A stretch of DNA of 64,000 nucleotides, taken from positions 620,001 to 684,000 of the forward strand of contig NZ_JAGFWR010000001.1 of assembly GCF_017599305.1 (NCBI RefSeq). Direction: 5' to 3'. A model generated the notes under the pieces. The model worked only from the letters and a program-made list of their open reading frames with translations, was not told the origin of the DNA and made no database searches. The stretch comes from Micromonospora antibiotica. Lineage in GTDB: Bacteria > Actinomycetota > Actinomycetes > Mycobacteriales > Micromonosporaceae. Positions within the stretch are counted from its first letter, which is position 1. Each line of letters begins with the position of its first letter. Positions 1-64,000 of this stretch are shown here, piece after piece. The position numbers were made by a program, and so were the translations under genes.

Positions 1-521
1 TCGGTGAACGACCGGTAGCGGGCGTACCCGGAGCCGATCCGTTCCCAGGTCACCGTGCCGGGCAGCTCGGCGCGCAGCAGCGGTGCCAGGTCGGCCGGGG
101 AGAACCGGGCGGTACGCGCCCGGGGCAGCCCAACGTAACCGAACCGCTCGTAGAAGCTGGCCCGGAACGGGTACAGCGCGCTCACCGGGTGCCCGCCGTC
201 GCGCATCTCGTCGAGGAGCTGACGCAGCAGGGCGCGCACGTAACCCTGGCGGCGGGCCAGCGGGTGGGTGGTCACCCCGGCGACCCCGGCCATCGGCAGT
301 ACCGCGCCGCGCAGGTTCTGCCGCATCGGTACGGCGCTGGCGGTGGCCCGCGCCTCGCCGCCCTCCTCGACCACCAGCGTCCGGTTGCCCTTGTTGTAGG
401 GCAGGTAACGGTGGAACGCCTCGACCCGTTCCCGGCTCAGCGGGGACGCTTCGAAGGCGTACGCCTGGAGCGGGAAGCTGGTGGTCAGTCGTTCCTCGGC
501 GGCCAGGCGACGGATGAGCAT
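1..521 (-). CDS. Eis-like GNAT N-acetyltransferase (3' end cut by window)
   Basis: The protein starts MLIRRLAAEERL and carries a GNAT acetyl-CoA fold. A run of hydrophobic strand, VAGVTTHPLARRQGYVRALL, matches the acetyl-CoA pyrophosphate loop (R/Q-x-x-G-x-V/A). The FGYVGLPRARTARFS segment is typical of the Eis family (enhanced intracellular survival), whose members acetylate amines such as aminoglycosides or lysine side chains. Only about the first 173 residues are present; Eis proteins run to about 400 residues with a second GNAT-like domain and a C-terminal sterol-carrier-like domain, all outside the window. The start is the ATG at 521; an ATG slightly upstream is out of frame. Substrate cannot be told from the sequence. 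Confidence 0.8.
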   Translation of the reverse strand, partial: MLIRRLAAEERLTTSFPLQAYAFEASPLSRERVEAFHRYLPYNKGNRTLVVEEGGEARATASAVPMRQNLRGAVLPMAGVAGVTTHPLARRQGYVRALLRQLLDEMRDGGHPVSALYPFRASFYERFGYVGLPRARTARFSPADLAPLLRAELPGTVTWERIGSGYARYRSFT

Positions 522-571
522 CCGTCCATCCCAACCCGGCCGGCGGCCGGCCGCAACCCGGTTGGCCCGGT

Positions 572-1291
572 TCAGCCCTCGGTCACGTCGGAGACCACCA
601 CGGTGACGTTGTCCGGCGCACCGGCCTGGTGGGCCAGTTTGACCAACTGCTCGCCGCAGTGCTGGCGGTCCTGGTAGCTGGTGAGCGCGCCGTGGATCGC
701 CTCGTCGGCGACGTAGTCGGAGAGCCCGTCGCTGCACAGCAGCACCCGGTCCCCGGCGAACACGGTCAGCACGCCGATCGCGGGTGGCGCGTCCGCCCCC
801 TGCACGGCCCGGGTCACCAGGGACCGCTGCGGGTGGTGGCGGGCCTGGTCGGGGGAGAGCGCACCCTGGTCGACCAGCGCCTGGACGAAGGTGTCGTCCC
901 GGGTGAGCTGGGTCAGCTCGCCGTCGCGCAGCAGATAGCAGCGGGAGTCGCCGACCTGGGCGAGGACCAGGGTGTCCCCGGCGAGCAGGCCGGCGGTCAG
1001 CGTCGTACCCATGCCTTCGCGGGCCGGGTCGGCGGAGATGGCGGCGCGGATACGGCGGTTGGCGGTGGAGACCACGGCCCGCAACGCCTCGGCGGCCTCG
1101 TCGGTGCCGGTGGGCGGGACCAGCTCGTCCAGGATGCGGATGACGATCTCGCTGGCCACCTCGCCGGCGGGCAGCCCACCCATGCCGTCAGCCACCGCGA
1201 CCAGGCGTTCACCGGCGAGGGCTGAGTCCTCGTTGTTGGTGCGGACCAGGCCGACGTCGTTGAGGATGGCCGAGCGGAGGATCAGCGTCAT
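572..1291 (-). CDS. PP2C-family serine/threonine phosphatase
   Basis: A 239-residue protein consisting only of a bacterial PP2C (PPM) domain. Visible motifs are NNED near residue 20, VADGMGG at 33-39 (metal-binding aspartate and glycines), VGDSRCYLL in the middle and APDNVTVVV near the C-terminus (final metal aspartate). It is a stand-alone soluble Stp/PrpC-type phosphatase without a membrane anchor, so it likely reverses Hanks-type kinase phosphorylation in the cytosol. No kinase gene is adjacent. It is divergent from the LuxR-type gene; the 63 bp between the two starts holds an 18-bp near-palindrome. Confidence 0.88.
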   Translation of the reverse strand: MTLILRSAILNDVGLVRTNNEDSALAGERLVAVADGMGGLPAGEVASEIVIRILDELVPPTGTDEAAEALRAVVSTANRRIRAAISADPAREGMGTTLTAGLLAGDTLVLAQVGDSRCYLLRDGELTQLTRDDTFVQALVDQGALSPDQARHHPQRSLVTRAVQGADAPPAIGVLTVFAGDRVLLCSDGLSDYVADEAIHGALTSYQDRQHCGEQLVKLAHQAGAPDNVTVVVSDVTEG

Positions 1292-1326
1292 GCGTCAAGC
1301 TTGCCGGATACACCCTCCCTCCGTCT

Positions 1327-1344
1327 CTACGCACTAGTACGTAG
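1327..1344. promoter_or_regulatory. 18-bp near-perfect palindrome, candidate operator
   Basis: The sequence CTACGCACTAGTACGTAG has two 9-bp arms with a single mismatched pair. It overlaps a TAGGGT -10-like hexamer (1342-1347) that ends 7 nt before the ATG at 1355, and lies 36 bp upstream of the divergent phosphatase gene. It is therefore placed to control both genes, perhaps by the LuxR protein itself. The regulator assignment is inference. Confidence 0.5.
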
Positions 1345-1354
1345 GGTGGGAGAA

Positions 1355-2401
1355 ATGATCCCGGTGTCGATGGTGGGTCGCGTCGGAGAGCTGGCGGAGC
1401 TCGACCGGGCGTGGTCCACCGTGGCCGGATCGGGCCGGTCGGCACCCGCCGTCACGGTGATCACCGGGGCCGCCGGGGTGGGCAAGAGTCTGCTGGTCGC
1501 GGCGGCCGTCGAGCGCCTCGCTCCCCGTCCGGCGGTGATCCTCACCGGCACGGCGCGGGTGCACGATCCGGCCCCCTACGACTGGTTGGCGGCGGTGCTC
1601 AGCGTCCGCGACGTCGGGCCCCTGGACCTGCCACCGGACGCGCTGGCCTGGTTGGCGCAGCAGCCGACCGCGCCGCGCGAGCGGTACGCCCCCGGCACGC
1701 TGCTGCGGCTCGCCGTGCGTACCGTCCGGTTGCTGGTGGGTGCCGGCCCGGCCGTGCTGGTGGTGGAGGACCTGCACGACCTCGACCCGGCCAGCCTCAA
1801 CCTGGTCGTCGAGCTGGCCACCGCGCCGCAGCTGCCGGCGCTGCTGGTGGTGGCGAGCCGGCCGCCGGCCGACGCGGTCGCACCGGACCTCACCCGCCGC
1901 GTCCTGGCCCGCCTCTGCGGGGTACGCGGTGCGGTGCGCCAGCATCTCGGCCCGCTCGGCGTCGCCGAGGTGGCCGAGATCCTCACCCAGGTGTACGACG
2001 AGGGCCCGCCACCGGCGCGGGTCTGTGCCGCGGTCTGGCAACGCACCGGCGGCAACCCGTACGCGCTCACCGAGCTGTTGGCCGTGCACGCGGGTCGGGG
2101 GATGGCGGCGTTGGTGCGTGAGCCACTGCCGGAGCACCTGCGGACCCCGGAGCGCAGGCCCGTGCCCCGGCCCGCCGCCCCACCCGACGCCGAGCTGACC
2201 GGTCGGGAGGTGGACGTGCTCGGCTGCCTGGTCGCCGGGATGTCCAACAAGCAGGCCGCGCGGGCGTTGGGCATCTCGGTGCGGACGGTGACCGTGCACG
2301 TGTCGAATCTGCTGCGCAAGACCGGTTCGGCGTCGCGTACCGAGGCGGCGCTCTGGGCGGTGCAGCACCGGGTGCCGGGCGCGGGTCAGCTGCGGGGGTA
2401 G
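1355..2401 (+). CDS. LuxR-family ATPase transcriptional regulator
   Basis: A 348-residue protein with an N-terminal AAA/STAND-type ATPase module (Walker A GAAGVGKS at 38-45, Walker B-like VLVVEDLHDLD near 135) and a C-terminal LuxR/GerE helix-turn-helix (LTGREVDVLGCLVAGMSNKQ onward, about 285-340). It is much shorter than the usual LAL/MalT regulators of about 900 residues, because the TPR sensor part is missing. ATG at 1355 was preferred to upstream codons because a TAGGGT hexamer lies 7 nt ahead (leaderless pattern) and GGGAG precedes it. The 3' end overlaps the convergent XRE gene by 16 bp. Confidence 0.82.
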   Translation: MIPVSMVGRVGELAELDRAWSTVAGSGRSAPAVTVITGAAGVGKSLLVAAAVERLAPRPAVILTGTARVHDPAPYDWLAAVLSVRDVGPLDLPPDALAWLAQQPTAPRERYAPGTLLRLAVRTVRLLVGAGPAVLVVEDLHDLDPASLNLVVELATAPQLPALLVVASRPPADAVAPDLTRRVLARLCGVRGAVRQHLGPLGVAEVAEILTQVYDEGPPPARVCAAVWQRTGGNPYALTELLAVHAGRGMAALVREPLPEHLRTPERRPVPRPAAPPDAELTGREVDVLGCLVAGMSNKQAARALGISVRTVTVHVSNLLRKTGSASRTEAALWAVQHRVPGAGQLRG

Positions 2402-2946
2402 CGCAGCAGCAGGCTGGCGGCGACCTCCTCTTCGCCGAGGGCGGCGTAGCCGTGCGGCACGTCGGAGGTCCAGCGCAGGTGGCCACCGGCGGCGGCGGTC
2501 AGCGGGGCGTCGAGCGGGCCGGCGCGGAGCATCCCGGCGAAGACCGTGACGTGTTCGGTGACCCCGGGCCGGTGGGCGGGGGAGACCTGTTCCCCGCCGG
2601 GGCGGACCCGTAGCCGGTACAGCTCGTAACTGGCGTCGGTGTCGGTGAACGACTCCAGCAGGGTGGCGACGACCGTGGCGCCCCGCACGGTCGGGGTGGC
2701 GGCGGGCCCGGCGAGCACGGCGGCCAGCGGTACGCCGAGCTGGGCGGTGATCGCGTAGAGCGTCTCCAGGGTGGGGTTGCGGGTGCCGTTCTCCAGCGCC
2801 GAGAGGGTGGCCTTCCCGACTCCGGCGGCCCGGGCGAGCGTGGACAGGGAGATCCCACGCTCGGCGCGGAGGGCGCGGATCCGCTGGCCGACCGCCCCGG
2901 CGTCGGCGTCGAGCGGGGGCCGGCGGGCTGGGCGAGGCGGGGTCAT
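2386..2946 (-). CDS. XRE-family regulator with C-terminal cupin
   Basis: A 186-residue protein with an HTH_3 domain at about 22-76 (RIRALRAERGISLSTLARAA and ATLSALENGTRNPTLETLY) and a C-terminal cupin-like sensor domain (RPGVTEHVTVFAGML, GGHLRWTSDVPHGYAAL). This architecture is typical of small-molecule-responsive repressors. It is divergent from benE with 116 bp between starts, and a perfect 7+7 bp inverted repeat lies between them, so it probably controls the transporter and itself. The ligand (benzoate-like compound) is inferred from the neighbour only. Confidence 0.85.
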   Translation of the reverse strand: MTPPRPARRPPLDADAGAVGQRIRALRAERGISLSTLARAAGVGKATLSALENGTRNPTLETLYAITAQLGVPLAAVLAGPAATPTVRGATVVATLLESFTDTDASYELYRLRVRPGGEQVSPAHRPGVTEHVTVFAGMLRAGPLDAPLTAAAGGHLRWTSDVPHGYAALGEEEVAASLLLRYPRS

Positions 2947-2970
2947 CCGGCTATGGTGCTACACGCCGCC

Positions 2971-2986
2971 GTTCCGTAAACGGAAC
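2971..2986. promoter_or_regulatory. Perfect inverted repeat, candidate XRE operator
   Basis: GTTCCGT-AA-ACGGAAC has 7-bp arms around an AA spacer. It lies in the divergent region between the XRE/cupin regulator and benE, just downstream of a TATGGT hexamer on the + strand. Position and symmetry fit an operator for the adjacent XRE protein. Confidence 0.6.
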
Positions 2987-3062
2987 GATGGGCGACCTGA
3001 CCCGACCCGGCACGCCGGGGCGGTCTGCGGGTCGTCGGTGGGGAACGGACGCGAGGGAGGCT

Positions 3063-4502
3063 GTGGTGGGGGATCGGTTGCAACCGGTGCTGGCCGGCGT
3101 GGTGACCGCCGTGGTCGGCTTCGCCAGCTCGTTCACCGTCGTGCTGGCCGGGCTGCGGGCGGTCGGCGCCAGCGAAGCGCAGGCCGCCTCCGGGCTGCTC
3201 ACGGTGAGCGTCGCCGCCGGGATCTGCGCGACCTGGCTCGGCCTGCGGCACCGGATGCCGATCGCCATCGCCTGGTCCACGCCGGGCGCGGCGCTGCTGG
3301 TCGCCACCGGGCCGGTCCCCGGCGGCTGGCCCGCCGCCGTGGGCGCGTTCGCGCTGTGCGGGCTACTCATCGTCGCCGCCGGCCTCTTCCCTGCCCTCGG
3401 CCGTGCGGTGGCCGCGATCCCCGCCCCGGTGGCGGCCGCGATGCTGGCCGGGGTGCTGCTGCCGCTGTGCACCGCCCCGGTACGCGCGCTGGTCGAGGTG
3501 CCGGCCCTGGCCGCCCCGGTGATCGTCACCTGGCTGGTGCTGCACCGGTTCGCCCCCCGGTGGGCGGTGCCGGCCGCGCTGGTGGCGGCGGCGTTGGCGA
3601 TCGCCCTGACCACGACCGGCGTGGGAGTCACCCCCGGTGACCTGCGGCCGGTGGTGTCGCCGACCGTGCCGACGTTCACCCTGCCCGCCGTGTTCGGCCT
3701 GGCGCTGCCGCTGTTCCTGGTCACCATGGCCGCGCAGAACGTGCCCGGCACGGCGGTGCTACGCGGCTTCGGCTACCGGCCGCCGCTCGCCCCGGCGCTG
3801 CGCGCCACCGGGCTGGCCAGTGCGCTCGGTGCCGCCACCGGCGGACACGCCGTCAATCTCGCCGCGATCACCGCCGCCCTCGCCGCCGGCCCCGACGCCC
3901 ACCCCGATCCGGATCGGCGCTGGATCGCCTCGGTGACCGCCGGCATCGGCCTGGCGCTGCTCGGGCTCGGCGCCGGCGCGGCGACCACGCTGGTGCTGCT
4001 CTCCCCGCCCGTGCTCATCGAGGCGGTCGCCGGGCTCGCGCTGCTCGGCGCGTTGGCCGGTGCCCTCACCGCGGCCCTGACCGCGCCCCCCGCGCCCCCG
4101 TCTCCCCCCGCGCCCCGGTCTCCTGCCACGCCCCTCGTTCCCGCCACGCTCCCGTCTCCTGCCACGCCCTCCGCTTCCGCCACGCCCTCCGCTTCCGCCA
4201 CGCCCTCCGCTTCCGCTGTACCCCTCGTTCCCGCGACCTCCGTCCCGGCGTCCACCGCTCTGCCGGCACCCGCGACCCCCGTCCTGCCGGCACCGGTGTC
4301 CACCGCTCTGCCGGAGCCGGCGACCGCCACTGCGTCGGCGGTCGTTTCCGATCCCCGGAGCCGGGAGGCCGCCGTGGTCACCTTCGTGGTCACCGCCTCG
4401 GGGGTGAGCCTGCTCGGCGTGGGCGGGGCGTTCTGGGGACTGCTCGCCGGCTGGCTGATGCTGCTGCTCTTCCGTCGCCGCAGGCCCGTCCCTGCCACCT
4501 GA
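3063..4502 (+). CDS. benE: BenE-family benzoate/H+ symporter
   Basis: A multi-pass membrane protein beginning VVGDRLQPVLAGVVTAVVGF and containing the BenE hallmarks SSFTVVLAGLRAVGAS, MPIAIAWSTPGAALL and NVPGTAVLRGFGY. BenE proteins import benzoate or related aromatic acids with protons. GTG at 3063 is chosen because GAGGGAGG sits 2-5 nt upstream and the family N-terminus begins here; an in-frame ATG at 2988 would add 25 atypical residues and lacks a ribosome site. At 479 residues it exceeds the usual 390-400 because of an Ala/Ser/Pro/Thr-rich insert (about residues 340-432) that contains three 18-bp DNA repeats (4161-4214) before the last membrane segment. Confidence 0.85.
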   Translation: MVGDRLQPVLAGVVTAVVGFASSFTVVLAGLRAVGASEAQAASGLLTVSVAAGICATWLGLRHRMPIAIAWSTPGAALLVATGPVPGGWPAAVGAFALCGLLIVAAGLFPALGRAVAAIPAPVAAAMLAGVLLPLCTAPVRALVEVPALAAPVIVTWLVLHRFAPRWAVPAALVAAALAIALTTTGVGVTPGDLRPVVSPTVPTFTLPAVFGLALPLFLVTMAAQNVPGTAVLRGFGYRPPLAPALRATGLASALGAATGGHAVNLAAITAALAAGPDAHPDPDRRWIASVTAGIGLALLGLGAGAATTLVLLSPPVLIEAVAGLALLGALAGALTAALTAPPAPPSPPAPRSPATPLVPATLPSPATPSASATPSASATPSASAVPLVPATSVPASTALPAPATPVLPAPVSTALPEPATATASAVVSDPRSREAAVVTFVVTASGVSLLGVGGAFWGLLAGWLMLLLFRRRRPVPAT

Positions 4503-4515
4503 CGGGCCTGCGGCG
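4476..4515 (+). terminator. Hairpin spanning benE stop codon
   Basis: A perfect 15-bp inverted repeat (4476-4490 with 4501-4515) with a 10-nt loop covers the TGA of benE. It has no T-tract, as is common for terminators in very GC-rich actinomycetes. Confidence 0.6.
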
Positions 4516-5145
4516 ACCGGTCCGACCGCCCCACCGCCGCGCCCCCACCCGGGATGGCGGGACGCGACGCGGTTCCGCCGCCCTCCCGGCACCTGCTCCC
4601 GCGTCAGGAGGGCGTCGCACCGAACCTTCTCGGCCACCGTTCAGCGAGGGGGAACTACGTCTGCGCGTCCTTTCGAGCTGACGGCGTCAACGACTCATCT
4701 GCATGCCTGCTGGCTGCCGGCTCGCCCGCTCGCCACCTGGCTGCCCGTTCACCGGCTCGCCACCTGGCTGCCCGCTCACCCGTTCGCCGGCTCACCACCT
4801 GGCCCATCCGTTCACCCGTTCACCCGTTCGCCCGTTCACCCGGGCGACCGGTCCCGGCTTCGCTGCGGTGCCGTGCCTCAGGCCGGTGATTCGTTGACGC
4901 CGTCAGATCGAAAGGGAGCGCAACAGGTACTGGTGCCCCGGTGGCATCGCTGTCGAGGTGCAGCTTCGAGTACCCGCCTCGACCGGGCTCCCACCGCCAC
5001 CGGGCTCCCACCGCCACCGACGCCCGGCGGGACCGCTGTCGAGGTGGGGGGCTCGCGCACCGGAGCGGATGCCGCCGGCGCGTCGGTGCCACGGCGACCG
5101 GCCGGGCCGCCGTCGGCGTCGCCTGGCGGGTATGGGGCGGGTGGG
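4503..5145. other. 643-bp intergenic region with repeats
   Basis: No convincing gene is present: the open frames here are GC-driven and lack family features. The region holds an inverted repeat pair at 4669/4887, tandem repeats between them, and Pro/Arg-rich pseudo-frames near 4950-5145. It lies between convergent genes (benE and the 5146 gene). Confidence 0.6.
4669..4915. repeat. 29-bp inverted repeats flanking tandem repeats
   Basis: The 29-bp segment 4669-4697 recurs inverted at 4887-4915 with three mismatches; the shared core is CTTTCGA then CTGACGGCGTCAACGA. Between them lie two copies of a 27-bp unit (CGCCACCTGGCTGCCCG, 4731 and 4758) and four copies of the octamer CGTTCACC (4809-4840). 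The layout resembles a small non-autonomous element or an intergenic repeat family; no transposase frame and no clear target-site duplication were seen. Confidence 0.55.
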
Positions 5146-5520
5146 TCACTCCTCCGGAGGCAGCTCACCCACGGGGACGTGCAGGCGTACCTGGTCGTCG
5201 GTGACCGTGGCGATCTGGTCGGCCAGCACGTACACCGCGCCGGTGCGGGCCAGTTCGGTGGAGACCTTGAGATAGCCGGTGCGCAGCAGGCGGGCCGCCA
5301 GGTCGGCCGGGACGTCCGGCTCCTCGACGGCTGCCGACTCGATCAGCTCGTTCAGACTGCCGCCCGGGTCGGCGGTCGACGCCTGCACGGTCACCGCGTT
5401 GGGATCGCCCCGCTGGACGAGGTCGACGGTGCCGATCTCGACCCCGACGGTGTCGACCACCCGCATGCCGGTGGTGACCCGGGAGATGACCGCCCGCTCT
5501 GCCATGCCCTGCTGCTCCAT
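5146..5520 (-). CDS. Conserved hypothetical protein, PRC-barrel-like
   Basis: A 124-residue (or 119 if it starts at the ATG at 5505) acidic soluble protein. The start MRVVDTVGVEIGTVDLVQRG resembles the beta-rich opening of PRC-barrel or DUF2171 proteins, followed by a helical part and VYVLADQIATVTDDQVRLHV. No signal peptide or membrane segment. It is downstream of the 82-residue gene, 52 bp apart, same strand, so likely co-transcribed. Function is not known; the fold similarity is a judgement by eye. Confidence 0.65.
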   Translation of the reverse strand: MEQQGMAERAVISRVTTGMRVVDTVGVEIGTVDLVQRGDPNAVTVQASTADPGGSLNELIESAAVEEPDVPADLAARLLRTGYLKVSTELARTGAVYVLADQIATVTDDQVRLHVPVGELPPEE

Positions 5521-5572
5521 CACCGCCCGGTTCCCTGCGCCGCCCGCCGCTAAACCGCCGGACGTCCCGCCG

Positions 5573-5821
5573 CTAGACCGCTGGGCCCCAGGCGCCGGGC
5601 GGACGCGGGGACAGCTCCCGCCAGGCGTCCGTGCCCTCCAGCAGGGCCCGGACGGTCTCCTCGGCCTCGTCGGCACTGCCGTGCTCGTAGAACTGGGAGA
5701 CGCCCTCCGCGCCGCCGGCCCGCTGCTCGACGTGCCACCGGTCGGCGTCGACCCGGAGGAACACGTCCCGCCGGGCCAGTCGTCCCCATTTGCCGTTCCA
5801 CCAGTGCCTACGCTGCTCCAT
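5573..5821 (-). CDS. Small conserved hypothetical protein (82 aa)
   Basis: An 82-residue protein rich in aromatic and charged residues (MEQRRHWWNGKWGRLARRDV, then DADRWHVEQRAGG). It has no recognisable domain but reads like a real small cytosolic protein, with normal codon bias and third-position GC. The ATG at 5821 follows a TAGAGT hexamer (5828-5833) by 6 nt, suggesting a leaderless transcript, and a LexA-like box lies directly upstream. It probably forms an operon with the 5146 gene. Confidence 0.65.
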   Translation of the reverse strand: MEQRRHWWNGKWGRLARRDVFLRVDADRWHVEQRAGGAEGVSQFYEHGSADEAEETVRALLEGTDAWRELSPRPPGAWGPAV

Positions 5822-5833
5822 GGCCGGACTCTA

Positions 5834-5849
5834 TCGAACATGTGTACGA
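5834..5849. promoter_or_regulatory. LexA/SOS-box-like palindrome
   Basis: TCGAACATGTGTACGA differs at one base from the actinobacterial SOS consensus TCGAAC-N4-GTTCGA. It lies immediately upstream of the -10-like TAGAGT of the 82-residue gene. The same 14-nt core (GAACATGTGTACGA) recurs at 21989-22002 upstream of another gene. Binding by LexA is inference. Confidence 0.4.
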
Positions 5850-5885
5850 AAAAAGTCGGCCCCCGCGGGAATTCCGCAGGGGCCG
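5849..5885 (-). terminator. Intrinsic terminator of mscL
   Basis: Read on the minus strand this is a GC-rich stem (CGGCCCCTGCGG paired with CCGCGGGGGCCG around AATT) followed by TTTTTT. It starts 15 bp after the mscL stop and is one of the few classical T-tailed terminators in the window. Confidence 0.8.
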
Positions 5886-5900
5886 ATGTGCACCGGTCGG

Positions 5901-6371
5901 TCAGCGCGGGGCGGGCGGCTCCGTCCGGCGTCCGAGCACGTCGTCGAGCGCGCCGCGCTGCCCCGGAGCGGTGTGGCCGCCGGCCAGCAGCGCGTCGCGG
6001 ATCTCGGTGAGCAGCTTGACCTCCTCACTGGGGGCGGCGGGCGGCGGCTCCTCGCCCCGCTTGCGCCGCTCGGCGAGCCGGTTCATCGGGTAGACGACCA
6101 GGAAGTAGAGCGCCGCCGCGGTCAGCGCGAAGGTGATCGCCGCGTTGACGAAGGCGATCCAGTCGAACGGGATGCCGCGGAACTCCGGCGTCGAGCCCTT
6201 GAGGCCGTCCTTCTTGCCGGTGATCAGCACGATGATGACCCGGACCAGTGGTTCGAGGAACGACTTGGTCAGCTGGGTGACCACGCCCGTGAACGCGGCA
6301 CCGATGACGACACCGACCGCCAGGTCGACGACGTTGCCACGCATGATGAAGTCTTTGAAGCCCTTGAGCAT
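5901..6371 (-). CDS. mscL: Large-conductance mechanosensitive channel MscL
   Basis: A 156-residue MscL homologue. MLKGFKDFIMRGNVVDLAVG is the amphipathic N-terminus and first membrane helix, with the gate region VVIGAAFTGVV; the second helix is FVNAAITFALTAAALYFLVV. The charged RRKRGEE cluster follows, then a C-terminal helix EEVKLLTEIRDALL. MscL opens under membrane tension to release solutes on osmotic downshock. ATG at 6371 is preferred over an upstream GTG because AGGAG lies 8 nt ahead of it. The tail is longer than in E. coli. Its own T-tailed terminator follows. Confidence 0.95.
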   Translation of the reverse strand: MLKGFKDFIMRGNVVDLAVGVVIGAAFTGVVTQLTKSFLEPLVRVIIVLITGKKDGLKGSTPEFRGIPFDWIAFVNAAITFALTAAALYFLVVYPMNRLAERRKRGEEPPPAAPSEEVKLLTEIRDALLAGGHTAPGQRGALDDVLGRRTEPPAPR

Positions 6372-6413
6372 CTGCTGCACTCCTGTGCCGTCCGATTCTC
6401 CGTCGGGGACAAC

Positions 6414-7097
6414 CTATGCCCCGGTCGGCGGCTCCAGAAAAGCACCGGCCTCGATCGCCGCCCGCCCGGGGTCGCCGTCCCGGATGGCCGCCACCAGTCG
6501 GCCGTGGTCGACGTACCGCTGGGGTTGCAGGGTGTCACCGATCGCGTGCGCGACGGTGCTGCGCAGGGCCGCGCCGACCGAGGCGTACAGCTCGGCCAGC
6601 ATGGCGTTGTGGGCGGCGGCGACCACCGCCGTGTGCAGGGCGACGTCCGCCTCCACGAACTCGGCGACCCGGCCCGACCGCCAGGCGGCCTCCCGGGTGG
6701 CGAGCGCGCCGTCGAGCGCCACCAGATCCTCCGGGGTACGCCGCAGCGCGGCCAACCGGGCCGCCTCGACCTCGAACGCCCGGCGGACCTCGACCACCTC
6801 GGCCATCCGGTCGTCGGTGAGCCGGCGGGCCACCACCGGGGCCAGCTCGTCGGTCGACACCACGTACGTCCCGGAGCCCTGCCGGCACTCCAGCACCCCG
6901 GCGTGCACCAGTGCCCGGACGGCCTCGCGGACGGTGTTGCGCCCCACCCCGAGCGCCGTCACCAGTTGCGGCTCGGTGGGGATGCGTCCACCGACCGGCC
7001 ATTCGCCGCCGAGGATCCGGCCCCGGAGCTGCTCGATCGTCTGGTGCACCCGCTGACCGCGCGGGGGCACGGGTGGGGAATCGACGGACGGTGTCAC
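6414..7097 (-). CDS. FadR-type GntR-family regulator
   Basis: A 227-residue protein with an N-terminal winged helix (GGRIPTEPQLVTALGVGRNT, VREAVRALVHAGVLECRQGS) and a C-terminal all-helical FCD domain with the expected metal/ligand pocket (EADVALHTAVVAAAHN, YVDHGRLVAAIRDGD). FCD regulators respond to organic acids or related metabolites. It is divergent from a CynX-type transporter; a GGT-TAC-ACC element sits between its TACAAT -10 and its start, suggesting autorepression and control of the exporter. Confidence 0.88.
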   Translation of the reverse strand: MTPSVDSPPVPPRGQRVHQTIEQLRGRILGGEWPVGGRIPTEPQLVTALGVGRNTVREAVRALVHAGVLECRQGSGTYVVSTDELAPVVARRLTDDRMAEVVEVRRAFEVEAARLAALRRTPEDLVALDGALATREAAWRSGRVAEFVEADVALHTAVVAAAHNAMLAELYASVGAALRSTVAHAIGDTLQPQRYVDHGRLVAAIRDGDPGRAAIEAGAFLEPPTGA

Positions 7098-7139
7098 CGG
7101 TTACACCAACTGCCGAAATTCATCCCATGATTGTAGGTT
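7098..7139. promoter_or_regulatory. Divergent promoter region with FadR-type operator
   Basis: GGTTACACCA (7099-7108) fits the GntR/FadR consensus TGGTNNNACCA at all but the first base. On the minus strand TACAAT (7130-7135) is a good -10 for the regulator; on the plus strand TAGGTT (7134-7139) lies 7 nt before the transporter ATG, so that mRNA would be leaderless. The two promoters overlap. Confidence 0.5.
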
Positions 7140-7146
7140 CGAGGTC

Positions 7147-8412
7147 ATGACCCCGCCAACCGCACCCGCCGTCGAGGCGCCGATCGAACCGCCCGCCCAC
7201 CGGCCGGCACACCGCGCCCCGTCGCCGGCCACCGGCGGCGCGCTGGTGCTGGTCGGGATGCTGCTGGTCGCGCTCAACCTGCGGGCCGCGGTGACCAGCC
7301 TCGGCGCGCTGCTCGACGAGGTACGCACCGGGCTCGGTCTCTCCGGCACGATGGCCGGGTTCGTCACCACCCTGCCCACCATCGCCTTCGCCGGTCTCGG
7401 CGCGCTCACCCCGTGGCTGATCCGCCGCTGGCCCGCAGCCCGGGTGCTGGTGGTGGCGATGCTCGCCCTCACCGTCGGTCAGGTGCTCCGGGTGGTCACC
7501 GACTCGGCGGCGATCTTCGTGCTCACCAGCGCGCTCGCCCTGGCCGGCATCGCAGTGGCGAACATCCTGCTGCCGATGCTGGTCAAGCAGCACTTCCCAC
7601 ACCGCACGGGGCTGGTCACCGGGGCGTACACGATGGCCCTGACGGCGGGTACGACGGTGGCCGCCGCCTCCGCCGTGCCGGTGGCGCACGCCTTCGGCTC
7701 CTGGCGGGCCGGGCTGGGCGTGTGGGCGGCGTTGGCGGCGGTGGCCGTACTCCCGTGGGTGCCGCTGGCGTTGCGGGCGCGCGCCGCCCGACGGACCGCG
7801 CCCCCGACGGCGGGCCCGGCCGTCCGCACCCGGGTCCAGCCGGCCCGCACCCGGCTCGGCTGGGCGATGGCGGTCTACTTCGGCGCGCAGTCACTGAGCG
7901 GGTACGCGGTGATGGGCTGGCTGGCCCAGCTCTTCCGGGACGCCGGCTTCCGACCGGAGAGCGCCGGACTGCTGCTCGCCGGGGTCACCGCGCTCGGGGT
8001 GCCGGTCGCCCTGCTGATGCCGACGCTGGCCGGCCGGCTCCGGACGCTGCGCCCGCTGGTGTTCGGGCTGACCGCGTTCTCCGCGGCGGCCTACCTGGGG
8101 TTGGCGCTCGCACCCCGGGACGGGGCGCTGCTGTGGGTGCTGCTGCTCGCCTTCGGTCAGGGCGCGTTCCCGCTGATCCTGACCACCATCGGCCTGCGGG
8201 CCCGCACCGCCGACGGCACGGTGGCGCTGTCCGCCTTCGCGCAGAGCACCGGATACGTGATCGCCGCGCTCGGGCCGCTGCTCGTCGGGGTGCTCTACGA
8301 GGCGACCGGTGGGTGGACCGCGCCGATGGGATTCCTGCTCGCCGCGCTGGCGGTGCAGACGACCGCGGGCATGGTGATCGCTCGTCCCCGGTTCATCGAG
8401 GACGAGCGGTGA
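7147..8412 (+). CDS. MFS transporter, CynX/NimT family
   Basis: A 421-residue, 12-helix major facilitator. The segments LVGMLLVALNLRAAVTSLGA, GLGLSGTMAGFVTTLPTIAF and ANILLPMLVKQHFPHRTGLV are characteristic of the CynX (cyanate) / NimT (2-nitroimidazole) group, which move small anions or drugs. About 35 Pro/Ala-rich residues precede the first helix. Transcription is likely leaderless (TAGGTT 7 nt ahead of ATG) and controlled by the divergent FadR-type regulator. It ends 9 bp before the convergent STAS gene. Substrate unknown. Confidence 0.85.
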   Translation: MTPPTAPAVEAPIEPPAHRPAHRAPSPATGGALVLVGMLLVALNLRAAVTSLGALLDEVRTGLGLSGTMAGFVTTLPTIAFAGLGALTPWLIRRWPAARVLVVAMLALTVGQVLRVVTDSAAIFVLTSALALAGIAVANILLPMLVKQHFPHRTGLVTGAYTMALTAGTTVAAASAVPVAHAFGSWRAGLGVWAALAAVAVLPWVPLALRARAARRTAPPTAGPAVRTRVQPARTRLGWAMAVYFGAQSLSGYAVMGWLAQLFRDAGFRPESAGLLLAGVTALGVPVALLMPTLAGRLRTLRPLVFGLTAFSAAAYLGLALAPRDGALLWVLLLAFGQGAFPLILTTIGLRARTADGTVALSAFAQSTGYVIAALGPLLVGVLYEATGGWTAPMGFLLAALAVQTTAGMVIARPRFIEDER

Positions 8413-8421
8413 GGAAACCGG

Positions 8422-8778
8422 TCAGGACGAGGCGGGGGTGGGATCGCCCGCGACGGCCTCATCGACAGTCGGGTAGGTGTGCAGCACCTCGACCAGCCCA
8501 CTGACCTCGAGGATGCGCAGCACGCCGCGCTGCGGGGCGGCCAACCGGACCACGCCGCCGGCCTCGTCGCAGCTGTTCTTGGCCCGGACGAAGACCGACA
8601 ACCCGGTCGAGTCGCAGAACGACACCTCGGCCAGGTCGAACACCAGCCGGCTGCGCCCCTTGTCGAGCAGGTCGGTGATCTGGTCCTGCAACTGCGGTGC
8701 GGTCGCCATGTCGAGTTCGCCCGCGACCGACACGACGACGACGTCGCCGCGCTGTTCCGTGTGCACCGTCAGGGACAT
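8422..8778 (-). CDS. STAS-domain anti-sigma factor antagonist
   Basis: A 118-residue single STAS domain of the RsbV/SpoIIAA type. VVSVAGELDMATAPQLQDQI and VSFCDSTGLSVFVRAKN are the diagnostic segments, the serine in DSTGLS being the usual phosphorylation site. Such proteins release a sigma factor by binding its anti-sigma kinase when dephosphorylated. AGGAGGT lies ahead of the ATG. It is divergent from the rsbR operon, which encodes a matching kinase and phosphatases, so it may be one of their targets. Confidence 0.9.
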   Translation of the reverse strand: MSLTVHTEQRGDVVVVSVAGELDMATAPQLQDQITDLLDKGRSRLVFDLAEVSFCDSTGLSVFVRAKNSCDEAGGVVRLAAPQRGVLRILEVSGLVEVLHTYPTVDEAVAGDPTPASS

Positions 8779-8936
8779 TCAGACCTCCTGTTATTGGTGG
8801 AACGGTATCCCACGAACAGCGGGACACGCAGAACGGGAGCGCTTCCGGTGGGACCGATCATTCCTTTGCTGCGGGGCAACTACCGGGTCTGCCTCCGGTG
8901 ATAGAGTCCGGCCGGCCCAGCTCACAGGAGGTAACC

Positions 8937-9797
8937 ATGGCGTTGACCGCAGACGGAGGCGACCGACTCGTCGAGCTACTGACCGGGCACGGCGAGCGGG
9001 TGGTGCAGCGGTGGACCGAGGTCGTCGCCACCTCGCTGCGCGGTCGGCTCAGCCAGGCCGAGCTACGCCTCCAGGTGCAGGAGCTGCACGCTAGCATGAT
9101 CAATGCCGGCGGTGCCGGCCTGGCCGACCTCCAGGCGCCCTCGGCGGGCGAGCTGCGGGCGGTGCTCGCCGACCTGTCCCGCAGCCGGGCCCGGCAGAGC
9201 TTCACCGCCACCGAGACCGCGACCAGCATCTACGCCCTCAAGGACGTCCTGGTCGAGCTGGCCGAGACCGACGGCGTCGAGCTGTCGCTGCGGGACGTCC
9301 TGGACTTCACCGGCCTGGTCGACCGGATGGGGCTGCTCACCTTCGAGACCTACGTGCAGACCCGCGAGGGGCTGATCGCCGACCAGGCCGAGCAGCTGCT
9401 CGAACTCTCCACCCCGGTGGTGAAGATCTGGGACGGTGTGGTCGCCGTGCCGCTGGTCGGCACCCTCGACTCGGCCCGCGCCCAGGTGGTGATGGAACGA
9501 CTGCTCCAGACCCTGGTCGACACCGGCTCGCCGTACGCCATCATCGACATCACCGGCGTGCCGGCGGTCGACACCCAGGTCGCCCAGCACATCCTCAAGA
9601 CGGTGGTGGCCGCCCGGCTGATGGGCGCCGACTGCATCATCTCCGGCATCCGCCCGCAGATCGCGCAGACCATCGTCGCGCTCGGCATCGAGTTCGGCGA
9701 CATCGCCACCAAGGCGAGCCTGGCCGACGCGCTGCGGCACGTGCTGCGCCTCACCGGGGTGGAGGCGTCCCGCCGCCACCCGCGTCGGGAGGCGTGA
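8937..9797 (+). CDS. rsbR: RsbR-type stressosome co-antagonist
   Basis: A 286-residue protein: a helical globin-like RsbR N-domain (about 1-155) followed by a STAS domain (about 160-275). In the STAS part, VDTQVAQHILKTVVAARLMG and ISGIRPQIAQTIVALGIEFG keep the two threonines that RsbT phosphorylates in Bacillus subtilis RsbR. It would form the sensory turrets of the stressosome. The ATG at 8937 has AGGAGGT 4-5 nt upstream. First gene of a six-gene operon; TGATG overlap with rsbS. Confidence 0.92.
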   Translation: MALTADGGDRLVELLTGHGERVVQRWTEVVATSLRGRLSQAELRLQVQELHASMINAGGAGLADLQAPSAGELRAVLADLSRSRARQSFTATETATSIYALKDVLVELAETDGVELSLRDVLDFTGLVDRMGLLTFETYVQTREGLIADQAEQLLELSTPVVKIWDGVVAVPLVGTLDSARAQVVMERLLQTLVDTGSPYAIIDITGVPAVDTQVAQHILKTVVAARLMGADCIISGIRPQIAQTIVALGIEFGDIATKASLADALRHVLRLTGVEASRRHPRREA

Positions 9798-10213
9798 TGG
9801 AACGGGTGCCGATCCTCAAGATCGGCGACATCCTGCTGGTCTCCATCCAGATCGACATGTCCGACCAGACGGCGGTCACCCTCCAGGAGGACCTGGCCGA
9901 GCGGATCGTCGCGACCGGCTGCCACGGCGTCATCATCGACATCACCGCGCTGGACATCGTCGACTCCTTCGTCGGCCGGATGCTCTCCACCATCGCCTCG
10001 ATCTCCAAGGTGCTCGACGCCGAGACGGTGGTCGTCGGGATGCGTCCCGCGGTCGCCATCACCCTGGTCGAGCTGGGCCTGTCGCTCAACGGCATCCGCA
10101 CCGCGCTGAACGTGGAGCGGGGCATGGAGCTGATCGCGGCGACCCGCGACGACGACCTCGGGTACGACGACCCCGAGGACGTGGAGTCCGGGACGGCGGC
10201 GACATCGTCATGA
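9797..10213 (+). CDS. rsbS: RsbS-type stressosome scaffold STAS protein
   Basis: A 138-residue STAS-only protein (VPILKIGDILLVSIQIDMSD, then ITALDIVDSFVGRMLSTIAS). The serine in DIVDSFVGRML corresponds to the phosphorylated serine of RsbS, which together with RsbR forms the stressosome core and holds RsbT. ATG 9797 overlaps the rsbR stop; GGGAGG precedes it. An acidic tail (DDDLGYDDPEDVES) extends beyond the STAS fold and is unusual. ATGA overlap with rsbT. Confidence 0.92.
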   Translation: MERVPILKIGDILLVSIQIDMSDQTAVTLQEDLAERIVATGCHGVIIDITALDIVDSFVGRMLSTIASISKVLDAETVVVGMRPAVAITLVELGLSLNGIRTALNVERGMELIAATRDDDLGYDDPEDVESGTAATSS

Positions 10214-10626
10214 CCGCGGGAGTCGACCTGGGCCCGAAGACCCAGGCGATCGGCAGTGACGAGGACGTCGTCCGGGTCCGTCAGCTGGTGCGTACCGTGG
10301 CGGTGGCGGTCAAGCTCTCCCTCGTCGACCAGACGAAGCTGGTGACCGCCGCGAGTGAGCTGGCCCGCAACACCCTCATCTACGGCGGTGGCGGCACCGC
10401 CGAGGTGACGGTCGTCGAGGACGGCCGGCGGCGCGGGGTGCGGATCGTCTTCGCCGACTCCGGGCCGGGCATCGTCGACCTGGGTCTCGCCCTCACCGAC
10501 GGCTACACCACCGGCGGTGGCCTGGGCCTCGGCCTCAGCGGCTCCCGTCGACTGGTCGACGACTTCGACATCCAGACCGCCCCCGGCGAGGGCACCCGGA
10601 TCACCATTACCAAGTGGTCCCGATGA
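10210..10626 (+). CDS. rsbT: RsbT-type serine/threonine switch kinase
   Basis: A 138-residue GHKL ATPase/kinase. The N box region is ASELARNTLIYGGGG, the G1 box ADSGPGIVDL and the G2 box GGGLGLGLSGSRRL. RsbT phosphorylates RsbS and RsbR, then leaves the stressosome to activate a downstream phosphatase. Here the likely partners are the phosphatase encoded two or three genes on. It overlaps both neighbours by 4 bp (ATGA), implying translational coupling. Confidence 0.92.
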   Translation: MTAGVDLGPKTQAIGSDEDVVRVRQLVRTVAVAVKLSLVDQTKLVTAASELARNTLIYGGGGTAEVTVVEDGRRRGVRIVFADSGPGIVDLGLALTDGYTTGGGLGLGLSGSRRLVDDFDIQTAPGEGTRITITKWSR

Positions 10627-11639
10627 TCCACGACATGGTGCCGGACGCGGGCCACTGGTACCGGGTGGAGAGCGGCAGCGCCGCCAGCACCGTACGACGC
10701 GCGGCGGAACGCCTCGGCGGGCAGCTCGGCCTCGGTGAGAACCGGGTCGCCGAACTGGCCATCGTCGCCGCCGAGCTGACCAGCAACCTGGTGAAGCACG
10801 CCCAGGAGGGTGTCCTGCTGCTGCGCCCGGTGCGCACCGGCGACGCCGCCGGGGTGGAGTTGATCGCGGTCGACTCCGGCCCCGGGATGGCCGACCTGAC
10901 CGTCTCCTCCCGCGACGGCCACTCCACCACCGGCACCCTGGGCATCGGCCTCGGTGCCATCACCCGGCAGGCCAGCTGGTACGACGCCTGGTCCCGGCCG
11001 GGGCGGGGCACCGTCTTCGCGGTGCAGGTGTGGGCGAAGGAGGTGCGGGCCACGCCGGCCTGGGCGGCGGGGCTGACCCGGCCGATCACCGGCGAGCAGG
11101 TCAGCGGCGACAGCCACGCGATGCGTACCGAACAGGGGCGGCACCAGGTGCTGGTCTGCGACGGGCTGGGCCACGGGCCGTTGGCCAACGTGGCCGCCGA
11201 GGCGGCCGTCTCCGCCTTCCGGGTCGCGCCGGCCGGTCCGCCAGCCACCGTGGTGACGCACCTGCACCGTGCGATGTCGCACACCCGGGGGGCCGCGTTG
11301 GCGGTGGCGGAGCTGGACCCGGCGGCGGGTCTGCTGCGCTACGCCGGGCTGGGCAACATCGCCGGGACGGTGCTGGCCCCGGACGGCACCCGGCGGGGGC
11401 TGGTGTCGCTGCCCGGCATCGCCGGCCACCAACGTCCGACGGTGCGTGAGTACGACTACCCGTTCCCGGCCGGCGCGACCCTGGTGATGCAGAGCGACGG
11501 GGTGGTGGACCGGTGGCGGTCCGAGGACTATCCGGGGCTGACCGGGCGGGCGTCGGTGGTCGTCGCGGCGACCCTGCTGCGCGACGCCGGAATCCGCCGG
11601 GACGACGCCTGCGTGCTGGTCGCGAGAACTCCGTCGTGA
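10623..11639 (+). CDS. Fusion of GHKL ATPase domain and RsbX-type phosphatase
   Basis: A 338-residue protein with two parts. Residues about 1-140 are an RsbW/RsbT-like ATP-binding domain (VAAELTSNLVKHAQEGVLLL, AVDSGPGMADL, TLGIGLGAITRQAS). Residues about 145-338 are a PP2C/SpoIIE-type phosphatase similar to RsbX (VCDGLGHGPLANVAAEAAV, QSDGVVDRW, RDDACVLVAR). RsbX resets the stressosome by dephosphorylating RsbS/RsbR; the fused ATPase would allow kinase and phosphatase roles in one chain. Translation is coupled to rsbT and to the next gene (ATGA and GTGA). Confidence 0.88.
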   Translation: MIHDMVPDAGHWYRVESGSAASTVRRAAERLGGQLGLGENRVAELAIVAAELTSNLVKHAQEGVLLLRPVRTGDAAGVELIAVDSGPGMADLTVSSRDGHSTTGTLGIGLGAITRQASWYDAWSRPGRGTVFAVQVWAKEVRATPAWAAGLTRPITGEQVSGDSHAMRTEQGRHQVLVCDGLGHGPLANVAAEAAVSAFRVAPAGPPATVVTHLHRAMSHTRGAALAVAELDPAAGLLRYAGLGNIAGTVLAPDGTRRGLVSLPGIAGHQRPTVREYDYPFPAGATLVMQSDGVVDRWRSEDYPGLTGRASVVVAATLLRDAGIRRDDACVLVARTPS

Positions 11640-12988
11640 CCGCCCGCGAGCCACTCCTGCGGATGGCGTTGCGGGTGGAACAGGACATCTTCGGGGTACG
11701 CCAGCGGGGCCGGGAGGTCGCGGCGGCGATCGGGCTGGAGCACCAGGACCAGGTGCGGTTCGCCACCGCGCTCAGCGAGGTGGCCCGGGACCTGCTGCGT
11801 ACCGTGGCCGGCGCGGACGTCAGCTTCGCCCTCGTCACGGAGCCGGACGGGCGGCGGTTCCTCAGCGTCGACCTCGCCCCGTTGCGTCCGCTGCCGGGCA
11901 ACCGGTACGAGCCGCAGTCCGGCGCGGTGGCGCGATTGGTGGACACCCTGGGGCTGGCGGAGGCCGCGGGATATACGGTCGTGAGGATGTCCCGACGTGT
12001 CCCGGCCGCCGCTGCGGCGCTGACCCCGCCGCGCCTGGCCGAGCTGCGCGCCGAGCTGGGCACCAGCGCCCCGGCCAGCGCCCTGGACGAGTTGGCCACC
12101 CAGAACGGGCAGCTCATCGCCGCTCTCGACGAGGTACGCAGCCAGCGCGACGAGTTGGCCGTGCTGAACGCCGAGCTGGAGGAGACCAACCGGGGCGTGA
12201 TGGCGCTCTACACCCAGCTCTCCGAGGAGCTGGAGGCGACCAACCGGGGCGTGGTGGCGCTCTACGCCGAGCTGGACGAGAAGTCGGCCCAGCTGCGCGC
12301 GGCGAGCGAGTCGAAGAGTCGCTTCCTGGCCAACGTCAGCCACGAACTGCGGGCCCCGGTGACCGCGATCATCGGGCTGGGGCGGCTGCTGACCGACTCC
12401 GCGTCGGACCCGCTCACCGCCGAGCAGGCCCAGCAGGTCGAGCTGATCCGGTCCTCGGCAGCCGACCTGCTCTCCCTGGTCAACGACCTGCTCGACCTGG
12501 CCAAGGCGGAGGCTGGCCGGATCGAGCCGGAGTGGGTGCAGGTCGACCTGCGGGCGGTCTTCGGGCAGCTGCGGGGGACACTGCGGGCGCTCACCCTGCG
12601 TTCCGAGGTGGAGCTGGCGGTGGAGGAGCCGCCCCCGGGCACCGAGCTCCGCTCGGACGAGGTGCTGCTGGCCCAGGTGCTGCGCAACCTGCTGCACAAC
12701 GCGGTGAAGTTCACCGACCGGGGTGAGGTGCGGATGTGCGCCGAGCGGGTCGACGACCGGGTCCGGATCCGCGTCTCGGACACCGGGCCGGGCATCCCCG
12801 CCGAGCTGCACGAACGGATTTTCGAGGAGTTCTACCAGGTGCCGGGGACCAGCCGGCGCAGCGGCACCGGTCTCGGTCTGCCGTACGCGCGGCGGTTGGT
12901 GACGCTGCTCGGCGGCACCCTGACGTTGGCCAGCGAACCGGGTCGGGGCAGCAGCTTCACGGTGGACCTGCCCGTGGCGGGGGTGTGA
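11636..12988 (+). CDS. Cytosolic sensor histidine kinase
   Basis: A 450-residue kinase without membrane segments. Residues about 1-130 form an RsbT/ATPase-like N-domain of uncertain function, followed by a coiled coil (about 155-225) that contains a repeated LEETNRGVMALYTQLSEE / LEATNRGVVALYAEL unit. The HisKA motif FLANVSHELRAPVTAI places the phospho-acceptor at His236; HATPase boxes are NLLHNAVKF, DTGPGIP and GTGLGLPYARRL. GTG 11636 overlaps the stop of the preceding gene. It presumably signals to the next gene's receiver, joining the stressosome to a two-component path. Confidence 0.88.
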   Translation: MTAREPLLRMALRVEQDIFGVRQRGREVAAAIGLEHQDQVRFATALSEVARDLLRTVAGADVSFALVTEPDGRRFLSVDLAPLRPLPGNRYEPQSGAVARLVDTLGLAEAAGYTVVRMSRRVPAAAAALTPPRLAELRAELGTSAPASALDELATQNGQLIAALDEVRSQRDELAVLNAELEETNRGVMALYTQLSEELEATNRGVVALYAELDEKSAQLRAASESKSRFLANVSHELRAPVTAIIGLGRLLTDSASDPLTAEQAQQVELIRSSAADLLSLVNDLLDLAKAEAGRIEPEWVQVDLRAVFGQLRGTLRALTLRSEVELAVEEPPPGTELRSDEVLLAQVLRNLLHNAVKFTDRGEVRMCAERVDDRVRIRVSDTGPGIPAELHERIFEEFYQVPGTSRRSGTGLGLPYARRLVTLLGGTLTLASEPGRGSSFTVDLPVAGV

Positions 12989-12989
12989 G

Positions 12990-14528
12990 GTGGCCGGCGT
13001 CCCGGCGACGATCCTGGTGGTCGACGACAGCCCCACCAAGCGCTATCTGCTGGTGAGCTGGCTGACCCGGGCCGGTTTCACGGTCTGGGAGGCGGAGAAC
13101 GGCACCGAGGCGCTGGCCCGGGTCGGGGTGGACCCGATCGACCTGGTGGTGCTCGATGTCCGGCTGCCGGACCTGAGCGGCTTCGAGGTCTGCGAACGGA
13201 TCAAGGCGGACCACCCGGCCATTCCGGTGATCCACGTGTCCGCGCACGCGGTCGACGTGGTGGACCGTACCCAGGGACTGACCCGGGGTGCGGACGCCTA
13301 CCTGGCCGAGCCGATCGAGCCGGAGGAGCTGGTTGCCACCGCGCATGCGGTGCTGCGCTACTACCAGGCGCGGCAACGGGCCGAGTTGCTCGCCGAGCGG
13401 CTCACCGGGTTGGCCGACACCACCGTGGCGGTGCACGCCGCGCCGACCTTCGCCCGCCTGTTGCAGGAGGCGGCGGCCGGCGCGGCGCAGATCTTCCGCA
13501 GCCCGGCGGTGGTGGTCGCGGAGACCTTCGACGGGGATTGCCTGGCCGGGGTCGCCGCCGGTCCGGGCGCGACGGCGGAGGTCGTACCGTGGGTGGTCGA
13601 CGACACCGGCGTGCCGACCGGGGCGACCGTGCGGGTGGACGCCCCCGACGGGTGGGGGTTGGTGCGCTGGCCGGACGGTGACACGGTGACCGTGGCCGCC
13701 GCCAAGCTGCGGGAGGACCGCGCCCCGCTGTACGTGGTGGTGCCCACCGCCACCCAGACCGCCCGGACCCCGGTGCTGGTGCAGCTCGCCCAGGCGGTCG
13801 CCTCGGCGGTGGAGGCACAGCGCTCCTACGACGAGGAACACCGGATCGCGGTGACCCTCCAGCGGAGCCTGCTGCCCCGACGGCTGCCCGACGTGGCCGG
13901 CCTCGACCTGGCGGTGCGTTACGAGCCGGCCAGCGCGCAGACCGAGGTGGGCGGGGACTTCTACGAGCTGGTGATGCTCGACGGGCACCTTTTGGTGGCG
14001 ATCGGCGACGTCGCCGGTCACTCGCTGCACGCGGCGACGGTGATGGCCGAGCTGCGGCACGCGATGCGGGCGTACGCGGTGGAGGGGCATCAGCCCGGGG
14101 TGATCCTGGAACGGCTCAACGTGCTGATGCGTACGCTGCTGCGCAACGAACTGGCGACCCTGTGCATCCTGCTGCTGCACCCGTCGACGGGCCGGATCAG
14201 ACTGGCCAGCGCCGGGCACCTGCCGGCGCTGGTGACGGTGGACGGCCGGGTGGAGTACGTGCAGCAGTCGGCCCCGCTGCTGGGGGTGCGCGCGGACCGG
14301 CCGGAGGATCTGGAGTTCACCCTGCCGGCGGGCGCGACGCTGGTGCTCTACACCGACGGGCTGATCGAACGGCGGGACACCACCATCGACGACGGTCTGG
14401 CCGCGTTGGCCGCCTGCGCGACGGTGGTCGACGACGACCTGGACGGCTTCTGCCAGCGGCTGCTGGTCGAGCTGGCCCCGCCGGAGATCCACGACGACGT
14501 CGCGGTGGTGGCGGTCCGCCGCCGCTGA
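12990..14528 (+). CDS. Receiver-GAF-SpoIIE phosphatase
   Basis: A 512-residue protein: receiver domain (1-125, acceptor Asp56 in VVLDVRLPD), a GAF-like linker (about 150-285) and a SpoIIE/RsbU-type PP2C phosphatase (about 300-512; EVGGDFYELVML, GDVAGHSLHAATVM, DDVAVVAVRR). RsbU-type enzymes dephosphorylate STAS antagonists and so free a sigma factor. The receiver lacks the conserved lysine: where K-P is expected it reads AEP, with Glu107. GTG 12990 follows the kinase stop by 1 bp. It is the output of the operon; the 8422 STAS protein is a plausible substrate. Confidence 0.9.
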   Translation: MAGVPATILVVDDSPTKRYLLVSWLTRAGFTVWEAENGTEALARVGVDPIDLVVLDVRLPDLSGFEVCERIKADHPAIPVIHVSAHAVDVVDRTQGLTRGADAYLAEPIEPEELVATAHAVLRYYQARQRAELLAERLTGLADTTVAVHAAPTFARLLQEAAAGAAQIFRSPAVVVAETFDGDCLAGVAAGPGATAEVVPWVVDDTGVPTGATVRVDAPDGWGLVRWPDGDTVTVAAAKLREDRAPLYVVVPTATQTARTPVLVQLAQAVASAVEAQRSYDEEHRIAVTLQRSLLPRRLPDVAGLDLAVRYEPASAQTEVGGDFYELVMLDGHLLVAIGDVAGHSLHAATVMAELRHAMRAYAVEGHQPGVILERLNVLMRTLLRNELATLCILLLHPSTGRIRLASAGHLPALVTVDGRVEYVQQSAPLLGVRADRPEDLEFTLPAGATLVLYTDGLIERRDTTIDDGLAALAACATVVDDDLDGFCQRLLVELAPPEIHDDVAVVAVRRR

Positions 14529-15325
14529 GTGGTTCCGACTGCTTCCGGAGTCTGCCCCACCACGCGGTGGATGCCCTTGTGCGTCACCGGGCGCCACCAC
14601 CACCCCACCCCACCCACCCCCACCCCACCCCCGCCGCCCGATGCGGGCCCCGACTCCCGATCCGGCCCCGGCGGTGGTCCGCCGGCTCGACCGAGCCACC
14701 GAGGTCCCGCAGTCCCAACCCCTGTCGTGGTTACTGAGGGTGCTCAGAGACGGGTTGACTCCCGACGTCGCTCACCGTAACTAAGAGCCAACCTCGAATT
14801 ACTCCCCTCTCCATCCTTTGCTCTGCTGCCCTATCCGCGACAGCGTGCTGAGCTGCAACTTTGACAATCACCATAGGCGCGTCGCTTTTCCAACCTGACA
14901 CGGTGAGTAGCTGTCGCCTCGATGGCAGCAGAGCAAAGGATGCGGAGTGGGGAGATGGGGGGTGGCGGCTGGTGTTACTCATCGTTATCGACAGGGGTGG
15001 GCTGGTTGGCGCGGGGATCGCCGGAAGTGGGGACCAGGATCGTGGAGAGTTCCTGCGGCCATGGCGACGACGAGAGCTCTCCACGCGGTGCGGCTGACCA
15101 CCGGTGTGGTCCCCGGACTGGTCCGGGCGGTGAGGTCGTCGGCCGACCACCGGGCGGGCTGAGCGACCCACCGGGCGGGCCCCGAGCGACCCGGCGGCCG
15201 GGCCCCGAGCGACCCGGCGGCCGGGCCCGGCCGGCCGAGCCGGCGGCGAAGCTGGTCGCCTGCTCTCCGCGCCGGTCGGGCCGACGCCGTCCGGTGCGGG
15301 TCGCTGGCTCGGACGTGGGTGGGGA
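14529..15325. other. 797-bp intergenic region with inverted and tandem repeats
   Basis: No coding frame here has family features. Just after the operon are a small hairpin CCACC-ACGC-GGTGG and a C-rich CCCCACC microrepeat (about 14592-14640). Further on are a 131-bp inverted repeat structure (14812-14942) and three 23-bp GAGCGACCC units (15161-15229). The middle stretch is clearly more AT-rich than the surrounding genes. Confidence 0.6.
14812..14942. repeat. Long inverted repeat with 19-bp perfect ends
   Basis: CATCCTTTGCTCTGCTGCC (14812-14830) pairs exactly with 14924-14942; the arms extend inward to 33 nt with further pairing at GCGACAGC. The 65-nt centre is unpaired. It could be a miniature element, a family of intergenic repeats, or an RNA hairpin; nothing in the sequence decides which. 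Confidence 0.6.
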
Positions 15326-16201
15326 TCAGTGCAGGGAGCGGGCGTAGCCGGTGGGGGTGTGACCGGTGACCGCGGCGAAGTCGCGGGCCAGGTGGGCCTG
15401 GTCGCTGTAGCCGAGGTCGGCGGCGAGGGCGGCCCAGTCGGGCAGCCCGGTGACGACCTGTTCGATCGCCTCCAGCAGGCGGTAGCGACGGATCACCCAC
15501 TTGGGACCGACGCCGACGTGGTCCAGGAAGAGCCGCTGCAACCGCCGGACGGAGAGATCGTGCCGGCGGGCCAGGTCGTCCACCCGCAGCACGCTACGGT
15601 CGGTGCGGATCGACTCGGCGAGGGCGATCGCCTCGGCCGCCGCCGGGTCGGGCTGTGGCGCCCAGGCGAGCAGGAAGGCGTCCAACGCCCGCCGGCGCTC
15701 GTCGTCCGTACCCCCGCAGCGGGGCGACGCGACGGCGGACCCGGCGGCGCGGGGCGTGGTCGGGCCAGCGGGGTGGGTGGCGGCGGCACCGGGGGTGGTC
15801 GACCCGGCGGCGCGGGCGGCGATCGGGTCGGTGCGGAGCGGGACGTCCCGGTCGGTGAGTTCGGCGACCGGGCGACGCCAGAACGGGCGGAAGCCGCCGG
15901 GACGGAACTGGATACCGCTGACCGTTCCGGTGCCGGTCAGGGTGACCGTGAACAGCCGCCGACCGACCCCGGCCACCTCGGCGGTCTCCGGGCCGCCGGC
16001 ATCCTGCCGGAAGACGACGTTGACCGCCGGGTGCGGCACCACCTGCTGGGTGAACGGCGCGGTCAGCGCCCAGTCGGCCAGCCAGTAGTGCTCCACCCAC
16101 GGGCGCAGCGCGGGGGCCGGCAGGTGCCGCCGGAACCGCAGCTCCCGGCGCAGCCGGGCCGGATCGAGGATGCCCCGGTCATCCGCGCGTGGCTGTCGCA
16201 T
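15326..16201 (-). CDS. AraC-family transcriptional regulator
   Basis: A 291-residue regulator. The N-terminal half has the DUF6597-type sensor seen in many actinobacterial AraC proteins (RPWVEHYWLADWALTAPFTQ, VVPHPAVNVVFRQDAG, GIQFRPGGFRPFW). The C-terminal HTH_18 pair includes RRHDLSVRRLQRLFLDHVGV and DLGYSDQAHLARDFAAVTGH. An Ala/Thr/Pro linker of about 40 residues separates them. ATG 16201 is chosen since the preceding in-frame part is not protein-like. It is divergent, 31 bp from the frameshifted gene at 16233, which it may control. Confidence 0.85.
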   Translation of the reverse strand: MRQPRADDRGILDPARLRRELRFRRHLPAPALRPWVEHYWLADWALTAPFTQQVVPHPAVNVVFRQDAGGPETAEVAGVGRRLFTVTLTGTGTVSGIQFRPGGFRPFWRRPVAELTDRDVPLRTDPIAARAAGSTTPGAAATHPAGPTTPRAAGSAVASPRCGGTDDERRRALDAFLLAWAPQPDPAAAEAIALAESIRTDRSVLRVDDLARRHDLSVRRLQRLFLDHVGVGPKWVIRRYRLLEAIEQVVTGLPDWAALAADLGYSDQAHLARDFAAVTGHTPTGYARSLH

Positions 16202-16232
16202 TCGTTCAAGACCACCTTCATACGCTGGCCGT

Positions 16233-16801
16233 ATGCCAACGAAGACTAGTGAGCTGCTGGCCGCCGCCGCCCCGGGGACCGTGGAGTTGGTCCGGGCGAT
16301 CGGCGACGACCAACTCGACCTGCCGACCCCGTGCGCGGAGTACGACGTCCGCGGACTGATCAACCACGTGTACGACGTGGCGGTCAACTTCCAACGCCTC
16401 GCCGCCGGGCAGGAGACGGACTGGTCGGTCAAGACCGATCACGTGGCCGAACCGGGCTGGCGGGACCGGTTCGCCACTGAGGTGAAGCAGCTCGTCGTGG
16501 CCTGGGACGACCCGGCCAGCGAGGAGGGCGTCGCGCCGGCGATGGGGCTGCCCCGGTCGACGATCGGCCTGATGGGGGTGGTGGACCTGGTGGTGCACGG
16601 CTGGGACCTGCGCGGGCCACCGGCCAGCCGTACCAGCCGGCGCGGGAGAGCATCGCGGCGCTGCACGGCTTCATGGACGAGATGGGCCCGATGGGCCGGC
16701 AGATGGGCGCCTTCGGCGCGGAGGTGCCGGTCGGGGCGGACGGGACCGAACTGGACCGGCTGCTCGGCCGTACCGGTCGCGATCCGGCCTGGACGAGCTG
16801 A
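16233..16801 (+). pseudogene. Frameshifted TIGR03086-type (mycothiol maleylpyruvate isomerase N-domain) protein
   Basis: The start MPTKTSELLAAAAPGTVELV and the helix LPTPCAEYDVRGLINHVYDV match the DinB-like metal-binding family (TIGR03086), usually about 190 residues. The frame is intact to VVDLVVHGWDL (16610). From 16611 the matching C-terminus (RATGQPYQPARESIAALHGF, then LDRLLGRTGRDPAWTS) is in the +1-shifted frame, ending at TGA 16799-16801. A single missing base, probably a G in CTG(G)CGCGGG, explains this. It is either a recent mutation or a sequencing error; without it the gene would give 189 residues. Confidence 0.85.
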
Positions 16802-16888
16802 CCGCTCCCGCCCACCGGGTCGCCGCACCCGGTGGGCCGGGCCGCCCACCGAACCCGCCGGACCCCCTCGCCGGATCGACGGAGTCGC

Positions 16889-16918
16889 TTGACATCGACT
16901 ATTCACTGGATGAATAGT
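16889..16918 (+). promoter_or_regulatory. padR promoter with overlapping 8-bp inverted repeat
   Basis: TTGACA (16889-16894) and AATAGT (16913-16918), 18 bp apart, form a good promoter; the -10 ends 7 nt before the GTG at 16926, so the transcript is likely leaderless. ACTATTCA-CTGGA-TGAATAGT (16898-16918) is a perfect inverted repeat over the spacer and -10, fitting a PadR autorepression operator. Confidence 0.7.
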
Positions 16919-16925
16919 TGGCCGG

Positions 16926-17462
16926 GTGTCCACGTCGCACGTGCTGCTCGGGTTGCTGGCCGCCGGCAACCGGCACGGCTACGAGCTGAAGCGCGCCCAC
17001 GACACCCGGCTGCCCCGGGCCAAGCCGCTCGCCTTCGGCCAGGTCTACGCCACCCTGGGGCGCCTGCAACGGGACGGCCTGGTGGTCACCGCCGGTCAGG
17101 AACGCGAGGCCGGCCCCGACCGGACCGCCTACGCGCTCACCGACCAGGGCCGGGCCGCGCTCGCCGGCTGGCTCGCCGCCGTCGAGCCACCCATGCCGTA
17201 CGTCACCAGCGCGCTGTTCACCAAGGTCGCGGTGGCGTTGCTGGTCGCCGACCTCAACGCGGCCCGGTCCTACCTGATCGCCCAGGCGCGGGCGCACACC
17301 GACCGGCTGCGCGAACTCACCGCCGTCAAGACGGCACCCTCGACCACCCTCGATGACGTCGTCGCCGTCGACTACGCCGTCGCTCACCTCGACGCCGACC
17401 TGAGGTGGCTGCGCACCACCCTGGCCCGCGTCGCCGACTGGCACCGGGAGGTGCACCCGTGA
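16926..17462 (+). CDS. PadR-family transcriptional regulator
   Basis: A 178-residue PadR protein: winged helix at about 1-80 (HVLLGLLAAGNRHGYELKRA, FGQVYATLGRLQRDGLV, YALTDQGRAALAGWL) and a helical C-terminal dimerisation domain (VIR_AT-like). PadR regulators repress drug exporters until a ligand binds. It overlaps the ABC ATPase gene by 4 bp (GTGA), and its promoter carries a palindrome over the -10, so it should control the whole three-gene exporter operon including itself. Confidence 0.9.
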   Translation: MSTSHVLLGLLAAGNRHGYELKRAHDTRLPRAKPLAFGQVYATLGRLQRDGLVVTAGQEREAGPDRTAYALTDQGRAALAGWLAAVEPPMPYVTSALFTKVAVALLVADLNAARSYLIAQARAHTDRLRELTAVKTAPSTTLDDVVAVDYAVAHLDADLRWLRTTLARVADWHREVHP

Positions 17463-18184
17463 GCCGACTCCAGGCCCGCGACGTGGTCCGGTCGTACGGC
17501 CCGACACCGGCCCTGCGCGGCGTCAGCCTCGACGTCGCCGACGGCGAGATCGTCGCCGTGACCGGACCCAGCGGCTGCGGCAAGTCCACCCTGCTGCACT
17601 GCCTCGCCGGCATCCTGCGCCCCGACGAGGGGGCGGTGCGCTGGAACGGCGAGCGGATCGACACCTGGCCCGAGGCGGCGCGGTCCCGGCTGCGCCGTAC
17701 CGAGTTCGGGGTGTTGTTCCAGTTCGGTCAGCTCGTCCCCGAGTTGACCGCGGCGGAGAACGTCGCCCTGCCCCTGCTCCTCGCCGGCACGGGGCGGCGA
17801 GAAGCAGGGCGGGCGGCGGGCGAATGGCTGGACCGCTTCGGCGTCGGGCACCTCGCCGACGTGCGCCCCGGCGCGATGTCCGGTGGGCAGCAGCAACGCT
17901 GCGCCACCGCCCGCGCCCTGGTCACCGGGCCCCGGGTGATCTTCGCCGACGAGCCGACCGGTGCCCTCGACACGCTCAGCGGCGAGGAGGTCCTCACCCA
18001 GCTCGTCCAGCTTGCCCGGGAACAGGGCACCACCATCGTCCTGGTCACCCACGAACCCCGGATCGCCGCGTACGCCGACCGCGAGGTGATGCTCCGCGAC
18101 GGCGTGGTCGACCCGACGGGCCTCGGCCTGGACGAAACCCTCGTCCCGCTCCCGGCGGCCGGCCCCGGCACGGACCCCCGGTGA
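17459..18184 (+). CDS. ABC transporter ATP-binding protein (MacB/LolD type)
   Basis: A 241-residue nucleotide-binding subunit: Walker A GPSGCGKST at 36-44, Q-loop in VLFQFGQLVPELTAAENVAL, signature MSGGQQQRC, Walker B VIFADEPTGALD and switch His in VLVTHEPR. The LVPELTAAENVALPLLL motif is typical of ATPases that pair with FtsX/MacB-type permeases. GTG 17459 overlaps the padR stop; GTGA overlap with the permease. Together they likely export an antimicrobial or lipid-like compound. Confidence 0.92.
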   Translation: MSRLQARDVVRSYGPTPALRGVSLDVADGEIVAVTGPSGCGKSTLLHCLAGILRPDEGAVRWNGERIDTWPEAARSRLRRTEFGVLFQFGQLVPELTAAENVALPLLLAGTGRREAGRAAGEWLDRFGVGHLADVRPGAMSGGQQQRCATARALVTGPRVIFADEPTGALDTLSGEEVLTQLVQLAREQGTTIVLVTHEPRIAAYADREVMLRDGVVDPTGLGLDETLVPLPAAGPGTDPR

Positions 18185-19692
18185 GGCCGGGCGTCGCGCT
18201 GCGGCTCGCCCTGGCCGGCAACCGCACCGACACCGTCCGGGTCGTGCTCACCGCGCTCAGCGCCGCCCTGGCCAGCCTCGCCGGGCTGGCCGCCCTCACC
18301 GTGCTGGCCATCCCGACCCCACCCGGCGGACGGGGCAGCAACAACTCCGAGCAGTACACCAACGCGCTGCTACGCGAGCCGGGCCTGCGCGGCGGCACGG
18401 CGGTCGCGTTGCTGCTGCTCGCCGTGCCGGTGCTCGCCCTGGCCGGGCAGTGCGTGCGGCTCGGCGCCCCGGCCCGGGACCGGCGACTCGCCGGGTTCCG
18501 GCTGGCCGGGGCCACCCCCGGGCAGGTGACCGGGCTGGTCGCGGTGGAGGCCGGGCTGGCCAGCCTGCTCGGCACCCTGGCCGGGCTGGGGACGTACCTG
18601 GTGGGCCGGGTGCTGCTGCACCGGCCCGACGCCCGGGGGCTGCTGCCGCTGCCCACCGACGTGCTGCCGTCGCCGCCGGTGATCGCGGCGGTGGTGCTCG
18701 GCCTGCCGGTGCTGGCCGGGCTGGTCGGTGTCGTCCTGCTGCGCCGGGTCACCGCGACCCCGCTCGGCGTGGTCCGGCGGACCCGCCGGGAACGTGCCCC
18801 GAGGCCGTGGGCCGGGCTGCTGATCCTGGCCGGGCCGACCGCGTTCGGCCTGCTCGCCCCGATCAACAGGTGGTACGCCGACCGTGCTCAGGACCCACCG
18901 GCGCTGCTGGAGCCGGCGCTGATGGCCGGCGGTGCGCTGGCCGCGCTGGTCGGGGTGGTGGTCGGCACCGGCTGGCTGTCGTACACGGCCGGGCGGTTGC
19001 TGCACCGGTGGGGTCGCGGGGCGGCCGTGCTGCTGGCCGCCCGTCGGTTGACCGCCGACCCGTGGGCCGGCAGCCGGACCCTGGCCGCCCTGCTGGCGGC
19101 GGTGATCGTGGGGGCGGGTGCGGCCGGGCTCCGGGCCTCGATGATCGCCGACATGGCGGCGAACCGGGCCACCGGCCAGGGCCTGGCCGGCGGTGAAGAC
19201 TTCTACCTGAACACGATGGACCTGGTCGACCGGGCCGCCCAGCTGGCCGTGGCGCTGGCCGCCGGTGGCCTGGTCGTCGCCCTGGTCGAGGGGATCGTCG
19301 CCCGCCGCCGGACGTATGCGGCGCTGGTCGCCTCCGGGGTCCCCCGCAGCGTCATCGGCCGTTCCGTCGGCTGGCAGGCGCTGGCCCCGGCGGTGCCGGC
19401 CATCGTATTGGCGCTCGCCAGTGGCCTGCTGCTCATCTGGGGCGTCGCGGGCCGCCCACGCACCTACGGGGCGCACTCCTTCCAGGTGTGCACGGGCGAC
19501 GCCGTCCGGTGCGCCGACCCGTCGGTCCTGCGCACCGTGTGGGTGCCCGAGGTCGTGGTGACACCCGAGCTGCCGTGGGCGCAACTCGCCTGGGTCGGTG
19601 CGGGTGCCCTGGTCGCCGTGCTGGTCACGGTCGGTGTCGGCCTGCTCTTCCTGCGGATGAGCACCGCCGTCGAGGAACTCCGCACCGGCTGA
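18181..19692 (+). CDS. FtsX-type ABC transporter permease
   Basis: A 503-residue membrane protein with the FtsX/MacB-like layout: one N-terminal helix, an extracytoplasmic segment (PGGRGSNNSEQYTNALLREP), then groups of membrane helices. Two FtsX-like cores are visible around DRRLAGFRLAGATPGQVTGL and RRRTYAALVASGVPRSVIGR; a second external loop (CTGDAVRCADPSVLR) holds two cysteines that could form a disulfide. GTG 18181 overlaps the ATPase stop. Third gene of the PadR-controlled operon. Confidence 0.85.
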   Translation: MRPGVALRLALAGNRTDTVRVVLTALSAALASLAGLAALTVLAIPTPPGGRGSNNSEQYTNALLREPGLRGGTAVALLLLAVPVLALAGQCVRLGAPARDRRLAGFRLAGATPGQVTGLVAVEAGLASLLGTLAGLGTYLVGRVLLHRPDARGLLPLPTDVLPSPPVIAAVVLGLPVLAGLVGVVLLRRVTATPLGVVRRTRRERAPRPWAGLLILAGPTAFGLLAPINRWYADRAQDPPALLEPALMAGGALAALVGVVVGTGWLSYTAGRLLHRWGRGAAVLLAARRLTADPWAGSRTLAALLAAVIVGAGAAGLRASMIADMAANRATGQGLAGGEDFYLNTMDLVDRAAQLAVALAAGGLVVALVEGIVARRRTYAALVASGVPRSVIGRSVGWQALAPAVPAIVLALASGLLLIWGVAGRPRTYGAHSFQVCTGDAVRCADPSVLRTVWVPEVVVTPELPWAQLAWVGAGALVAVLVTVGVGLLFLRMSTAVEELRTG

Positions 19693-19710
19693 CCGCGATC
19701 AGCCGGTGCG
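19681..19710 (+). terminator. Hairpin spanning permease stop codon
   Basis: CGCACCGGCTGA, CCGCGA loop, TCAGCCGGTGCG: perfect 12-bp arms that include the TGA stop of the permease. No T-run. It separates the exporter operon from the convergent peptidase gene and could act in both directions. Confidence 0.65.
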
Positions 19711-19830
19711 CAGCGGCAACCGCCCGCCGGTCCCGGGCCGGCCCGCCGAGCGTTGCCGGCCCGCCGAGCGCTGCCGGCCCCCGGCCGGCCCGGGGACCCG
19801 CCCCGGCCCGGCGGGGACCGGTGGCGGCGG

Positions 19831-21927
19831 TCAGGCGCGGCCCAGCCGGTCGAGGATCCAGGCGTTGATGAACGCCTCCTCACGCCAGGCGTCGTACCGG
19901 CCGCTGGGGCCACCGTGGCCGGCACCCATCTCCGTCTTGAGCAGGTAGTCGCCCTGCGGGGCCACCGCCCGCAGCCGGGCGATCCACTTGGCCGGCTCGT
20001 GGTAGAGCACCCGGGTGTCGTTGAGGCTGGTCACCGCCAGGATCGCCGGGTAGTCGGCGGCGGTGACGTTCTCGTACGGGGTGTACGACTTCATGTACGC
20101 GTACACCTCCGGGTCGGCGAGCGGGTTGCCCCACTCCTCCCACTCGGTGACGGTCAACGGCAGCGACGGGTCGAGGATCGAGGTGAGCGCGTCCACGAAG
20201 GGCACCTGCGCCACGATCCCGGTGAACGCGTCCGGGGCGATGTTGGCGACCGCGCCCATCAGCAGGCCACCGGCCGAGGCGCCCCGGGCGACCAGTCGGT
20301 CGGCCGCCGTCCAGCCGGCCTTGACCAGGTGCCGGGCGCAGGCCACGAAGTCGGTGAAGGTGTTCTTCTTGGCCAGCATCTTGCCCTCGTCGTACCAGCG
20401 GCGGCCCAGTTCACCGCCGCCCCGGATGTGCGCCACGGCGAAGACGACGCCCCGGTCGAGCAGGCTGAGCCGGGCGACCGAGAACCATGGGTCCATGCTG
20501 GCCTCGTACGAGCCGTACCCGTAGATCACGGCGGGGGCGGAGCCGTCGCGTGGGGTGTCCCGGTGGCAGACCAGCGAGATGGGCACCCGGGTGCCGTCGT
20601 CGGCGAGCGCCCACTCGCGGTGCTGCTCGTAGTCGGCCGGGTCGTACGCGCGGCCGTCCGGCCCGGGGAGCACCGGCTTGCGGCGACGCAGCGTCAGTTC
20701 CCGGGTGACCAGGTCGTAGTCGTAGACCGAGTCGGGGGTGACCAGCGAGGTGTAGCGGAACCGCAGCTGCCGGGTGCGGTATTCCGGGTTGGCGTCCAGC
20801 CCGACGCTGTGGATCGGCTCGGGGAACTCGATGTCGTGGCCGTCGCCGCCGCCGACGGGGAGCACCCGCAGCCCGGTCAGCCCGTTGCTGCGCAGCGAGA
20901 CGACCAGGTGGTCGGCGAACGCGTCGACCGACTCCAGCCGGGTGCCGGGGCTGTGCGGGATCAGCGGCACCCAGTCGCCGGGGGCGTCCGCCGAGGTGTA
21001 CGCCAGCGCGAAGTCCTCCGCGCCGTCGTTGTGCAGGATCAGGAACCGGTGGCCGTGGTGCTCGACGCTGTATTCGACGCCCTGCCGGCGCGGGGCGATC
21101 ACCGCCGGCTCGCCGGTCGGGTTGTCGGCCGGGATGACCCGTACCTCGCTGGTGACCTTGCTGGTGCTGTCGATCAGCACGAACCGCTCGGATCGGGTCA
21201 GCTCGACGCCCACCCAGAACCGCTCGTCCTCCTCCAGATGTACCACCACGTCCTCGCCCGACGGGGTGCCGACGGTGTGCCGCCACACCCGGTTGGGTCG
21301 CCACGCCTCGTCGACGGTGATGTAGAACAGCACGGTCGCGTCGGCCGACCAGGCGGTGCCGTAGAAGGTGTCGGGCACCTCGTCGCCGAGCAGTTCGCCG
21401 GTGCTCAGGTCCTTGATCCGCAGGGTGAAGCGTTCGTCGCCGGAGAAGTCCGTCGAGTAGGCCAGCCACCGCCCGTCGGGGCTGACGTCGAACGCGCCGA
21501 GGGAGAAGAAGTCGTGCCCTTCGGCGAGCTGGTTGCCGTCGAGCAGCACCTCTTCGCCGTCGAGCGGGGCGCCGTCCGCGCTGACCGGCGGGTCGGTCTC
21601 GTCGTCGCGGACCGCGCGGCGGCAGTGCACGCCGTACTGCTGGCCCTCGATCGTGCGGGTGTAGTACCAGTGGCCGCCCTTGCGGGTGGGCACCGACAGG
21701 TCGGTCTCCTGGGTGCGCTGCTTCGTCTCGGCGAACAGCGTGCCGCGTAACGCTTCCAGGTGCGCGGTGCGCTGCTCGGTGTAGGCGTTCTCGGCGGTCA
21801 GGTGGGCGATGGTCGCCGGGTCGTCCTTGGCGGCCAGCCAGGCGTACTCGTCGACGACGGTGTCGCCGTGGTGGGTGCGCTCCGCGCGGACCTGTCGGGC
21901 GACGGGCGGGGTGGTCTCGGTGGTCAC
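19831..21927 (-). CDS. ptrB: Oligopeptidase B (prolyl oligopeptidase family S9)
   Basis: A 698-residue enzyme of normal length for the family: N-terminal beta-propeller (about 60-410) and C-terminal alpha/beta hydrolase. The catalytic serine lies in GASAGGLLMG, the acid in TSLNDTRVLYHEP and the histidine in GAGHGGPSGR; the ILAVTSLNDTRV and VAHIRGGGELGRRWYDEG segments are diagnostic of PtrB/POP. It cleaves short peptides after basic (or proline) residues in the cytosol. No signal peptide. It is divergent from the flavoprotein gene at 22011. Confidence 0.92.
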   Translation of the reverse strand: MTTETTPPVARQVRAERTHHGDTVVDEYAWLAAKDDPATIAHLTAENAYTEQRTAHLEALRGTLFAETKQRTQETDLSVPTRKGGHWYYTRTIEGQQYGVHCRRAVRDDETDPPVSADGAPLDGEEVLLDGNQLAEGHDFFSLGAFDVSPDGRWLAYSTDFSGDERFTLRIKDLSTGELLGDEVPDTFYGTAWSADATVLFYITVDEAWRPNRVWRHTVGTPSGEDVVVHLEEDERFWVGVELTRSERFVLIDSTSKVTSEVRVIPADNPTGEPAVIAPRRQGVEYSVEHHGHRFLILHNDGAEDFALAYTSADAPGDWVPLIPHSPGTRLESVDAFADHLVVSLRSNGLTGLRVLPVGGGDGHDIEFPEPIHSVGLDANPEYRTRQLRFRYTSLVTPDSVYDYDLVTRELTLRRRKPVLPGPDGRAYDPADYEQHREWALADDGTRVPISLVCHRDTPRDGSAPAVIYGYGSYEASMDPWFSVARLSLLDRGVVFAVAHIRGGGELGRRWYDEGKMLAKKNTFTDFVACARHLVKAGWTAADRLVARGASAGGLLMGAVANIAPDAFTGIVAQVPFVDALTSILDPSLPLTVTEWEEWGNPLADPEVYAYMKSYTPYENVTAADYPAILAVTSLNDTRVLYHEPAKWIARLRAVAPQGDYLLKTEMGAGHGGPSGRYDAWREEAFINAWILDRLGRA

Positions 21928-21988
21928 GCCGCCACGTTACCGGCCCGTCGCGCTGCGCGGCGCGGTCGAACCACCACCCACCTCTTTA

Positions 21989-22010
21989 GAACATGTGTAC
22001 GATGACTGTC
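21989..22010 (+). promoter_or_regulatory. LexA-like box overlapping a leaderless promoter
   Basis: GAACATGTGTACGA (21989-22002) is identical to the core at 5836-5849. TACGAT (21998-22003) is a TANNNT -10 element ending 7 nt before the ATG at 22011, so the repeat would cover the -10. LexA as the binder is inferred from likeness to GAAC-N4-GTTC. Confidence 0.4.
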
Positions 22011-23438
22011 ATGTCGACGCCAGCGGGTTCGAGCGGTGCAGCGGAGATCACCCGCCGGTTGGCCGGGATCTGCGGTCCCTCCTTCGCCCGGTTCGCGGGC
22101 GCGGCGGACGAGGTCGCCGGCCGGCTCGCCCGGTGGGTGGCCGTCCCGGGTGGGCCCCGGGCGGCGGCCGAGGTGCTGCGGCTCGCCGCCCGGCACGACC
22201 TGTCGGTGGTGCCCCGGGGCGCGGGCACGAAGATCGACTGGGGTGCCGCGCCGGCCCGGGTCGACATCATGCTCGACACCGGCCGGCTCGCCGGGGTCGG
22301 CCACCAGCCGGCGGCCTCCCCGGTGGTCGAGGTGGGTGCCGGCACCCCGCTGCGGGCGGTGCAGGCCACCCTGGAACGCGCCGGCCGTCGGCTGGCCCTC
22401 GACCCGCCGTCCCCCGGTGCCACCCTCGGTGGGGTGCTCGCCGCCGACGAGTCCGGTCCGCTGCGGCACCGGCACGGCACCCCCTGTGCGCAGCTCGTCG
22501 GCCTGCGGTGGTTGGACGCCGACGGTGAGCTGGTCAGTGCCGGCCGCAGCGCCGCGGAGCTGTCCGGGGTGAGCGCACCCGTCGGTCTCGACCTGGGCCG
22601 GTTGCTCTGCGGTTCGCAGGGCGGGCTGGGCGTGCTCGTCTCGGCGACGCTGCACGCGCAGGCGCTGCCGGCGAGCCAGGTCTGGGTGTCCCGGCCGGTG
22701 TGGAGCCCGCTGGAGGTGCACGACCTGGTCCGGGCGGTGTTCGCCGCCGACCTCGACCCGGCGGCCGTCGAGCTGGACCTGCCGGCCACCGGGTCCCCAC
22801 CGCGCCCGGTCGCCGCCCCGGCGGCGGGCGCGACGTCGGGGCCGCCCGGTCGACCGATGTCCGCCGCCGAGGCGGCGGCCCGGGCCAACCATCCCGCGAT
22901 GTCCGGCCGGCGGGCCGATCCGCCGCCCGCCCGGGGCAGCGCCGGTGAGCTGGCGATCCTGCTGGAGGGTGACCGGTCCGAGGTGGCCGAGCGGGCCGAC
23001 CGCCTGTTGGCCGTGCTCGGTGGCGCGGCGAGCGTCGCCCCGTTCGCCCCGGCCTGGTGGGGGCGCTACCCGTTCGCCCCGGGCGACACCGCGTTGCGGG
23101 TCGAGGCCCCGACCAAGGATCTGCACGCCGCCGTCTACGCGTTGCGCGACGCCGCCGGCACACCCCTGTCGGTACGCGGCTGCGCCGGTGCGGGTGTGGT
23201 GCACGCCGCGCTGCCCGGATCGTTCCCCGTCGACCGGGTGGCCGGCATCCTGGCCGCCGTCCGGGGGGTGTTGCTCGCCCGCCGGGGCCGGTGCGTGGTG
23301 GTCGCCGCTCCCGCTGCGGTCCGCCGTGAGGTCGACGTTTGGGGTGAGGCGGCGGTGATCCCCCGGCTGCGGGAGGCGAAGGAGCACCTCGACCCGCACC
23401 GCCGGCTCGCCCCCGGCCGCCTCCCCGGCGGCCTCTGA
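22011..23438 (+). CDS. FAD-binding oxidoreductase, GlcE-like
   Basis: A 475-residue flavoprotein with an N-terminal FAD_binding_4 (PCMH-type) domain: SVVPRGAGTKIDWG, VVEVGAGTPLRAVQATLERA, PGATLGGVLAADESGP and GLRWLDADGELVSAG. The C-terminal half resembles the substrate domain of the glycolate oxidase subunit GlcE, interrupted by a Pro/Ala-rich stretch around 255-310. GlcE works with GlcD and GlcF, neither of which is in the window, so the true partner and substrate are unknown. ATG 22011 is chosen from the leaderless promoter; two in-frame ATGs just upstream lie inside the operator-like box. Confidence 0.8.
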   Translation: MSTPAGSSGAAEITRRLAGICGPSFARFAGAADEVAGRLARWVAVPGGPRAAAEVLRLAARHDLSVVPRGAGTKIDWGAAPARVDIMLDTGRLAGVGHQPAASPVVEVGAGTPLRAVQATLERAGRRLALDPPSPGATLGGVLAADESGPLRHRHGTPCAQLVGLRWLDADGELVSAGRSAAELSGVSAPVGLDLGRLLCGSQGGLGVLVSATLHAQALPASQVWVSRPVWSPLEVHDLVRAVFAADLDPAAVELDLPATGSPPRPVAAPAAGATSGPPGRPMSAAEAAARANHPAMSGRRADPPPARGSAGELAILLEGDRSEVAERADRLLAVLGGAASVAPFAPAWWGRYPFAPGDTALRVEAPTKDLHAAVYALRDAAGTPLSVRGCAGAGVVHAALPGSFPVDRVAGILAAVRGVLLARRGRCVVVAAPAAVRREVDVWGEAAVIPRLREAKEHLDPHRRLAPGRLPGGL

Positions 23439-23480
23439 TCAACCCCCGGCGACCTCTGACCAGCCCTGGCGGCCTCTGAG
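23430..23480. repeat. Imperfect 20-21 bp triplicate at flavoprotein 3' end
   Basis: GGCCTCTGA, GACCTCTGA and GGCCTCTGA recur at 23430, 23451 and 23471 within similar flanks, duplicating the stop-codon region of the flavoprotein gene. Probably slippage in a GC-rich convergent intergenic stretch. Confidence 0.5.
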
Positions 23481-23502
23481 TGTCGAGGGGATCGGGGGTG
23501 GA

Positions 23503-25614
23503 TCAGGAGAGGGCGTCGTTGCGCAGCACCAGGATGGCGATGTCGTCGCGGGGTGACTCGACCGAAAAGTTGATCGCGGTGGCCCGCAGTCGCGCCGCGA
23601 CCACGTCGGCGGAGTAGCCGGCCAGCGGCGCGGCGGCCTCCCGGAGCCGCTCGGTGCCGAAGAGTTCCCGGCCGCGTCGCCGCTCGGTCACCCCGTCGGT
23701 ATAGAAGATCAGCGCATCGCCCGGCGCGAGCAGGATCTCCTCCGCCGGTGAGGTGATCGAGTCGAGCAGGCCGAGCGCGGTTCCACCGGTCCCGACGAAG
23801 TTCGCCCCGCCGGGACCGTGCAACAGCACCGGTCGGTCGTGCCCGGCCAGGTGCAGCGAGACGTCGAGCCCGTCGCCGTCGTCCGGCCCGACCGCCGCCA
23901 GGGCCAGCGTGCAGTAGCGTCCCCCGCCGCGCTCGACAAGCGTGTCGTTGAGCCGGGCCAGCACCTCGGGCAGCGGCTTGCCGTCCCCGACGAGCACCCG
24001 GATCACGTCCCGGACCAGCCCGGTCACCGCCGCCGCCTGCACCCCCTTGCCGGACACGTCGCCGACCACCACCAGCCAGCGCCCGTCCGGCAGCGGCACC
24101 ACGTCGTAGAAGTCGCCGCCGACCTCGGCCTCGTCCCCGGTCGGGACGTACTCGGCGGCGAAGCCAACGCCCTCGACGACCGGGAGCACCGGCGGCAGCA
24201 GCGACTGTTGGAGGGTCTGCGCCACCCGACGCCGTTCGGCGTGGATCCGGGCGTTCTCGATGGCGAGGCCGGCCCGCCGGGCCACGTCCTCCAGCACCGC
24301 CACCTCGTCGGCGTCGTGCCGGTGCCGCTGGTGCCGGCCCACGGCCAGGGTGCCGAGCTTCTGGCTGCGGGCGACCAGCGGCACGGCGAAGCCCTCCATC
24401 GGCCCACCGAGCGGCACCTGGGACCCGGTGCGCGACGCCTCGCGCAGCCGGGCCTGGACCGAGTCCGGACCGGATTCCTGGAGCACCTTGTGCAGTTGGG
24501 GCAGGACCGACTCGTCGGCGTGGCTGCACGCGGCCAGCTTGAGCCGGCCCCACTCGTCGGTGGTGTGCACCGCGCACCACTGGCCGAGCCGGGGCACCAC
24601 CAGTTGCGGGATCAGCGCCATGGTCAGGTCCACGTCGAGCGACTGGGCGAGCAGTTCGCTGGCCTCGGCGAGGAAGGTCAGCCAGGCCGAGCGGCGGACG
24701 TCGGCGCGGCGCAGCCGGTCGTTCTCCAGGTGCAGCGAGAGCCGTTCGGCGGCGAGTACGGCCAACGGCCGGGCGTACGCCGACGGTGCGGCGTCCAGCT
24801 CCAACTCCCCACCGTACGGTCGGTGCACCGCCAGCGGCACCCGGAGCAGCTCGTTGCCGGCGCGCGGCTGGCGGCCGTACCGGGCCAGCACCTGCGGGCC
24901 CTCTCCCTCGCCCCGGTCGAGCCGGATCACCCCGCCGGCCGCGCCCACCATCTCGGCGACCCGGGTGAGCAGGTCGGTGGCGAACTCGGGCAGCGGTTCG
25001 TCGGCGTACGGGTCGGGCCTGGTCTGGGTCAGTTCGCTCATCGCTGCGGCGCTCGGTGCGGTGGTCGCCAGGTCGCTCTCGGCCTGCCCGGGTGGCGGGT
25101 ACGGGGACAGCGGCCCGTCGCTGTGGTCGCCATGGCGGTCCAGCCGGAACCACACCCCTTTGCCGGTGGGCAGGTAGGTGGTGCCCCAGCGGCTGGCGAA
25201 GTGGTCGACGAGCAGCAGCCCGCGCCCCCGGGCGGAGACCTCGCCGATCTCGTCGGTGTCGTTGCGGCTGCCGACGATCAGCTCGTCGACCGGCCCTGCG
25301 GCGAAGTCGGAGACGGTGACGGTCAGGCCGATCCGGTCGGCGACGACCTCGATGTCCAGTTCGGTGCGGGCGTGCTCGACGGCGTTGGTGGACAGTTCGG
25401 TGGTGAGCAGCAGTGCCTCGTTGAGCAGTTCGTCGAGGTCCGCCTCGGCGAGCACGGAGCGGACGACGGCGCGGGCGGCGGCCGGGGTGCGCCGGTCGGC
25501 GGGCAGTCGGACGCGCCGGACGTGCTCGTCCCGTCCCGCGTCTGTCCCGGCCCCCGGCTCCGTTGACACCCCCGTATCCTCTACCGCGACCGCCCGGGTG
25601 CCAAGCCGCACCAC
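23503..25614 (-). CDS. GHKL ATPase-GAF-SpoIIE phosphatase
   Basis: A 703-residue partner-switching protein. Residues about 30-165 are an RsbW-like ATPase (LLLTTELSTNAVEHARTELD, VSARGRGLLLVDHFASRWGT); about 225-450 contain one or two GAF-like sensor segments; about 470-703 are an RsbU/SpoIIE phosphatase (EVGGDFYDVVPL, GDVSGKGVQAAAVTGL, YTDGVTERR, DDIAILVLR). Kinase-like and phosphatase functions for a STAS protein are thus combined. The GTG at 25614 gives the longest frame; GTG 25569 with GAGG upstream is an alternative. It is divergent from the HAMP-repeat kinase. Confidence 0.87.
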   Translation of the reverse strand: MVRLGTRAVAVEDTGVSTEPGAGTDAGRDEHVRRVRLPADRRTPAAARAVVRSVLAEADLDELLNEALLLTTELSTNAVEHARTELDIEVVADRIGLTVTVSDFAAGPVDELIVGSRNDTDEIGEVSARGRGLLLVDHFASRWGTTYLPTGKGVWFRLDRHGDHSDGPLSPYPPPGQAESDLATTAPSAAAMSELTQTRPDPYADEPLPEFATDLLTRVAEMVGAAGGVIRLDRGEGEGPQVLARYGRQPRAGNELLRVPLAVHRPYGGELELDAAPSAYARPLAVLAAERLSLHLENDRLRRADVRRSAWLTFLAEASELLAQSLDVDLTMALIPQLVVPRLGQWCAVHTTDEWGRLKLAACSHADESVLPQLHKVLQESGPDSVQARLREASRTGSQVPLGGPMEGFAVPLVARSQKLGTLAVGRHQRHRHDADEVAVLEDVARRAGLAIENARIHAERRRVAQTLQQSLLPPVLPVVEGVGFAAEYVPTGDEAEVGGDFYDVVPLPDGRWLVVVGDVSGKGVQAAAVTGLVRDVIRVLVGDGKPLPEVLARLNDTLVERGGGRYCTLALAAVGPDDGDGLDVSLHLAGHDRPVLLHGPGGANFVGTGGTALGLLDSITSPAEEILLAPGDALIFYTDGVTERRRGRELFGTERLREAAAPLAGYSADVVAARLRATAINFSVESPRDDIAILVLRNDALS

Positions 25615-25891
25615 GCACCGTCACACCTGTCGCACCGATCGGCAGGTTGACGACACCCCGTCGTCGGGTGCGGGTCGGCGACCAACGGCTACGTGTCGAC
25701 CTGTGGTGGTGGCGGGGTCGGGCCGGGTGCCGGGACCGCGTCCCGCCTGCGGTGTCGCTGTCGGGGCGGTGGTGGCACCGGCAGGGACATGTCGGGCACG
25801 TCGTGTCCGCTGCCCGGGTCCGGACGCGGGCACAATGAGGGAAAGTCGGCGTGTCGGCACGCCGGGGACCCTCCGAGCTGAGCGAGGAAAG

Positions 25892-28800
25892 ATGACCGCG
25901 AAACAGTCGGTGACGGCGGACGTGTCCGCTTCCGAGCATGACGCGCTCCTCGGTGAGCTGTCGGAGGCGCTGCGGCGGGTCGGCCGGGGTGACTTCAAGG
26001 TGCGGCTGCCCCGGCGTGCGGGTGCGGCCGGTGAGGTGGCGGACGCCTTCAACGAGGTGGTGTCGCTCCAGGAACGGCAGCACCTGGACCTGCGCCGGAT
26101 CAGTCGGGTGGTGGGCCGGGACGGCCGGCTGACCGAGCGCCTCGACGAGGAGGGCCTGGACGGCTCCTGGGCGGAGGGCCAGCGGGCGGTCAACTCGCTG
26201 ATCGACGACCTGGGCCGGCCGACCACCGAGATCGCCCGGGTGATCATGGCGGTGGCCGACGGTGACCTCTCCCAGCACATGGAGTTGGAGATCGACGGTC
26301 GCCCGCTGCGCGGTGAGTACCTGCGGATCGGCCGGACGGTCAACACGATGGTCGGGCAGCTCTCGTCGTTCTCCAACGAGGTGACCCGGGTGGCCCGGGA
26401 GGTGGGCACCGAGGGCAAGTTGGGTGGTCAGGCGGACGTGCGGGGTGCCGCCGGCACCTGGAAGGACCTCACCGACTCGGTGAACACCATGGCGTCGAAC
26501 CTGACCGGTCAGGTGCGGTCGATCTCGCAGGTGGCGACGGCGGTGGCCCGGGGTGACCTGTCGCAGAAGATCACGGTCGGGGCGCGCGGCGAGGTCGCCG
26601 AGCTGGCCGACACGATGAACTCGCTGACCGACACGTTGCGCCTGTTCGCCGAGCAGGTGACCCGGGTGGCGCGGGAGGTGGGCACCGAGGGCAAGCTCGG
26701 TGGGCAGGCCGACGTGCCGAACGTCGCGGGCACCTGGAAGGACCTCACCGACAGCGTCAACTCGATGGCGTCGAACCTGACCTCTCAGGTGCGTAACATC
26801 GCGCAGGTCTCCACGGCGGTGGCCCGGGGTGACCTGAGCCAGAAGATCACCGTGGCGGCGCAGGGCGAGATCCTGGAGCTGAAGGACACCGTGAACACGA
26901 TGGTGGACCAGTTGTCGTCGTTCGCCGACGAGGTGACCCGGGTGGCCCGCGAGGTCGGCATCGAGGGCAAGCTCGGTGGCCAGGCCCAGGTACGCGGGGT
27001 CTCCGGCACCTGGCGGGACCTGACGGAGAACGTCAACCAGCTCGCCGGCAACCTGACCAGCCAGGTCCGCAACATCTCCCAGGTCTCCACGGCGGTGGCC
27101 AAGGGTGACCTGTCGCAGAAGATCACGGTGGACGCGCAGGGCGAGATCCTGGAGCTGAAGAACACCGTCAACACGATGGTCGACCAGTTGTCGTCGTTCG
27201 CCGACGAGGTGACCCGGGTGGCCCGCGAGGTGGGCACCGAGGGCAAACTGGGCGGTCAGGCGCAGGTGAAGGGCGTCTCCGGCACCTGGCGCGACCTGAC
27301 CGACAACGTGAACTCGATGGCGTCCAACCTGACGTCCCAGGTGCGCAACATCGCCTCGGTGACCACGGCGGTGGCGAAGGGCGACCTGAGTCAGAAGATC
27401 ACCGTGGATGCCCGGGGTGAGATCCTGGAGCTGAAGTCCACGGTCAACACGATGGTGGACCAGTTGTCGTCGTTCGCCGACGAGGTGACCCGGGTGGCCC
27501 GGGAGGTGGGCACCGAGGGCAAGCTCGGCGGGCAGGCCCAGGTACGCGGGGTCGCCGGCACCTGGCGGGATCTCACCGACAACGTGAACTCGATGGCGTC
27601 GAACCTGACCAGTCAGGTGCGTAACATCGCGCAGGTCTCCACGGCGGTGGCGAAGGGTGACCTGTCGCAGAAGATCACGGTGGACGCGCAGGGCGAGATC
27701 CTGGAGCTGAAGAACACCGTCAACACGATGGTGGACCAGCTCAGCTCGTTTGCCGACGAGGTGACCCGGGTGGCCCGTGAGGTGGGCACCGAGGGCAAGC
27801 TCGGCGGGCAGGCGCAGGTCAAGGGTGTCTCGGGCACCTGGCGCGATCTCACCGACAACGTGAACTCGATGGCGTCCAACCTGACGTCCCAGGTGCGCAA
27901 CATCGCCTCGGTGACCACGGCGGTCGCCAAGGGCGACCTCGGTCAGAAGATCACGGTCGACGCGCAGGGCGAGATCCTGGAGCTGAAGAACACCGTGAAC
28001 ACGATGGTCGACCAGCTCAGCTCGTTCGCCGACGAGGTGACCCGGGTGGGTCGCGAGGTCGGCATCGAGGGCAAGCTGGGCGGTCAGGCCCAGGTCAAGG
28101 GCGTGAGCGGCACCTGGCGGGACCTCACCGAGAACGTGAACCAGCTCGCCTCGACCCTGACCACCCAGCTCCGGGCGATCTCCCAGGTCTCCACGTCGGT
28201 GACCCGGGGCGACCTCACCCAGCGGATCGCGGTCAAGGCGCAGGGCGAGGTCGCCGAGCTGAAGGACAACATCAACCAGATGATCGTCACCCTCCGGGAG
28301 ACGACCAAGAAGAACGCCGAGCAGGGCTGGCTCGACTCCAACCTGGCCCGCATCGGTGGCCTGCTCCAGGGCCAGCGGGACCTGGGCGAGGTCTGCCGCA
28401 TGATCATGATGGAGGTGACCCCGCTGGTCGACGCGCAGCTCGGCGCGTTCTTCCTGGCGGACACCTCCGACGGGGTGATGCGGCTGCGGCTGACCGCGTC
28501 GTACGGGTATGTGGCGCGGGGGCACGACGTCACGTTCGGGCCCGGTGAGGGGCTGGTCGGTCAGGCGGCGCTCTCCCGCCGGACGATCCGGCTCAACGCG
28601 CTGCCCGACGGGCGGATCACCCTGCGGTCGGGGCTGGCCGAGACGCTCCCGTCCGACCTGGTGGTGCTGCCGATCCTGTTCGAGGGGGAGCTGCTCGGGG
28701 TGATCGAGTTCGCCAGCGTGGCCCGCTTCTCGGAGCTGCACCTGGCGTTCCTGGAGCGGCTGGTGCTCACCATCGGTGTCGCGGTCAACACCATCCAGGC

Positions 28801-30256
28801 CAACCGGCGTACGGAGGAGTTGCTGGCCCAGTCGCAGCGGCTGGCGTTGGAGTTGCAGGACCAGTCGGCGGAGTTGCAGCGCACCAACGCCGAGTTGGAG
28901 GACAAGGCGAAGCTGCTCAGTGAGCAGAAGGGCAACATCGAGACCAAGAACCGGGAGATCGAGCTGGCCCGGCTCGGCCTGGAGGAGAAGGCGCAGCAGC
29001 TCACCCGGGCGTCGGCGTACAAGTCGGAGTTCCTGGCGAACATGAGCCACGAGCTGCGTACCCCGCTGAACTCGCTGCTGCTGCTGGCCCGGTTGCTGGT
29101 GGAGAACTCGGAACGCAACCTCACCCCGAAGCAGATCGAGTTCGCCCGGACGATCCACGGCTCCGGCTCGGACCTGCTGCGCCTGATCGACGACATCCTG
29201 GACCTGTCCAAGATCGAAGCCGGTCGGATGGACGTCGAGCCGACGGAGATCCGGTTCGCCGAGATCCGCAACTACGTGGAGCAGGCGTTCGCCCCGCAGG
29301 CGGAGGACAAGAACCTCGACTTCCAGGTGCGGGTGGCCAAGGAGTTGCCGCCGGCCCTGGTGACCGACGCCCAACGGTTGCAGCAGATCCTGCGCAACAT
29401 GCTCTCCAACGCGGTGAAGTTCACCGACAACGGCGCGGTCACCCTGCGGATCGCCCCGGCGGCGGAGAACGCGGTCTTCGACGTGCCGGCGTTGACCAAC
29501 GCCCGCCAGGTGATCGCCTTCACCGTGATCGACACCGGCATCGGCATCTCCGACGACAAGCTGAGCATCATCTTCGAGGCGTTCCAGCAGGCCGACGGCA
29601 CCACCAGCCGACGGTACGGCGGCACCGGGCTGGGCCTGTCGATCAGTCGGGACCTGGCCCGGCTGATCGGCGGCACGATCACCGTGACCTCCGCGCCGGG
29701 GCAGGGTTCGACGTTCACCCTCTTCGTACCGGATGTGCTGGCGCCGGACGCGGTGGTGGCGCCGCAGTCACCGTCGCCGGAGCGTGCGGGCCTGCCGGCG
29801 TCGCTGCTGATGCCGCCGATGGAGTTGCTGCCGGCGCCGGAGGCCCCGGCCACCCGGCAGTTGGACGGCGCGACGGTACTGATCGTCGACGACGACGTAC
29901 GCAACGTGTTCGCGTTGACCAGCGCGTTGGAACTGCACGGGATGACCGTGCTGTACTCGGACAACGGCGCGGACGGGGTTCGCGTGCTGGCCGAGCATCC
30001 GGAGGTGGACATCGTGCTGATGGACGCCATGATGCCCGACCAGGACGGTTACGAGACGACCCGGCAGATCCGCCGGAACCACCGCTTCGCGGACCTGCCG
30101 ATCGTCTTCCTCACCGCGAAGGCGATGCCCGGCGACCGGGAGTCGGCGCTGGCGGCCGGGGGTAGCGATTACATCACCAAGCCGGTGGACCTGGACGGGC
30201 TGATCGAGCGGATGGCGTCCTGGATCAGTGGCAGCCGAGACAAGGAGAATTCGTGA
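25892..30256 (+). CDS. Poly-HAMP hybrid histidine kinase (1454 aa)
   Basis: A soluble hybrid kinase with no membrane helix. Residues about 20-800 are a HAMP array: after a degenerate start, seven 92-residue units each carry GTW(K/R)DLT, GDLSQKI and EGKLGGQA segments. A GAF domain (about 830-970), a coiled coil (970-1045), HisKA ([15 protein letters not shown], His1053), HATPase ([21 protein letters not shown]) and a C-terminal receiver (Asp1378 in MDAMMPD, lysine in YITKP) follow. The layout resembles fungal group III kinases (Nik1/Os-1), which sense osmotic stress through poly-HAMP modules. ATG 25892 has GAGG 4-7 nt upstream; GTGA overlap with the next gene. Confidence 0.93.
26390..28290 (+). 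repeat. Tandem 276-bp HAMP-coding repeats
   Basis: Seven units with an exact 276-bp period (GGCACCTGG at 26453, 26729, 27005 and onward). Units 3-4 and 5-6 are related as a pair at 552-bp offset: 27299-27372 equals 27851-27924, and about 80 bp from 27101 equals the stretch from 27653. This points to duplication of a two-unit block or gene conversion inside the gene. Confidence 0.9.
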
Positions 30257-30810
30257 CCCAGACTGCCAAGGCGCTGCTGGTCGACGACCGTCGGGAGAAC
30301 CTGATGGCCCTGGAGGCGATCCTCCAGGGGCTCCCGGTGCAGTCGGTGGCCGTGGAGAGCGGTGAGGCGGCGCTGAAGCAACTGCTGGTGGACGACTTCG
30401 CGGTCATCCTGCTGGACGCCCAGATGCCCGACATGGACGGCTTCGAGACGGCCAGTCACATCAAGCGCCGGGAGCGGACCCGGCACGTGCCGATCATCTT
30501 CCTCACCGCCGCCGACAAGGACGCCCAGTTGGCGCTGCGCGGCTATGCGGTCGGCGCGGTGGACTACCTGACCAAGCCGTTCGACCCGTGGGTGTTGCGG
30601 GCGAAGGTGTCGGTGTTCGTGGAGCTGTGGGTGAAGACCCGGCAGTTGGCGGCGCAGTCCGACGTGGTGCGTGAGCGTGACGCCCAGTGGCGGGTGCTCA
30701 CCGACGCGGTGGACGCGGCGGCCACCCTGCTGCGGGTCGAGGACGACCCGGAGGCCCGGCAGCGTGCCCTGGACATCCTGGAGCAGGCCCGCTGGGGCAA
30801 CACCGCCTGA
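30253..30810 (+). CDS. Response regulator without DNA-binding domain
   Basis: A 185-residue protein: receiver domain (1-130) with DD at 11-12, acceptor Asp55 in VILLDAQMPDMDG, and the conserved lysine in YLTKPFDP. The C-terminal 55 residues are a helix (VVRERDAQWRVLTDAVDAAA) rather than an output domain. It overlaps the poly-HAMP kinase by 4 bp (GTGA) with AAGGAG upstream, so it is very likely that kinase's partner, relaying phosphate or acting by protein contact. Confidence 0.9.
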   Translation: MTQTAKALLVDDRRENLMALEAILQGLPVQSVAVESGEAALKQLLVDDFAVILLDAQMPDMDGFETASHIKRRERTRHVPIIFLTAADKDAQLALRGYAVGAVDYLTKPFDPWVLRAKVSVFVELWVKTRQLAAQSDVVRERDAQWRVLTDAVDAAATLLRVEDDPEARQRALDILEQARWGNTA

Positions 30811-30918
30811 CCGACGCACCGACCCGCCGCGCCGTCGACCGCCGGAGCGACGCACTCGTCATGCGTCGGTCGACGGATGCCGCTGCGGGCAGTCCACCGA
30901 CAGGGCGACGCCGGAGCG

Positions 30919-31425
30919 TCAGGCGGCGGGTGGGTCGGCGTGGCCGGTGGTCGCCCGCCGGGCCCGCCAGCGTTCGCCGAGCGAGTCGAGTTCCTCCTGG
31001 ATGAAATAGAAGAAGTCCCGCATCTCGGCCACCCGTTCGCCGCCCGGGGTGGCGGTGCCGCCCAGCGCGGTGACGCCCGCGTCGGCGATGTCGATGAAGT
31101 TCTTGTAGAGGCCGGTCTTGGTGATGGTGCCCTCGTACCAGGGGTTGTCGGGCAGCCGGTAGTGGTCCCGGCGCGAGCGCGGGACCGGTTCGCGGACCAG
31201 CATGCTGACCTGGGTCAGGTGGCGTACCGCGCCGGATACGGCTGCCGCGCTGACGCCGAGCCGCTCGCCGATCTGGGCGGCGGTCAGCGGGCCGTCGGCG
31301 CTCATCACGGCGAACAGCACCCGGGCGGACATCCGGGGGAAGCCGACGTCCGCGAAGGCCATCGCCATCCGTTCGACGAAGAGGTGGACCTCGTCGTCGT
31401 GGCCGGGTCGACGGTCGTCAGGCAT
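30919..31425 (-). CDS. MarR/GbsR-like transcriptional regulator
   Basis: A 168-residue winged-helix protein (HLFVERMAMAFADVGFPRMS, PLTAAQIGERLGVSAAAVSG, HLTQVSMLVREPVPRSRRDH). The N-terminal FVERMAMAFADVGFPRMSAR signature is that of GbsR-like MarR regulators common beside ABC-2 exporters in actinomycetes. ATG 31425 has GAGGAG 9 nt upstream. It is divergent from the exporter and a perfect inverted repeat lies between them, so it probably represses the transporter. Confidence 0.87.
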   Translation of the reverse strand: MPDDRRPGHDDEVHLFVERMAMAFADVGFPRMSARVLFAVMSADGPLTAAQIGERLGVSAAAVSGAVRHLTQVSMLVREPVPRSRRDHYRLPDNPWYEGTITKTGLYKNFIDIADAGVTALGGTATPGGERVAEMRDFFYFIQEELDSLGERWRARRATTGHADPPAA

Positions 31426-31484
31426 CGGACGCTGCTCCTCGGGCTCGGAACGGTTCAGGCGATGGTGCCGCACCGAACAGAGTC

Positions 31485-31513
31485 TTCACAACTTTGTGAA
31501 ACGAGTGTAGCTT
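31485..31513. promoter_or_regulatory. MarR operator and leaderless promoter
   Basis: TTCACAA-CT-TTGTGAA (31485-31500) has perfect 7-bp arms. TAGCTT (31508-31513) ends 7 nt before the GTG at 31521, giving a leaderless start for the ABC ATPase gene. The palindrome lies where the -35 would be. A weaker TTCC...GGAA symmetry follows at 31512-31526. Confidence 0.65.
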
Positions 31514-31520
31514 CCGAATT

Positions 31521-32465
31521 GTGGAAACTCCGATAGCGGTGACCGGCCTGGTGAAGACCTTCGGCCGCACCCGGGCCCTCGACGGGCTCGACCTGAACGT
31601 CCGGGCCGGTGAGGTGCACGGCTTCCTCGGCCCGAACGGCGCCGGCAAGTCGACCGCCATCCGGGTCCTGCTCGGGCTGCTGCGGGCGGACGCGGGGGCC
31701 GTCCGACTGCTCGGTGGTGACCCGTGGCGCGACGCCGTCACGCTGCACCGCCGCCTGGCGTACGTGCCGGGCGACGTCACCCTCTGGCCGCAGCTCTCCG
31801 GCGGCGAGGTGATCGACCTGCTCGGACGGATGCGCGGCGGGCTCGACCCGAAGCGCCGCGCCGAGCTGCTCGCGTCGTTCGAGCTGGACCCCCGCAAGAA
31901 GGGGCGCACCTACTCCAAGGGCAACCGGCAGAAGGTCGGCCTGGTCGCCGCGCTCGCCTCCGACGTCGAACTGCTCATCCTCGACGAGCCCACCTCCGGG
32001 CTGGACCCGCTGATGGAGGAGGTGTTCCAGCACTGGATCGACCGGGCCCGCCGCGACGGCCGTACCGTGCTGCTGTCCAGCCACATCCTGGCCGAGGTGG
32101 AGGCGCTCTGCGACCGGGTGACGATCATCCGCAACGGCCGCCACGTCGAGACCGGCACCCTGACCGAGCTGCGTCACCTGCACCGCACCGCGATCGACGC
32201 CGAACTGGCCGGCCCGGTCGACGGCCTGGCCGACCTGCCCGGCGTGCACGACCTGCGGGTCGACGGCGACCGGGTCCGCTTCGCCGTCGACACCGTCGCG
32301 CTGGACGCCGCGCTGCGCCGGCTCACCGAGATCGGGGTACGTAGCCTGGTCAGCCAGCCGCCGACGCTGGAGGAGCTGTTCCTGCGCCACTACGAGACCC
32401 CGGCCCCCGACGCCCCGGTCTCGGCCGCGCCGGGCAGCGACCAGCCGACGGGGGTACGGCGATGA
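31521..32465 (+). CDS. ABC-2 exporter ATP-binding protein
   Basis: A 314-residue ATPase of the drug/polyketide exporter (DrrA/TnrB) class: Walker [10 protein letters not shown] at 37-45, Walker [14 protein letters not shown] and His in [13 protein letters not shown]. The signature is degenerate, [11 protein letters not shown] instead of LSGGQ, which is normal for this subgroup. The C-terminal extension ([20 protein letters not shown] onward) is the DUF4162-like regulatory tail. Leaderless GTG start; ATGA overlap with the permease gene. Confidence 0.92.
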
Positions 32466-34054
32466 GCACCCTCACCGGCACCGGTCACCTGGCCCGGCTG
32501 ATCCTGCGCCGGGACCGGATCGTCCTCCCGCTCTGGGTGCTGCTGCTGACCGTCCTGCCGGTGTCCTACGCGGGCAGCTTCTTCGCGCTGTTCCCCACCG
32601 CCGCCGAGCGGGCCGCGTACGTCACCGGCACCGCCCGCAACCCGTCGGTGGTGGCCCTGCTCGGCCCGGTCTACGGCGACAGCGTCGGCGCGTTGACCGC
32701 CCAGCGGGGCGGCTTCCTCCAGGTGATCGTCGGGCTGGCCGCCCTGCTCACCGTCATCCGGCACACCCGCACCGAGGAGGAGGCCGGTCGACGGGAACTG
32801 CTCGGCGCGACCGTCCTCGGCCGGTACGCCGGGCTCACCGCCGCGCTGCTGGTGACGTACGCGGCCAGTCTGCTGCTCGGCCTGCTCACCGCCGCCGGGC
32901 TGGCCGCCACCGGGCTGCCGGCTGCCGGCTCGCTGGCGTACGGGCTGTCGGCGGCGCTGGTGGGGGTGGTCTTCGCCACGGTGGGCGGGTTGGCCGCCCA
33001 GCTCACCCAGACCGCCGGTGGGGCGCGCGGGATCGCCGTCGGGGTGCTCGGGGTGGCGTTCACGCTCCGGCTGGTCGGGGACACCTCCGAGCACGGGTGG
33101 CCGAGTTGGCTCTCCCCGCTGGGTTGGGCCGCGCGCATCCGCGCCTACGCGGGGGAGCACTGGTGGGTGCTGGCCCTGCCGGTCGCGCTGACCGTGCTGC
33201 TGGCCGTGGTGGCGTACCCGGTATCGGTGCGGCGGGACCTCGGGGCCGGCGTGCTGCCGTCGCGGCCGGGTCCGGTGCGGGCCGGGCGGGTGCTGTCCGG
33301 GCCGTTCGGGTTGGCCTGGCGGCTGCACCGGGGGCCGCTGCTGGGCTGGTCGGTGGGCTTCCTCCTGCTCGGGTCGGTCGTCGGTGGCGCGGCCGAGGCG
33401 GCCGGCCGGTCGGTCGCCGGCAACGCCGCGTTGGAGCAGGTGATGGCCCGGCTGGGTGGCGCGTCGGGGCTGGCCGAGGCGTACCTGGGGGTGTCGTTGG
33501 GGGTGGCCGGGCTGGCCGCCGCCGGCTACGGCGTCCAGGCGGCGTTGCGGATGCGGTCGGAGGAGGCCGCCGGTCGGGCCGAGCCGGTGCTGGCCACCGG
33601 GGTGCACCGGTCGACCTGGCTCGCCGCACACCTGGTGTTCGTCCTGCTGGGGCCGGTGGTGGTGCTGGCGTTGGTCGGGCTGGCGGCCGGCCTGACCTAC
33701 GGGCTCAGCATCGGTGACGTGCCGGGGCAGCTGCCCCGGATGCTCGGTGCCGGCCTGGCGCAGGTGCCGGCGGCCTGGGTGCTCGCCGGCCTGGCGGTGC
33801 TGCTGTACGGCCTGTTGCCCCGGCTCTCCCCGGCGGCCTGGGCGGTGCTCGCGGTGGTGGTGCTGCTCGGTCAGCTCGGCGCGGTGCTGGAGCTGAGCCA
33901 GTGGCTGCTGGACCTGTCGCCGTTCACCCACACCCCGCAGGTGTTGCGCGCCGGCTGGAGCGTCACTCCGCTGCTGGCCCTGACCGTGCTGGCCGGGGTG
34001 TTCTGCGCGGTCGGCTTCGCGTCCTTCCGCCGCCGCGACATCCCGGTCGGCTGA
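32462..34054 (+). CDS. ABC-2 exporter permease (polyketide antibiotic exporter type)
   Basis: A 530-residue protein with about 12 membrane helices, opening [20 protein letters not shown] and containing [20 protein letters not shown] and again [20 protein letters not shown]. These paired EE-AGR cytoplasmic motifs mark the TnrB2-type permeases associated with tetronasin and other polyether/polyketide export. The internal similarity of both halves shows a fused duplicate of a six-helix unit. With the upstream ATPase it forms an exporter under MarR control. Confidence 0.88.
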
Positions 34055-34106
34055 CGGCACGACATCTCCCGGCTGGCCGGCCGCGCCACGACGCGTCGGC
34101 CGGCGG

Positions 34107-34123
34107 GCCCCCTTGCCGGGGGC
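34107..34123. terminator. GC-rich hairpin between convergent genes
   Basis: GCCCCC-TTGCC-GGGGGC with additional GGGCCC pairing outside lies between the exporter permease and the convergent STAS gene; it is a plausible bidirectional terminator without a T-run. Confidence 0.45.
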
Positions 34124-34135
34124 GGGCCCGACCGG

Positions 34136-34471
34136 TCAGCCGGAGGGGGTCTCGTTACGGATCATCAGGGCGGAACGCAGGCCGGTGATGTCGAGGACGC
34201 GCAGCAGGAAGTCGCCCACGTTGCTCAGGATCAACAGGCACTGGGAGTGGCTGGCCTTGCGACTGAGCACGACCAGCGTGCCGAGCCCCTGCGAGTCGCA
34301 GAAGGTCACCCCGGCCAGGTCGAGCACGATGCGCGGCGGAGGCTCGGCGAGCACCTCGTTCACGACGGTCGACAGTTGGGCGGCGGTGAGCATGTCGATC
34401 TCACCGGCCAGGCGCAACACCACTTCGTCGCCAGTCCGGTGTACCGTGATGGACAGCTCGGCACGATCCAC
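34136..34471 (-). CDS. STAS-domain anti-sigma factor antagonist
   Basis: A 111-residue STAS-only protein (VVLRLAGEIDMLTAAQLSTV, VTFCDSQGLGTLVVLSRKAS). The serine in CDSQGLG is the likely phosphorylation site, so it is a second RsbV/SpoIIAA-type protein in the window. No kinase or phosphatase gene adjoins it; the nearest are the clusters at 9-14 kb and 23-31 kb. It is divergent from hemL. Confidence 0.88.
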   Translation of the reverse strand: MDRAELSITVHRTGDEVVLRLAGEIDMLTAAQLSTVVNEVLAEPPPRIVLDLAGVTFCDSQGLGTLVVLSRKASHSQCLLILSNVGDFLLRVLDITGLRSALMIRNETPSG

Positions 34472-34640
34472 GCCGTCAGCCTAGCGCGATCCCACCAACC
34501 TGGCCCGGTGAGACGATCCGCCGTGCCGATCACCGGGCGAGCGGCAGGTCCGCCCACCGGCTCCGGTGGGGTGAGCCGGGTAACCCGGCCCCGGGGTGGC
34601 TGCGGATTCCCCGCCCGGCGCTGACACAATGGGCCGCATC

Positions 34641-35978
34641 GTGACCGATACCTTTTCCGCCGGGACCGGCCGCTACCCGGCCGACGCACCGGCCTCCGAG
34701 GCCCTGTTCGACCGCGCCCAGGCCATCGTGCCCGGCGGGGTCAACTCCCCTGTGCGCGCGTTCCGTGCCGTCGGTGGCACCCCGCGCTTCATGGTCCGGG
34801 GGGAGGGTCCCTGGCTGTACGACGCCGACGGGCGACGCTACGTCGACCTGGTCTGCTCGTGGGGGCCGCTGATCCTGGGCCACGCCCACCCCGAGGTGGT
34901 CGAGGCGGTGCGGGAGGCCGCCACCCTCGGCACCAGCTTCGGCACCCCCACCCCGGGTGAGGTGGAGTTGGCCGCCGAGATCGTCGAGCGCACCCCGGTC
35001 GAGCAGGTCCGGCTGGTCAACTCGGGCACCGAGGCGACCATGTCGGCGATCCGGCTGGCCCGCGGGTTCACCGGCCGATCCAAGATCATCAAGTTCGCCG
35101 GCTGCTACCACGGCCACTCCGACGGGCTGCTCGCCGCCGCCGGCTCCGGTGTCGCCACCCTCGGCCTGCCCGACTCTCCCGGGGTCACCGGCGCGGCGGC
35201 CGGCGACACCATCGTGCTGCCCTACAACGACCTCACCGCCGTCGAGGCGGCGTTCGCCGCCCAGGGGCCGCACATCGCGGCGGTCATCACCGAGGCCGCC
35301 GCCGGCAACATGGGCGTCGTCGCCCCCCGTGACGGCTTCAACTCCCGGCTCGCCGCAATCGCCCACGCCCACGGCGCGCTGCTCATCGTCGACGAGGTGA
35401 TGACCGGGTTCCGGGTCTCCCGCGCCGGCTGGCACGGCCTCGACCCGTCCGACGCCGACCTGTGGACGTACGGCAAGGTGATGGGGGGCGGGCTGCCCGC
35501 CGCGGCCTTCGGCGGGCGCACGGAGATCATGTCCCGGCTCGCCCCGGCCGGCCCGGTCTACCAGGCCGGCACCCTCTCCGGTAACCCGCTGGCCTGCGCC
35601 GCCGGCCTGGCCACCCTGCGGCTGGCCGACGACGCCCTCTACCGCCGGCTCGACGACACGGCCGCCGTCGTGGGCAAGCTCGCCGCCGACGCGCTGGCCG
35701 CCGCCGGGGTCCCGCACCGCCTGTCGTACGCGGGCAGCATGTTCTCGATCTTCTTCACCGACGCCGACGTGGTCGACTACGACAGCGCCCGCACCCAGCA
35801 GGTGCCCGCGTTCAAGGCGTTCTTCCACGCGATGCTCGCCGCCGGTGTCTACCTGCCGCCGAGCGCGTTCGAGTCGTGGTTCGTGTCGGCGGCGCTCGAC
35901 GACGCCGCCCTGGAGCACATCGCCGCCGCCCTGCCGGCTGCGGCGACAGCAGCGGCAGCGGCAGGCCACGGGGGGTAA
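34641..35978 (+). CDS. hemL: Glutamate-1-semialdehyde 2,1-aminomutase
   Basis: A class III PLP aminotransferase-fold enzyme converting glutamate-1-semialdehyde to 5-aminolevulinate in the C5 heme pathway. Diagnostic segments are [44 protein letters not shown] and [16 protein letters not shown], where Lys279 binds PLP. GTG 34641 is taken as the start (445 residues) because CACAAT at 34625-34630 looks like its -10 element; ATG 34629 is possible. It leads a run of six same-strand genes ending with ccsB, tying heme supply to cytochrome c maturation. Confidence 0.95.
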
Positions 35979-35984
35979 ACACCA

Positions 35985-36632
35985 ATGAGCAAGACCGTCG
36001 TCCATGTGCTGCGGCACGGCGAGGTGCACAACCCGGACCGGATCCTCTATGGCCGGCTGCCCGGCTTCCGGCTGTCGGAGCTGGGCGTGCAGATGGCCAA
36101 GGCCGCCGCCCAGGCCGTCGCCGAGCGGGAGGTCGTGCACGTGGTGGCCAGCCCGCTGGAACGCGCCCAGCAGACCGCAGAGCCGATCGCCGGGCAGTTC
36201 GGGCTCCCGGTCGGGGTGGACGAGCGGCTGATCGAGAGCGCCAACTGGTTCGAGGGCAAGAAGGTCTCGCCCGGGGACGGCTCGTTCCGCGACCCGCGCA
36301 ACTGGTGGGTGCTGCGCGACCCGGTCACCCCGAGCTGGGGTGAGGCCTACCGGGCCATCGCCGAGCGGATGTTCGCCGGGCTGCACGCCGCCCGGGTGGC
36401 CGCCGAGGGACGCGAGGCGGTCATCGTCTCCCACCAGCTTCCCATCTGGACGCTGCGCCGCTACGTCGAGCGCAAGCGGCTCTGGCACGATCCGCGCCGC
36501 CGGCAGTGCGGGCTGGCCAGCCTCACCTCCTTCCATTTCGACGGGGCGAAGGTGGTCGGGATCGGCTACTCCGAGCCGGCCGCCCACCTGATCGCCATGT
36601 CCGCGACAGCCCGGACGGCCAAGGGGGCCTGA
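35985..36632 (+). CDS. Histidine phosphatase family protein
   Basis: A 215-residue phosphoglycerate-mutase-like enzyme. The catalytic RHG is in VLRHGEVHNPDRIL; VVASPLERAQQTAEPI, the acid in RLIESANWFEG and the second histidine in AVIVSHQLPIW complete the active site. Such proteins dephosphorylate small metabolites; the usual annotation is a broad-specificity phosphatase. It follows hemL by 6 bp and precedes resA by 1 bp; this placement beside ResA/Ccd genes is conserved in actinobacteria, but its role there is unclear. Confidence 0.88.
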   Translation: MSKTVVHVLRHGEVHNPDRILYGRLPGFRLSELGVQMAKAAAQAVAEREVVHVVASPLERAQQTAEPIAGQFGLPVGVDERLIESANWFEGKKVSPGDGSFRDPRNWWVLRDPVTPSWGEAYRAIAERMFAGLHAARVAAEGREAVIVSHQLPIWTLRRYVERKRLWHDPRRRQCGLASLTSFHFDGAKVVGIGYSEPAAHLIAMSATARTAKGA

Positions 36633-36633
36633 G

Positions 36634-37209
36634 ATGCGTTCCCGGAGGCCGTTGGCCGTCCTGCTCGCCGCCGTCACCGCCGGGGCGGCGCTGGTCGGCT
36701 GCTCCTCCGGCACCGACGAGAGCCGGTGCGCCAACAACGGCGGCATCGTCGAGTGCGCCCCCGACCAACGTTCCGCCGCCCCGAAGATCGCCGGTGACCT
36801 GCTCACCGGCGGTGGGTACGACACCTCCCAGGCCCGGGGCCAGGTGGTGGTGCTCAACTTCTGGGGTTCCTGGTGTGCGCCCTGTCGCGCCGAGGCCGAC
36901 GACCTGGAGGCCACCTACCAGGCCACCAAGGCATCCGGGGTGACCTTCCTCGGCATCAACGTGCAGGACAGCCGGGACAAGGCGATCGCCTTCGAGGAGG
37001 GCCGGGTCACCTACCCGAGCCTGTTCGACCCGGCCAGTCGGCTGGCGCTGGCGCTGGACATCCCGCCGAACACCATTCCGGCCACCGTCGTGCTCGACCG
37101 GCAGGGCCGGATCGCCACCGTGATCCGGGCCGCCGTCACCACCGACGGGCTGCGCCCGATCGTCGAGCGGATCGCCGCCGAAGAGCCGGCGTCGACCGGT
37201 TCCCGCTGA
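36634..37209 (+). CDS. resA: ResA/TlpA-like thiol-disulfide lipoprotein
   Basis: A 191-residue exported thioredoxin. An N-terminal signal ends in the lipobox LVGC (Cys23), so it is membrane-anchored outside the cell. The thioredoxin active site is WCAPC with Cys81 and Cys84, and the cis-proline region is IPPNTIPATVVLD. It keeps apocytochrome c cysteines reduced for heme attachment, drawing electrons from CcdA encoded next. TGATG overlap with ccdA. Confidence 0.92.
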   Translation: MRSRRPLAVLLAAVTAGAALVGCSSGTDESRCANNGGIVECAPDQRSAAPKIAGDLLTGGGYDTSQARGQVVVLNFWGSWCAPCRAEADDLEATYQATKASGVTFLGINVQDSRDKAIAFEEGRVTYPSLFDPASRLALALDIPPNTIPATVVLDRQGRIATVIRAAVTTDGLRPIVERIAAEEPASTGSR

Positions 37210-38111
37210 TGGGCGAGACGTTCCGCGAACTCGCCCAGTCCGGCCCGCTGCTGCTGGCGATCGGCGCGGCGGCGCTCGCCGGGCTGGTCAGCTTCCTGTC
37301 CCCGTGCGTGCTGCCGCTGATGCCCGGCTACCTGTCGTACGTGACGGGGCTGGCCGGCACCGACCTGGAGGGCCGCGCCCGGCCGACCACCCCGACCGGC
37401 GCGGACCCCGCCCCGGGCGGCGGCCCGGCACCCGGCGAGGGCCCGGCCTCCGACGGCGGTTCGGCCCCCGACGGCGGTCCCGGCGGCACGGTGGCGGTGG
37501 CGACGCGGGGGGCGGCCCGGCCGGTGGCGGCGGTCAAAGGCCGGGTGCTGGCCGGGACGTTGCTGTTCATCGCCGGCTTCACCGTCGTCTTCACCGCCAC
37601 CGCGATCCTCTTCGCCGGATTCGGTCGGATCTTCTTCGACTACGAACGCACCTTCCAGGTCGTCATCGGCGCGCTGATCGTCCTGCTCGGGCTCAGCTAC
37701 CTGGGCGTGCTCCCCGGGATGCAGCGGGAGCTGCGGATCCGCCGGCTGCCCGCCGCCGGGCTGCTCGGTGCGCCGGTGCTCGGCGCGGTGTTCGCGTTGA
37801 GCTGGATGCCGTGCACCGGCCCGACGCTGGGTGCGGTGCTGGGGATGGCCGCCACCGGTGGGCAGACCGACCGGGCCGTGGTGCTGGCGGTGGCGTACTG
37901 CCTCGGGTTGGGGTTGCCGTTCGTGGTCTTCGGGTTGGGCTTCCACCGGCTGCTCGGGGTGTTCCGGGCGGTCCGGCGCAACAGCCGGTGGGTGACCCGG
38001 ATCGGCGGGGTGCTGCTGATCCTGATCGGCCTGGCGCTGGTCACCGGCGGCTGGCAGAACTTCGTGATCTGGTTGCAGACGACAGTGGGCCCCGGCGAGG
38101 TGAGCATCTGA
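37209..38111 (+). CDS. ccdA: Cytochrome c biogenesis protein CcdA
   Basis: A 300-residue, six-helix thiol-electron transporter. The two essential cysteines are in FLSPCVLPLMPGYLSYVTGL and WMPCTGPTLGAVLG. It passes electrons from cytosolic thioredoxin to ResA. A Gly/Pro/Ala-rich insert of about 45 residues (around 58-105) lengthens the loop after the first helix. The start overlaps the resA stop and its stop overlaps the resB start (TGATG), indicating coupling. Confidence 0.93.
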   Translation: MGETFRELAQSGPLLLAIGAAALAGLVSFLSPCVLPLMPGYLSYVTGLAGTDLEGRARPTTPTGADPAPGGGPAPGEGPASDGGSAPDGGPGGTVAVATRGAARPVAAVKGRVLAGTLLFIAGFTVVFTATAILFAGFGRIFFDYERTFQVVIGALIVLLGLSYLGVLPGMQRELRIRRLPAAGLLGAPVLGAVFALSWMPCTGPTLGAVLGMAATGGQTDRAVVLAVAYCLGLGLPFVVFGLGFHRLLGVFRAVRRNSRWVTRIGGVLLILIGLALVTGGWQNFVIWLQTTVGPGEVSI

Positions 38112-39733
38112 TGACGACCGTCGACGACCGGCCGGCCAGCCCACCCGCCGAGGCCCCCCGCCGCCGGCCGAACCCGGCGCTGGCCCTGCTGCGCAACTCG
38201 TGGCGGCAGCTCACCAGCATGCGTACCGCGTTGATCCTGCTGTTCCTGCTCGCGGTCGCGGCGATCCCCGGCTCGGTGCTGCCGCAGCGCGGGGTCAACC
38301 CGGAGAACGTCGACAGGTACTTCGTCGAGCACCCCGAGCTGGCTCCGCAGCTCGACCGGATCGGCGCGTTCGAGGTGTTCGGTTCGGTCTGGTTCTCCGC
38401 CATCTACCTGCTGCTGTTCACCTCGCTGGTGGGCTGCATCCTGCCCCGGATGCGCGAGCACGTGCGGGCGTTGCGGGCCCGGCCGCCGGCCGCGCCCAAG
38501 CGGATGGACCGGCTGCCGCAGCACACCGTGCTGGAGTCGCCGGGGGCCGCCGACCCGCAGGCCATCGCTGCGGTGCTGCGCCGCCGCCGGTGGCGGGTGC
38601 AGGTGCGTGGCAACGAGGTCTCCGCCGAGAAGGGCTACCTCAAGGAGACCGGCAACCTGCTGTTCCACACCTCGCTGGTCGCCGTGCTGATCGGCGTCGC
38701 GCTCGGCTCGTGGTACGGCTGGCACGGCAACCGCCTGCTGGTCACGGGCGCGGACAACGCCTTCTGCAACACCCGCCAGCAGTACGCCGAGGCGAAGCTC
38801 GGCCCCCGCGTGGACAGCGCCGACCTGCCGTCGTTCTGCCTCACCCTGGACAGGTTCGACGCCCGGTTCCTGCCGACCGGTCTGCCGGAGAGCTACCGCG
38901 CGACGGTGACCGTGGACCGGCCGGACGGCTCGGACCGGCGCACCGCCGACTTCTCGGTCAACTCGCCGCTGCGGCTCGGCTCGGCCAACGTCTACCTGCT
39001 GGGCCACGGCTACGCCCCGATCCTGAAGTACACCGACCGGTACGGCCGCAGCCAGACCAGCGCGGTGCCGTTCCTGACCAGCGGCGACGCCAACCTCACC
39101 AGCGAGGGGGTGGCCGCCTTCCCGGACGCCAACGTCGACCCGGCGACCGGCCGGCGGGACGCGAACCAGCAGGTCGCCTTCGAAGGGCTCTACCTGCCGA
39201 CCGCCCCGGACACCGCGCCGTTCGCGTCGTCGCGGTTCCCGGAGGAGCGCAACCCGGCCGTGGTGCTGGCCGCCTACCGGGGCAACCTGGGGCTGGACGC
39301 GGGCATCCCCGGCTCGGTCTACCAGCTCGACCAGCGGCAGGTGACCAACGGCAAGCTCAAGCAGGTCGGCAACAAGAAGCTCGCCCCGGGTGAGACGTGG
39401 ACCCTGGACGACGGCAGCAAGCTGGAGTTCCTCGGCACCAAGCGCTACATCACCCTGTCGGTGCGGCACGACCCGGGCGAGAAGCTGATGCTGGGCGCCT
39501 GCGTGGTGCTGCTGGTCGGCCTGATGGGTTCGTTGTTCGGCCGGCGTCGGCGGGTCTGGTTCCGGGTGACGCCCCCCGACAGTGGATCTCCGACGGGCGG
39601 TAGTAGTTTGGTGTCGGCCGGTGGGCTGCCGCGCACCGATCATCCAGGGTTCGCCGAGGAGTTCGCGTCTCTCGTCGCTGCGGTACGCGACGACGGGCGG
39701 CCCGACCGGTGGGCGCGAGAGGGAGTCGAGTGA
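38111..39733 (+). CDS. resB: Cytochrome c biogenesis protein ResB
   Basis: A 540-residue System II protein: three N-terminal membrane helices (RTALILLFLLAVAAIPGSVL, VWFSAIYLLLFTSLVGCILP, LLFHTSLVAVLIGVALGSWY), a large extracytoplasmic domain (about 215-455) and a C-terminal helix (LMLGACVVLLVGLMGSLFG). ResB and CcsB together form the heme delivery and ligation complex for c-type cytochromes. A Ser/Gly-rich tail follows the last helix. TGATG overlaps on both sides. Confidence 0.93.
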   Translation: MTTVDDRPASPPAEAPRRRPNPALALLRNSWRQLTSMRTALILLFLLAVAAIPGSVLPQRGVNPENVDRYFVEHPELAPQLDRIGAFEVFGSVWFSAIYLLLFTSLVGCILPRMREHVRALRARPPAAPKRMDRLPQHTVLESPGAADPQAIAAVLRRRRWRVQVRGNEVSAEKGYLKETGNLLFHTSLVAVLIGVALGSWYGWHGNRLLVTGADNAFCNTRQQYAEAKLGPRVDSADLPSFCLTLDRFDARFLPTGLPESYRATVTVDRPDGSDRRTADFSVNSPLRLGSANVYLLGHGYAPILKYTDRYGRSQTSAVPFLTSGDANLTSEGVAAFPDANVDPATGRRDANQQVAFEGLYLPTAPDTAPFASSRFPEERNPAVVLAAYRGNLGLDAGIPGSVYQLDQRQVTNGKLKQVGNKKLAPGETWTLDDGSKLEFLGTKRYITLSVRHDPGEKLMLGACVVLLVGLMGSLFGRRRRVWFRVTPPDSGSPTGGSSLVSAGGLPRTDHPGFAEEFASLVAAVRDDGRPDRWAREGVE

Positions 39734-40728
39734 TGTCCGCAGTCTCCGACCAGTTGGTGACGTTCGCGATCCTGGTGTACCTGGTCGCGATGATCAGCCA
39801 CGCCGTCGAGTACGCCCTGGGCAACGTCCGCGCGGTGTCGGCCCGGGTCGCCCCGGCCCGGGAACTGGTCGGCGCGGGTGTCGGCGGCGGAGGTGTCGAC
39901 AAGGTCGACGCCGCGACTACGCCCCCCACGAGTGCGCCGCCGTCGGCCCGGCCGAGCCGTTCGGCGGGGCGGGCCAGGCTGGCCGGGCGGATCGCCGCCG
40001 GGCTGACCGTGCTCGCCGCCGCGCTGCACCTCGGCGCGCTGGTCACCCGGGGCATCGCCGCCGACCGGATGCCCTGGGGCAACATGTACGAGTTCGTGCT
40101 GACGGTCACCTGGATCGGGACCGCCGCCTGGCTCGTGGTGCTCTGGAAGCGGCCGGCCCTGCGTCAGCTCGGGCTGTTCCTCACCCTGGTCATGGTGCTG
40201 CTGCTGGCCTTCGCCGAGCTGAAGCTCTATGTCCCGGTGGTGCCGCTGATGCCGGCGCTCCAGTCGTACTGGTTCATCATCCATGTGTCGACGATCGTCT
40301 TCTCCTCCGGCATCTTCCTGCTGGGCGTGGTGCCGGCGGTGTCGTTCCTGCTGCGCAACGGCTACGAGCAGGGGCGGCGCAGCTTCCCGTACACGTTGGC
40401 CCGGCGGCTGCCCGGGGCGGCTGACCTGGAGCGGCTGACCTTCGCGCTGCACGCCTTCGCGTTCCCGATCTTCACGTTCGCGGTGATCGCGGGTGCGATC
40501 TGGGCCGAGGCGGCCTGGGGTCGGGCCTGGGGCTGGGACCCGAAGGAGACCTGGGCGTTCATCTCCTGGGTGGTCTACGCCGGTTACCTGCACGCCCGCG
40601 CCACGCCCAGTGTCCGGCGCAACGTGGCGACCTGGATCGCGGTGCTGGGCTTCCTGACCGTGCTGATGAACCTGTTCGGGGTGAACTTCTTCTTCACCGG
40701 CCTGCACTCGTACGCCGGGGTGGAGTGA
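39733..40728 (+). CDS. ccsB: Cytochrome c biogenesis protein CcsB/CcsA
   Basis: A 331-residue membrane protein of the heme-handling family. The tryptophan-rich WWD domain is WGRAWGWDPKETWAFISWVV and conserved histidines flank it (LHAFAFPIFT, YAGYLHARA). A Pro/Ala-rich cytosolic linker of about 45 residues follows the first helix. It ends the hemL-ccsB gene series; its last 35 bp overlap the convergent gene at 40694. Confidence 0.93.
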   Translation: MSAVSDQLVTFAILVYLVAMISHAVEYALGNVRAVSARVAPARELVGAGVGGGGVDKVDAATTPPTSAPPSARPSRSAGRARLAGRIAAGLTVLAAALHLGALVTRGIAADRMPWGNMYEFVLTVTWIGTAAWLVVLWKRPALRQLGLFLTLVMVLLLAFAELKLYVPVVPLMPALQSYWFIIHVSTIVFSSGIFLLGVVPAVSFLLRNGYEQGRRSFPYTLARRLPGAADLERLTFALHAFAFPIFTFAVIAGAIWAEAAWGRAWGWDPKETWAFISWVVYAGYLHARATPSVRRNVATWIAVLGFLTVLMNLFGVNFFFTGLHSYAGVE

Positions 40729-40915
40729 GTCGGCCGGTGAGCACCCGGTCGACGCCCAGGGTCACCTGGTAGGCGACCTCCGGTACGTCGGCCAGGTCGA
40801 GGTGCTCGGCCCGCAGGGCGAGCTGGGCGTGCAGTTCCCGGGCCACCGCGTCGCGGATCTCCTTCAGCAGCGGGGAGAGTCCGTCCGGGTCGCCCACGGT
40901 GTACGCGTCGTCCAT
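40694..40915 (-). CDS. Small hypothetical protein (73 aa)
   Basis: A 73-residue, mostly helical acidic protein (MDDAYTVGDPDGLSPLLKEI, then LRAEHLDLADVPEVAYQVTL). No domain recognised. ATG 40915 is preferred since GAGG lies 9 nt upstream; an upstream ATG at 40924 sits directly on that GAGG. The gene's 3' end overlaps ccsB by 35 bp on the opposite strand. It reads as a real gene by composition, but nothing indicates its function. Confidence 0.6.
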   Translation of the reverse strand: MDDAYTVGDPDGLSPLLKEIRDAVARELHAQLALRAEHLDLADVPEVAYQVTLGVDRVLTGRLTPPRRTSAGR

Positions 40916-41090
40916 GCGTCCCATCCTCTACCGGAGGACCAGGTGTGTCGATGCCCCTGGCCGGCAGAACGTCTACCTCTCCCGAAGTCGGTCAGCGGTA
41001 CCGACCGCCAGCGGTCGTCGGTGGTCGTGATGCCTTCCCGTTGGCTGACACCTTGACGCTCCATAAGGCTGATGACATCATCGCCGAACG

Positions 41091-41106
41091 ATGTTTGCGT
41101 AAACAA
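41091..41106. promoter_or_regulatory. LacI-type operator 1
   Basis: TGTTTGCGTAAACA (41092-41105) is a palindrome with a central GCGT, the form bound by LacI/GalR proteins. The same 14-mer occurs in operator 2, 80 bp downstream, which would allow looping. The likely binder is the LacI-family product of the gene at 43115. Confidence 0.65.
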
Positions 41107-41162
41107 TTTAGGGCTTAAATCGGACATTGGCTTCGGCTGCGGCGTCCGGGTGGGCGGCGCTT

Positions 41163-41192
41163 CTTGTCGATGTTTGCGTAAACATCGACAAG
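41163..41192. promoter_or_regulatory. LacI-type operator 2 (30-bp palindrome)
   Basis: CTTGTCGATGTTT-GCGT-AAACATCGACAAG style symmetry gives perfect 13-bp arms (41163-41175 and 41180-41192). Its core equals operator 1. It lies 206 bp ahead of the hydrolase start codon. Confidence 0.75.
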
Positions 41193-41397
41193 GGTGACGT
41201 GGTCGACGTTGACGGCCGGTGGGGGAGACGCCGTGACCCCCGGCCCATCCGTCTGCGAGGAGAGAGGACAACGACCAGCCGCTGGACACCGACTCGCCCG
41301 GCTGACAGTTCCCTGAACTCCGCCGTACCGCCACCTGGTCACTCCCGACGCGGCGGACCCGGACGAGAACCTCGTTCCCCCGCTATTGGAGCCGCAC

Positions 41398-42975
41398 ATG
41401 TTTCCGAAGCAGACAGGCGCCAGATCCGGCGCCGCCCCGCTTTCCCGTCCCGTCCCCCTCCTTGTCCTGCTCCTGCTGCTCGCCCTGGTCGCGGCGGTCG
41501 GCACGGTCCTCCTCCCCACGGTGAGCGAGGCCATCACCCGCTCCTCGCAGACCATGTACACCCCGCCGTCCGGCACCCCCGCCCCCGGCACGCTCTACCC
41601 CAGGGGGATACGGCTGGAGCACAGCGGGTCGGCCAACGGCACCATGCTCGCCACCTTCGAGCAGTACACCAACGGCAAGCCCGTCTTCCCGATCTACCGC
41701 AGCACCGACACCGGCAACTCCTGGACCAAGATCTCGGAAGTCGCCGACACGCAGAACGGCTGGGGCATGCGCTGGCAACCACAGCTGTTCGAACTGCCCA
41801 CCGCGATCGGCAATTTCCCCGCCGGGACCATCCTGGCCGCCGGCGACTCCGTCCCCAGTAACCGCTCCGGCTTCAAGATCGACATGTACGCCAGCACGAA
41901 CCAGGGGCAGACCTGGACCTTCGTCAAGAACATCGTCAACGGCGCAGGCAGACCGGTCTGGGAACCCTTCTTCCTGGTCAACGGCAACAGACTCATCGTC
42001 TATTACTCCGACGAGCGGGACAGCAACCACAGCCAGAAGCTGGTGCACCAGGTCAGCACGGACGGCATCAACTGGGGCCCCGTCGTCGACGACGTGGCGA
42101 CCTCCACCCGAAGCGACCGACCCGGCATGTCGACAGTTGCGAAGCTGCCGAACGGCAACTATGTGATGACGTACGAGTACGGGGGCTCGCCGGCGGGAAA
42201 CCTCGCGGTCTATTACAAGATCTCCTCCAACCCCGAGGCGTTCGGCTCAGTCACCGGCCAGGTCCTGAGGTCGACCGACGGCCAGACCGCCTTCTGGAAC
42301 CCGTACATCACCTGGCTTCCCACCGGCGGCTCCAACGGCACCCTCGTCGTCAGTGCGCAAAGCACGACCGACGTGTTGGTCAACACCCAGGGCGGTGCCG
42401 CGAACGCCTGGACCCGTGTCGATTCCAAGGTCGCCGGCGGGTACAGCCGCGGCATGGTTCCGCTGGCCGACGGCCACAGCCTGGTGGTGCTCAGCGGCGG
42501 CTACAACGGCAGCACCGTCAACTCCGTCACGTACAGCACCATCGACCTGGGCGGCGTCGTGCCGACGACACCGGCCCCGTCCACGGGGACAACGACGGCG
42601 AGGCTGATCGGCGCCCAGTCGGGTCGTTGCCTCGACGTGCCGAACAGCAACTCCGCAAACGGGACCAGGCCGGCGCTCTGGGACTGCCACACCGGGGCCA
42701 ACCAGCAGTGGACGTACAACGCCTCCACCCGCCAGTTGCAGTCGCTCGGCAAGTGCCTTGACGTCTCCGGTCAGAGCACGACGCCGGGCGCCACGGTGGT
42801 CCTCTGGGACTGCGGCAGCGGTGCCAGCCAGCAGTGGACCCTCACCAACAACACCGTGGTGGGAGCCCAGTCCGGGCTGTGCCTGGACGTCGCCAACAAC
42901 GCGACCGCGAACGGATCAGCGGTGAACATGTGGACCTGCAACGGAGGCGCCAACCAGCGGTGGACCCGCGGCTGA
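41398..42975 (+). CDS. Secreted BNR/sialidase-fold glycosidase with ricin lectin domain
   Basis: A 525-residue exported enzyme. A signal or anchor helix (VPLLVLLLLLALVAAVGTVL) is followed by a beta-propeller with Asp-boxes STDTGNSWT and STNQGQTWT, of the sialidase superfamily (GH33/GH93-like). After a Thr/Pro linker (about 383-397) a C-terminal ricin-type CBM13 has three repeats ending NQQWT, SQQWT and NQRWT. It probably degrades a plant or host glycan outside the cell; sialic acid versus arabinan cannot be decided. ATG 41398 has GGAG 6 nt upstream. Composition is less GC-rich than neighbours, suggesting acquisition. Confidence 0.82.
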   Translation: MFPKQTGARSGAAPLSRPVPLLVLLLLLALVAAVGTVLLPTVSEAITRSSQTMYTPPSGTPAPGTLYPRGIRLEHSGSANGTMLATFEQYTNGKPVFPIYRSTDTGNSWTKISEVADTQNGWGMRWQPQLFELPTAIGNFPAGTILAAGDSVPSNRSGFKIDMYASTNQGQTWTFVKNIVNGAGRPVWEPFFLVNGNRLIVYYSDERDSNHSQKLVHQVSTDGINWGPVVDDVATSTRSDRPGMSTVAKLPNGNYVMTYEYGGSPAGNLAVYYKISSNPEAFGSVTGQVLRSTDGQTAFWNPYITWLPTGGSNGTLVVSAQSTTDVLVNTQGGAANAWTRVDSKVAGGYSRGMVPLADGHSLVVLSGGYNGSTVNSVTYSTIDLGGVVPTTPAPSTGTTTARLIGAQSGRCLDVPNSNSANGTRPALWDCHTGANQQWTYNASTRQLQSLGKCLDVSGQSTTPGATVVLWDCGSGASQQWTLTNNTVVGAQSGLCLDVANNATANGSAVNMWTCNGGANQRWTRG

Positions 42976-42984
42976 CACCAACCT

Positions 42985-43036
42985 GACGTCGGAGGGATCC
43001 GGAACGCCTCGTTCTGGATCCCTCCGACGTCTTTCT
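42985..43036 (+). terminator. Strong intrinsic terminator after the BNR hydrolase
   Basis: A 21-bp stem with one mismatch (42985-43005 with 43011-43031), loop GCCTC, followed by TTTCT. It starts 9 bp after the hydrolase stop and should isolate it from the lacI-type gene. Confidence 0.85.
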
Positions 43037-43114
43037 CGGATGGCGTCAAGAACCGACCGCTGCTTTATCGTGTCGTTCAACAGCCCGTCGGGCTGTGAAA
43101 GGAGCACCGTAGCG

Positions 43115-44185
43115 ATGATCCCAGCGTCGCCGGACGGTGTGCCGCGGGCCCGCGCAGGATCGTCAGGCACCACCCGGCGTCACCGGCGCGTGTCGATGGC
43201 GGACGTGGCCCGAGCGGCCGGGGTCTCCGCGCAGACGGTATCCCGCGTCTCCACCGGCCATCCCGGGGTTGTCGCGTCCACCCGCCAACAGGTTCTCGCG
43301 GCGATGCAGCAGTTGGGCTACCGGCCCAACAGCGCGGCCCGGGCGCTGAAGAACGGCGAGTTCCGCACCATCGGCGTCATCATCTTCACGCTGTCCACCA
43401 CGGGAAACAGTCGGCTGCTCGAAGCGATCGCCACCCACGCCAGCCGTGCAGGTTACGTGATCACGCTCATGCCCGTGGCGACACCCACCCAGCACGGCGT
43501 GCTGGGCGCGTTCACCCGACTGGGCGAGCTGGCGGTGGACGCTGTCATCGTGGTGATGGAGGTGCATCTGCTCGACGCCGCGATGTTCGTCCTCCCGCCA
43601 GGGGTGCATGTCGTGGTCGTCGACTCCGATGCCGGCGACCGTTACAGCGTGGTGGACACCGATCAGGCCGACGGTGCGCGGCAGGCCGTCCAACACCTGC
43701 TCGACCTCGGCCACCACACCGTCTGGCACGTCGCCGGGCCGCCGGAGTCCTTCGCCGCCGGGCGTCGGGCGACGGCGTGGCGCTGCGTGCTCGAAGGGGC
43801 GGGTCGGCCCGTACCGTCGATGTATCGCGGCGACTGGTCGGCCGAATCCGGCTACCGCGCCGGCCTCCTGCTGGCAGACGAGGCGTCGTGCACCGCGGTC
43901 TTCGCCGGCAACGACCAGATGGCCCTCGGCGTGCTGCGGGCGTTGCACGAGAAGCAACGGATCGTTCCCCGCGACATCAGCGTGATCGGCTTCGACGACA
44001 TCCCGGACAGCGCCTCGTTCATCCCACCGCTGACCACGATCCATCAGGACTTCGCCGAAGTGGGCCGCAGATGCGTCGAGACCGCGCTGCGACAGATCCG
44101 CAACCAGCCCGTCGAGCCCGGTACCAGCCTGGTGCCGAACCGGCTGGTGACACGGGCCAGCACGGCAACACCGCGAACCGCCTGA
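43115..44185 (+). CDS. LacI-family transcriptional regulator
   Basis: A 356-residue regulator: N-terminal HTH (MADVARAAGVSAQTVSRVST, about 28-75) and a periplasmic-binding-protein-like sugar domain (VIGFDDIPDSASFIPPLTTI). ATG 43115 follows AAAGGAG by about 10 nt. An 8+8 bp palindrome (ACAGCCCG-T-CGGGCTGT, 43080-43096) lies just upstream of the ribosome site. Its likely target is the adjacent secreted hydrolase, whose upstream region holds two typical LacI operators; a glycan-derived sugar would be the inducer. Confidence 0.9.
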   Translation: MIPASPDGVPRARAGSSGTTRRHRRVSMADVARAAGVSAQTVSRVSTGHPGVVASTRQQVLAAMQQLGYRPNSAARALKNGEFRTIGVIIFTLSTTGNSRLLEAIATHASRAGYVITLMPVATPTQHGVLGAFTRLGELAVDAVIVVMEVHLLDAAMFVLPPGVHVVVVDSDAGDRYSVVDTDQADGARQAVQHLLDLGHHTVWHVAGPPESFAAGRRATAWRCVLEGAGRPVPSMYRGDWSAESGYRAGLLLADEASCTAVFAGNDQMALGVLRALHEKQRIVPRDISVIGFDDIPDSASFIPPLTTIHQDFAEVGRRCVETALRQIRNQPVEPGTSLVPNRLVTRASTATPRTA

Positions 44186-44234
44186 CCAAACCGGGCCGCT
44201 CCGGCCGGTGCTTCCGCGCCTGGCTCTGAAGTGG

Positions 44235-44711
44235 TCAGGTGCCGAACCAGCCGGGGACGTCGAGGCGGAAGGAGTCCGGCGGGGTGACCGCGCGCAGGTC
44301 GTCCTCCAGGGCGGCCACCCGCTCCGCGCCGAGCCGGGCTACCCACTGCTCGCGTAGCGCGTCGAAGATCGTCGCCGAGCGGCGTAGCCCGTCGACACCC
44401 TTCTCCGTCATCCGGACCAGCTTGCGGCGGGCGTCGGCCGGATCGTCGGCGCGTTCCAGGTAGCCGAGGGCGACCAGCCGGTCGACGGTCTTGCCGGCTG
44501 CCTGCTTCGAAATGCCGAGGCGTTGACCCAGGTCGGACGCGGTGGTGCCGGCGACGCCTACCGCCTGGAGGACGAAGCCGTGCGCCGGCCGCAGCTCGGG
44601 GTGGCCCTGCCGGGCCAACTCGGCGTGCAGGTCGTCGACCAGGCTGCGGAAGCCGGCGAGCAGCAGCAGGGGCAGCACGAAACCGGGCCGCTCGGGGTCA
44701 CCCGTCGACAT
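44235..44711 (-). CDS. MarR-family transcriptional regulator
   Basis: A 158-residue MarR protein (LRPAHGFVLQAVGVAGTTAS, LGQRLGISKQAAGKTVDRLV, LERADDPADARRKLVRMTEK). The winged-helix arm DPADARRK is clear. ATG 44711 is chosen; a TTG at 44720 is possible. It is divergent from the AhpD-like gene with 63 bp between; two direct repeats spaced 21 bp apart lie there, so it likely controls that gene and itself, perhaps in response to oxidants or phenolics. Confidence 0.88.
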   Translation of the reverse strand: MSTGDPERPGFVLPLLLLAGFRSLVDDLHAELARQGHPELRPAHGFVLQAVGVAGTTASDLGQRLGISKQAAGKTVDRLVALGYLERADDPADARRKLVRMTEKGVDGLRRSATIFDALREQWVARLGAERVAALEDDLRAVTPPDSFRLDVPGWFGT

Positions 44712-44712
44712 G

Positions 44713-44743
44713 TTCGACAACCTGGTTTACTGTTTCGACAACC
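44713..44743. promoter_or_regulatory. Two direct repeats, candidate MarR sites
   Basis: TTCGACAACC occurs at 44713-44722 and 44734-44743, exactly 21 bp (two helical turns) apart, between the divergent MarR and AhpD-like genes. Spacing on one DNA face fits cooperative binding of a dimer to each. Confidence 0.5.
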
Positions 44744-44774
44744 ACGTTGACCATCGTACGTGAGGGGTACCGCC

Positions 44775-45335
44775 ATGTCCCGACCGACCTTCACCATCCA
44801 CACCCTCGACACCGCGCCCGACGCCGCCCGCCCGACCATGGCCGGCGTGCAGCGGAAGCTCGGCCACCTGCCCGGCGCGGTCGGCCTGCTGGCCGAATCC
44901 CCCGAACTGCTCAAGGGGTTCCTGACCGCCTCCGCCACCTTCGAGGCCACCGACCTCGCACCGGTCGAGCGGGAGGTGGTGGTGCTGACCGTCGCCACCC
45001 GCAACCGGTGCCACCTCTGCGTGGCGATGCACACCGCCACCCTGCACCGGCTGGGTGCCGCCGCTGACCTGATCGCCGCGCTGCGCGACGGCACCGAACT
45101 GCCCGAACCCCGGCTGGCGGCGCTGCGCCGGTTCACCCGCGCCGTCCTCGATCACGCCGGTGACGTGCCGGACGACGAGCTGACCGCCTTCCTCGACGCC
45201 GGCTACCGGCCCCGGCACGCCCTCGACGTGGTGCTCGGGGTCGGGACGTACACCATCTCGACCCTCGCCAACCGGCTCACCCGCGCCCCACTCGACCCGC
45301 CCCTGACCGCGTACGCCTGGGAGCCGGCGGCCTGA
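44775..45335 (+). CDS. AhpD-like carboxymuconolactone decarboxylase family protein
   Basis: A 186-residue all-helical protein of the CMD/AhpD superfamily. The redox motif CHLCVAMH has Cys79, Cys82 and His86, as in AhpD-type peroxidase-related proteins; PVEREVVVLTVATRNRC is the family core. It probably acts in hydroperoxide reduction or as an alkylhydroperoxidase-like enzyme in the cytosol. ATG 44775 has GAGGGG 7 nt upstream; an upstream GTG at 44760 is less likely. Paired with the divergent MarR gene. Confidence 0.87.
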   Translation: MSRPTFTIHTLDTAPDAARPTMAGVQRKLGHLPGAVGLLAESPELLKGFLTASATFEATDLAPVEREVVVLTVATRNRCHLCVAMHTATLHRLGAAADLIAALRDGTELPEPRLAALRRFTRAVLDHAGDVPDDELTAFLDAGYRPRHALDVVLGVGTYTISTLANRLTRAPLDPPLTAYAWEPAA

Positions 45336-45370
45336 CCGGCCGACTCCATCCGAGAATAGACATCCCCTTT

Positions 45371-45453
45371 CGATGGCACGAAACTAAAGGAAAGCTTTAG
45401 TTTCGTGCCATCGGTCGACCACAAACTAAAGTTTTCCTTTAGTTTGTTACCCT
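45371..45453. promoter_or_regulatory. Two palindromes and leaderless promoter of the abiE operon
   Basis: First palindrome: 19-bp perfect arms (45371-45389 and 45395-45413) with a 5-nt loop. Second: ACAAACTAAAG-TTTTC-CTTTAGTTTGT (45421-45447, 11-bp arms). Both share the half-site AAACTAAAG, giving four copies in 70 bp. TACCCT (45448-45453) ends 6 nt before the GTG at 45460. AbiEi antitoxins are known to bind paired inverted repeats and repress their own operon; the fit is strong, though binding here is inferred. Confidence 0.75.
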
Positions 45454-45459
45454 TGTCGG

Positions 45460-46056
45460 GTGGCACCATCCGGCCAGCGGACGAACCGGCGCGCGCTGTT
45501 CCAGCTCGCTGCTCGTCAACACGGCTACGTCACCGCCGCGCAGGCTCGGGACACTGGATACTCGTATCAGGCGCAGAAATACCACGTTGATCACGGCAAC
45601 TGGGTGCGGGTTGACCGAGGAGTCTTCCGGCTGGTGGATTGGCCGGCGCATCCGGCGGACCATCTCGTCCGTTGGGTGCTGTGGAGCGGAGCGGTGGGCG
45701 TGGTGAGTCATGCCAGCGCGCTCTCCGTACACGACCTTGGTGATCTCGACCCGGCCAGGGTGCATCTGTCGGTTCCCGCGCGGTTCCGACGCTCGGCCCC
45801 GGAGATCGTCCTGCACCGACCGCTTCCCCCCGAAGTGGACATCGAAGATCGAGAAGGGTTCCGGGTGACGACCCCGAGTCGCGCACTTGCCGAGTGCGCA
45901 CAGGCAAGGATCGAGCAACAGTGGCTCGACGGTGCTGTCGCCGAGGCGCTCAGCCGGGGCCTCATCACCCCACGGCGCCTGCGTGCCGCCGCCACGGAAC
46001 TGGGCCCGACGGCAGAGCTGGGTGCGCATACCGCGCTGCTGGCGGCAGGCCGATGA
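45460..46056 (+). CDS. abiEi: AbiEi-type antitoxin (type IV toxin-antitoxin)
   Basis: A 198-residue protein: N-terminal winged helix (ALFQLAARQHGYVTAAQARD, TGYSYQAQKYHVDHGNWVRV, RGVFRLVDWP) and a C-terminal AbiEi antitoxin domain (VVSHASALSVHDLGDLDPAR, TTPSRALAECAQARIEQQWL). In type IV AbiE systems it represses the operon and counters the nucleotidyltransferase toxin without binding it directly. GTG 45460 looks leaderless. ATGA overlap with the toxin gene. Moderately lower GC than the core genes. Confidence 0.87.
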   Translation: MAPSGQRTNRRALFQLAARQHGYVTAAQARDTGYSYQAQKYHVDHGNWVRVDRGVFRLVDWPAHPADHLVRWVLWSGAVGVVSHASALSVHDLGDLDPARVHLSVPARFRRSAPEIVLHRPLPPEVDIEDREGFRVTTPSRALAECAQARIEQQWLDGAVAEALSRGLITPRRLRAAATELGPTAELGAHTALLAAGR

Positions 46057-46946
46057 ACAGGAGATACTCGACGCCTTCCGCGCTCCGCGCTGCCCTCGAC
46101 AACCGCGTCCTCGAACGTGCGCGACTGCTCGGCAGAGACCCCAACTGGCTCCGTCGCCGCCTTGCCTTCACCCGGCTCCTGGTGCGACTCGTCCATCAGA
46201 ACACCGATGCCTGGGTGCTCAAGGGCGGTATGGCGGTCGAGCTGAGGCGGCCCGGGCTCGCACGATCGACCCGCGACGTCGACCTGGTGATAAGGCCGGG
46301 TCTGGTAGCAGATCCGGGCGACGGAACGGAACTCCACGAGGCGCTGGTCGAGGCACTGCTCACCGACCCCGATGGTGACGGGTTCAGCTACTCGGCCACC
46401 GCGCCGACTCGGCTACGCGACGACGCGTACGGCCGTCCGGCCTGGCGCTTCTCGGTCGAGAGTCGTCTTGCCGGCCAACTCTTCGCCAAACTCAAGCTGG
46501 ACGTGGTGGCGCGACCCGAGGAACTGGGCGGCGTCGAGCTGCGCGAACTGCCTGACGACCTGGCATTCGCCGCCATCCCCACCCGGGCGATCTGGGTAGC
46601 TGACCTGCGGCAGCAGTACGCCGAGAAGCTGCACGCCCTGACGCGGCTCTACGAGACCGGGCTGTCCACCCGGGTCAGGGACCTGGTCGACCTCGTCCTG
46701 CTGGTGGAGGACGGTGTGCCGGCTGATGAAACGCTGGTCAGGCGGGTGCACCACGTCTTCTCCATCCGAGGTACCCACACCGTGCCGGATGATCTCCCCG
46801 AACCACCGCCATCGTGGAACGTCAGGTACGAAGTCCTGGCAGCGGAGATCGGTCTCGTGGTGGCGTCTGCGATTGAGGCGCACAAGATTGTCTCCGGGCA
46901 CTGGTCGCAGGCTCGTGCCACAGGGAGCAGTGACACACCCGAATGA
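46053..46946 (+). CDS. abiEii: AbiEii-type nucleotidyltransferase toxin
   Basis: A 297-residue DUF1814/AbiEii nucleotidyltransferase. LKGGMAVELRRPGLARSTRD contains the polymerase-beta-like motif: Gly-Gly (58-59), then RSTRDVDL with Asp75 and Asp77 as metal ligands. KLKLDVVARPEEL and ADLRQQYAEKLHALTRLYET are later conserved parts. Such toxins modify tRNA or use GTP to stop growth during phage infection. Translationally coupled to the antitoxin. All motifs seem intact, so the system should be functional. Confidence 0.88.
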   Translation: MNRRYSTPSALRAALDNRVLERARLLGRDPNWLRRRLAFTRLLVRLVHQNTDAWVLKGGMAVELRRPGLARSTRDVDLVIRPGLVADPGDGTELHEALVEALLTDPDGDGFSYSATAPTRLRDDAYGRPAWRFSVESRLAGQLFAKLKLDVVARPEELGGVELRELPDDLAFAAIPTRAIWVADLRQQYAEKLHALTRLYETGLSTRVRDLVDLVLLVEDGVPADETLVRRVHHVFSIRGTHTVPDDLPEPPPSWNVRYEVLAAEIGLVVASAIEAHKIVSGHWSQARATGSSDTPE

Positions 46947-47018
46947 ACGGGAACACCCATGTTGGTCTGACCGAACTGAATCTCTAGTTCGCGCTGCTGG
47001 CCGACCAGAAACTGAAGC

Positions 47019-47288
47019 TCACCGACAGGCGCGGGCGGTCCAGCCGAGGAAGCGCTCGTACAGTGCTCCGGGTTTCGGGGTGTCGTCGGGGTGGAGCCGG
47101 TACAGGTCCTCGACGGCGGTGTACAGCATCCCGGCCAGGTAGATCGACAGGGCGACCCGGCTGTTCCGGTAGTCGGCCGTAAGGGTCAGCCGGGCGTTGG
47201 CGCAGGGCCACGGACCGCCGCAGGCCCGGCAGAGCCACAGCGGCCGGAGTGGGACGTGGAGCCGGGAGCGCTGAGCAGGGCTGGTCAT
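47019..47288 (-). CDS. Small cysteine-containing hypothetical protein
   Basis: An 89-residue protein with a possible metal site, LWLCRACGGPWPCANARLTL (three cysteines), followed by SRVALSIYLAGMLYTAVEDL and LGWTARACR. This short family is repeatedly found next to XRE/DUF397 pairs in Micromonosporaceae and other actinomycetes; here it is divergent from such a pair. Function unknown; a flavin- or zinc-binding role is only a guess. Confidence 0.7.
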   Translation of the reverse strand: MTSPAQRSRLHVPLRPLWLCRACGGPWPCANARLTLTADYRNSRVALSIYLAGMLYTAVEDLYRLHPDDTPKPGALYERFLGWTARACR

Positions 47289-47561
47289 CGGGTGCTCCTC
47301 ACCTCGCCTGTGGACCTGGGGTGGGTCGTGGCGTCGCCGACGTGCCGGCGCTCCCGGCGTGCGGGACGTCCGTCGCCGACGTGCCGGACGGCCCCGCCAC
47401 GGTTCCGCCCGTCCTTTCGGTCGGATCCGGGCGGTTCCGGGTGTGCACAGTCTGATCAGGACGGAATACGATCGGAAGGCGATCGGTCACCCTGTGTGTT
47501 CCCCGGCGGTGGCGGTGAGGTCGGTGAGGAACGCGGTCTGCGATGGTGAGGAGACGTGCGG

Positions 47562-48350
47562 ATGGACGAGCGCTTACGGGTGCTGATCGAGGAGCTGCGG
47601 CACATGCGGGCCGCCCGGAAGATGACCCAGGAGGAGTTGGCCAAGGCGGTCAACTACTCGCCGTCCACCGTGGCGATGGTCGAGACCGGGGCGCGCAAGC
47701 CGCCGCCCGACTTCTGGGAGCGGGTCGATGCGGCACTCGACACCGGCGGCGCGTTCGCCCGGATGCTGGCCCGCCTCGGGTCGCCGCAGTGGATGCGGGA
47801 GTGGGAGGCCAACGAGCGGCAGGCCACCGTGCTCCGGTCATTCGAGAATGTGGTGGTGCCGGGGCTGCTCCAGACGGCGGCCTATGCCCGCGCGCTGTTC
47901 CGCAGCGTCGGTCTCTTCGACGAGCAGGAGGTGGAACAGCGGGCCGAGGCGCGGTTGGCCCGGCAGGCGGTGCTGGCCGTTGAACGACCGCCGCAACTCG
48001 TCGCGGTGCTCGACGAGCACGTGTTGCGTCGCCCGGTCGGCGGACCGGTAGTGATGCGTGAGCAACTGCTGCGGCTGGTGAAGGTCGCCACCGAGCACAC
48101 CCGGGTCCGGCTGCACATCGTGCCCGCCTCGGTCGGGGCATATCCAGGTGTCGCCGGGGCCTTCGTGCTGGCTACGCTGCCTACTGGGGAGGATGTCGTC
48201 TATCTGGACGATCAGCTCAAGGGTCAGGTGATCGACCACACCGAGGACGTGCTGGCGGTCCGGTCGGCCTGGGAGTCGATCCAGGGGGAGGCGCTGCCGC
48301 TCCAGCAGTCGATCGATCTGTTGACGGAGGTGGCGAAGTCATGGAGCTGA
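47562..48350 (+). CDS. Scr1-family XRE regulator (DUF5753)
   Basis: A 262-residue protein with an N-terminal HTH_31 (LIEELRHMRAARKMTQEELA, YSPSTVAMVETGARKPPPDF) and a C-terminal DUF5753 domain (ENVVVPGLLQTAAYARALFR, LRLVKVATEHTRVRLHIVPA, VVYLDDQLKGQVIDHTEDVL). Scr1-type proteins form pairs with DUF397 partners that behave like toxin-antitoxin or developmental switches in Streptomyces. ATG 47562 has GAGGAG 8 nt upstream. It overlaps the DUF397 gene by 10 bp. Confidence 0.9.
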   Translation: MDERLRVLIEELRHMRAARKMTQEELAKAVNYSPSTVAMVETGARKPPPDFWERVDAALDTGGAFARMLARLGSPQWMREWEANERQATVLRSFENVVVPGLLQTAAYARALFRSVGLFDEQEVEQRAEARLARQAVLAVERPPQLVAVLDEHVLRRPVGGPVVMREQLLRLVKVATEHTRVRLHIVPASVGAYPGVAGAFVLATLPTGEDVVYLDDQLKGQVIDHTEDVLAVRSAWESIQGEALPLQQSIDLLTEVAKSWS

Positions 48351-48529
48351 CCGGCGCACGGTGGCGCACCAGCACCCGCAGCAGCACCAACGGCGGCAAC
48401 TGCGTCGAGGTGGCCGACAACCTTCCCGGGCTGGTCGCCGTCCGCGACAGCAAGGACCGCGACGGTGGCGTGCTGACCTTCAGCCCGGCCGCCTGGCGGT
48501 CGTTCGTCGCGCTCGCCCGCACCCGCTGA
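48341..48529 (+). CDS. DUF397 protein, Scr1 partner
   Basis: A 62-residue DUF397 protein: WRTSTRSSTNGGNCVEVADN, VAVRDSKDRDGGVLTFSPAA and WRSFVALAR are the family motifs. DUF397 proteins bind and neutralise their HTH/DUF5753 partner (Scr2 with Scr1). It overlaps the regulator gene by 10 bp, as is usual for these pairs. Confidence 0.92.
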   Translation: MELTGARWRTSTRSSTNGGNCVEVADNLPGLVAVRDSKDRDGGVLTFSPAAWRSFVALARTR

Positions 48530-48593
48530 CCCGCCCCGGCGAGGGTCTGCCTCCGTAGAATCCTGTCGTATTACAACGTGTTCCGCTTGCGGG

Positions 48594-48874
48594 GTGCGCG
48601 AGCGCGAGTAAGTCTGGACCGACGAGGGCCTGGACAACGCCAGCCGCAACGGCGTCGGCGTGGACGAGACGACCCAGGCCCTGCATGCCCCGTCGGGCCT
48701 GCGGCACGAACGTGCTCTCGGGGATTTGCTGCTCATCATCATGGGATGGCCGAGAGTGGTCGAGTGATCGCTGCGCTGTGTGACCGCATCGGCGCGACGA
48801 ACACATACAAGATCATCGGGGCCCGTGCACTGCGCGGCACTGACCTCGACGAATGGAGGAGGCGAGTCCTATGA
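48594..48874 (+). pseudogene. Broken BrnT/DUF4258-like toxin
   Basis: The frame from GTG 48594 reads VRERE, a TAA stop (48609-48611), then VWTDEGLDNASRNGVGVDET and LRHERALGDLLLIIMG. At 48745/48746 a base is missing and the matching rest, MAESGRVIAALCDRIG then TYKIIGARALRGTDLDEWRR, continues in another frame to TGA 48872-48874. The joined product of about 92 residues resembles BrnT-like RNase toxins (N-G-V near the start, GD-L-I, and a C-terminal I-I-G-A-R). One nonsense codon plus one frameshift indicate inactivation. The downstream antitoxin gene overlaps its stop (ATGA). Confidence 0.75.
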
Positions 48875-49227
48875 GCGAGCCGGACTTTGACCGGATGACC
48901 AAAGACGAGGTCGTGGCATGGTTCCAGCAGACCGACAGCCTGGCGCCGGTCATCAGGTCCATGACGGCGACGCCGGCCTCCGGCACCGCACCCGAGACGC
49001 CGATGGTGCTGGTCAGCACGCGGTTGCCTGTGGAGTTGGTGAAGCACCTTGACCGCCTTGCCGAGCAGGCCGCAAGCCGTCGCTCCGACGTTATCCGCGA
49101 GGCCTTGACCAGCTACGTCACCGTTCGCAGTGAGCCCGTTAGTCACGACGAAGCCGAACATGCCCTTGATGTGCTGCGTCGTATCGTCACCGCCCGTACC
49201 ACCGAAGGCTGCGCCGACGCGGCATGA
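48871..49227 (+). CDS. Ribbon-helix-helix (CopG-type) antitoxin-like protein
   Basis: A 118-residue protein. The N-terminal part (SEPDFDRMTKDEVVAWFQQT) is a helix of a small domain; the RHH motif is MVLVSTRLPVELVKHLDRLA plus RRSDVIREALTSYV (about 50-92). Such proteins bind DNA as dimers and neutralise BrnT-like toxins. GGAGG is about 11 nt ahead of ATG 48871. Its toxin partner upstream is broken, leaving it as an orphan antitoxin; the frame itself is intact. Confidence 0.8.
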   Translation: MSEPDFDRMTKDEVVAWFQQTDSLAPVIRSMTATPASGTAPETPMVLVSTRLPVELVKHLDRLAEQAASRRSDVIREALTSYVTVRSEPVSHDEAEHALDVLRRIVTARTTEGCADAA

Positions 49228-49288
49228 CCACGGCAGGCCACCTCTGCGCGGCCGACGTCCAGGTCGACCCGGTGGGGCCGGCTCCGGG

Positions 49289-50161
49289 TCAGTCGCGCAG
49301 AAAGGGGAGCAGCAGGGCGGTCAGCTCGGCGGGGCGCTCCTCGAACAGCCAGTGGCCGCAGTCGGCGACCACCCGGCCGTCGACCGTGCGGGCGTAGCGG
49401 CGTACCTGGTCGGCGACCTGACCGCCGAGGCTGGCCGCCGCGCCGACGGCCAGCACCGGCATCGGCAGCGGATTCTCCCGGTACGCCGTGTTGTCCGCCA
49501 CGTCCTGCGCGAAGGCCCGGAAGTAGCCGAAGCTCGCCAGCAGGTGGGCCGGGTCGGTCAGGTGCCGGGCGTACTCCTCGATGTCGGCCGGGCCGATGCT
49601 GCCCTTGTTCACCATGATCGAGTCGGTGAAGCGGTCTACCCAACGCGCCTCCCGGCCGGTGACCAGGTCCTCCGGTAGGCCGTTGGTGACGTTGAAGAAG
49701 CCGAAGTTCCACACCGCCGGCCCGGCCGTGCTCAACGCGGGGAACGCGTAGATGCTCTCGTCCGGGATCGGTGCCTCGGTCAGCACCAACCGGGACACCG
49801 TGTCCGGGTGGGCGGCGGCGTAGGCGTACGCGACCATGGTGCCCAGGTCGTGGCCGACCAGCCGGATGTCGTCGGCCAGGCCCAGGCCGGTCAGCAGCCC
49901 GTGCAGGTCGGCGGCGACTGTCTTCTTGTCGTAGCCGCCGGGTGGGGCGTCGCTGTCGCCGAAACCGCGCAGGTCGGGCGCGATCACCTGGTACGACGTG
50001 GCCAGCTCCGGCAGCAGCGCCCGCCACATCCGCCAGCACTGCGGATAGCCGTGCAGCAGCACCAGGGTCGGCCCCCGGCCGCCCCGGACGTAGTTGATCC
50101 CCACGTCACCGACCTGTGCCCGCTGCTCGGTGAAGCCCGCCGGAACGCGTCCGTCGCCCAT
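49289..50161 (-). CDS. Alpha/beta hydrolase, epoxide hydrolase/dehalogenase-like
   Basis: A 290-residue alpha/beta hydrolase. HGYPQ (37-41) is the oxyanion element, the nucleophile is Asp105 in GHDLGTMVAYA and the histidine is in DCGHWLFEERP. An aspartate nucleophile indicates an epoxide hydrolase or haloalkane/haloacetate dehalogenase rather than an esterase. No signal peptide. It is divergent from ubiD over 322 bp containing repeats. The substrate cannot be predicted. Confidence 0.88.
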   Translation of the reverse strand: MGDGRVPAGFTEQRAQVGDVGINYVRGGRGPTLVLLHGYPQCWRMWRALLPELATSYQVIAPDLRGFGDSDAPPGGYDKKTVAADLHGLLTGLGLADDIRLVGHDLGTMVAYAYAAAHPDTVSRLVLTEAPIPDESIYAFPALSTAGPAVWNFGFFNVTNGLPEDLVTGREARWVDRFTDSIMVNKGSIGPADIEEYARHLTDPAHLLASFGYFRAFAQDVADNTAYRENPLPMPVLAVGAAASLGGQVADQVRRYARTVDGRVVADCGHWLFEERPAELTALLLPFLRD

Positions 50162-50274
50162 GCCCGCTCCCGTCCCGCACCTCGACGGCCCGACCGGCCG
50201 ACCCACCGTCACCCGTCCAACGAGCAGCTGTCGACCGGAGAGACGCACCTGCCCGCACGGAGAGACGTGCGCCG

Positions 50275-50324
50275 AGATCTTGGCAGGAAATGGCCCCTCT
50301 GAGGGCCTCTTCCTTCCACGATCT
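50275..50324. repeat. Imperfect 50-bp hairpin
   Basis: 22-nt arms AGATCTTGGCAGGAAATGGC(CC) and the reverse complement at 50303-50324 match at 18 of 22 positions. Form and sequence suggest a copy of an intergenic repeat family; only a genome search could show that. Confidence 0.5.
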
Positions 50325-50346
50325 CTGAGCGGGGCGGTCGCCGCCC

Positions 50347-50405
50347 GCGAGGGGAGGCGTGCCCGCCCGCGAGGGGAGGCGTGCCCGCCCGTGAGGGGGC
50401 GTGCC
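50347..50405. repeat. Three 22-bp tandem repeats
   Basis: Unit GCGAGGGGAGGCGTGCCCGC(CC) at 50347 and 50369, with a degenerate third copy from 50391. Located upstream of ubiD. Confidence 0.7.
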
Positions 50406-50483
50406 GGTCCGGGTGGGGAGGCGCACACCGCCGGGCCCCACCCGGCGTGGGCGGTGCCGGCGGGGGTGCGGGAGACTGGCCGT

Positions 50484-51944
50484 ATGGCGGCACGTGGCTT
50501 CCCGTACACCGATCTCAAGGACTTTCTCGCGGCCCTGGAACGGGCCGGCGAGCTGCGGCGGGTGACCGTCCCGGTGGACCCCACGCTGGAGATCAGCGAG
50601 GTGGTCACCCGGACGGTACGGGCCGGCGGGCCGGCGCTGCTGTTCGAGCGGCCCACCCGGGGTGAGATGCCGGTGGCGATCAACCTGTTCGGCACCGAGA
50701 AGCGGATGGCGATGGCGCTCGGCGTCGAGTCGCTCGACGAGATCGGCGACCGGATCGGCGCGCTGGTCAAGCCGGAGCTGCCGGTCGGCTGGTCCGGCAT
50801 CCGCGAGGGCCTGGGCAAGGTCATGCAGCTCAAGTCGGTGCCGCCGCGCAAGGTGAAGACCGCCCCCTGCCAGGAGGTGGTCTACTCCGGTGACGACGTC
50901 GACCTGGGCCGGCTGCCCGGCCTGCAGGTCTGGCCCGGCGACGGCGGGATCTTCCACAACTACGGGCTGACCCACACCAAGCACCCCGAGACCGGCAAGC
51001 GCAACCTCGGCCTCTACCGCCTCCAGCAGCACTCCCGCAACACGCTCGGCATGCACTGGCAGATCCACAAGGACTCCACCGCCCACCACGCGGTCGCCGA
51101 ACGGCTCGGCCAGCGGCTCCCGGTCGCCATCGCCATCGGCTGCGACCCGGTGGTCAGCTACGCCGCCTCCGCGCCGCTCCCCGGTGACATCGACGAATAC
51201 CTGTTCGCCGGGTTCCTGCGCGGCGAACGCGTCGAGATGGTCGACTGCCTGACCGTGCCGTTGCAGGTGCCGGCGCACGCGCAGATCGTGCTGGAGGGCT
51301 ACCTCGAACCCGGCGAGCGCCTGCCCGAGGGCCCGTTCGGCGACCACACCGGCTTCTACACCCCGGTCGAGCCGTTCCCGGTGCTGCACATCGAGACGAT
51401 GACCACCCAGCGCAACCCGGTCTACCACTCGATCGTCACGTCCAAGCCGCCGCAGGAGGACCACGGCCTCGGCAAGGCCACCGAGCGGATCTTCCAACCG
51501 CTGCTCAAGCTGCTGATCCCGGACATCGTCGACTACGACCTGCCGGCCGCCGGGGTGTTCCACAACTGCGCGATCGTATCGATCCGCAAGCGCTACCCCA
51601 AGCACGCGCAGAAGGTCATGAACGCGATCTGGGGCGCGCACCTGATGTCGCTGACCAAGCTGATCGTGATCGTCGACGAGGACTGCGACGTGCACGACTA
51701 CAACGAGGTCGCCTTCCGCGCCTTCGGCAACGTCGACTACGCCCGCGACCTGCTGCTCACCGAAGGCCCGGTCGACCACCTCGACCACTCGTCCTACCAG
51801 CAGTTCTGGGGCGGCAAGGTCGGCGTCGACGCCACCCGCAAGCTGCCCACCGAGGGCTACACCCGGGGCTGGCCGGAGGAGATGACCATGTCGCCGGAGG
51901 TCACCTCCCTGGTCGACAAGCGCTGGAAGGAGTACGGCATCTGA
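50484..51944 (+). CDS. ubiD: UbiD-family prenyl-FMN decarboxylase (menaquinone)
   Basis: A 486-residue UbiD-type decarboxylase with the family segments FPYTDLKDFLAALERAGELR, YSGDDVDLGRLPGLQVWPGD, LGLYRLQQHSRNTLGMHWQI and GPFGDHTGFYTPVEPFPVLH. UbiD enzymes need prenylated FMN from UbiX, whose gene is 2.3 kb downstream. With the adjacent UbiA/MqnP-type gene this is best explained as a late step of the futalosine menaquinone pathway (MqnL-type), though other aromatic-acid roles exist. ATG 50484 with GGGAG upstream; TGATG overlap with the next gene. Confidence 0.9.
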   Translation: MAARGFPYTDLKDFLAALERAGELRRVTVPVDPTLEISEVVTRTVRAGGPALLFERPTRGEMPVAINLFGTEKRMAMALGVESLDEIGDRIGALVKPELPVGWSGIREGLGKVMQLKSVPPRKVKTAPCQEVVYSGDDVDLGRLPGLQVWPGDGGIFHNYGLTHTKHPETGKRNLGLYRLQQHSRNTLGMHWQIHKDSTAHHAVAERLGQRLPVAIAIGCDPVVSYAASAPLPGDIDEYLFAGFLRGERVEMVDCLTVPLQVPAHAQIVLEGYLEPGERLPEGPFGDHTGFYTPVEPFPVLHIETMTTQRNPVYHSIVTSKPPQEDHGLGKATERIFQPLLKLLIPDIVDYDLPAAGVFHNCAIVSIRKRYPKHAQKVMNAIWGAHLMSLTKLIVIVDEDCDVHDYNEVAFRAFGNVDYARDLLLTEGPVDHLDHSSYQQFWGGKVGVDATRKLPTEGYTRGWPEEMTMSPEVTSLVDKRWKEYGI

Positions 51945-52855
51945 TGGCCACCGCCGTCGCCCCCGCCGCCCGCCCCGGCCGGGTCAAGTCCTTCCTCAAG
52001 CTCGTCGCGATCGAGCACTCCGTCTTCGCGCTGCCGTTCGCGTACCTGTCGGCGCTGACCGCGATGCAGGTCAACGGCGGTCGGGTGCGCTGGCTCGACC
52101 TGCTGCTGATCACCGTGGCGATGGTCGGGGCACGGACGTTCGCCATGGCCGCCAACCGCATCCTCGACCGGCGGATCGACGCCCGTAACCCACGTACCGC
52201 CGGGCGGGAACTGGTCACCGGGGCGGTGAGCGTGCGGACGGCCTGGACCGGCGCGGCCGTCGCCCTGGTGGTCTTCCTCGCCGCCGCCGCCCTGCTCAAC
52301 CCGCTCTGCCTGGTGCTCGCCCCGCTCGCCGTGATCCCGCTGGTCGTCTACCCCTACGGCAAGCGGTTCACCGACTGGCCGCACGCCATCCTGGCCATCG
52401 CCCAGGCCGTCGGCCCGGTCGGCGCCTGGCTCGCCGTCACCGGCACCTTCGCCGGCTCGGGGCCCGCCTGGCTGCTCGGCGCGGCCGTCGGCCTGTGGAT
52501 CGGCGGCTTCGACCTGATCTACGCCTGCCAGGACGACGAGGTCGACCGCCGGATCGGGGTACGCAGCGTCCCCGCCCGCTACGGCCGGCGCTTCGCCCTG
52601 CACGCCTCCACCGTCGCGCACGTGGTGACGTTCGCGCTGTTCATCTGGTTCGGTGCGCTGGTCGGCTACGGCTGGCCCTGGTGGATCGGGCTGGCGCTCA
52701 CCGCGGTCGCCTTCGGCTACCAGCACGTGGTGGTCACCCCCACCGACCTCAGCAAGGTCAACCGGGCCTTCTTCACCGCCAACGGTTTCGTCGGCATCGC
52801 CCTGTTCGCCTTCGCCCTACTCGACCTGGTACTCCGCCTCAACCTCGACGCCTGA
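51944..52855 (+). CDS. mqnP: UbiA-family prenyltransferase, MqnP-like
   Basis: A 303-residue membrane protein with eight or nine helices. The two Mg-diphosphate motifs are NRILDRRIDARNPRT and DLIYACQDDEVDRRIGVRS. It attaches a polyprenyl chain to an aromatic acceptor. The KLVAIEHSVFALPFAYLSAL start and close coupling to ubiD match MqnP, which prenylates 1,4-dihydroxy-6-naphthoate before decarboxylation by the UbiD-type enzyme. 4-hydroxybenzoate polyprenyltransferase (UbiA) is the alternative. Confidence 0.88.
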   Translation: MATAVAPAARPGRVKSFLKLVAIEHSVFALPFAYLSALTAMQVNGGRVRWLDLLLITVAMVGARTFAMAANRILDRRIDARNPRTAGRELVTGAVSVRTAWTGAAVALVVFLAAAALLNPLCLVLAPLAVIPLVVYPYGKRFTDWPHAILAIAQAVGPVGAWLAVTGTFAGSGPAWLLGAAVGLWIGGFDLIYACQDDEVDRRIGVRSVPARYGRRFALHASTVAHVVTFALFIWFGALVGYGWPWWIGLALTAVAFGYQHVVVTPTDLSKVNRAFFTANGFVGIALFAFALLDLVLRLNLDA

Positions 52856-52872
52856 CCCCGCCCCTCCCCTCG

Positions 52873-53060
52873 CCCTGCCCCCTGCCCCTGCCCCTGCCCC
52901 TGCCCCTGCCCCCTCGCCCCGGTGATCAAGAGGTTTGCGTCAGGTGATCAAGAGGTTTGCGTCAACTTTGATCTTCAAGTTGACGCAAACCTCTTGATCA
53001 CCGGGGCGGGGCGGGCCGGGGCGGGCCGGGGCGGGGGTGGGCCGGGCCGGGGTGGGGTGG
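52873..53060. repeat. CCCCTG and GGGGC simple repeats flanking a palindrome
   Basis: Five CCCCTG hexamers (about 52873-52912) precede the palindromic element and GGGGCGGGCC-type repeats (53003-53060) follow it. Both are low-complexity, between convergent genes. Confidence 0.7.
52921..53002. repeat. 22-bp direct repeat plus 26-bp-arm palindrome
   Basis: GGTGATCAAGAGGTTTGCGT(CA) at 52921-52942 is repeated at 52943, where it starts a perfect palindrome: arms 52943-52968 and 52977-53002, loop TGATCTTC. The stem is long enough to be a bidirectional terminator for the convergent mqnP and terpene cyclase genes. Its AT-rich composition differs sharply from the flanks, so it may also be a mobile intergenic repeat. 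Confidence 0.75.
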
Positions 53061-53072
53061 GGTGGGTGGGGG

Positions 53073-54032
53073 TTAGGGGTGGGTGGGGTAGCGGGCGCTT
53101 TCCAGGGTCCAGTCGATGGTGCCGCGGACGGCGTTCGCTATGCCGTCGAGGTGGGTGGTGACGGATTTGTCCAGCGCGGGACCGAACGACGGGACCGCGG
53201 CGCGTTGCGCCTGGAAGCGGGCCATCGTGTCTCGCCACCGCTCGGCGACCAGCTCCACCGCCTCCGCCACCGGTACGTTCCGCTCGGCGGCCAGCGCCAG
53301 CACCAGGTTGTGCCCACCCGAGGTGACCCGGTCCCGTTCCATCGAGGCGAGGTCGTTGTACCAGGAGAGCAGGTCGTTGCCGAGGGTGCCGATCCGGCGC
53401 AGCAGCGGATGGTGGTACACGGCGTCGGGCAGCACCCGGCCCCCGACGAACTCGATCAGCGGATACGACACGTACGCCGCCGAGGTGGCCCGGCGCAGCG
53501 CGATGTACTCGGCCACCCCGGGCACCCGCCCGTTCTCCTTCGCCACCGCCTCCCGCCAGTTGCCGTCCAGGTGGTCGCCGACCGCGTCGGCGAACCGCAG
53601 CCGCCAGCGCGCCGGCATCCGGCGGCGGGGGGCCCGCCACGCCTCCACCAGCAGCCGGCGCAGCGGACCACCGAAGTTCGGGTGTCGCCGTCGGGGGCCG
53701 TCGTGCAGCAGGGTCAGCGTCCCTCGCCGTAGGGCCCGGATCTGCTCCGAGGGCAGCCGGTCCGGCCCGTCGCAGGCATCGTCGACCAGGAAGAACCAGG
53801 TGAAAAGGGCGGCCACGGTACGCAGATCCGGCTCGCTCGCGTCCGGATAGAGGCGGCCGGCGTACCGGGCGAAGCCGGCCCGGTCGAGCCGGTGCAACGC
53901 CTCGGTGCCCAACGGCAGGCCCAGTCGGGGCAGGCGGTCCAACAACCAGTCCTGCACCCCCTCGGCGTACGGGGAGAGCCGGGGCGGGATCGGGCACGCC
54001 GACCGTAACGACCAGAGGATCTCGTCGACCAT
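53073..54032 (-). CDS. Class I terpene cyclase
   Basis: A 319-residue terpene synthase of normal bacterial length. The aspartate-rich metal motif is DDACD (84-88) in FFLVDDACDGP; the second Mg motif is NDLLSWYND (219-227), which ends in Asp where Glu is usual; the C-terminal RY pair is Arg314-Tyr315. These bind diphosphate and Mg2+, so it should cyclise farnesyl or geranyl diphosphate. No prenyl diphosphate synthase or P450 is adjacent. ATG 54032 has GGGGGAG 9 nt upstream. It lies, on the opposite strand, between mqnP and ubiX. Confidence 0.88.
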   Translation of the reverse strand: MVDEILWSLRSACPIPPRLSPYAEGVQDWLLDRLPRLGLPLGTEALHRLDRAGFARYAGRLYPDASEPDLRTVAALFTWFFLVDDACDGPDRLPSEQIRALRRGTLTLLHDGPRRRHPNFGGPLRRLLVEAWRAPRRRMPARWRLRFADAVGDHLDGNWREAVAKENGRVPGVAEYIALRRATSAAYVSYPLIEFVGGRVLPDAVYHHPLLRRIGTLGNDLLSWYNDLASMERDRVTSGGHNLVLALAAERNVPVAEAVELVAERWRDTMARFQAQRAAVPSFGPALDKSVTTHLDGIANAVRGTIDWTLESARYPTHP

Positions 54033-54278
54033 TACCGATGTCTCCCCCGTACGATGTGGATCATCCGATCGCAGCATCGCAGGTCCGCCGCTGACGCGCC
54101 GTCCGGGCTGGTCGACGAACGCCTGGCCCGCGGGCATGACGACGGTGAGTGGATCAACCGGTCCCGCCCCGTGATGCGGTCGTCGGGTCGGGACGCGCGG
54201 AGAGGGTGACCGCCGGAGCGGACGGGCGATTGCGGGGGTGGGCGGCGGCTGCCGGCGTACACCAGGCAGGCTGGGCGT

Positions 54279-54905
54279 ATGCGCGAACCATGGGTGGTGG
54301 GGGTTTCGGGGGCGTCCGGCACCCCGTACGCGGCGGCCGTCGTCCGGGGGTTGCTCGACGCCGGGCAGCCGGTGGACCTGATCGTGTCCCGGGCCGCCCG
54401 GTTGACCGTTCTCGACGAGACCGGCCGGCCGTTCCGGGACGGCCACTGGGCCGAGGACCTCGCCGGTTGGCTGGGGCGCGACCTGACGGGCGACGACGTA
54501 CGACACTGGCCGGCCGGCGACATCGCGGCCGGCCCGAGCAGCGGCTCCTACCGGGTACGCGGGATGGCGGTGGTACCGGCCAGCACGGCGGCCTGCGCCG
54601 GCATCGCCATCGGCCTGTCGAAGGATCTGCTGCAACGCGCCGCCGAGGTCAACCTCAAGGAGCGGCGGCCGGTGGTGCTGGTGCCCCGGGAGACCCCGGT
54701 GACCCGCAGCCACCTGGAACACCTGATCGCGCTGCACGACGCCGGTGCGGTGGTGCTGCCGGCCAGCCCCGGCTTCTACGGTGCGGGGGCGTCGGCCACC
54801 GCTCAGCAGTTGGTCGACTTCGTCGCTGGCAAGGTGCTGGACGCCCTGGGGGTGCCGCACACCCTGTTCCGGCGCTGGGCGGGCCAGTTGGCCGCCGGGC
54901 GCTGA
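54279..54905 (+). CDS. ubiX: UbiX-family flavin prenyltransferase
   Basis: A 208-residue flavoprotein. VVGVSGASGTPYAAAVVRGL is the FMN-binding start; GMAVVPASTAACAGIAIGLS and PVVLVPRETPVTRSHLEHL complete the active site. UbiX makes prenylated FMN for UbiD decarboxylases, so it serves the upstream UbiD. In this window it is separated from ubiD-mqnP by the terpene cyclase on the other strand. Start is ATG 54279. Confidence 0.93.
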   Translation: MREPWVVGVSGASGTPYAAAVVRGLLDAGQPVDLIVSRAARLTVLDETGRPFRDGHWAEDLAGWLGRDLTGDDVRHWPAGDIAAGPSSGSYRVRGMAVVPASTAACAGIAIGLSKDLLQRAAEVNLKERRPVVLVPRETPVTRSHLEHLIALHDAGAVVLPASPGFYGAGASATAQQLVDFVAGKVLDALGVPHTLFRRWAGQLAAGR

Positions 54906-54933
54906 CCACCACGACCGCCGCCGTCGACCGGAA

Positions 54934-54996
54934 TGTGCCCGGCGGCCGGAACCGTGTGCCCGGCCGCCGGAACCCTGTGCCCGGCCGGCTCCGGGC
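54934..54996. repeat. Three 21-bp tandem repeats
   Basis: TGTGCCCGG recurs at 54934, 54955 and 54976 in similar 21-bp units, just after ubiX. The following stretch to 55183 holds more GC-rich degenerate copies and no gene. Confidence 0.65.
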
Positions 54997-55183
54997 GGGC
55001 GGAACGTGTGCCGGTCGCCGGGAGAGGTGCCTGGCCGCCGCCGTCTACCGGGCCGTGTAGCCGGTCGCCGTCGTCGACCGGGACGGGTGCCGGGGCGCAA
55101 CGATCGGTCCCGGCCGGTCCCTACCCGGTCAAGCGGCGGCGGGCCGGACCTTTCGGCCGGCCCGCGCGTCCGTCTCGCACCAT

Positions 55184-55450
55184 TCAGTACATCCCGGCAT
55201 TGGCCGGACCCGGCCCGGTCGAGGCGGCTGGGCCCACATTGCGTGGTTTGCCCATGTCATCCGCCTCGTCCAACATGCCCTCCCCTTCCAGCAGGGCCCG
55301 CACCTCGGATTCCCGAAACCGGCGATGCCCGCCTGGAGTCCGGATGCTGCCTATCCGGCCGGCCGCCGCCCACCGCGTCACAGTCTTCGGGTCCACCCGA
55401 AACAGTGCGGCGACCTCACCCGGTGTCAGCAGGCGATCTCCAGTGTCCAC
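55184..55450 (-). CDS. bldC: BldC-family developmental regulator
   Basis: An 88-residue MerR-like/excisionase-type DNA-binding protein. LLTPGEVAALFRVDPKTVTR and WAAAGRIGSIRTPGGHRRFR match Streptomyces BldC, a small regulator that binds direct repeats cooperatively and delays sporulation. GTG 55450 is chosen because AGGAGG precedes it and the N-terminus then aligns with BldC. A 20-residue Gly/Pro-containing tail is added. It is divergent from the Lrp-type gene. Confidence 0.9.
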   Translation of the reverse strand: MDTGDRLLTPGEVAALFRVDPKTVTRWAAAGRIGSIRTPGGHRRFRESEVRALLEGEGMLDEADDMGKPRNVGPAASTGPGPANAGMY

Positions 55451-55704
55451 AGCCCCCTCCTCGCGTCGACGAAGCCCTCGGCTGAACACACTGCCCCCGG
55501 CCGGTGCGAGCCCAGAGCCGTCATGAGGGACGTATGGCAATTACAGCACCAGCGAACTGGCCTGTCCGCCAAACGCGAAAAACGCACGGAGTGGGAAGTT
55601 AGTAAATGGTACCGGCGCGGGACTCCCTTGACCGTCGGTCTGCGAACTGTCACCTGCTGTCAGATCCAACGGATGCCGGTCGCCGGACGTTACGCCCCAA
55701 CGGA

Positions 55705-55710
55705 TAGGCT
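55705..55710 (+). promoter_or_regulatory. Leaderless promoter of the Lrp-type gene
   Basis: TAGGCT is a TANNNT -10 element ending 8 nt before the GTG at 55719; there is no ribosome-binding site between them. Confidence 0.5.
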
Positions 55711-55718
55711 CACCCTCC

Positions 55719-56177
55719 GTGGACGCGATCGACCGGAGCCTCGTCGAACTACTGCGCGGTAACGCCCGCCTGTCGTACGCCGAGCTGGCCCGGCAGGTCG
55801 GCCTCTCCGCGCCGGCCGTGCACGAGCGGGTCGGCAAGCTGGAGTCCAGCGGCGTCATCCGGGCCTACCGGGCGGAGGTCGAGCCGGAAGCCATCGGCCT
55901 CGGGGTGACCGCGTTGATCGGCATCGTCGAAGACTCCGGCGGGGACACCGACGACGTGCTGGAGACGTTCCGGCAGATGCCCGAGATCGAATCCTGCTAT
56001 TTCATGGCCGGCGTCGAGTCCTTCCTGCTCAAGGCCCGGGTGGGCACCATCGCCGAGCTGGAGCAGCTGATCGTGCGGCTGAGCCGTACCCCCGGGGTGG
56101 CCTCCACCCGCACGGGCATCGCGCTGTCGACCAAGTGGGAGAACCGGCCCCAGCCGATCGACCCGCCGGCCTCCTGA
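55719..56177 (+). CDS. Lrp/AsnC-family transcriptional regulator
   Basis: A 152-residue protein: AsnC-type HTH (MDAIDRSLVELLRGNARLSY, QVGLSAPAVHERVGKLESSG) and a C-terminal RAM ligand domain (GVTALIGIVEDSGGD, IESCYFMAGVESFLLKARVG). Lrp proteins form octamers and sense amino acids. Its start is GTG 55719, apparently leaderless. A homologous AsnC-type gene is, from memory, near the UbiD/MqnP/UbiX genes of Streptomyces too. It could regulate the Cds1-like gene downstream. Confidence 0.9.
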   Translation: MDAIDRSLVELLRGNARLSYAELARQVGLSAPAVHERVGKLESSGVIRAYRAEVEPEAIGLGVTALIGIVEDSGGDTDDVLETFRQMPEIESCYFMAGVESFLLKARVGTIAELEQLIVRLSRTPGVASTRTGIALSTKWENRPQPIDPPAS

Positions 56178-56290
56178 CCGGCCGGCACGCCACCCACCGG
56201 TCCCCTCCCGCCGGCCGTACGCGCAGCGTGGCCGTCCCCGCCGTCGGCGGCGGATGCCGGGTCGACCCGAACGCGAGCCGACCTCGCTTG

Positions 56291-56296
56291 TACCGT
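56291..56296 (+). promoter_or_regulatory. Leaderless promoter of the Cds1-like gene
   Basis: TACCGT ends 7 nt before the GTG at 56304, matching the TANNNT-7 nt-start pattern seen elsewhere in the window. Confidence 0.5.
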
Positions 56297-56303
56297 TGCC
56301 GTC

Positions 56304-57395
56304 GTGACTCATCTGGAGCGGTGCGACGAGGCCAGCCGGGTCTGGGTGACCGAGGCGATCGCCGCGGTGGAGGCCGACGCCAACCGGTCGGCCGACACCC
56401 ACCTGCTGCCGTTCCCGCTGCCCCGGCAGTGGGGGATCGACCTTTATCTCAAGGACGAGTCGGTGCACCCCACCGGCTCGCTCAAGCACCGGTTGGCCCG
56501 GTCGCTGTTCCTCTACGGGCTCTGCAACGGCTGGATCGGGCCGGCGACCACGGTGATCGAGGCGTCCTCCGGCTCGACGGCGGTCTCCGAGGCGTACTTC
56601 GCCCGGATGCTCGGGCTGCCGTTCGTCGCCGTGATGCCCGCCTCCACCTCACCCGAGAAGATCGCCCAGATCGAGTTCCACGGCGGGCGTTGCCACCTGG
56701 TCGACGACCCGGCCAAGGTGGTGGTCGAGGCGCGCTGGCTCGCCGAGGACAGCGGCGGGCACTTCATGGACCAGTTCACCTACGCCGAACGGGCCACCGA
56801 CTGGCGGGGCAACAACAACATCGCCGAGTCGATCTATGCCCAGCTCTCCCTGGAACGGCACCCGGTGCCCGCCTGGATCGTGGTCGGTGCGGGCACCGGC
56901 GGCACCAGCGCCACCATCGGCCGGTACGCCCGCTTCCAGCGGCTGCCCACCAAGCTCTGCGTGGTCGACCCGGAGAACTCGGCGTTCTACCCGGCGTGGC
57001 AGGCCGCCGACTGGTCGGTACGCACCGGCCGGGGTTCCCGGATCGAAGGGATCGGTCGACCCACCGTCGAGGCGTCCTTCCTCCCCTCGGTGGTGGACCG
57101 GATGACCCAGGTGCCGGACGCCGCCTCACTGGCCGCCATGCGGGCCGGCTCGGCGGTGCTCGGCCGGCGGGTCGGTGGCTCGACCGGCACCAACCTGTGG
57201 GGGGCGTTCGGGTTGATCGCCGAGCTGCTCGCGCAGGGTCGGACGGGCTCGGTGGTCACCCTGATCTGCGACGCCGGGGATCGGTACACCGACACCTACT
57301 ACGATGACGGGTGGGTGGCCGCACAGGGCCTCGACCTGGCCCCGCACCTGGCCACCATCGACCGGTTCCTCACCACCGGCGACTGGCCGACCTGA
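56304..57395 (+). CDS. cds1: PLP-dependent cysteine desulfhydrase-like protein (Cds1)
   Basis: A 363-residue fold-type II PLP enzyme related to cysteine synthase. The PLP lysine is Lys61 in GSLKHRLA; substrate loop [16 protein letters not shown], phosphate-binding [15 protein letters not shown] and [15 protein letters not shown] are visible. The N-terminal [12 protein letters not shown] and late [13 protein letters not shown] segments fit mycobacterial Cds1, which degrades cysteine to pyruvate, sulfide and ammonia. Leaderless GTG start. It is 126 bp from the Lrp regulator, which may sense cysteine. Confidence 0.85.
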
Positions 57396-57522
57396 CGGCG
57401 TCGCGGTGGCTGGCCGGCAGTGCCACCGTGGGTGACACCGTGGACGTGCCGCGCCGCCGGGTAGCGGCCGTAACCCGGCGGGCTCCAGCCGTCGTGCGGT
57501 CGGCTGCCGGCCCGGGCGCGGA

Positions 57523-58143
57523 TCAGCCCAGGTCCGCCCGGTCGGCGAGGCCGGGATAGTGCCGGACCAGCCCCTCGCCGTCCACCTCCAACTCGGTGCG
57601 GAAGGTGTCGCTGGTGAAACCCACCCGACCCGGCCCGAGCGCGGTGTAGACCTGCTCGCCGACCACCACCTCCAGGCTCGGCGTCAGCACCCAGGCCACG
57701 GTGATCCGGTGTTCGGTGCTGGACGTCGCCCCGGCCAACCCCAGTCTGCGGATCGGCAGGCTGTTGAACAGCGCCGAGCCGGCCAGGTCGACGTCGACGG
57801 CGTCGTGCAGCCGGTCGGTGTCCTCGATGCCGGGCAGGCCGGCCGGTGGCTGCCCGGCCGCCCGCAGCACCGCGTCCAGGTCGCCCTGCTCGCCGGTCGT
57901 CACCCGCCAGCCGTCCGTCCCGCGTTCCAGGCGTACGGTCCGCGACCAACCGGCCCCCTCGGCCTCCACGGCGAGCGAGTCCGTGCCCCCGTCCGCGCCG
58001 GTCACCAGCCGGTAGCGGCAGGTGTGGGGGACCGGGTCGACGGCCAGTTGGGTGCCGTGCGCGGCGAACCGGGGGCCGTCGTCGAGGACGGCGTACTCGG
58101 CCCCGGCAGTGTCCGTCCGGCTCCAGAACAGTGATCGCGCCAT
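57523..58143 (-). CDS. Putative glycolipid-binding domain protein (DUF1089)
   Basis: A 206-residue, mostly beta protein. MARSLFWSRTDTAGAEYAVL, HTCRYRLVTGADGGTDSLAV and ADLDVDLAGSALFNSLPIRR-like stretches (the last near residues 117-135) match the Glycolipid_bind (DUF1089) family. No signal peptide or membrane segment, so it is probably cytosolic. Role unknown. It is convergent with the Cds1-like gene and in the same direction as the helicase gene downstream of which it lies. Confidence 0.75.
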   Translation of the reverse strand: MARSLFWSRTDTAGAEYAVLDDGPRFAAHGTQLAVDPVPHTCRYRLVTGADGGTDSLAVEAEGAGWSRTVRLERGTDGWRVTTGEQGDLDAVLRAAGQPPAGLPGIEDTDRLHDAVDVDLAGSALFNSLPIRRLGLAGATSSTEHRITVAWVLTPSLEVVVGEQVYTALGPGRVGFTSDTFRTELEVDGEGLVRHYPGLADRADLG

Positions 58144-58237
58144 GGTCCGGACGTTACGCCAGCCGGACGCAGCCGGCAGCGCATGCGCGAACGCCGCCCC
58201 GGAGCGCGGGCTCCGGGGCGGCGTCGGACAGCACGGA

Positions 58238-60262
58238 TCAGTGGGTACGCGCCGGGGGCCTACCGCCGAAGCCCTGCCGGTCGTCACGCGGCCGGTCGTC
58301 GCGGACCCGGCCCTCGGTGCGGAACCCGCCCCGACGGTCGGTGGCACGCGGCTCACCGGCACCGAACCGGCGCTCCCCGGAACGCTGCTCGCCCCGGGTG
58401 TCCCGGTCGCCGAAACGCTGCTCGCCCCGGGCGTCCCGGTCGCCGAAACGCTGCTCGCCCCGGTCACCGAAACGCCTGTCGCTGCGGTCGCCGTAACCCC
58501 GGTCGGCCGGTGCGCGATCCCCGTAACTCCGGTCGCCGGTGGGCCGGTCGCCGTAGCCGCGTTCGCCGGCCGGCCGGGTGCCGTGGCCCCGGTCGCCGCC
58601 GTAGCCGCGTTCGCCGGTGGGCCGGGCCCCATAGCTCCGGTCGCCGGTGGGCCGGTCGCCGTAGCCGCGTTCGCCGGTGGGTCGGGCGCTGTAACTCCGG
58701 TCGCCGGTGGGGCGGGTGCCGTAGCCCCGGTCGCCGCCGTAGCCGCGCTCGCCGCCGTAGCCGCGCTCGCCGCTGGGCCGGGCGCTGTAACCCCGGTCGC
58801 CGGTGGGCCGGTCGCCGTAGCCGCGTTCGCCGGTCGGCCGGGTGCCGTAGCCCTGGTCGCCGCCGTGACCCCGGCTGTCGCGACTGCCGGAGTAGCCCCG
58901 GCTGTCACGGTTGCCGCCGTAGCTGCGGGAGTCCCGGTCGCCGAAGCGGCGCGGGCGGTCACCGTGCCGGCGGGGCTCGGGCTCCTCGCGGACCACGACG
59001 GGGACGCCGCTCGGCTCACGGGCCCCGGTCAGCTCGGTCAGCACCGCGTCACCGACCCGGACCCGGGTCTCCGCCGGGGACACGCCGGCCTTCTCCATCA
59101 TCGCCAGCGTGGTCCGCCGCTGCTTGGGCAGCACCAGCGTGGCCACCGCGCCCGACTCGCCGGCCCGAGCGGTACGACCCGCCCGGTGCAGGTAGTCCTT
59201 CGGGTCCTTCGGCGGGTCGATGTGCAGCACCAGGGAGACGCCGTCGACGTGGATGCCCCGGGCCGCCACGTCGGTGGCGACCAGCACGTCCATCCGCCCC
59301 TCCTTGAACTCGGCGAGGGTCTTGGTACGCATCCGCTGGGTCTTGCCGCCGTGCAACCCACCGGCCCGTACGCCGACCGCGCCGAGCTGCTCCACCAGCC
59401 GGTCGACCCCGAGCTGGGTACGGGCGAAGAGCATGGTCCGGCCGGGGCGGGCCGCGATCGACGCCGCCACGGCGAACTTGTCGTGCGGCGGGATCAGCAG
59501 CAGGTGGTGGTCCATGGTGGACACCGACGCGGTCGACGGGGCGGTGGAGTGGGTCACCGGGTCGGTCATGAACCGCCTGACCAGGGTGTCGACGTCACCG
59601 TCCAGGGTGGCCGAGAAGAGCAGCCGCTGGGCGTTCGCCGGGGTCTTGGCGAGCAACTCGGTGACCTCGGGGAGGAAGCCCATGTCGGCCATCTGGTCGG
59701 CCTCGTCCAGCACGGTCACCTCGACGTCGTCCAGGACGCAGACGCCCCGGTTGATCAGGTCGCCGAGCCGGCCGGGGGTGGCCACGACGATCTCGACACC
59801 CCGGCGCAGCGCGTCGACCTGCCGGTCGTACGGGACGCCGCCGACGGCGGTCTTGAGGAAGATCCCGACGGCCTTGCCGAGCGGCAGCAGCGCGTCGTTG
59901 ACCTGCATCGCCAGCTCGCGGGTGGGGACCAGGACCAGGGCGCGCGGGTGCAGCGGCCGGGCCCGGTTGCGTTCGGCCAGCCGGGCGATGATCGGCAGGC
60001 CGAAGGCGAGGGTCTTGCCGGAGCCGGTCTGGCCCCGACCGAGCACGTCCCGGCCGGCGAGGGCGTCGGGCAGGGTGGCCCGCTGGATCTCGAACGGGGT
60101 GGTGATGCCCTGCCGGGCGAGGGTGTCGACCAGCTGCCGGGGCAGTCCCAGGTCGGCGAAGCCCACGACGGGGGCGGCCGGAGCGGGTTCGTTGCCGGTG
60201 GCGTCACCGGTCGGCAGGTCGTGGGCGGACGGAATGGTGCCGGAGTCAACAGAGGTGGTCAA
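58238..60262 (-). CDS. DEAD-box RNA helicase with RGY-rich tail
   Basis: A 674-residue DEAD-box helicase. Motif I GQTGSGKT (77-84), PTRELA, VLDEADQM, FSATLD and HRAGRTARAG are all present in about residues 30-400. The C-terminal 240 residues are a low-complexity, positively charged tail of RGYGDRPTGD/RSYGARPTGE-type repeats ending ARTH, as in cold-shock and RNA-condensate helicases. TTG 60262 is the start: AAAGG lies 6 nt ahead. A promoter TACACT about 120 bp upstream implies a long leader, typical of cold-induced helicases. Confidence 0.9.
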   Translation of the reverse strand: MTTSVDSGTIPSAHDLPTGDATGNEPAPAAPVVGFADLGLPRQLVDTLARQGITTPFEIQRATLPDALAGRDVLGRGQTGSGKTLAFGLPIIARLAERNRARPLHPRALVLVPTRELAMQVNDALLPLGKAVGIFLKTAVGGVPYDRQVDALRRGVEIVVATPGRLGDLINRGVCVLDDVEVTVLDEADQMADMGFLPEVTELLAKTPANAQRLLFSATLDGDVDTLVRRFMTDPVTHSTAPSTASVSTMDHHLLLIPPHDKFAVAASIAARPGRTMLFARTQLGVDRLVEQLGAVGVRAGGLHGGKTQRMRTKTLAEFKEGRMDVLVATDVAARGIHVDGVSLVLHIDPPKDPKDYLHRAGRTARAGESGAVATLVLPKQRRTTLAMMEKAGVSPAETRVRVGDAVLTELTGAREPSGVPVVVREEPEPRRHGDRPRRFGDRDSRSYGGNRDSRGYSGSRDSRGHGGDQGYGTRPTGERGYGDRPTGDRGYSARPSGERGYGGERGYGGDRGYGTRPTGDRSYSARPTGERGYGDRPTGDRSYGARPTGERGYGGDRGHGTRPAGERGYGDRPTGDRSYGDRAPADRGYGDRSDRRFGDRGEQRFGDRDARGEQRFGDRDTRGEQRSGERRFGAGEPRATDRRGGFRTEGRVRDDRPRDDRQGFGGRPPARTH
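58260..58960 (-). repeat. Repeats encoding the helicase RGY tail
   Basis: Imperfect 24-30 bp units encode GYGDRPTGDR-type peptides many times over, and three further units encode RGEQRFGDRD. The pattern suggests expansion by slippage. Confidence 0.8.
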
Positions 60263-60383
60263 GAAAGGCCTTTCGAGCGGGGCGCATCTTCGCGATGGCC
60301 CGCCGCAGCATGAGGTACGCCGCCGAATCGCCCGCAAGATCGCCCAGGGGCACGCCACGCGCGCCAGGTCAGTGATCCCGACC

Positions 60384-60389
60384 AGTGTA
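60384..60389 (-). promoter_or_regulatory. Promoter -10 element of the helicase gene
   Basis: TACACT on the minus strand is a good -10 hexamer, giving a 5' leader of roughly 110 nt before the TTG start. No clear -35. Confidence 0.5.
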
Positions 60390-60517
60390 CGGCGATCCGG
60401 CGGTGCCGCCAGTGAACCCCGAGCCGGTAGTGGGCGGACTCACCCCGATCCGGTGGGCCTTTTCCGCCCGACGGATACGCCCACCAGCACCTGCGTGCCG
60501 CCCCGGTCGGCCCGGCC

Positions 60518-62398
60518 TCACTCGGACAGCATGTTGCCGACCAGCCCGTCCATCACGTCGTTGGCGAGCAGGACGACCAGCACGCTGATCGCGACCAGCA
60601 GCCCGAGTGAAGCGGCGAGCACGATCACCACCCGGGTGGTCCGGGATCGCGGGGCCGGCGTGTCGGACCACCCCTGGGCCAGGATGTGCCCGGTCAGCGA
60701 GCCGGAGTTCTCCACCGGGTTGGCTGCCGGGAACGCGATCGTGGAGTGCCCCGGGCCGTCGGTGCCGCCGTAGCCGATGCTCGCCAGGTCCGGACCGCCC
60801 CGGTACGAGGTGCCGGTGGCGGGGCGGGTCACGCCGTCGGTCGTTCCGACCGGGGCGGGGGCGAAGCGGGGTGGTTCGGGCGGTGCGGGTGCCGGCACCA
60901 CCGGCAGCGCCGACGTCGCCCCGTCAGCGGCCGGGTCGGGCACGACCGGGGCCCGGAACGTCGGGGTGGTCGCGCCGACGGCACCCGAGCCGGTGCTCGC
61001 CACCGGTGCCGGGGGCGCGGACGCCGGTGGGGTGAAGGTTGGTGGGGTGAAGGCGGGTGGGGGCGGGGATGCGGGTGGGGTGACGGCAGCGGCCGGCGGG
61101 AGCGGGGGCGCGGACACGGACGGCGGCGCCGAGGTGGGCGCGGTGAAGGCGACGGGTGCCGGGGCTGACGGTGTCGCGGCGGGCGGGTTGGCGGTGCCGG
61201 TGGCGGGCGGGCTGGCGGTGCCGGCGGGGGGCGGGCCGGCGGCGGTGCGGACGACCGCGGAGGCGCTGGCCCGGACGGTCGGGGTCGCGCGGCCGGGCAT
61301 GGCCGGTGGCGGCGGGAACGGGGGTGCCGGCATCGGGCCGGGCGGTGCCGGCGACGGCGGCACCACCGGACCCGGGGGCGGCACCGGCGGCCCCGGTACG
61401 GGTGGGACCGGACCGGGCGGGACCGGGGTGGGACCCGGCGGAGGGCCGGGCAGCGGCGGGACCGGCGCGGGGAACGGGCCGGGCGCGGGCGGCTCGGGGG
61501 TGAACGGTGTGGGACTCGGGCCCGGCTCGGGGGTGGGGGCCGGCGACGGCTCGGGAACGGGCGACGGCCGTGGGGCCGGCGACGGCTCGGGGGCGGGCTC
61601 CGGGTCCGGGGTCGGCGGGGTGGGCGGCTGGACCGGGGTCGGTGGGGTGGAGGGCTGCCCTGGGGTCGGCGGGGCGGGCGGCTGGGCCGGGGTCGGGGGC
61701 TGCGCCGGCTCGGGCGGCTCCGGGCTGACCGGTGCCGACCGGTACACCCCGGGGGCCGCGTCACCCGGCCGGGTCCCCGCGTCCGCTGCCGCGCCTTCGG
61801 CCTCGGCGGCGGAGATGCGACTCAGCCCGGGGACCGAAACGCTGGCCCGGGCCGTCCCGCCGTCCGATCCGCCGCGTTGTCCGGGAACACCGCCCGGAGT
61901 GGCCGGGCCGACCGGGCCCGAACCGCCGGGAGCCGGGTCACCCGGTTCGGGTGTTCGCGAGGCGGGGACGGTGGACGGGCCGGCGGCGGTGGGGCTGCCC
62001 GCCCGGTAGGTGGTCGCGGTGGCCACCCCGGAGGGCAGTTCGTCACCCTCGGGCGGCACGGTCATGGTGTGCACGCTGGCCGTGGCGCGGGCCGACCCGT
62101 CGGCGGCCGGACCAGGCCGGGCCGGGGTGTCGGCGGCCGGACCAGGCCGGGCCGGGGTGTCGGCGGCCGGACCAGGCCGGGCCGGGGTGTCGGCGGCCGG
62201 ACCAGGCCGGGCCGGGGTGTCGGCGGTTCCGGTGGGCCGGCCGGAGACCTCGGTGGGTCGGCCCGGGGTGTCGGAGGTCGCGGCACCGGACCGGTCGGGG
62301 GCGTCGGCGGATACGACGGGTCGGTCCGGGCTGCCGGTGGCCGGGTCGGGCTCGGATCCCTGGTCGACGTGTCGCACCGGAACCTCTTGCTCAGCCAT
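60518..62398 (-). CDS. Proline-rich single-pass membrane protein
   Basis: A 626-residue protein: an N-terminal acidic/Ala-Thr-Pro region, a long proline-rich stretch (about 230-400, PPTP/PEPSPAP repeats), a further Pro/Ala region, and one C-terminal helix (VVIVLAASLGLLVAISVLVV) before NDVMDGLVGNMLSE. It has a tail-anchored layout with the bulk probably in the cytosol. No catalytic domain. Four perfect 30-bp repeats encode a DTPARPGPAA-type decapeptide. Known actinobacterial examples of such proteins are uncharacterised. ATG 62398 chosen; upstream sequence is not protein-like. Confidence 0.7.
   Translation of the reverse strand: MAEQEVPVRHVDQGSEPDPATGSPDRPVVSADAPDRSGAATSDTPGRPTEVSGRPTGTADTPARPGPAADTPARPGPAADTPARPGPAADTPARPGPAADGSARATASVHTMTVPPEGDELPSGVATATTYRAGSPTAAGPSTVPASRTPEPGDPAPGGSGPVGPATPGGVPGQRGGSDGGTARASVSVPGLSRISAAEAEGAAADAGTRPGDAAPGVYRSAPVSPEPPEPAQPPTPAQPPAPPTPGQPSTPPTPVQPPTPPTPDPEPAPEPSPAPRPSPVPEPSPAPTPEPGPSPTPFTPEPPAPGPFPAPVPPLPGPPPGPTPVPPGPVPPVPGPPVPPPGPVVPPSPAPPGPMPAPPFPPPPAMPGRATPTVRASASAVVRTAAGPPPAGTASPPATGTANPPAATPSAPAPVAFTAPTSAPPSVSAPPLPPAAAVTPPASPPPPAFTPPTFTPPASAPPAPVASTGSGAVGATTPTFRAPVVPDPAADGATSALPVVPAPAPPEPPRFAPAPVGTTDGVTRPATGTSYRGGPDLASIGYGGTDGPGHSTIAFPAANPVENSGSLTGHILAQGWSDTPAPRSRTTRVVIVLAASLGLLVAISVLVVLLANDVMDGLVGNMLSE
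62101..62220 (-). repeat. Four perfect 30-bp tandem repeats
   Basis: Four identical copies of a 30-bp unit starting CGGCGGCCGGACCAGGCCGG. They lie in frame within the proline-rich protein, encoding ADTPARPGPA. Perfect identity marks a recently expanded, probably variable-number repeat. Confidence 0.95.
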
Positions 62399-62528
62399 GA
62401 TCGCCCTCCGCGCACCCTCGCACCCGTGCCCTGTGAACGGCGACCGGATGTGCCTCGTGTCACCGTGCCACATCTCGCCCCGTCGGCACAGTCGGAGTGC
62501 CGAGGGTGGTCGCAACGGTGGCGGTCGG

Positions 62529-64000
62529 TCAGCTCCCGGTGCTCGCCGAGGCGGTCGCCGAGGTGGAGGTGGACGCCGACCGGCTGCTCTCCGGGGCGCC
62601 GGTGCTGCCGGCTGTGGTCGGGTTGGTGCTGCTGTCCGGCGTGCCGGTGCCGGTGCCGGAGACGCTCGGCGTCGGGTCGGGGCTCTTGCTCGGGGTGGGC
62701 GTGGGCTTCGGCGTCGGTGGCTTCGTCGGTGCGGTGGTCGCCGTCGGCCGGGGCGTGGGCGTGGTGGGCTTCGGCGACGCGGTGGTGGGCTTCGGGGAGG
62801 GCGTGGTGGGCTTCGGCGACGCGGTGGTGGGCTTCGGCGTCGGGGACGGCGTCGGGACCTGGGTGATCGGGGAGCCGGGGGTGTTCACCGCGCCGACGAC
62901 CCGGGTGGCGGCGTAGAGACCGGACCACCGGACCTGGGAGATCTTGACCACGTCGCCGCTGCGTGGCGCCTGCACCATCCGCCCCCCGCCGATGTACATG
63001 GCGACGTGGTGGATGGTCGTCCAGCTGCTGCCCGAAGCGAAGAAGAGCAGGTCGCCGGGGAGCAGGGCTGCCTGGGAGACCGTCCGGCTCCGCGTGGCGT
63101 AGTACTGGTCGCGGGCGACCCGGGGCAGGTCGTAGTAGCCGGCGGACCGGTAGGCGGCCCACATCAGCCCCGAGCAGTCGAAGCGGTCCGGGCCTTCGGC
63201 CGCCCACAGGTAGGGGTCGCCGAGCTGCGCGAGCGCGTACCGCACGGCGGCGAGCGCCTGCGGGCTGGCGTTCAGCCCGGTGCTGCTCTGCCCCTCGACG
63301 TACGCCGCACCCAGCTTCTGCTCGGCGGCCTCCTGCTGCTTTTCCAGCGCGATGAGCTGGGCCTGGTTGTCCGCACGCAGCTTGGCGATCTTGGCGTCGT
63401 TGTCGCGCAGCGCCTTCTGCACCGCGGCGAACTGTTCCTCCGCCCGCCGGACCCGGTCGGTGGCGGCGGTGACCGCCTGGGCGGCGACCTGCTCGGCCGT
63501 CCGGGCCCGGGACAGTTCGCCGGCCGCCGCGGTGGTCTCGTCGTCGGCCTGCTGCCCCCGGGAGACCCGCTGCAGGACGCTCAGCCCGTGCAGGTCGCGG
63601 GCCAGTTCACCGGGCGGCAGGGCGGCGGCGGCCTTGAAGGCGTTCGCGGCGACGGCGTTGGCCTGCTGCTCCGCCACGGTCAGCGCGCCCCGGGCCCGGG
63701 TCAGCTCACCCTGGACGCCGGTGAGCTGGACCCGTGCGTCGTCGCGTTGCTTCTGCAACTGCAGGAGCTGGTCGGCGAGCTGACCGTTCTGCGCGGTCAG
63801 GGTGTCGATCTGGGACAGCAGCGGGCTGGTCGGTAGCCCGCCGACCGGCAGGGTCGGGTAGCTGGGCTGGCCCGGGAGCGGGTAGCCGGGCGTCGCCGCG
63901 CCGGGCAGCTGCAACCCGCCGGTGACCACCGGCCGGGAACCGGTGTCCGGGACGGTGTTGGGCAGCGGCGGCTCGGCATAGGCCGGGGTGGCCAGGACCA
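62529..64000 (-). CDS. NlpC/P60 peptidoglycan hydrolase (5' end cut)
   Basis: At least 490 residues. The signal peptide is cut; its end reads VLATPAYA, so the mature protein starts about EPPLPNTV. A coiled-coil region (LLSQIDTLTAQNGQLADQLL to about KQQEAAEQKL) precedes the NlpC/P60 catalytic domain with Cys in DRFDCSGLMW and His in TIHHVAMYIGGGRM. The C-terminal 120 residues are a Pro/Thr/Ser/Lys tail with PKPTTASPKPTT repeats. Coiled coil plus NlpC/P60 resembles the RipA/CwlO endopeptidases that cut the stem peptide of peptidoglycan and are activated at division. Confidence 0.9.
   Translation of the reverse strand, partial: VLATPAYAEPPLPNTVPDTGSRPVVTGGLQLPGAATPGYPLPGQPSYPTLPVGGLPTSPLLSQIDTLTAQNGQLADQLLQLQKQRDDARVQLTGVQGELTRARGALTVAEQQANAVAANAFKAAAALPPGELARDLHGLSVLQRVSRGQQADDETTAAAGELSRARTAEQVAAQAVTAATDRVRRAEEQFAAVQKALRDNDAKIAKLRADNQAQLIALEKQQEAAEQKLGAAYVEGQSSTGLNASPQALAAVRYALAQLGDPYLWAAEGPDRFDCSGLMWAAYRSAGYYDLPRVARDQYYATRSRTVSQAALLPGDLLFFASGSSWTTIHHVAMYIGGGRMVQAPRSGDVVKISQVRWSGLYAATRVVGAVNTPGSPITQVPTPSPTPKPTTASPKPTTPSPKPTTASPKPTTPTPRPTATTAPTKPPTPKPTPTPSKSPDPTPSVSGTGTGTPDSSTNPTTAGSTGAPESSRSASTSTSATASASTGS

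Follow-up and report, generated by a model that had tools for sequence, protein, structure and literature searches.

An AbiE-type operon in Micromonospora with a predicted AbiEi operator of two regularly spaced palindromes

A Micromonospora genome of 7.56 Mb carries an AbiEi/AbiEii gene pair in the stretch of DNA analysed here (64,000 nucleotides, referred to as the window). We consider it probable (about 0.82) that the pair is an intact AbiE operon, in which AbiEi represses its own transcription from two phased sites and restrains a MenT3-like AbiEii. This reading was computed from the anatomy of the sequence, the conservation of site, spacing and promoter position, the predicted folds and the catalytic residues; from these we infer binding, stoichiometry, cooperativity, repression, toxicity, the Thr73 mechanism and phage defence. 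Coordinates are collected in Table 1.

Table 1. Features of the abiE region of the window and of one related locus.
Feature	Position	Strand	Description
Distal palindrome (palindrome 1)	45371..45413	.	19-bp arms, 5-nt spacer, 100% complementary
Distal core 23-mer	45381-45403	.	half-sites 45381-45389 and 45395-45403
Proximal palindrome (palindrome 2)	45421..45447	.	11-bp arms, 5-nt spacer, 100% complementary
Proximal core 23-mer	45423-45445	.	half-sites 45423-45431 and 45437-45445
-10-like box TACCCT	45448..45453	+	first base 12 nt before GTG; leaderless transcript predicted
abiEi	45460..46056	+	antitoxin, predicted autorepressor, 198 aa, GTG start, winged HTH and C-terminal domain
abiEii	46053..46946	+	predicted DUF1814 nucleotidyltransferase toxin, 297 aa, ATG start
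Operator-like relic	46979..47017	+	3' of operon; CTCTAGTTC...AAACTGAAG, imperfect direct repeat of operator core
AbiE inside hsd operon	L070 (G126) 8206-13738		

The two genes were adjacent and co-directional, in the AbiE order of an AbiEi gene and a DUF1814 AbiEii gene, and overlapped by the ATGA at 46053-46056. AbiEi was matched by Pfam AbiEi_4 (1e-9) and PADLOC AbiEi (2e-69), and AbiEii by Pfam AbiEii (9e-29) and PADLOC AbiEii (3e-74), while a search of NCBIfam with both proteins gave no match. The first-pass annotation had described an intact pair, and this was borne out by homology, fold and full-length reading frames. The closest named relative was found in Micromonospora wenchangensis (L001), whose AbiEi is 94% identical. 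The neighbours in the window were marR, an ahpD-like gene lying directly upstream of abiE, a small gene and an HTH-DUF5753 gene, with no hsd gene adjoining.

The predicted structure of AbiEi (pLDDT 94.9) comprised an N-terminal winged helix-turn-helix and a C-terminal antitoxin domain, the fold of the AbiEi family. With Foldseek, its top match was the AbiEi of S. agalactiae (6y8q; E 1.1e-8, TM 0.66), and Rv2827c (1zel) was also matched (E 1.8e-5), identity being about 15% in both cases. Sequence searches of the PDB with AbiEi gave either nothing or one irrelevant match at E 0.56, so the structural kinship was visible by fold comparison alone.

AbiEii (predicted structure, pLDDT 90.5) matched MenT3/Rv1045 in Foldseek with E 8e-17, TM 0.80-0.82 and 25% identity, and its profile matched MenT3 (6y5u) at 1e-22. 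A profile match to AbiGII in the PDB (1.7e-6) was consistent with the family; weak matches to 14-3-3 and retinol-binding proteins (E 0.05-0.5) were ignored. The key residues were KGG at 57-59, T73, D75/D77, K192 and D210/D213, which supply AbiEii motifs I-IV (hGG, DxD, K and D), the aspartate of motif IV (D210 or D213) being assigned by position. Among 17 aligned full-length toxins, window included, G58, G59, R71, T73, D75, D77, K192, D210 and D213 were invariant and K57 nearly so; the active-site Asp75/Asp77 named at first pass are thus present as described. With its fold, T73, D75, D77 and K192, the protein also has the features of the MenT family, namely the DxD with a Ser/Thr two residues ahead of it, and the lysine. 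Thr73 lined up with Ser78, the phosphoacceptor of MenT3.

Upstream of abiEi, a palindrome scan recovered the two palindromes with 19- and 11-bp arms and the four shared half-sites that had been annotated. Both contain AAACTAAAG-N5-CTTTAGTTT, which gives four half-sites, all perfect in the window. The starts of the two 23-mers are 42 bp apart and the gap between them is 19 bp. The 19-bp arms exceeded chance, as arms grew to 13 bp at most in 20 first-order Markov versions of the window; 11-bp arms were reached in 12 of these 20 versions and are unremarkable alone. One palindrome in the window has longer arms than palindrome 1 (26 bp, at 52943-53002), and other long perfect inverted repeats lie at 4474-4517 (17-bp arms) and 58191-58224 (15-bp arms). 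When the 23-mer was searched in its own genome with up to 3 mismatches, solely the two operator sites were found, and an action of the operator elsewhere in this genome was therefore rejected.

Conservation was assessed in 29 loci, including the window, drawn from overlapping source sets: 8 from 160 genomes of the genus, 3 from genome_contigs, and at least 4 more from 250 genomes of the family, 6 from 298 of the order and 8 from 394 of the class. The wide family, order and class searches scored the best 8-12 candidates per genome, and their presence counts are lower bounds. Left out were L001 (apparently a duplicate of L008), the two loci that are the window itself (L005 and L006), the weaker matches L017-L036 from the genus, and matches without a locus. 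L004, whose AbiEi match is in two pieces, was counted among the 29 loci and omitted from the protein alignment, in which the remaining AbiEi (28 rows) were 43-93% identical to that of the window. In L057 and L058 the higher score fell on the distal site, and the nearer site was assigned as proximal by hand.

The proximal site matched at least 12 of the window's 18 specified positions in 27 of the 29 loci, window included. The lower scores were those of L062 (11) and L060 (9, a background level), and the L060 site was accepted by eye despite its score against the consensus. The best CTTTAGTTT upstream of the proximal site lay at -41 to -43 in 28 of 29 loci with ties counted and in 24 without. 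In 2000 single-base shuffles of the upstream DNA, with ties again counted, the number of such loci averaged 2.5 and never exceeded 9. Its mean match was 6.41/9 at -42, compared with a median of 1.9 and values of at most 3.76 outside -45 to -39. Among loci whose AbiEi share less than 70% pairwise identity, 15 of 16 kept this spacing; L002, which has no distal site, was the lone exception among the 29. The distal half-site was kept although the gene directly upstream of abiE differs, being an EcoEI-type hsdR in 17 loci, an ahpD-like gene in 4 (the window, L008, L010 and L011) and, in 8, a position where neither was found. This 29-locus footprint supports the operator proposed at first pass, as a prediction from sequence. 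The distal left half-site was weaker than the distal right (mean 4.38/9 vs 6.41), so four strong half-sites are not the norm. Judged by these matches, the design often has three half-sites, and the window shows its most complete form.

The motif was absent from 17 more distant AbiEi loci (32-38% identical), where the best score was 10/18. Other palindromes were observed near the start codon in such loci: CGTATCA-N3-TGATACG in L065 and L067, and a TGCGCACTAGCGTACC-type palindrome in L015, with an imperfect version in L016. These suggest that AbiEi clades may have operators of their own. In L060, ATCAAG replaces the CTAAAG half-site in the proximal palindrome and in the distal right half. Two residues set the L060 AbiEi apart from all others of the 28 aligned: the wing reads GAW instead of GNW, and GF stands in place of GY ahead of the recognition segment. 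This locus is a possible natural change of AbiEi specificity.

One explanation of the long arms of palindrome 1 is that they arose by template-switch correction of imperfect palindromes and have no function beyond the 23-bp core; we give it only slightly less than an even chance. Long arms were found in 3 of 29 loci and at either site, distal in the window (9 of 11 outer positions paired) and proximal in L039 and L045 (10 of 11), the next best locus pairing 6. Their sequences differ among the three loci, which favours such an origin, as does the M. wenchangensis ortholog, which keeps most of the left arm but not the right. Against it, three loci are few, and a GCACG next to the core recurs at the proximal site of L013, L014, L058 and L060 and at the distal site of the window and L008, which could mean extended contacts. 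In addition, outer-arm pairing compared with 5000 partner shuffles formally exceeded chance at the proximal site (p 0.014; distal, p 0.078) when L039 and L045 were included, and these two loci probably drive that excess. The long arms of palindrome 1 are a local feature and not a conserved hairpin.

In 28 of 29 loci, a TANNNT box began 11-13 nt upstream of the in-frame start codon. This places the start codon at or beside +1 and would give a leaderless transcript, in support of the leaderless promoter annotated earlier. In L002 and L061 the box is a TAGGAT within the right arm of the operator, where L062 has AAGGAT. Two candidate boxes were present in both L004 and L044, of which the nearer was counted, and for loci with several in-frame starts the one fitting the protein alignment was taken. 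A sigma-70 consensus scan of the region upstream of abiE found no promoter, and no -35 was therefore assigned. The distance from the end of the operator to the start codon ranged from 6 to 28 nt, while the distance from the -10 box to the start was fixed.

In the proposed autoregulation, AbiEi protomers, one per AAACTAAAG half-site, would bind as two pairs on the two 23-bp palindromes. As these are four helical turns (42 bp) apart, the AbiEi pairs would lie on the same face of the DNA and could touch. The proximal pair would cover the DNA just upstream of the leaderless -10 and block RNA polymerase. Autorepression through 23-bp repeats is described for the AbiEi proteins of S. agalactiae and M. 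tuberculosis (PMC3985639, PMC7319586). A pair of AbiEi per palindrome is our own extrapolation, since the AbiEi proteins studied are monomers that bind one 23-bp repeat each. AbiEi would also keep AbiEii inactive, most likely through self-phosphorylation of AbiEii on Thr73 beside the DxD; antitoxin-induced auto-phosphorylation is described for MenT toxins (PMC11375011). By the same analogy, AbiEii released from AbiEi would be expected to act as a tRNA nucleotidyltransferase and to arrest growth.

AbiEi might instead bind as independent monomers of graded affinity and without positive cooperativity, as in Rv2827c, with the 42-bp spacing having another cause. The characterised actinobacterial relative has four repeats and is described as negatively cooperative (PMC7319586), which lends this account some weight. 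We nonetheless regard it as fairly unlikely, as the promoter slides by up to 22 nt relative to the operator while the spacing between sites stays at 41-43 bp, and as the spacings of Rv2827c (23-bp repeats with 13- and 4-bp gaps) differ from those of the window. We take the sliding of the promoter, while the two-site spacing holds, as the best clue that what is conserved is contact between AbiEi molecules on the DNA. The same source describes AbiEi binding in S. agalactiae as positively cooperative (PMC7319586), and non-cooperative binding had been suggested earlier (PMC3985639).

In 16 of the 29 loci an hsdM gene lay downstream of abiE, placing AbiE between the hsdR and hsdM genes of a type I restriction operon. 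The gene order hsdR-abiEi-abiEii-hsdM-hsdS was seen in L078 (G929, 4141-10795). In L013, L014, L040 and L056, hsdM starts 1 nt after the abiEii stop; elsewhere it starts nearby or overlaps, with a less certain start. The upstream hsdR calls included a Pfam run on 3 of the hsdR pieces, and L037 has a short hsdR match alone, apparently a remnant. When 296 genomes of the class were searched for HsdR at E 1e-60 or better, with the best 3 candidates scored in each, at least six were found; of these, 4 had AbiE after hsdR and 2 had hsdR next to hsdM. In the six Micromonospora genomes with solo AbiE or relics, EcoEI-type HsdR gave a distant partial match in 3 and none in the other 3. AbiEi was open in 28 of 29 loci, and AbiEii was interrupted, short or not found in 10, including 5 of the 16 embedded in hsd operons; in some loci the interruptions may be sequencing errors.

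These arrangements raise the unlikely reading that this AbiE clade primarily guards type I restriction in actinobacteria. AbiEi autorepression at the hsdR-hsdM cassette would then also set the expression of hsdM and hsdS, and loss or inhibition of the restriction operon would free a toxin that modifies tRNA, making it PrrC's independent counterpart. On this view, the copy that the window carries in Micromonospora would have escaped to a solo position behind ahpD, and direct repeats derived from the operator would allow both its gain and its loss there by recombination.

The first-pass annotation had further suggested that palindrome 1 forms an RNA hairpin or serves as a terminator. If this were its main role, palindrome 1 would insulate abiE from read-through of the ahpD-like gene and the half-sites would be incidental. 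The predicted hairpin is very stable (-33.2 kcal/mol, z -9.8). AbiE-less marR-ahpD-small gene-HTH regions were found at L099 (G132), L112 (G143) and L115 (G088). In G132 and G143 a G+C-rich hairpin (about -33 kcal/mol) lies between ahpD and the next gene, where G088 has a different stretch. G127 and G100 carry the AbiE genes between ahpD and such a hairpin. The window lacks this hairpin, and its long palindrome could therefore act as a strain-specific insulator. However, the M. wenchangensis ortholog behind the same gene forms no hairpin (-5.1, z +0.67), and no T-tract or terminator-like site was found in 45300-45520, so that palindrome 1 is not an intrinsic terminator with a G+C-rich stem and a T-tract. 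The distal outer arms pair little above the partner-shuffled level (p 0.08). At the proximal site, comparably long arms were seen in L039 and in L045, where they run into the -10 box, and loci that have no long arms still conserve the distal right half-site. A conserved hairpin or terminator is thus unsupported and was rejected as a general function, and an RNA element as the main role of palindrome 1 is improbable.

Operator-like relics were also found. The one 3' of the operon had a local score of 17, against a maximum of 15 in 2000 shuffles, and 15 of 18 half-site matches, the best of the 29 loci (next, 13). It shares a junction with the AbiE-less locus of G059 (L083), in which one operator lies between the window's own neighbours without AbiE; G059 is either an excision product or an earlier relic. 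In G156 an operator accompanies the C-terminal 100 residues of AbiEii. No close AbiEi was found in G156 or G059. The small gene at 46990-47330, beside the HTH-DUF5753 gene, is common across Micromonospora, with DNA matches of E 1e-10 or better in 149 of 160 genus genomes, often several in each.

A search of the 160 Micromonospora genomes with the bipartite pattern, allowing up to 3 mismatches, gave matches in 11: four AbiE genomes (0-2 mismatches), two relics (1-2 mismatches) and five places with 3 mismatches, which were taken as background. All matches with 0-2 mismatches (6 genomes) were AbiE loci or relics. The pattern missed 4 of the 8 genus AbiE loci (G070, G095, G126 and G147). Since the reversed-pattern control gave 18 matches in 17 genomes, only matches with 0-2 mismatches are informative, and the pattern was rejected as proof by counting, there being no enrichment (11 of 160 genomes vs 17). 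That the window pair is itself a decayed, non-functional remnant, as the defective AbiEii of other loci and the relics without a working pair in G059 and G156 might suggest, is very improbable given that both of its frames are full length and its catalytic residues and operator are intact.

The intact, autoregulated operon that we favour resembles the AbiE system of S. agalactiae, a type IV toxin-antitoxin system, in gene order, AbiEi fold (6y8q), AbiEii family and a palindromic operator over the promoter. The S. agalactiae operator is described as a pair of 23-bp inverted repeats lying 3 bp apart, TGTTGCTTTTA-N27-TAAAAGCAACA (PMC3985639). In contrast, the 23-mers of the window are each palindromic, separated by 19 bp at a conserved offset of 41-43 bp, different in sequence and followed by a predicted leaderless start, and the window AbiEi is 15% identical to 6y8q. 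Rv2827c/Rv2826c of M. tuberculosis shares the actinobacterial AbiEi fold (1zel) and several 23-bp repeats over the promoter. However, its antitoxin is longer (a 293-residue chain vs 198 in the window), and its operator is described as two pairs of 23-bp repeats, with a 13-bp gap within and 4 bp between pairs (PMC7319586), where the window has two 23-mers and a 19-bp gap. In titles, abstract openings and best matches of the literature searched, we found no AbiE operator of this form and no AbiE in an hsd locus. By comparison of sequences, the kind of AbiE operon is known, and what is new is a clade-specific variant of the operator, of which that literature gave no description.

AbiEii resembles MenT3 (Rv1045) in predicted fold, profile match, the alignment of Thr73 with Ser78, the DxD and the lysine, at 25% identity. 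The AbiE clade gains a testable operator code: its half-site is defined, its spacing stays close to four turns, and L060 offers a natural variant. The two AbiE operators studied disagree on cooperativity. The linkage to restriction is the most interesting by-product. PrrC (EcoprrI) is described as a translation-blocking toxin inside a type I hsd locus (PMC12707154, PMC2610378), the position that AbiE occupies in 16 of 29 loci, although the window AbiE has no hsd gene beside it. PrrC is a protein unrelated to AbiEii, and it is the restriction enzyme, not a paired antitoxin, that is described as silencing it. With the restriction-embedded relatives, the question can be put whether type I restriction has a guard in a MenT3-like toxin, as it has in PrrC in E. 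coli.
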